Assembly: GCA_905215045.1 (NCBI GenBank)
Contig: CAJMOO010000038.1
Coordinates: forward strand, 1 to 17,882
Direction of reading: 5' to 3'
DNA length: 17,882 nt
Origin: an uncultured bacterium
GTDB taxonomy: Bacteria > Bacillota_A > Clostridia > Lachnospirales > Lachnospiraceae
Position 1 is the stretch's first letter. Every line of letters starts with the position of its first letter. A program made the position numbers and the translations under genes. This document shows positions 1 through 17,882 of the stretch, piece after piece. The notes beneath the pieces are model-generated. The model did no database searches. It was not told the DNA's origin and was given only the letters and a program-made list of their open reading frames with translations.

Positions 1-135
1 GAAGGCGAGTTACGCAAGGAAAGCCGGCGGATCAGCGATCTGTAAAAAACGTGAGGAAAATTCTCTAGCTGCTCTTCCGATCGTTTATTTATTTTTTATC
101 ATATACCCGAAATCTACAGTTGGCCAACACACAAA
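1..135. other. Left edge, no assignable gene
   Basis: The first 45 bases are more G+C-rich than what follows and stay open in all three forward frames. Frame 1 would give a 14-residue C-terminal tail ending at a TAA at 43-45, so the end of a plus-strand gene could be cut here, but 14 residues cannot be identified. From about 65 to the stop of the CLC gene the sequence is ordinary AT-rich intergenic DNA. No convincing terminator hairpin for the CLC gene is visible in this stretch. Confidence 0.3.
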
Positions 136-1332
136 TTAAATTTTTTCTTGTGCATAAATAGATATATTCCCATTCACCCCATAAGCAATCGCACAGACAA
201 TAACAAACAGCACCATATCAGCTCCTCCAAACACTTCTAATCCAATCATGATCGGTGCGATCAGTGTATTTGTTGCGCTTCCAAAGACTGCTGCATATCC
301 TAGTGCTGCACATAACATTGGTGGTAATCCAAGCAGACCTCCAAGGATCACTCCAAGAGATGTTCCAATCGAAAACAGTGGTGTAACTTCTCCACCCTGA
401 AATCCGATTGCCAGTGTAAAAATCGTAAATAATAACTTTAGGAGCCAATCATAACTATAGATTGTCTGTCCTGCGAATCCTGCTGAGATTATATTTGTTC
501 CAAGTCCACTATATCTTGATCCGTGAATAATAAACAATAATGCTGCTAATGGAATTGCCATAACTACGATTCTTAAATACTGATTCATGATCGTTTCTCC
601 CATAAATGCTTTTAACTTACTTAATGAAAAAGAAAACAATCTTCCAGTCAGTCCAAATAAAATTCCAAGTATGATTACTGATATGATTGTTTTCGTACCA
701 GTTAAATTTATGGTATTTTTAATCGCAACTGAAAATTTTTCTAACCCCAGGCTATGAGATGTAAATGCTGCTATATATGCAGACGCCAATGCTGGCAGTA
801 GTGCTTCATAATCCATTTTCCCGATTACGATTACCTCGATTGCAAAGAATGTTGCACTTAATGGTGTCTGAAATAACCCTCCAAATCCTGCTGCCATACC
901 GATGACTAACATTATTCTTCCATTCTCTGGGAAGTTTAATTTTCTTCCGAGTGCATGAGACAGGGTTGCTCCGATCTGAACTGCAACTCCTTCTCTGCCA
1001 GCACTTCCTCCGAATAGATGCGTTAACCATGTTCCGATCATTACTAACGGAATTAGTAGTAATGGGATGGAATCTGTTTTTTGCTGGCCAACTTCGAAGA
1101 CAAGTTTCATTCCTTTTAGACTTAGTTTACTGAATACATAATATATTGCTGTGATCACGAATCCAGCAATTGGCAGAAATGGCAGTAAGTATTGATAATG
1201 TATGGTTCTGAAATCTGAAATTGCGATCAGTACTCTTCCAAACAAGGCGTCGATCGCACCTACAATGATTCCTACAATGACTGCCATGATGAAATATTTT
1301 AGCAATTGTATCATATAGTCTTTTTTTTGCAT
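136..1332 (-). CDS. CLC-family fluoride/proton antiporter (CLC-F type)
   Basis: A 398-residue integral membrane protein of the CLC chloride channel/antiporter superfamily, expected to export fluoride from the cytoplasm in exchange for protons. The protein is almost wholly hydrophobic with many membrane segments. The signature GSAGREGVAVQ lies at residues 109-119, with Glu114 as the gating glutamate. A GREG-x-AVQ motif without the usual chloride-type serine/tyrosine pattern, and the compact length near 400, fit the CLC-F subgroup. The start is supported by an AGAGGA site about 8 bases upstream. The strongest functional evidence is the fluoride riboswitch in its leader, which makes a fluoride role much more likely than chloride transport. 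It has its own promoter and is therefore a separate transcription unit from the sugar operon upstream. CLC superfamily: near certain; fluoride specificity: inferred from motif and riboswitch together. Confidence 0.92.
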   Translation of the reverse strand: MQKKDYMIQLLKYFIMAVIVGIIVGAIDALFGRVLIAISDFRTIHYQYLLPFLPIAGFVITAIYYVFSKLSLKGMKLVFEVGQQKTDSIPLLLIPLVMIGTWLTHLFGGSAGREGVAVQIGATLSHALGRKLNFPENGRIMLVIGMAAGFGGLFQTPLSATFFAIEVIVIGKMDYEALLPALASAYIAAFTSHSLGLEKFSVAIKNTINLTGTKTIISVIILGILFGLTGRLFSFSLSKLKAFMGETIMNQYLRIVVMAIPLAALLFIIHGSRYSGLGTNIISAGFAGQTIYSYDWLLKLLFTIFTLAIGFQGGEVTPLFSIGTSLGVILGGLLGLPPMLCAALGYAAVFGSATNTLIAPIMIGLEVFGGADMVLFVIVCAIAYGVNGNISIYAQEKI

Positions 1333-1363
1333 TTTTTTATTCCTCTCTTATCATTTATTGCAT

Positions 1364-1409
1364 CAAAAAAGCTGACAACTCCTGTGTTCATTGCACAGAA
1401 GTCATCAGC
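1364..1409 (-). terminator. Riboswitch expression-platform terminator
   Basis: On the minus strand, GCTGATGACTTCTGTG (1409-1394) pairs with CACAGGAGTTGTCAGC (1386-1371) around a 7-base loop. The 16-bp stem includes a few G-U pairs and is followed by six T's. The 5' arm overlaps the conserved GATGACTTCT end of the aptamer, so the aptamer fold and the terminator exclude each other, as in other fluoride ON switches. Confidence 0.9.
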
Positions 1410-1456
1410 TTAATAAGCGGTTTCGAATCTCTTCGAGGGAGAACTTCATTCCCTTT
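1393..1456 (-). promoter_or_regulatory. Fluoride riboswitch aptamer (crcB motif)
   Basis: Read on the minus strand, the leader contains GGGAATGAAGTTCTCCC, a small extra hairpin TCGAAGAGATTCGA, then AAACCGCTTATTAAGC and GCTGATGACTTCTGTG. From memory, the described crcB aptamer has GGCGATGGAGTTCGCC, AAACGC..., and TAATGACTCCT in the same order. The differences are compensatory: GAAGT pairs with ACTTC where the reference has GGAGT/ACTCC, and GGGA pairs with TCCC where it has GGCG/CGCC. The 3' part of the aptamer is also the 5' arm of a terminator, so fluoride binding would prevent termination and switch the CLC gene on. Confidence 0.9.
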
Positions 1457-1466
1457 TTCTTTTGTT

Positions 1467-1495
1467 AAGATAGCATATTTTTTATTTTGTGTCAA
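1467..1495 (-). promoter_or_regulatory. Sigma-A promoter for the fluoride riboswitch and CLC gene
   Basis: A perfect -35 TTGACA (1495-1490) is separated by 17 bases from a -10 TATCTT (1472-1467). Transcription would start near 1460, just before the aptamer, as expected for a riboswitch leader. Confidence 0.85.
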
Positions 1496-1499
1496 TTTT

Positions 1500-1516
1500 A
1501 AATCTTTGTAAGATTT
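1500..1516 (-). terminator. Weak hairpin after the epimerase gene
   Basis: A 7-bp AT-rich stem (AAATCTT/AAGATTT with a 3-base loop) lies a few bases after the ulaE stop and is followed by a mixed T/A run. It could end the long sugar operon but is weak, and it lies directly beside the -35 element of the CLC promoter. Some read-through into the riboswitch leader is possible. Confidence 0.35.
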
Positions 1517-1521
1517 TTATA

Positions 1522-2364
1522 TTATGCTTGCTCCAGTTTATCTCTTAAGAAATCCTTTGCATCTATAATTACCTGTTTCCAATCATCGTTTCCGACATAC
1601 CAGAATTCTCCTACAAACATTCTGACTCCCAGTCGTTTTAAAGTCTTTATATTTCTTACAAACTCAGTATGTCCTGTTCCAAATGGAATTTCTCTATATT
1701 TTCCTGGAACTGTCTCTTTTAAATGTGTTGCAAAAATATGTCCTTTTCCTGTCATTATGTCTTCATTAACATCTACGTCATATAAAAGAGATGCATTTTT
1801 CAGGTTTCCGATGTCTGGATATACTCCAAGATATGCCTGATCCACATCTTTTACATACACCATTGCTTTTTCTACCGTATCCATAAAAGGGGTTTCCATT
1901 GTTTCAAACCCTAGCAATACTCCCTGTTTCGCTGCCATGATAGCAGCTTCTTTCAGATTTGTCTTAAAATAATCTATTGTTTGAAAATCGCCTTGTTCAT
2001 AATATACATCATATCCAGCAAGCTGTATGACTCGTACTCCTAATCTTGCAGCCAGGCAAATGGCTTTCTCCATGATTTTCATTCCTCGTTCCCTGATCTT
2101 AGGATCATGTGATCCTAATGGATATTTTCGATGACCACTTAAGCAAATGGATTTTATAGGAACTCCTGTTTTTTCGATTGCCTTTTTTATTTCATCCACT
2201 GGCTGATCAAGTCTTGCAAGTTTTTCTTCGGTCTCATCAATGCTCATTTCCAGATAATCAAAACCTGCTTCTTTTACCACTTCCAGTTTTTCTTCCCATG
2301 AAAGTGTATTAGGCATACTTTTCTCATAAAGTCCCAAATAGTATTCTTTATTTTGATTGACCAT
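1522..2364 (-). CDS. ulaE: L-xylulose-5-phosphate 3-epimerase (UlaE/SgbU family)
   Basis: A 280-residue TIM-barrel enzyme of the xylose isomerase-like superfamily, predicted to interconvert L-xylulose-5-P and L-ribulose-5-P in the cytoplasm. Expected metal ligands are visible: Glu154 in GFETMETP, Asp184 in YPDIGN, the His of THLKET near 214, and Glu253 in FVGEFWY. The N-terminal LGLYEKSMP...SWEEKL is typical of UlaE. I chose the ATG at 2364 over the ATG at 2382 because a GGGGG-rich ribosome site sits about 8 bases before it; this makes it overlap the end of araD by 17 bases, implying coupled translation. It is the last gene of the long operon, directly after the 4-epimerase, so the pair would feed D-xylulose-5-P into the pentose phosphate pathway. 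Exact epimer specificity cannot be read from sequence. Confidence 0.93.
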
Positions 2365-3049
2365 AATACGCCCCCGGACCATGTTTACGGTTAAAATGTT
2401 TCTCTAATAATGTCTGCTGCATTGGTCCAATTTCTGGATTTGTGACCAACATCGCAATTGCGTTCATTTTTGCACATTCCTCTAAAACAACTGCATTATG
2501 AACCGCATTAAAACCATCACTTCCCCATGTAAATGGTCCATGACTATGTACGAGTGCCCCTGGTACTCTTTCCGGATTGATTCCTCGTCTTTTAAATTCG
2601 TCCACAATGACTTTTCCTGTCTCTAATTCATAACTTCCCTTTATTTCTCCATCTGTCATGAGTCTGGTGCATGGAACTGCTCCGTCAAAATAATCTGCCT
2701 GCGTTGTGCCTAACGCGATAATATCTTTTCCTGCCTGTGCAAAACCAGTTGCCCATGTGGAATGTGTATGTACAACCCCGCCAATTCCTGGCCAGTTTCG
2801 ATAAAATTCCAAATGTGTATCTACATCAGAACTTGGTCTTAATTCTCCTTCAAGGATATTTCCTTCAAGATCTATAAGAACAATATCTTCCGCTGTCATC
2901 TTGCTGTATTCTACTCCACTTGGTTTAATTGCAACAATTTCTTTTTCTCGGTCAATTTCTGATACATTTCCCCATGTAAATGTAACTAATCCATGTTGCG
3001 GTAATAATAAATTTGCCTCTAATACCTTCTGTTTTAATTCTTCTAACAT
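2348..3049 (-). CDS. araD: L-ribulose-5-phosphate 4-epimerase (AraD/UlaF/SgbE)
   Basis: A 233-residue class II aldolase-fold zinc enzyme converting L-ribulose-5-P to D-xylulose-5-P. Length matches E. coli AraD (231). Visible active-site residues are Asp75 in RPSSDVD, zinc ligands His94 and His96 in VVHTHSTWA, His170 in [10 protein letters not shown], and the C-terminal tyrosine in GAYYGQ. A GAGGGA ribosome site precedes the start. It lies 33 bases after the propeller-like gene and overlaps ulaE. There are no arabinose isomerase or ribulokinase genes nearby, so the pairing with UlaE points to an ascorbate- or L-xylulose-like route (the UlaF role) rather than arabinose catabolism. That role is inferred from context; the enzyme family is certain. 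Confidence 0.96.
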
Positions 3050-3082
3050 AAAATCCCTCGCTTATTAATATGTATTCAGGTT

Positions 3083-4114
3083 TTATTCTGTTACAAAGTA
3101 TACAGCTGCTTCATTTGCTGTGTGGTTTGCTGCTACAATGATATCTCTGTCTTTTTCGTTAACTACACACAGATTCGCAGGTCCTACTCCTTTTTCTATC
3201 ATTGTGACTTTATATTCTCCATCCTCATAAGTAACAGCAAATAATTCACAGTCTTTTCTTCTTACTCCACATACAAACGCATTTTGTCCTGCTAATTTTG
3301 TTCCAACAAGTGCATGTGCAAAATCAATTTCATTATCATACTTCCAGACTTTTGTATATTTTCCATTAATCTTTTTATAAATCTGAATCGTATCTCCATG
3401 AAATTCTTCGATCGTCATGATCTCATCTTCACCATCATTGTCAATATCAACCGTTGCTATTTCTCCGATATGTCCTTCCATGATCAGTTCTGTCTTCCAC
3501 TGTCCTCCTCGTTTCTGTGGTGCACTGACACGAAGAATTCCCTGATCACTTCCAAAGTATCCAACATCTTTTCCGACTTCCTTTGTCTGCCAGAATCCAT
3601 GATTTCTATATAATCCATCAACTAAAATTTCAAGTTCAACACCCTTTGCAGGGTCTTCTGGTAATTCTGCAACATAAATACGTCCCGGTACACTCCAATC
3701 GTTCTTTTCTTTTTTGGATGTCGCTACCGTTGCAGCAATCAGATAATTAATTCCGTTCGCATGGAAAATGCCAAAACGATGCACATATGGAATAGACACT
3801 ACATCTTTAAATTTCCATTCTCCATCTTCGTATTTTCCCCATACGATCTTAGCTAAAGATGGTGTTACTTTTAAATAAAATTCCTGTACAGCAAGGAATT
3901 CCTTTTCTTTTCCTGGAATCGGAACGATTGACATACATCCACCTGGTGTTGTCCAGACATTTTGTTTCTTTTCGAAATCTTTTCCATAATACATGTTACA
4001 AGCAATTTCTGGATCTTCACTTGCAAGTAGTACATGATTTTCTCCATCAAAGGAAATATTGCTTGCACAGTAGCATCTCTTCATCTCATCTAAATGTTTT
4101 TTCTCAATTTTCAT
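3083..4114 (-). CDS. Cytoplasmic beta-propeller-like (FG-GAP/VCBS-like) protein, unknown function
   Basis: A 343-residue protein I cannot assign to a characterised enzyme. It lacks a signal peptide and membrane segments. It shows repeated short beta-strand blocks of about 45-60 residues (for example around 60-80, 110-130, 185-195, 220-250, 265-300 and 305-340), as expected for a propeller. One block carries a calcium-loop-like DIDNDGEDE at 223-231, typical of FG-GAP/VCBS repeats, which are usually extracellular. Its position between the PTS permease and the two epimerases suggests an enzymatic step on the imported sugar phosphate, perhaps lactone hydrolysis or epimerisation, or a sensor role. 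That is speculation from context. An AAAAGGAG ribosome site precedes the ATG, and an internal hairpin separates it from the permease gene. Histidines in VHRFGIFHANG (112, 118), RNHGFW (172) and MEGHIGE (215) are candidate active-site residues. Confidence 0.75.
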   Translation of the reverse strand: MKIEKKHLDEMKRCYCASNISFDGENHVLLASEDPEIACNMYYGKDFEKKQNVWTTPGGCMSIVPIPGKEKEFLAVQEFYLKVTPSLAKIVWGKYEDGEWKFKDVVSIPYVHRFGIFHANGINYLIAATVATSKKEKNDWSVPGRIYVAELPEDPAKGVELEILVDGLYRNHGFWQTKEVGKDVGYFGSDQGILRVSAPQKRGGQWKTELIMEGHIGEIATVDIDNDGEDEIMTIEEFHGDTIQIYKKINGKYTKVWKYDNEIDFAHALVGTKLAGQNAFVCGVRRKDCELFAVTYEDGEYKVTMIEKGVGPANLCVVNEKDRDIIVAANHTANEAAVYFVTE

Positions 4115-4143
4115 GGTTTTTTCTCCTTTTTTGGGTATAAGAA

Positions 4144-4162
4144 AAGCTGCATAATGCAGCTT
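4144..4162 (-). terminator. Intra-operon hairpin (attenuator or partial terminator)
   Basis: An 8-bp perfect stem AAGCTGCA/TGCAGCTT with a 3-base loop lies in the 90-base gap between the permease and propeller genes. On the minus strand it is followed by TTTTCTTAT. It probably lowers expression of the three downstream genes relative to the PTS genes or stabilises the upstream mRNA end. Confidence 0.6.
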
Positions 4163-4204
4163 CTCTATTCTTCGATAAAATACGTTTTACTGCGAATTGT
4201 CTGA

Positions 4205-5266
4205 TTATCCAATTTCAATATCAAAATCATCTTTCAATTCTTCATCTTCATGTACTGTTTCAACTGGACGCGCTGGTTTTGTTACAGAAACAATTACCGC
4301 TGTAACCATAGCTCCGATCAACCATGCTGCAATCCATAACATTGGATTACTTGCCAGTGGAACCGAGAAGATTCCACCATGCAGTACAGGAACTGTTACT
4401 CCCCAAGTTAAGATTAATCCATGAGCAACACCTGAACCAATTGTTACCGCCGGAATGACTCGTTTCGGATCATTAAAGGCAAATGGTAATGCACCCTCTG
4501 TTACCTGACACAATGACATTGCGATCGCAACTTTTGCATCTTCTCTTTCTTGTTCTGTATATTTTTTAGGAGTTAATACCAGTGCTGAAATTGCCATACC
4601 CATTGGAGGTGCCATAGCCGCCGCATTTTTTCCGGCTGCAGGTCCCCAGATTCCAGAGGCTGCGAATGCACTGACAACAGAGAAACAAATTTTATTCACA
4701 GGGCCTCCCATATCAAATCCGGTCATACATCCTAAGATAAATCCTAATAAGAATTTTGATCCCGTGTTCATATTCATAAAGAAGTCAACAGCTGCCTGTG
4801 TTAATGCTGCAAGTGGCGGTCCAAAGACAAACATGATCAACAGCGTCGCTATAATTCCGGATATTACCGGATAAATAACGATCGGATACATTGATTTCAA
4901 AGCTTTTGAATCTGGGAAATGTTCCTGCATCCATAAGATCATAATACCAATTAAGAATCCACAAATTAATGCTCCAAGGAAACTGGCTTTTACCTGTGTT
5001 GACAAATATCCTGCTACTACACCTGGTGCAATTCCTGGTTTACCACAGATAGAGTAAGCAATTCCTGCACAAAGTACGGACATCATTAATGCAAATGCTG
5101 CATTTCCTGCCTGTAAGAATGCATATCCAATAGTTCCTGCTGTATCAACATTCCCTGCCAGACGAGCAAGTGCTGTACAAAATCCACCGATAACGATAAC
5201 AGGGATCATATAAGAGATACCACTCATACAATGCTGCTTTAAGTTTTTAAATACGTCTTTTAACAT
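4205..5266 (-). CDS. PTS fructose-family permease, IIC component
   Basis: A 353-residue integral membrane protein forming the sugar channel of a phosphotransferase system of the fructose-mannitol family. It begins with HCMSGISYMIPVIVIGG, a standard IIC opening, and carries the family signature FDMGGPVNK together with GPPLAALT and a late ALPFAFNDP segment. About nine or ten membrane spans are apparent, and the acidic C-terminal tail is cytoplasmic. IIA, IIB and IIC are separate genes here in the order A-B-C. An AAAGGAG site precedes the ATG. The family name does not prove fructose: the catabolic neighbours (6PGDH-like, UlaE, AraD) argue for a different hexose derivative or sugar acid, and there is no 1-phosphofructokinase gene nearby. 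Confidence 0.93.
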   Translation of the reverse strand: MLKDVFKNLKQHCMSGISYMIPVIVIGGFCTALARLAGNVDTAGTIGYAFLQAGNAAFALMMSVLCAGIAYSICGKPGIAPGVVAGYLSTQVKASFLGALICGFLIGIMILWMQEHFPDSKALKSMYPIVIYPVISGIIATLLIMFVFGPPLAALTQAAVDFFMNMNTGSKFLLGFILGCMTGFDMGGPVNKICFSVVSAFAASGIWGPAAGKNAAAMAPPMGMAISALVLTPKKYTEQEREDAKVAIAMSLCQVTEGALPFAFNDPKRVIPAVTIGSGVAHGLILTWGVTVPVLHGGIFSVPLASNPMLWIAAWLIGAMVTAVIVSVTKPARPVETVHEDEELKDDFDIEIG

Positions 5267-5288
5267 ATCTTCTCTCCTTTCAGTACTT

Positions 5289-5609
5289 TTATTTCTTCAA
5301 TGCACCTAATTTTTCTTCAATCTTACGAAGAAGATGTTCTGGTGATTTGATTGCTGTTGCAACAGGTACTTTAACCATTGGTTTTCCTTTGAATCTTTCT
5401 GTTCCAGATACAGCAACATCAGATGCGATCAATACACAATCTGCAGCATTGATATCTTCATCTGTTAATGCAAATTCAACACCACCGCTTCCCTGTGTTT
5501 CGATTTTTACACTCCATCCAAATTTTTCTCCAGTTTCTAACAGTTTTTCTCTAGCCATATAAGTATGTGCGATTCCACAAGTGCAAGATGTAATTCCAAC
5601 AATATTCAT
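5289..5609 (-). CDS. PTS fructose-family IIB component
   Basis: A 106-residue cytoplasmic phosphocarrier that takes phosphate from IIA and passes it to the sugar at IIC. The N-terminal active site is TSCTCGIAHTYMA, with Cys9 as the phosphorylation site. The family usually reads CPTGIAHT, so the Pro and Thr after the cysteine are replaced by Thr and a second Cys (Cys11). It is the same size as stand-alone FrwB/FrvB-type IIB domains. Only two bases separate it from the IIA stop codon, and its ribosome site lies inside the end of the IIA gene. The variant active site may mark a substrate subgroup. Confidence 0.93.
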   Translation of the reverse strand: MNIVGITSCTCGIAHTYMAREKLLETGEKFGWSVKIETQGSGGVEFALTDEDINAADCVLIASDVAVSGTERFKGKPMVKVPVATAIKSPEHLLRKIEEKLGALKK

Positions 5610-5611
5610 AA

Positions 5612-6091
5612 TTAAGCTTCCTTTCTCTTTGTAAATTCATTAAAATAAGTTTCAAATAGTTCAAAAAATTCTTCTTTTGTTTCACATTTCATTAACGCGT
5701 CGACATGTGCTTTATGTGCTACAACGCTAGCAAGCTGTGATAGATTCTGAAGATGTGTCTTCTGAAGATCTCCAGTTGGTGCTGCTAATAAGAAAATCAG
5801 ACTTACTGGCTGATCATCAAGGCTTTCCCATTCTACTGACTGTTTTACTTTTCCGATCGCAACACTTGCATTGATTACCTGATCTGTTAAACCATGAGGA
5901 ATCGCAATCCCTCCAAGACCTGTTTCTCCAATGCTTTCTCTTTCATAAACCGCTTCCAGGAATTTATCCAGATCTTTAATATTTCCTTTTTTATAAAGCA
6001 TAGAACTTAACTGTTTTAAAACTCCATCTTTATCTGTTGCATCCATATCCAGATCTATTAAATCAAGATCCAGAATGTCTAATAAATTCAT
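5612..6091 (-). CDS. PTS fructose/mannitol-family IIA component
   Basis: A 159-residue cytoplasmic phosphocarrier of the PTS EIIA-2 family, which receives phosphate from HPr. The phosphorylated histidine is His66 in GGIAIPHG, preceded by the expected ERESIGETGLG. Length is typical of a single-domain IIA. A strong AGGAGG site sits in the 15-base gap after the regulator gene. It can phosphorylate the adjacent IIB and possibly the regulator, linking transport to gene activation. Confidence 0.95.
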   Translation of the reverse strand: MNLLDILDLDLIDLDMDATDKDGVLKQLSSMLYKKGNIKDLDKFLEAVYERESIGETGLGGIAIPHGLTDQVINASVAIGKVKQSVEWESLDDQPVSLIFLLAAPTGDLQKTHLQNLSQLASVVAHKAHVDALMKCETKEEFFELFETYFNEFTKRKEA

Positions 6092-6106
6092 AATATGTAC
6101 CCTCCT

Positions 6107-7999
6107 TTAAAGTTTTTTACTTGCTTCTATTAATGTTTCATATATTTCTCTGTCTTTCTTGCATTCTCTTATCTTGTTGACTATCTCCATATTACTTAAC
6201 ATTTTATACAACCAGTTCATTTGCATTACATTTTTTGCATCTGTTTTTGCAACTGCTAACATTACGATAAAATCAACTTCCTGTGTGTTCCAGACAATCG
6301 GATGATCCAGCTTGCAAAATGCAATCTGTGTTCGCTTTACATCCTCATGGAATCCATGTGTCAGGATAATACCATCTCCTACTTCCGTAGATCCCATATT
6401 TTCTCTTTTTAAAACACCTTCAAAAAATCTTGGTGTCACTGCGCCGCACATGCGAAGATAATTTGACATCTCTTGCAAGACCTGAATCTTATCAATTTGC
6501 TCATGAAAGACTTTTACTGTCTGCATGGAGAAATTTGTTTTATTAATACTTGGATTTTTTCTTAATAGTGTTCGTATTTTCTGTACATCTACTTCCGTCA
6601 GCAGCGGATTTACTTGTACATAAGGTTTGTCTGTGTTAAGTTCCACTGTTGAAATGATATATTTACATTTTTCTAACTGTTCCTCATCATTCATGGAACA
6701 ATGAATAAATGTTACATCTGGGAAGTTTTCCTGAAGCTTTACAGAAAGTAATCTTGATACTCCTACTCCAAGAGAGCAGATAACCGCTACCTGCACATGA
6801 TCTTTTGCCTGCTGTACAGCTACTGACAAATGCAATGCCACATAAGCAATTTCTCCTTCACTTGCATTTGCTCCGATATATTTTTTGAAACTTGAATTGA
6901 TGATCAGAGCCAGATAATAATAGCTGGCATAATTAGTCTTAATCTCATTCAATAATGGGTTATATAGATTTAATCCATATTTCAAACGATATACTGTTGG
7001 AAGCAAATGAAGCATCAGTGATCTTTTAAACTGGTCATTTGATTCTAAATCTAATGACATGATCTTATCGGATTTCAAAATAAAATCTTCTGCTATATTT
7101 TCAGCAATCTTTCTCAGATCATTTAAAAAATCATTTTCTAAAAATGAGCTTTCATTCAAATACATACCTAAAAGATGCATAAGCAGATAATCTGCTTCAT
7201 CTTTTGGAATCTCACAATTTCCATATGTTGAAAGTTCCTTTATCAGGATGTCGAACTCTTCTTTATAAGAAAATGTCTCACTATCCAAGGCTTTTGAATT
7301 TTCTATTAATAATGCTTTATTTTTACCTATTCTCATTAACATAACCGATGCATGAAAAGCCAGATTGTTTATATTCACTTCATTTAAGTGCATATTATAA
7401 TTGTCATTCCAGTTATGTATAATGTCTTCGATTTCCTTAACATCAATATCCAGATATGTTTCCATCAAGCTTTCAATGGACTGATTTTTTTCACTCAGTT
7501 TACCTGCTAGTGCAGCAACTGCATTTCGAATATTTTCTTCATCTCCACTGACATAAAAACCTATACTTGGTTTCTTCATTAAACTAAGATCATATTTCTC
7601 CAGCCATTTTGAGATCTCCTGAAGATCTTTTTCAATTGTTGACTTGCTTACATAAAGATTATTCTGTAATTTATATGGATATATTTTATTTTTTGACAGC
7701 AATATCTGTACTAAAATGCAGCCTCTTCGGTATTCTTTCGAATAAGACTCTACTAAGTCATGTTCTCCTTTTACATCAAGAAACAATGCATCTTTTTCGT
7801 CTTGTGTACCTTCAATCCAAATACCAACTCTTGGTTTCTTTTCAAGTTTCATGGAATGAACCAGGATTTCTGATTCTATTTTTTCAAGATCAGATCGAAT
7901 CGTCCGGCTGCTGACATTTAACTGCTCTGCTAATTCTTGTGTTGTAAGTGGTTTTTCTGCTTTTAAAAGAATCTGAATTAAATTTTCTTGTCTGTTCAT
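6107..7999 (-). CDS. PRD- and PTS-domain transcriptional activator (BglG/MtlR/LicR type)
   Basis: A 630-residue regulator. Domain order: an N-terminal winged HTH (about 5-60, QELAEQLNVSSRTIRSDL), a second HTH (about 90-150, YKLQNNLYVSKSTIEKDL), PRD1 (about 190-280), PRD2 (about 300-395), an EIIB-like domain (about 400-490, VICSLGVGVSRLL) and an EIIA-like domain (about 495-630, ILTHGFHEDV). All expected phosphorylation sites are present: FHASVM and LMHLLG in PRD1, LHLLPT and ALHLSV in PRD2, the Cys in ICSLG and the His in LTHGF. The DNA-binding HTHs make it a DNA-level activator rather than an RNA antiterminator. It lies inside the operon directly before the PTS genes, whose uptake activity would set its phosphorylation state. 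Its start overlaps the stop of the upstream small membrane gene (ATGA), implying coupled translation. Confidence 0.95.
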   Translation of the reverse strand: MNRQENLIQILLKAEKPLTTQELAEQLNVSSRTIRSDLEKIESEILVHSMKLEKKPRVGIWIEGTQDEKDALFLDVKGEHDLVESYSKEYRRGCILVQILLSKNKIYPYKLQNNLYVSKSTIEKDLQEISKWLEKYDLSLMKKPSIGFYVSGDEENIRNAVAALAGKLSEKNQSIESLMETYLDIDVKEIEDIIHNWNDNYNMHLNEVNINNLAFHASVMLMRIGKNKALLIENSKALDSETFSYKEEFDILIKELSTYGNCEIPKDEADYLLMHLLGMYLNESSFLENDFLNDLRKIAENIAEDFILKSDKIMSLDLESNDQFKRSLMLHLLPTVYRLKYGLNLYNPLLNEIKTNYASYYYLALIINSSFKKYIGANASEGEIAYVALHLSVAVQQAKDHVQVAVICSLGVGVSRLLSVKLQENFPDVTFIHCSMNDEEQLEKCKYIISTVELNTDKPYVQVNPLLTEVDVQKIRTLLRKNPSINKTNFSMQTVKVFHEQIDKIQVLQEMSNYLRMCGAVTPRFFEGVLKRENMGSTEVGDGIILTHGFHEDVKRTQIAFCKLDHPIVWNTQEVDFIVMLAVAKTDAKNVMQMNWLYKMLSNMEIVNKIRECKKDREIYETLIEASKKL

Positions 8000-8307
8000 A
8001 TATTTCTCACCTGCGGAATTGTTACGATCAATGGATCTTTAAATGAATATTGGCTACCTGTATATTCTAATCCCTTTTTTTGTTCATGGCTATGAAGTAT
8101 TCGAACTAGATTTCCATATCGATATAAATAATATGTCAGTGCCACAGCTAAAATCGTTAAGCATATTGCTGCAAGCCATACAAGATTAAACAAACATGCT
8201 CCTACACCGACAACTCCTAGAATACTTTTGATGTATGTCATTGTCGTATTCCATGTGATATTGATATTTTTATTTTTTTCATCTCTTTCAATCTTGTAAA
8301 ACCACAT
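7996..8307 (-). CDS. Small two-helix membrane protein, unknown function
   Basis: A 103-residue protein with a charged N-terminus, two probable membrane helices (about 25-41 and 43-62, separated by a very short turn) and a soluble C-terminal tail of about 40 residues. I do not recognise a family. A clear AAAGGAG site 8 bases before the ATG, the 12-base gap after gnd, and the ATGA overlap with the regulator start show it is a real gene co-translated with the regulator. Both ends are probably cytoplasmic if the hairpin model holds. A role as a membrane anchor or modulator of the regulator or PTS complex is conceivable but only by position. Confidence 0.8.
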   Translation of the reverse strand: MWFYKIERDEKNKNINITWNTTMTYIKSILGVVGVGACLFNLVWLAAICLTILAVALTYYLYRYGNLVRILHSHEQKKGLEYTGSQYSFKDPLIVTIPQVRNI

Positions 8308-8319
8308 ATAATTTCTCCT

Positions 8320-9216
8320 TTATTTTGACTGAGCTTTGTGTCCTCCAACCTCATCTCTTAAAGATGCGATCACTTTCGCTGAAAATGAATCATCCTGTTT
8401 TGATCTTAAACGCATCATCAGTGAAGTAGAAATAATTGGGATTGGAACTCCAAGTTCACAAGCAGACTCGATTGTCCATCCTGTTGTTTTACTTGCTCCA
8501 ACAACTCCTTTGATCTTTTCTAGATCTGGATCTTTTCTAAATGCATTTGCTGCAAGTTCTAACAGCCATCCTCTGATAACACTTGATTTACTAAGTGAAT
8601 CTGCAACGTGTTCCAGATCGTAATCAAATTCACTTTTTTCAAGAAGTTCAAATCCTTCTCCTAATGTCTGCATGTATCCATATAACATTGCATTGTGAAT
8701 CATTTTAAGATAATGACCACTTCCTGTTTTTCCTGTGTAAAGACATCCGTTTGTTGTTGCAATGCTTTCTAACATTTCCTGAAGATCATTTTTAAATACT
8801 TCCGGATCTCCTCCACACATAAAACTTGCCCCGTGTCTTGCTCCGTAAACCCCTCCGCTTGTTCCGATATCAAAGAAATAAATTCCTTTCTCTTCCATCT
8901 TCTTTGCTGTCTTTAAGCTGTCTCGATGATCTGAATTTCCACCATCGATCACGATGTCTCCTTTTTTACATAAACCACTTAATTCATCTAATACTGAATT
9001 TGTGATCTTTCCAGCTGGTAACATAACCCAGATCACATCTTTCTGATCCGCAGATACCAAACCTTTTAGAGTTTCATATGATTTAATTCCAGATTCTTCA
9101 GCCTTCTTTCTGGCTTCTTCATTTACATCGAATCCTTCTACATCAACCTCGTGGTCTTTCATATTCAGGGCTAAATTAAATCCCATTTTTCCAAGACCTA
9201 CCATTTTTAATTTCAT
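8320..9216 (-). CDS. gnd: 6-phosphogluconate dehydrogenase-like enzyme, short (YqeC/Gnd) type
   Basis: A 298-residue NAD(P)-dependent oxidative decarboxylase of the 6PGDH / beta-hydroxyacid dehydrogenase superfamily. Visible features: the Rossmann loop GLGKMG at 7-12, VMLPAG at 64-69, the substrate-binding DGGNSDHRDS at 91-100, SGGVYGARHGASFMCGG at 120-136, and the catalytic KMIHN with Lys171 and Asn175. It is the short form of about 300 residues, not the 470-residue E. coli form. I start at 9216, not the ATG at 9240, because a perfect AAAGGAG lies 7 bases before it. It is the first gene of the PTS operon. Its true substrate may be 6-phosphogluconate or another 6-phosphohexonate; the neighbouring L-pentulose epimerases make the latter worth considering. 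Confidence 0.92.
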   Translation of the reverse strand: MKLKMVGLGKMGFNLALNMKDHEVDVEGFDVNEEARKKAEESGIKSYETLKGLVSADQKDVIWVMLPAGKITNSVLDELSGLCKKGDIVIDGGNSDHRDSLKTAKKMEEKGIYFFDIGTSGGVYGARHGASFMCGGDPEVFKNDLQEMLESIATTNGCLYTGKTGSGHYLKMIHNAMLYGYMQTLGEGFELLEKSEFDYDLEHVADSLSKSSVIRGWLLELAANAFRKDPDLEKIKGVVGASKTTGWTIESACELGVPIPIISTSLMMRLRSKQDDSFSAKVIASLRDEVGGHKAQSK

Positions 9217-9260
9217 GACTTGGCTCCTTTCTTTTGTCACTTTTGTCTTTCGATAGGCTT

Positions 9261-9289
9261 ATTATATGAATTTTTTTGTGACATTTCTA
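9261..9289 (-). promoter_or_regulatory. Probable promoter of the gnd-PTS-epimerase operon
   Basis: A perfect -10 TATAAT (9266-9261) lies 17 bases after a 4/6 -35 match TAGAAA (9289-9284). Transcription would start near 9254, about 38 bases before the gnd ATG. The poor -35 fits a promoter that needs an activator, such as the PRD regulator or the divergent RpiR protein. Confidence 0.65.
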
Positions 9290-9303
9290 TAGTTTTTAGT
9301 CTA

Positions 9304-9380
9304 TTCCAAACCAAAGGTACTTCCGCTTTTATATTTCCACATTTTCCTCCATTTCCGCATTTGAATTTCCACATTTCCAC
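9304..9380. repeat. Array of TTCC direct repeats in the divergent control region
   Basis: On the plus strand, TTCC cores start at 9321, 9335, 9344, 9353, 9367 and 9375, with a possible seventh at 9304. Most are extended as ATTTCCRC (minus strand GYGGAAAT). Spacings are 14, 9, 9, 14 and 8 bases. The array sits just upstream of the -35 of the gnd operon and upstream of the rpiR promoter region, a typical place for activator or multi-site regulator binding. Function is inferred only from position and repetition. Confidence 0.55.
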
Positions 9381-9398
9381 TTTTTGAAAGATATCAAA

Positions 9399-9427
9399 TT
9401 GACACACTTTATAATTCGTGTTAACTT
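9399..9427 (+). promoter_or_regulatory. Tentative promoter of the rpiR gene
   Basis: A perfect TTGACA (9399-9404) is followed at 17 bases by TAACTT (9422-9427), only a 3/6 -10 match. A better -10, TATAAT, occurs at 9410-9415 but has no -35 at proper spacing (TTGAAA at 9384 is 20 bases away). One of these probably drives rpiR; I cannot decide which. Confidence 0.4.
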
Positions 9428-9452
9428 TCTTAGTATCAGAAAGGAGCTGTCC

Positions 9453-10307
9453 ATGCAAATTATAAAAACGTCAGTCATCGAAAATATTAAACATAACTTT
9501 GAAGAACTCTTTCCTGCAGAGAAAAAAACTGCACAATATATCCTTGATCATCTTGAAGAAGTAACCCTTCTTAATATCTCACAGCTTGCTAAAAAAGCTC
9601 ATGCAAGTGAAGCTTCCATTGTCAGAATGGCAAAACATCTAGGGTATAATGGTTTCTTCCAAATGCGGCTTCTTCTTTCAAATGATGTCGCACAAAAAGA
9701 CAGTGATATGTTAAACAATGCCCCCTTACTTACAAGTGAAAAAATATTTTCTGCTTGTGCAAACCGCATTCGTTCACTCTCAAGTTTCATCTCTACAAAT
9801 GATCTGCTCTGTGCTGCAAAATTGATCTGTGAAGCCAGAATATGTCATATTATAGGGGCTGGAAATACAATCCCGATTGCTTCTGATCTTGGATTCCGCC
9901 TTCAGAGGAACGGGCAATCCTGTATGTATTCTTCATTGCCAGAACAGTATTTTAATAACATTGCACTTGGTGATTCTTCTGATCTTGTAATTGCGATCAG
10001 TCGTTCTGGTGCTTCAACACAAGTTTTAAAAGCGCTTTCCCTTGCTAAGAAAAAAGAAATGAAGATTCTTGTGATCACTGCTGATCCAAACTCTCAGATC
10101 ATGGATTTTTCAGATGCTATTTTACAGATTAACGACACGAATGAAATGCATGATCAAAATGTTCGTGCTGATTCTCATTTATTAGAACTCGCTGTCAATG
10201 ATGCTCTCATTTATGTTATTAAAAATTATCCTCTCTTTAATTTTGATGATAAATTGCCAACTCAGATAAACGATGTAGAATTATTGCTTAGCGAAACTAA
10301 ATTTTAG
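9453..10307 (+). CDS. RpiR/MurR-family sugar-phosphate-responsive regulator
   Basis: A 284-residue regulator with an N-terminal RpiR helix-turn-helix (about 1-77, NISQLAKKAHASEASIVRMAKHLGY) and a C-terminal SIS sugar-phosphate-binding domain (about 125-255, HIIGAGNT and AISRSGAST at 181-189). SIS domains of this family sense phosphosugars. I start at the ATG at 9453, with AAAGGAG 8 bases before it, rather than the frame's first ATG at 9384, which has no such site and lies before the promoter elements. It is transcribed divergently from the gnd-PTS operon and just ahead of the aldolase operon, so it can be expected to control one or both. It is followed by its own terminator, so it is a separate unit. 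Confidence 0.94.
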   Translation: MQIIKTSVIENIKHNFEELFPAEKKTAQYILDHLEEVTLLNISQLAKKAHASEASIVRMAKHLGYNGFFQMRLLLSNDVAQKDSDMLNNAPLLTSEKIFSACANRIRSLSSFISTNDLLCAAKLICEARICHIIGAGNTIPIASDLGFRLQRNGQSCMYSSLPEQYFNNIALGDSSDLVIAISRSGASTQVLKALSLAKKKEMKILVITADPNSQIMDFSDAILQINDTNEMHDQNVRADSHLLELAVNDALIYVIKNYPLFNFDDKLPTQINDVELLLSETKF

Positions 10308-10322
10308 ATATGAATTTTTATG

Positions 10323-10357
10323 TAGATGAAATATATTTTTATTTCATCTATTTTTTA
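10323..10357 (+). terminator. Intrinsic terminator of rpiR
   Basis: A perfect 10-bp stem TAGATGAAAT/ATTTCATCTA (10323-10332 with 10341-10350) and 8-base loop is followed immediately by a run of six T's. It lies 16 bases after the rpiR stop and directly before the promoter of the aldolase operon. Confidence 0.85.
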
Positions 10358-10386
10358 TTGACTTTTGTGAAAATATTTTTTATAAT
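10358..10386 (+). promoter_or_regulatory. Promoter of the aldolase-PPC-kinase operon
   Basis: TTGACT (10358-10363), a 17-base spacer and a perfect TATAAT (10381-10386) form a strong sigma-A promoter. The spacer contains one copy of a 15-base repeat that recurs 41 bases downstream in the leader. Confidence 0.85.
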
Positions 10387-10423
10387 AACCACAATCCCAA
10401 AGTTTCTATGAAAATATTTTTTA
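10368..10423 (+). repeat. Pair of identical 15-base repeats, candidate operators
   Basis: TGAAAATATTTTTTA occurs at 10368-10382, inside the promoter spacer and touching the -10, and again at 10409-10423, just before the ribosome site of the aldolase gene. The core GAAAATATTTT is nearly palindromic. The copies are 41 bases apart, close to four helical turns. Position and symmetry suit repression by a dimeric regulator such as the adjacent RpiR protein; AT-richness lowers confidence. Confidence 0.5.
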
Positions 10424-10437
10424 CGAAGGAGGTATTT

Positions 10438-11274
10438 ATGTTAGTTACAATGAAGGAAATTCTTGATCGAGCAAAAAAAGATAATTATGGTGTTACTGCC
10501 CCGAATGTACAAAGTGAGGATACCGTACGTGCTGTTATCAAAGTTGCTGAAAAGTGTAATTCTCCAATGATCATTGATGTGAATGCTTTTATACATCCCG
10601 ATCTTCCGTGGTTTATACACATGATCCGTGATCTTACAGAAAAATCACCTGTACCTTTTGCAATCAATTTAGATCATGGAAAAAGTTATGAAGATATCAT
10701 GTTAGGAATCAATTCTGGTTTTACTTCCATTATGGTTGATTGTTCTTCTTTAAGCTATGAAGATAATATTGCTCAGACAAAAGAGACTGTAAAAATGTGC
10801 CGTCCTCTTAATATCAGTGTAGAAGCTGAATTAGGTCACGTTGGTCAGGGTGTTGATTATTCTTCCGATGGTTCTGATCATTTTACAAACCCTGAAGAAG
10901 CAAGAAAATTTGTGGAAGAAACAGGAATCGATTGTCTTGCTGTAGCTATCGGAACTGCTCATGGACGTTATCACGGCACTCCTCACATCGATTTTGATCT
11001 GTTAAAACAGATTACCGATATTGTAGATATACCACTTGTATTACATGGTGGAAGTGGAACTGGTGATGAAAATTTAAGAAAAGCTGTAAAAAATGGTATT
11101 CAGAAAGTCAACCTTGCAACAGAACTTGTCGTTGCCGGAAAAGAAGAATTAGAAACTTTTATTCAAGATAAAAACTTTGATAAATGGCAGTTGATTCCGT
11201 CTTTTATCAAGGGATATTCTGACCGTCTGGAACATTATGTGAAATTATTTGATCAGGAAAATAGAGCTTGGTAA
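10438..11274 (+). CDS. Class II (zinc) ketose-bisphosphate aldolase family protein
   Basis: A 278-residue TIM-barrel aldolase of the FbaA/GatY/KbaY family, cleaving a keto-sugar (bis)phosphate, usually yielding dihydroxyacetone phosphate. Visible residues: Asp79-His80 in INLDHG, Glu131 in EAELGHVGQ, zinc ligands His175 in GTAHGRYHG and His203 in LVLHGGSGTG, and the phosphate-binding VNLATEL. The start at 10438 has a GAAGGAGG site; the ATG at 10408 lies in the leader without one. Some family motifs differ: APNVQSEDT replaces AFNVxNxET and DCSSLSYEDNI replaces DGSxLPxEENI. It therefore looks like a specialised paralogue rather than the glycolytic enzyme. It leads an operon with a PPC protein and a DUF1537 kinase, pointing to sugar-acid degradation. 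Substrate unknown. Confidence 0.9.
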   Translation: MLVTMKEILDRAKKDNYGVTAPNVQSEDTVRAVIKVAEKCNSPMIIDVNAFIHPDLPWFIHMIRDLTEKSPVPFAINLDHGKSYEDIMLGINSGFTSIMVDCSSLSYEDNIAQTKETVKMCRPLNISVEAELGHVGQGVDYSSDGSDHFTNPEEARKFVEETGIDCLAVAIGTAHGRYHGTPHIDFDLLKQITDIVDIPLVLHGGSGTGDENLRKAVKNGIQKVNLATELVVAGKEELETFIQDKNFDKWQLIPSFIKGYSDRLEHYVKLFDQENRAW

Positions 11275-11287
11275 GGAGGATTTTATT

Positions 11288-11752
11288 ATGATACGTTTTC
11301 ATGATGCCTGCGGAACTACAGGTAAAACAGTTGCTGCAAGATTACTGCCCGACACAGATTTGATCGAAGGTATTGAAGAAGTATGTAAAAAAAATAATAT
11401 TAAACATGCTTATGTTACCTGTTTTGGAAGTTTTAAAAAATGTGGTTATATGTATCTTGTTCCAAAAGAAGATGCGAAAGTCGGCGCTGGATATGGGAAT
11501 GTTCTGCAAAAAGACGGCCCAGTAGAATTTCTAAATGGAACCGGTGTTGTTTGTCAAAATAATAATGCCTATGACACACATTTTCATGCGACAATGTGTG
11601 ATGCTTCTGGTAATGTCTTTGGTGGTCATATTGTAAAAGGATATACTCCAACACTGACAACCGTTGATCTTATTATTTTTGAAATCAAAGATATTGAAAT
11701 GCTTCGTGTTTACGATGAAGAAACTGATCTTACACAATTTCTTCCTGAGTAA
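11288..11752 (+). CDS. PPC domain (DUF296) protein
   Basis: A 154-residue single-domain protein of the PPC/DUF296 family, the domain also found in plant AT-hook proteins. The diagnostic stretch is THFHATMCDASGNVFGGH (97-114) with His98, His100 and His114, a histidine trio able to bind metal. VTCFGSF (43-49) matches the family's VTGxGS segment, with Cys in place of the usual Gly. The start at 11288 is fixed by an AGGAGG site overlapping the aldolase stop region; the ATG at 11249 lies inside the aldolase gene. Bacterial PPC proteins have no settled function. Being sandwiched between an aldolase and a sugar-acid kinase suggests a metabolic or ligand-binding role, not chromatin binding: no AT-hook is present. 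Confidence 0.88.
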   Translation: MIRFHDACGTTGKTVAARLLPDTDLIEGIEEVCKKNNIKHAYVTCFGSFKKCGYMYLVPKEDAKVGAGYGNVLQKDGPVEFLNGTGVVCQNNNAYDTHFHATMCDASGNVFGGHIVKGYTPTLTTVDLIIFEIKDIEMLRVYDEETDLTQFLPE

Positions 11753-11798
11753 TATCGTTTGTTGGAATCATTTAGTTTTTTAACGGAGGGGCATACTT

Positions 11799-12995
11799 AT
11801 GAAACATATAAAACTTGCTGTTATTGCAGATGATTTTACAGGCGGGGCAGATGCCGCAAGTTTTCTAAAACGGAAACACGCAAATGTTGTTTTGTTAACA
11901 GGAATCCCTCAAACTCTTCCTGATTGTGACTGTGTAGTTTTTGCCTTGAAAATACGCAGTATTCCTGTATCTGATGCGCTTAAGAAAGTTCATGACGTTC
12001 TGCTCTTTTTAGATCAGTATCATGTTGAACATTTATATTATAAATATTGCTCTACTTTTGACTCTACACCAAAAGGAAATATTGGACCTGTTATGGATTT
12101 CCTTCTCGACTACTATGATCTTCCTTACAGCATTCTCTGTCCATCCCTTCCAGTAAATGGGCGTACTGTTGAAAATGGCATTCTTTATGTGAATCATCAA
12201 AAGTTATCAGAAAGCCCTTTAAAAGATCACCCGTTAAATCCCATGTGGGATTCTTATATTCCTAAAATTATGGAACTACAAAGCAAATACCCTTGTTTTG
12301 TACTGAAACGAAACGAGTCTTTAACGTCATTTCTGGAAGAGAGAATGAGATCAGATTCAAAGTTTTATATTGTCCCTGATTATTCTGATTCTCAGGATGC
12401 TAAAAGAATCGTATCTTGTTTTGGAGATAATTTTCTCTATAGTGGTGGAAGTGGATTATTAGAATTTCTTTTTGATTTTTCTTCTCCAGAAAAAATTTTT
12501 CAGACATCTTTTGATAACCGCACGATCATTTTATGTGGAAGCTGTTCAAAAGCTACCAGGCTGCAAATACAACATTTTAGCGAAAATTATGAATGTTTAT
12601 CTATCAATGAATCCAGTGATGATCTGACTTACATAACATCACTTATTGATGAGCAGAAAAGTCCATTGTTAATATATAGTGATGCTGTGTTGAAAAATTT
12701 TAAAACAGAAAAAAAATCCTCTGCACTTTATACAGCTGCCAGGAAAATAGAGTCTATTCTATCTTCCATTGCTGTTTATGCAAAAGATCATAACTATCAC
12801 AAAATCATTGTTGCTGGTGGAGAAACTTCTGGAGCTGTGACCTCAAGATTAGGGTATACCGCTTTTTATATCGGTCAGGAAATCTGCCCTGGGGTTCCTG
12901 TTTTAATCCCTGAAGAAGATGAGCATTTACAGCTTATATTGAAATCTGGAAATTTTGGTGGTAAGGATTTCTTTTTGAAAGCTATGAATATGTGA
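11799..12995 (+). CDS. Four-carbon acid sugar kinase family protein (DUF1537, OtnK/DtnK-like)
   Basis: A 398-residue ATP-dependent kinase that phosphorylates small sugar acids, such as threonate (DtnK) or 3-oxo-tetronate (OtnK) in characterised relatives. The N-terminal domain carries AVIADDFTGGADAA (7-20), ALKIRSIP (49-56) and YKYCSTFDSTPKGNIGP (81-97). The C-terminal nucleotide-binding domain carries VAGGETSGAV, PGVPVLIP and LKSGNFGGKDFF near the end. Length is slightly below the usual 410-430. GGAGGGG lies about 9 bases before the ATG. Typical DUF1537 partners (a PdxA2 dehydrogenase or an OtnC decarboxylase) are absent and a class II aldolase takes their place, so the product may be a longer keto-acid phosphate split by aldol cleavage. 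That is inference. Confidence 0.92.
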   Translation: MKHIKLAVIADDFTGGADAASFLKRKHANVVLLTGIPQTLPDCDCVVFALKIRSIPVSDALKKVHDVLLFLDQYHVEHLYYKYCSTFDSTPKGNIGPVMDFLLDYYDLPYSILCPSLPVNGRTVENGILYVNHQKLSESPLKDHPLNPMWDSYIPKIMELQSKYPCFVLKRNESLTSFLEERMRSDSKFYIVPDYSDSQDAKRIVSCFGDNFLYSGGSGLLEFLFDFSSPEKIFQTSFDNRTIILCGSCSKATRLQIQHFSENYECLSINESSDDLTYITSLIDEQKSPLLIYSDAVLKNFKTEKKSSALYTAARKIESILSSIAVYAKDHNYHKIIVAGGETSGAVTSRLGYTAFYIGQEICPGVPVLIPEEDEHLQLILKSGNFGGKDFFLKAMNM

Positions 12996-13010
12996 TTTCT
13001 GGAAAAGGGC

Positions 13011-13061
13011 CAAAAGGACAGAAGATTGATAATTTGGAGCAATCTTCTGTCCTTTTGTTTT
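13011..13061. terminator. Strong bidirectional terminator between kinase and Rpn genes
   Basis: A perfect 18-bp inverted repeat CAAAAGGACAGAAGATTG/CAATCTTCTGTCCTTTTG (13011-13028 with 13040-13057) surrounds an 11-base loop. It is followed by TTTTG on the plus strand and CCTTTTG/GCCCTTTT on the minus strand. It separates the convergent kinase and nuclease genes and likely ends both. Confidence 0.92.
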
Positions 13062-13069
13062 GATTAAAT

Positions 13070-13942
13070 TCATGCTAATATCTCTTTCACTTCGGATTCT
13101 TCAATGTTACATTCTTCTGCTATCTGTGCTGCAGTATAACCCTTTTGAGATAACTTGAAAACTTTCTTTGCCAGTTGTATTCCCTCATCCTTAGCAGTTC
13201 TCATCCGGCTCACCTCGTCACTCACTGCCATTTCCTCTCTCAGATATAAATACCGTTCTTTCTCATCCTGACTCATCTTATACATCTCATTCTTCACCGC
13301 CTCTCTATATGGGTTCCCACGAATTGTTTCCTCGACCTGCTTCCAATCCTTTGCCGCAAGTAATTTCGCCCAATAGTACAATTCTGTCTGTTTTTCTTCT
13401 TCTGTTGCTGATTCTACTTGTTTTAATTGTACCACATGAAATTGTAACTTACTACTATATTCCTCGTTTGTCTTTATATCTAATAATTTAATATGATGAT
13501 GAAATCCAGGTGTTTTCATTAAATCAAAATCCAAAATCCCAACATGAATACATGGTTCTAAATCGCCATATGGCTGTCCATGATAAAGTCCTTCCGTAAA
13601 CATTCTGCAATTATAAAACAAACTTCGTTCTGTCCAGTCTTCTTGATAACGATTCTGCATTTCAATATTAATTTTCTTATTGTCGTTTAAATAAATTTTT
13701 ATATCCAGAATTCCCTCTTTTTCTTCTTCATTCTCCCCCTCTTCAAACGGATCAATAACTTCTAGCTTCACAACATCTTCTTCATCCAATCCCAATAATG
13801 CAATCAAAAATCCTCTTGCAATATAATTCATTTTAAATAATTTGCGAAATGCATAATTGTTTGTCAATTGAATGTTTAATGGTTCTTTTTCTGCTGCCTT
13901 TTTTCTTAAATACTGTTCTCTTGAATAAATGGTATCTTTCAT
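13070..13942 (-). CDS. Rpn/PD-(D/E)XK nuclease family ('transposase' PF12784-like) protein
   Basis: A 290-residue protein of the Rpn/recombination-promoting nuclease family, often annotated as PD-(D/E)XK nuclease family transposase. The N-terminal LTNNYAFRKLFK opens the nuclease domain, and the active-site pattern is Asp80 in ILDIKI and Glu94-x-Gln96 in INIEMQ. Middle blocks SLFYNCRMFTEGL and HVGILDFDL are typical. The C-terminal AKKVFKLSQKGYTAAQIAEECNI resembles a small helix-turn-helix. The start at 13942 is supported by AAGGAGG 7 bases upstream; the in-frame ATG at 13972 lacks one. No terminal inverted repeats or target duplications flank it, so it appears as a single gene with its own promoter, not a mobile element. 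Relatives are multicopy in many Firmicutes; their cellular role is poorly known. Confidence 0.9.
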   Translation of the reverse strand: MKDTIYSREQYLRKKAAEKEPLNIQLTNNYAFRKLFKMNYIARGFLIALLGLDEEDVVKLEVIDPFEEGENEEEKEGILDIKIYLNDNKKINIEMQNRYQEDWTERSLFYNCRMFTEGLYHGQPYGDLEPCIHVGILDFDLMKTPGFHHHIKLLDIKTNEEYSSKLQFHVVQLKQVESATEEEKQTELYYWAKLLAAKDWKQVEETIRGNPYREAVKNEMYKMSQDEKERYLYLREEMAVSDEVSRMRTAKDEGIQLAKKVFKLSQKGYTAAQIAEECNIEESEVKEILA

Positions 13943-13986
13943 GCCCTTCCTCCTTTTTACATTAATATCCAATTTTTGTAATTTGA

Positions 13987-14015
13987 ATTATACCAAGATG
14001 CTCTATTTATTTCAA
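13987..14015 (-). promoter_or_regulatory. Promoter of the Rpn-like gene
   Basis: TTGAAA (14015-14010), a 17-base spacer and a perfect TATAAT (13992-13987) lie about 45 bases upstream of the ATG. The gene is thus expressed independently of the V-ATPase operon, which ends just upstream. Confidence 0.85.
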
Positions 14016-14071
14016 GATATTTTTGTAATATTTTCCATTGTTTTACATTTCATTATTGCAAAAGCTTATTA

Positions 14072-14099
14072 TAAAAGGAATCCTGCCATACAGGATTCC
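14072..14099 (-). terminator. Terminator of the V-type ATPase operon
   Basis: A perfect 9-bp stem GGAATCCTG/CAGGATTCC (14077-14085 with 14091-14099) and a 5-base loop lies about 30 bases after the ntpD stop. On the minus strand it is followed by TTTTATAAT. This marks subunit D as the last gene of the operon. Confidence 0.8.
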
Positions 14100-14129
14100 C
14101 TCCATTTTTACTATTTGATTTCACACGCC

Positions 14130-14750
14130 TTAACCTTTCTGCTTCATCCGCTTAATCACTTTAAGCCGTGTAAATTCCTCTCTTTCCTTCTCTTCCAGCT
14201 CATTCGAAATCTTATAAACCAATCCAGTATAAGTTGGAATCGTAATATTTTTAAGAGCATTTGCCCTCTTCTGTGTCTTCTTAATACTCGTTGCCAACCG
14301 ATAAGCTGCATTTTCCACCATAGAAAGCTTGATCGTCAGATCCTTCACCTGCCGAAACGCTTCTCTTGCAATATCAATTGACTCAAATGTCCCATCCATC
14401 GCATACGTCAACTGATTCTCATGTGCATCATATTTCACATATGGAATCTCTGTTCCCATGATACTTCTTGTCTGAATCTGTATCGAATCCTCGATTGGAA
14501 CCGTATAAGCAAGTTCTTCTACCTTACTGATCCCATGTTGGATATTCGCCCTCTGAAGGCATGCATACGCTCTTGTAAATGTTGTATCAATCTCTTCCTG
14601 TATATCTTTCGCCTCATCGATCAGATCCATCAGCTCACGAATCAGAATATTTCTTTTTTTATCCATCAGATCGTAACCCTGTTTTGCCAATGCAAGAGAA
14701 TTCTTGGCTGCGATCAGATTTCCTTTGGTCGGGAATTCTCGTGGGTCCAT
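14130..14750 (-). CDS. ntpD: V-type ATP synthase subunit D
   Basis: A 206-residue central-stalk subunit of the V/A-type ATPase, the rotor shaft running through the A3B3 head. It has the family N-terminus (PTKGNLIAAKNSLALAKQGYDLMDKKRNIL), long helical coiled-coil arms at both ends (about 1-70 and 120-195), and the C-terminal ATSIKKTQKRANALKN segment. The start follows an AAGGTGGTGA site, 13 bases after ntpB. It ends the operon, in keeping with the A-B-D order of clostridial V-ATPases. Whether the enzyme pumps protons or sodium cannot be told, because the membrane ring subunit is outside the window. Confidence 0.96.
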   Translation of the reverse strand: MDPREFPTKGNLIAAKNSLALAKQGYDLMDKKRNILIRELMDLIDEAKDIQEEIDTTFTRAYACLQRANIQHGISKVEELAYTVPIEDSIQIQTRSIMGTEIPYVKYDAHENQLTYAMDGTFESIDIAREAFRQVKDLTIKLSMVENAAYRLATSIKKTQKRANALKNITIPTYTGLVYKISNELEEKEREEFTRLKVIKRMKQKG

Positions 14751-14763
14751 AGTCTCACCACCT

Positions 14764-16149
14764 TTAGCTGTCCTGCTCTTTTGGCAGGTATTTATCGATG
14801 ATCTTCGTGTCGATTCGATCCAATTCTTCTCTTGGCAGGATCTTTAATAATTCCCATCCAAGATCCAATGTTTCGATCATGGAACGATTTTCTTCCGGCC
14901 CCTGACCGATGTATCGTTCCTCAAATGCCTTTCCGAATTCCAGATATTTTTTATCAATTGGAGATAACTCATCTTCTCCGATAACAGATGCTAAGTTTCT
15001 TGCTTCTCCCACTTTTGCATAAGCGGAAAATAACTGGTTTGCAAGATCCTGATGATCTTCTCTTGTGTATCCTTCTCCAATTCCATCTTTCATCAGACGA
15101 GAAAGTGATGGCAAGACACTGATCGGTGGGTAAATGGACTGTCCGTTTAAGTTACGATCCAGTACGATCTGCCCTTCTGTGATATAACCAGTTAAATCAG
15201 GAATCGGATGGGTGATATCATCATTTGGCATTGTAAGAATCGGTAACTGTGTGACCGAACCTTCTGCCCCTTCGATGATTCCTGCACGTTCGTAAAGTGT
15301 CGCTAGTTCACTATATAAATATCCTGGATATCCTTTTCTGGATGGAATCTCTCCTTTGGATGAAGATACCTCACGCATCGCTTCCGCAAACGATGTCATA
15401 TCTGTCAGGATAACTAAGATATGCATATTACAGTCAAATGCAAGATATTCTGCTGCAGTTAAGGCTACTTTTGGTGTGATCAATCGTTCTACAACTGGGT
15501 CATTTGCAAGATTTAAGAACATACATACATGATTTGCAACACCACTTTCCTCAAATGTCTTCTGAAAGAAATCTGCAACATCATGTTTGACACCCATTGC
15601 TCCAAAGACTACCGCAAATGGCTCATCTGAACCATCTCCTAAGGATGCCTGTTTTACGATCTGGGCTGCCAGCTGATCGTGTGGAAGTCCGTTTCCTGAG
15701 AAGATGGGAAGTTTCTGTCCACGGATCAGTGTTGTTAATCCGTCAATTGCTGAAATACCTGTACGGATATAATTTCTTGGATATTTTCTGCGGACCGGAT
15801 TTAATGGAAGGCCGTTGACATCTCGTTTGACATCGGTGATCAGTGGTCCTAATCCATCGATTGGTTTTCCGATTCCGTTAAATGTTCTTCCTAGCATATC
15901 TGGTGCAAGAGAGACTTCCATCGGGTGTCCAGTTAATTTTGTTCTTGTATTATCAAGGGACATATTTTCCGTTCCCTCAAATACCTGAATCACCGCTTTA
16001 TCTTCGTATAATTCAATGATCCTTCCGATTTTTTTCGTTTTTCCATCAACCGTAAATTCGACAATCTCATCAAAAAATGCGTCCTGTACTCCTTCCAGAA
16101 TGACAAGCGGACCTTTGATGCTACTTAGTCCTAAATATTCAATTCCCAT
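14764..16149 (-). CDS. ntpB: V-type ATP synthase subunit B
   Basis: A 461-residue non-catalytic nucleotide-binding subunit of the A3B3 head. Domain order is the N-terminal beta-barrel (about 1-75, [19 protein letters not shown]), the central domain with [13 protein letters not shown] in place of a full P-loop, [22 protein letters not shown], the [23 protein letters not shown] segment, and the C-terminal helical domain ending [16 protein letters not shown]. Full-length for the family. An AAGGAGG site precedes the ATG in the 15-base gap after ntpA. Confidence 0.97.
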
Positions 16150-16164
16150 AAAATGACCGCCTCC

Positions 16165-17882
16165 TTATGCATTCTTTTCCAGTACTGCATCATAGAAATC
16201 ATCAATCTGTTTACGGTAGAGATCCAGTAATTGCAGATTGTCATTCGGAACATCGTATTTGATCGCAATGACTTTCTCAAAGATCCCTTCTGCTTTTAGC
16301 ACGCTCATTGGCATTCCTCTCGCTACAAGTTCCCTGCTCTTTTGATACAGATATAAAATAACTTCCATCATTTTAAATTGCTTCTCCATGGACACGCAGG
16401 TGTCATCTTTATGGAAAGCATTTTGCTGCAGAAATCCTAATCGGATCACCCTTGCGATCTCTAACGTTAATTTCTGATCATCTGGAAGAACATCCCCACC
16501 GATCAGTTTTACGATCTCCATCAAACTACTTTCCTGATTTAAGATCGCCATCAGACGATTTCGATAGTCCACAAAATTGGGGGATACATGATCTCTGTAC
16601 CAGCCGCCGAGATCTGTCAGATATTCACTGTAACTCGTTAACCAGTGAATCGCTGGAAAATGTCTTGCGTAAGCCAAGGATTTATCAAGTCCCCAGAAGC
16701 AACGGACAAATCGTTTGGTATTCTGTGTAACTGGCTCTGAGAAATCTCCTCCCTGCGGAGATACTGCACCGATGATCGTTACAGAACCGTCCGTTCCATT
16801 TAAGTTGTGCATCATTCCAGCTCTCTCATAAAAAGCTGATAATCTGGAAGCTAAATATGCCGGAAATCCTTCTTCTGCTGGCATCTCTTCCAGACGACCG
16901 GACAATTCTCTTAACGCTTCTGCCCATCTTGAAGTAGAATCCGCCATGATCGCGACATCATATCCCATATCACGGTAATATTCTGCCAACGTAAGTCCTG
17001 TATAAATAGATGCTTCACGTGCTGCTACCGGCATATTGGATGTGTTGGCGATCAGTGTTGTTCGGTCCATCAATGGATTACCACTCTTTGGATCAACTAA
17101 TTCTGAAAATTCTTCCAATACCTGTGTCATCTCATTTCCACGTTCCCCGCATCCGATATAAATGATAATATCCGCATCGGACCATTTCGCAATCTGATGC
17201 TGTGTCATTGTCTTTCCAGTACCAAAACCACCTGGAATTGCCGCAGTTCCACCTTTAGCAATCGGAAACATTGTATCCAGTATTCTCTGGCCTGTTACCA
17301 GTGGCACACATGCCGGAATCCTGTCGTGAACAGGTCTTGGAACCCTGATTGGCCATCTCTGGATCATTGTTAACTGTTTTTCCGTTCCATCGTCCAATCT
17401 TAACGTGATCATATGATCCTTGATCGCATGTTCTCCATCAGATGCCACAAAAGTAACCGTTCCTGTAAGATCTGGCGGCACCATGCATTTGTGTACGATG
17501 GCTCTTGTTTCCTGCACTTGGGCATAGATATCACCGCCATGAAGAACATCTCCTTCATTGACAACTAATTTTGTGTCCCACAATTTCTCCATATCAAGCG
17601 AATCTACGCTGATACCTCTTGTGATAAATGCACCTGCATTTTCTGCGATCCTCTCTAAGGGACGTTCAATTCCATCAAAAATGTTATCAAGGATTCCGGG
17701 AGCTAATGTGACGGATACTGCCTCCCCGCTTGCTTCCACGATCTCGCCCGGTTTTAATCCTGATGTTTCTTCATATACTTGAATCGTCGTACGGTCTTTA
17801 TCCAGAGAAATGACTTCTCCAACTAATTTTTCTTTGCCGACATAAACCATTTCTGACATCTTAAATCCAGTATTTCCAGCCA
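16165..17882 (-). CDS. ntpA: V-type ATP synthase subunit A, 5' end cut by window
   Basis: Catalytic ATP-hydrolysing subunit of the V/A-type ATPase head. From the internal Met at 17859, 564 residues are visible: the bulge domain (about 80-190), a P-loop GGFGTGKT (210-217), [45 protein letters not shown] and the C-terminal helical domain. The family is usually about 590 residues. The frame stays open through 17882 with seven further codons (AGNTGFK) that fit the normal N-terminal barrel, so the true start lies outside the window and 17859 is not the start. First of three consecutive ntp genes on this strand here. Confidence 0.97.

Follow-up and report, generated by a model that had tools for sequence, protein, structure and literature searches.

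UlaD of E. coli converts 3-keto-L-gulonate-6-phosphate to L-xylulose-5-phosphate, and is encoded in the ula operon with UlaABC, UlaG, UlaE and UlaF. UlaD/KGPDC is a TIM barrel of the OMP decarboxylase suprafamily. Other described systems that bear on the locus reported here are the short NAD-dependent 6-phosphogluconate dehydrogenases (6PGDH; TIGR00872); aldos-2-ulose dehydratase (AUDH), which as a whole enzyme has two cupin domains and a lectin domain in addition to its propeller; and the tetronate pathways (DenD, LtnD, OtnK, OtnC), which handle C4 acids.

The window (the whole stretch of DNA analysed, 17,882 nucleotides from an uncultured Lachnospiraceae bacterium) contains an operon that shares UlaE, AraD/UlaF and the proposed intermediate 3-keto-L-gulonate-6-phosphate with the E. 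coli ula operon, but lacks UlaG, UlaD and the ascorbate-family PTS (UlaABC), and has a fructose-family PTS, a 6PGDH-like enzyme (Gnd) and a propeller protein, here called PROP. Its regulator is of the PRD type, whereas E. coli UlaR is DeoR-type. We put at roughly 0.5 the probability that PROP is the founding member of a group of metal-dependent beta-propeller 3-keto sugar acid decarboxylases, replacing UlaD in the ascorbate operons of several phyla and acting in this operon as the second half of a route split between Gnd and PROP.

The operon

The ORF list and profile searches recovered every gene named in the initial annotation (gnd, PTS, propeller, AraD, UlaE and PRD activator) on the minus strand at 1522-9216, and bore out its statement that ulaD and ulaG are missing, neither being found among the window ORFs. 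The features, all on the minus strand, are:

9261..9289, minus: promoter-like site 5' of gnd, 10/12 in a consensus scan that did no better than shuffles (29 such sites found, 31.4 expected)
8320..9216, minus: short 6PGDH-like dehydrogenase (Gnd), 298 aa when translated from the ATG at 9216 (profile TIGR00872)
7996..8307, minus: small membrane-like protein, about 102 aa (ORF between gnd and the regulator)
6107..7999, minus: PRD-containing transcriptional regulator with an EIIA-like domain at its C-terminus (Pfam and NCBIfam profiles)
5612..6091, minus: PTS EIIA, fructose family (TIGR00848, above cut-off)
5289..5609, minus: PTS EIIB, fructose family (TIGR00829, above cut-off)
4205..5266, minus: PTS EIIC, fructose family (TIGR01427, above cut-off; no Pfam match)
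3083..4114, minus: PROP, propeller protein, 343 aa, proposed 3-keto-L-gulonate-6-phosphate decarboxylase replacing UlaD
2348..3049, minus: AraD/UlaF, L-ribulose-5-phosphate 4-epimerase (PRK08193; 59% identity to E. coli UlaF)
1522..2382, minus: UlaE, L-xylulose-5-phosphate 3-epimerase (TIGR00542; alignment with E. coli UlaE)
1369..1411, minus: terminator-like hairpin 3' of ulaE, 18 pairs and a T tail (consensus match only)

Intergenic gaps range from -35 to +90 bases. Most of the genes have a Shine-Dalgarno-like sequence in front of them. The 102-aa protein, absent from the gene list of the initial annotation, matches nothing in Pfam or NCBIfam.

Both epimerases of a ula operon, UlaE and UlaF, are present among the window proteins. 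AraD passes its subfamily model (PRK08193, 365 bits, cut-off 257) and falls below the equivalog TIGR00760 (367 bits, cut-off 389). UlaE passes TIGR00542 (296 bits, cut-off 272), and its Glu, Asp, His and Glu align with E155, D185, H211 and E251 of E. coli UlaE, residues which we take to have a metal role. A plasmid search with UlaE returned 61 records, every one below 60% identity.

The search for the same gene set in other genomes, suggested earlier, found the whole window-type operon in one of the genomes searched, the nearest (G001, 95-100% identity). G001 gave no UlaG match; its UlaA-like proteins score at E 1.8e-49 or weaker, and its sole UlaD-like protein is 30% identical and has D112/A139/A169 rather than E112/R139/T169, presumably the marks of a true UlaD. 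The order Gnd-small protein-PRD-IIA-IIB-IIC-PROP is found again at 49-84% identity (54% for the small protein) at one locus, L227, of a genome sampled from the family of an Erysipelotrichaceae MAG (G902 and G305, respectively); L227 ends before AraD and UlaE. This recurrence argues that the grouping of these genes is more than chance.

The 6PGDH-like enzyme

The Gnd-like protein has the length and cofactor domain of the short 6PGDHs and passes the model for the decarboxylating NAD-dependent family (TIGR00872, 332 bits, cut-off 297). Aligned with outgroup Gnds, it retains the Lys, His and Asn of the active-site region, but Leu (motif HNAMLYG) replaces the catalytic acid Glu, presumably equivalent to E190 of the sheep enzyme. 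Leu occupies this position in 119 of 120 homologues, the best listed out of 8000 candidates scored and none below 87% identity; the remaining one fell outside the search pattern. Glu is retained in all eight outgroup Gnds aligned; the alignment leaves out L232 (a near-copy of L231), and L236 is a fragment in it. Relatives at E 1e-50 occurred in 10 of 115 genomes, and all 10 regions were examined. The homologues listed with Leu are closely related, no Gnd was seen between 51 and 84% identity, and linkage of the Leu type to PROP was seen for window/G001 and L227 only. As read from translations, the outgroup Gnds (46-51% identity) adjoin mannose-type PTS genes, some also lying near KDPG-aldolase-like or 2-hydroxyacid-dehydrogenase genes.

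The initial annotation suggested that this enzyme may oxidatively decarboxylate a 6-phosphohexonate. Were that so, PROP could be an accessory such as an upstream lactonase or mutarotase. Family membership and the retained Lys, His and Asn are what this unlikely, though still the strongest, alternative would predict; the near-universal Leu in the listed homologues, set against Glu in every aligned outgroup Gnd, speaks against it, as does the presence of UlaG as lactonase, with UlaD lacking, in all 12 PROP loci anchored by UlaA. Replacement of Glu by Leu is no proof that decarboxylation is lost, but the proposed oxidative decarboxylation by this protein goes unsupported. In the preferred reading, the Leu-type Gnd, having lost its decarboxylation acid, would act as a plain C3 oxidase, so that the one-enzyme 6PGDH reaction would be split over two proteins.

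PROP and the missing UlaD

PROP matches no Pfam or NCBIfam family and no PDB sequence. Its predicted structure is an all-beta propeller, unlike the UlaD/KGPDC barrel although the proposed reaction and operon type are the same. The closest solved fold is the propeller of AUDH (4A7K, 4A7Y, 4A7Z; 13% identity), to which alone residues 1-342 of the model align: PROP has neither cupin nor lectin domains, is bacterial, lies beside ascorbate genes and probably carries out a different reaction. Comparison of 124 PROP sequences, partly redundant because some contigs were present in both sampled sets, revealed four invariant His and an invariant His/Arg set; a metal site is probable. On the strength of this invariant set and a recurring place in catabolic operons, a purely structural VCBS-like protein was rejected.

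At 23 UlaA-anchored ula operons PROP and UlaD are mutually exclusive, 12 having PROP and 11 UlaD (UlaA was required at E 1e-60 in part of the genome searches). UlaG occurs at all 12 PROP loci and at four UlaD loci, and DeoR at 11 and one; among the families looked for, PROP alone was present in 12/12 of the former and 0/11 of the latter. Seven of the 11 UlaD genomes are related, Mycoplasma-type ones, so Fisher values overstate independence. Given the constant company of UlaG at these 12 loci, PROP as a lactonase in its place was rejected. No Gnd was found at the 12 UlaA-anchored PROP loci, which lack UlaD; this makes PROP, to which the initial annotation assigned no role, the better candidate for the decarboxylase.

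A hidden UlaD as the actual decarboxylase was rejected: among 40 genomes (those of 40 of 80 PROP loci), seven had a UlaD-like match, but a true UlaD only one (G321), the other six matches having Asp112 and Ala169 and lacking Arg139. For 37 further loci UlaD was sought at genome level; of the 45 loci in the residue check, two gave no alignment, two a partial one, and one has Ser169. Speaking against replacement, true UlaD and PROP occur together in three genomes: G066 (1/35), G321 (1/40) and G825 (1/12), the last with UlaD and the ula operon on different contigs. From the pattern of replacement at the ula operons, it seems very probable that PROP takes the part of UlaD.

Another possibility is that PROP is some other enzyme of these routes, an isomerase or dehydratase, with 3-keto-L-gulonate-6-phosphate decarboxylating spontaneously or through a gene elsewhere. 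Since the nearest solved fold, that of AUDH, belongs to a dehydratase, PROP might catalyse a different reaction, and beta-keto acids can lose CO2 slowly by themselves; the mutual exclusion at ula operons, and the singular distribution of PROP among the families sought, make this rather improbable.

PROP is also not confined to ascorbate. One scan found 285 relatives, of which 80 were kept, and 78 loci remained after L115 and L133 were left out (no PROP ORF called). Fourteen of the 78 have no ula gene near PROP (30 of the 78 end at a contig edge within 8 kb), and 21 of 35 PROP genomes lack a strong UlaA. The 14 strong matches are 6e-82 or better; in 14 of 28 genomes the best UlaA match reached no better than 7e-52, and these were taken to hold other PTS proteins.

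A proposed route for six-carbon aldonic acids

The PROP-AraD-UlaE module of the window matches its counterpart in an ascorbate operon (72, 77 and 65% identity). With both UlaG and UlaD missing from G001, this upholds the part of the earlier proposal in which a PTS-linked hexonate route joins the ascorbate pathway without either enzyme; the part in which Gnd is the decarboxylase did not stand. The balance of evidence leans toward the operon serving catabolism of a six-carbon aldonic acid by the split Gnd/PROP route. At C4 and C5 the substrate would agree with L-xylulose; it has about an even chance of being L-idonate or L-gulonate, presumably imported as its 6-phosphate by the fructose-family PTS. 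Gnd, judging from its family and lost decarboxylation acid, would oxidise C3 to give 3-keto-L-gulonate-6-phosphate; this enzyme probably feeds PROP, which would decarboxylate the beta-keto acid to L-xylulose-5-phosphate. By family assignment, UlaE and AraD would then yield L-ribulose-5-phosphate and D-xylulose-5-phosphate. An ordinary gluconate PTS operon, with a canonical 6PGDH producing D-ribulose-5-phosphate and the epimerases serving another substrate, would fit the PTS-associated neighborhoods of the outgroup Gnds but is very improbable given the different PTS family, the altered active site, and the repeated linkage of window-type Gnd with PROP of the ascorbate-PTS clade.

Open PubMed Central papers yielded no functional assignment for PROP; one of them (PMC8023676, PMC7873064 or PMC3219644) mentions an uncharacterised hypothetical protein 3' of ulaF in Catonella morbi.

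If the preferred reading is correct, many bacteria, including gut Lachnospiraceae, degrade vitamin C by way of a decarboxylase of unrelated fold, in pathways that would look incomplete in annotation because PROP carries no Pfam or NCBIfam family name; a nameless protein family would gain a function, and a PTS route for hexonates would be revealed. We know of no other propeller decarboxylase, and PROP would to our knowledge be the first.

In some Proteobacteria PROP may act on oxo-tetronates, giving dihydroxyacetone. The window route differs from the tetronate pathways in concerning C6 rather than C4 acids, and no OtnC-type gene was recognised on reading through the PROP loci. A D-erythronate dehydrogenase is found at one PROP locus (L125), and the divergent operon of the window encodes an OtnK-like kinase.

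The operon and its propeller gene

ORF calls and profile searches place nine tightly spaced genes on the minus strand of the window, with intergenic gaps of -35 to +90 bases and a terminator-like hairpin 3' of ulaE; every gene named in the initial annotation is present.

8320-9216, minus: 6PGDH-like dehydrogenase, Gnd (profile)
7996-8307, minus: small membrane-like protein, encoded between the Gnd and PRD regulator genes; no match in Pfam or NCBIfam
6107-7999, minus: PRD regulator (profile)
between PRD regulator and PROP, minus: IIA, IIB and IIC of a fructose-family PTS (profile)
3083-4114, minus: PROP, unnamed propeller protein (ORF)
2348-3049, minus: AraD (profile)
1522-2382, minus: UlaE (profile)

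The arrangement is identical in the nearest genome, G001 (95-100% identity), which also carries a fragmented second PROP copy (L067, G001:C1:2167807-2168709). The informative gene of the operon is that for PROP, which has no match in Pfam, NCBIfam or PDB sequences. Its relatives occur in 35/299 genomes of G001's family, and a UlaG-type protein, first spotted by eye, is present in 23 of the 37 loci around them; relatives of this protein in named loci match E. coli UlaG, and UlaE, AraD and UlaABC are likewise found in many of the 37. Scanning named genomes yielded 285 PROP relatives, the best 80 of which were retained; going by record titles, they belong to Clostridia, other Bacillota, Spirochaetes and Proteobacteria. 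Among these 80, 78 loci had a called PROP ORF (30 end at a contig edge within 8 kb), and within 8 kb of it were UlaE (50), UlaG (49), UlaF or AraD (39), FGGY kinase (32) and UlaA (25), UlaD in none (0/78), and no ula gene at all in 14. The order UlaG-UlaC-UlaA-UlaB-PROP is followed by AraD-UlaE in Youngiibacter (L100) and Pectinatus (L127), and by UlaE-UlaF in Caloramator (L114).

PROP and UlaD at ascorbate operons

Replacement was tested in genomes picked by UlaA, not PROP (7/348 and 17/195 genomes taken). Twelve of the 24 UlaA loci contain PROP with UlaB, UlaC, UlaG, UlaE and UlaF/AraD and lack UlaD; 11 contain UlaD with UlaB, UlaC, UlaE and UlaF and lack PROP; the other (G442) is without PROP, UlaD, UlaG and UlaE. 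Taken as whole genomes, the same 24 divide as follows: 11 have UlaD only, 11 PROP only, one both and one neither, and the swap is seen directly inside one family (G459 versus G589). All 14 strong-UlaA genomes of G001's family have PROP, nine of them within 10 kb of UlaA; another 21 PROP genomes of the family are without strong UlaA. True UlaD and PROP share a genome in one of the 14 (G066), and also in G321. Fisher tests give 7e-7 for the operons and 6e-15 for G001's family, values that take no account of common ancestry: among the 11 UlaD genomes, 7 belong to the TGA-reading Mycoplasma type. UlaD proteins retain E112/R139/T169; the UlaD-like proteins (~30% identity) of genomes with PROP carry Asp112 and, in those that align at the other two positions, lack both Arg139 and Thr169, a hexulose-phosphate-synthase-like pattern. 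From this distribution, PROP appears to stand in for UlaD as a non-homologous substitute, the strongest result here and one that goes beyond the original finding; no description of it was found in open PubMed Central papers.

An apparent exchange of the front end, and the Gnd-like enzyme

In the ascorbate operon of G882 (L243; UlaG-C-A-B-PROP-AraD-UlaE), PROP, AraD and UlaE are 72, 77 and 65% identical to those of the window. Searching other genomes for the gene set recovered, besides G001, the Gnd-to-PROP part in G902 (L227): the order Gnd-small-PRD-IIA-IIB-IIC-PROP is repeated at 49-84% identity (54% for the small protein), and the contig ends before the AraD/UlaE position. In the PROP tree, whose deeper nodes are less supported (as low as 0.18), the two Gnd-PTS PROPs (window type and L227) pair (0.85), adjoin the G882 copy (0.998) and are nested in a 13-tip clade (0.988) whose remaining 11 tips are ascorbate-PTS PROPs. 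Given this module identity, recurrence and tree placement, a front end of UlaG and UlaABC appears to have been swapped for Gnd and a fructose-family PTS, with the back end retained; the natural junction would be the UlaG product, 3-keto-L-gulonate-6-P.

The initial annotation suggested that the 6PGDH-like protein itself may oxidatively decarboxylate a 6-phosphohexonate. Gnd relatives at 46-51% identity, with mannose-type PTS genes adjacent (read from translations), have HNGIEYG in 8/8 aligned, one a fragment; its Glu is the acid protonating the enediol after decarboxylation in 6PGDH. Window-type Gnd has HNAMLYG in 4/4 aligned, two linked to PROP and two database proteins known by sequence alone. 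The Leu is retained in 119 of the closest 120 homologues listed, which form one close group since all are at least 87% identical; among the matches listed, the nearest ones with a name come from an uncultured Anaerostipes (91%) and a Holdemanella, likewise uncultured (89%), which makes Anaerostipes the probable host of the window. Loss of the Glu beside a separate decarboxylase candidate suggests that Gnd would be a plain C3 dehydrogenase. With Leu for Glu, and PROP where UlaD is missing, the evidence moves decarboxylation from the 6PGDH-like protein to candidate PROP; the wider proposal of the initial annotation, a hexonate route fed by a PTS and joining at L-xylulose-5-P, stays plausible. 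By stereochemical working, C3 oxidation and decarboxylation yield L-xylulose-5-P from the 6-phosphates of L-gulonate, L-idonate, L-galactonate or L-talonate, narrowing to L-gulonate or L-idonate (the C5 epimer of D-gluconate) if the gluconate C3 configuration is kept.

Other PROP loci and flanking genes

Several loci (L101, L104, L107, L147, L157 and others) combine PROP, UlaG and FGGY kinase without UlaA, some with ABC transporter genes; possibly these encode a route for ascorbate or keto-gulonate that relies on a kinase rather than a PTS. At L125, L128, L134 and L138, PROP relatives adjoin TRAP transporter, D-erythronate-dehydrogenase-, DhaK/DhaL- or tartronate-semialdehyde-reductase-like genes: at L125 a D-erythronate dehydrogenase scores 451 bits with its NCBIfam profile (cut-off 325), and at L128 two dehydrogenases resembling tartronate-semialdehyde reductase accompany DhaK/DhaL-like genes. 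All ten loci hand-picked as TRAP-type or ula-free, including L110 with UlaF nearby, have PROPs inside one 12-tip clade (0.993), together with L116 and L143, both with UlaG and a kinase. A tetronate route is possible at these four loci and, as a lead only, a decarboxylase converting an oxo-tetronate to dihydroxyacetone would fit this context.

Divergent from the window's operon (9384-12995, plus) lie genes for an RpiR regulator, class II aldolase, PCC-domain protein and DUF1537 kinase, the last scoring 317 bits with the 3-oxo-tetronate kinase profile, under its cut-off of 350. None of this set was seen beside the operon in L227, and it may have decayed in G001 (L031), since kinase and PCC protein match there piecewise and the aldolase over 81%. 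The window also contains an Rpn-family PD-(D/E)XK nuclease/transposase gene (13070-13972, minus) and, downstream of the operon, a ClC-type chloride channel gene (136-1332, minus).
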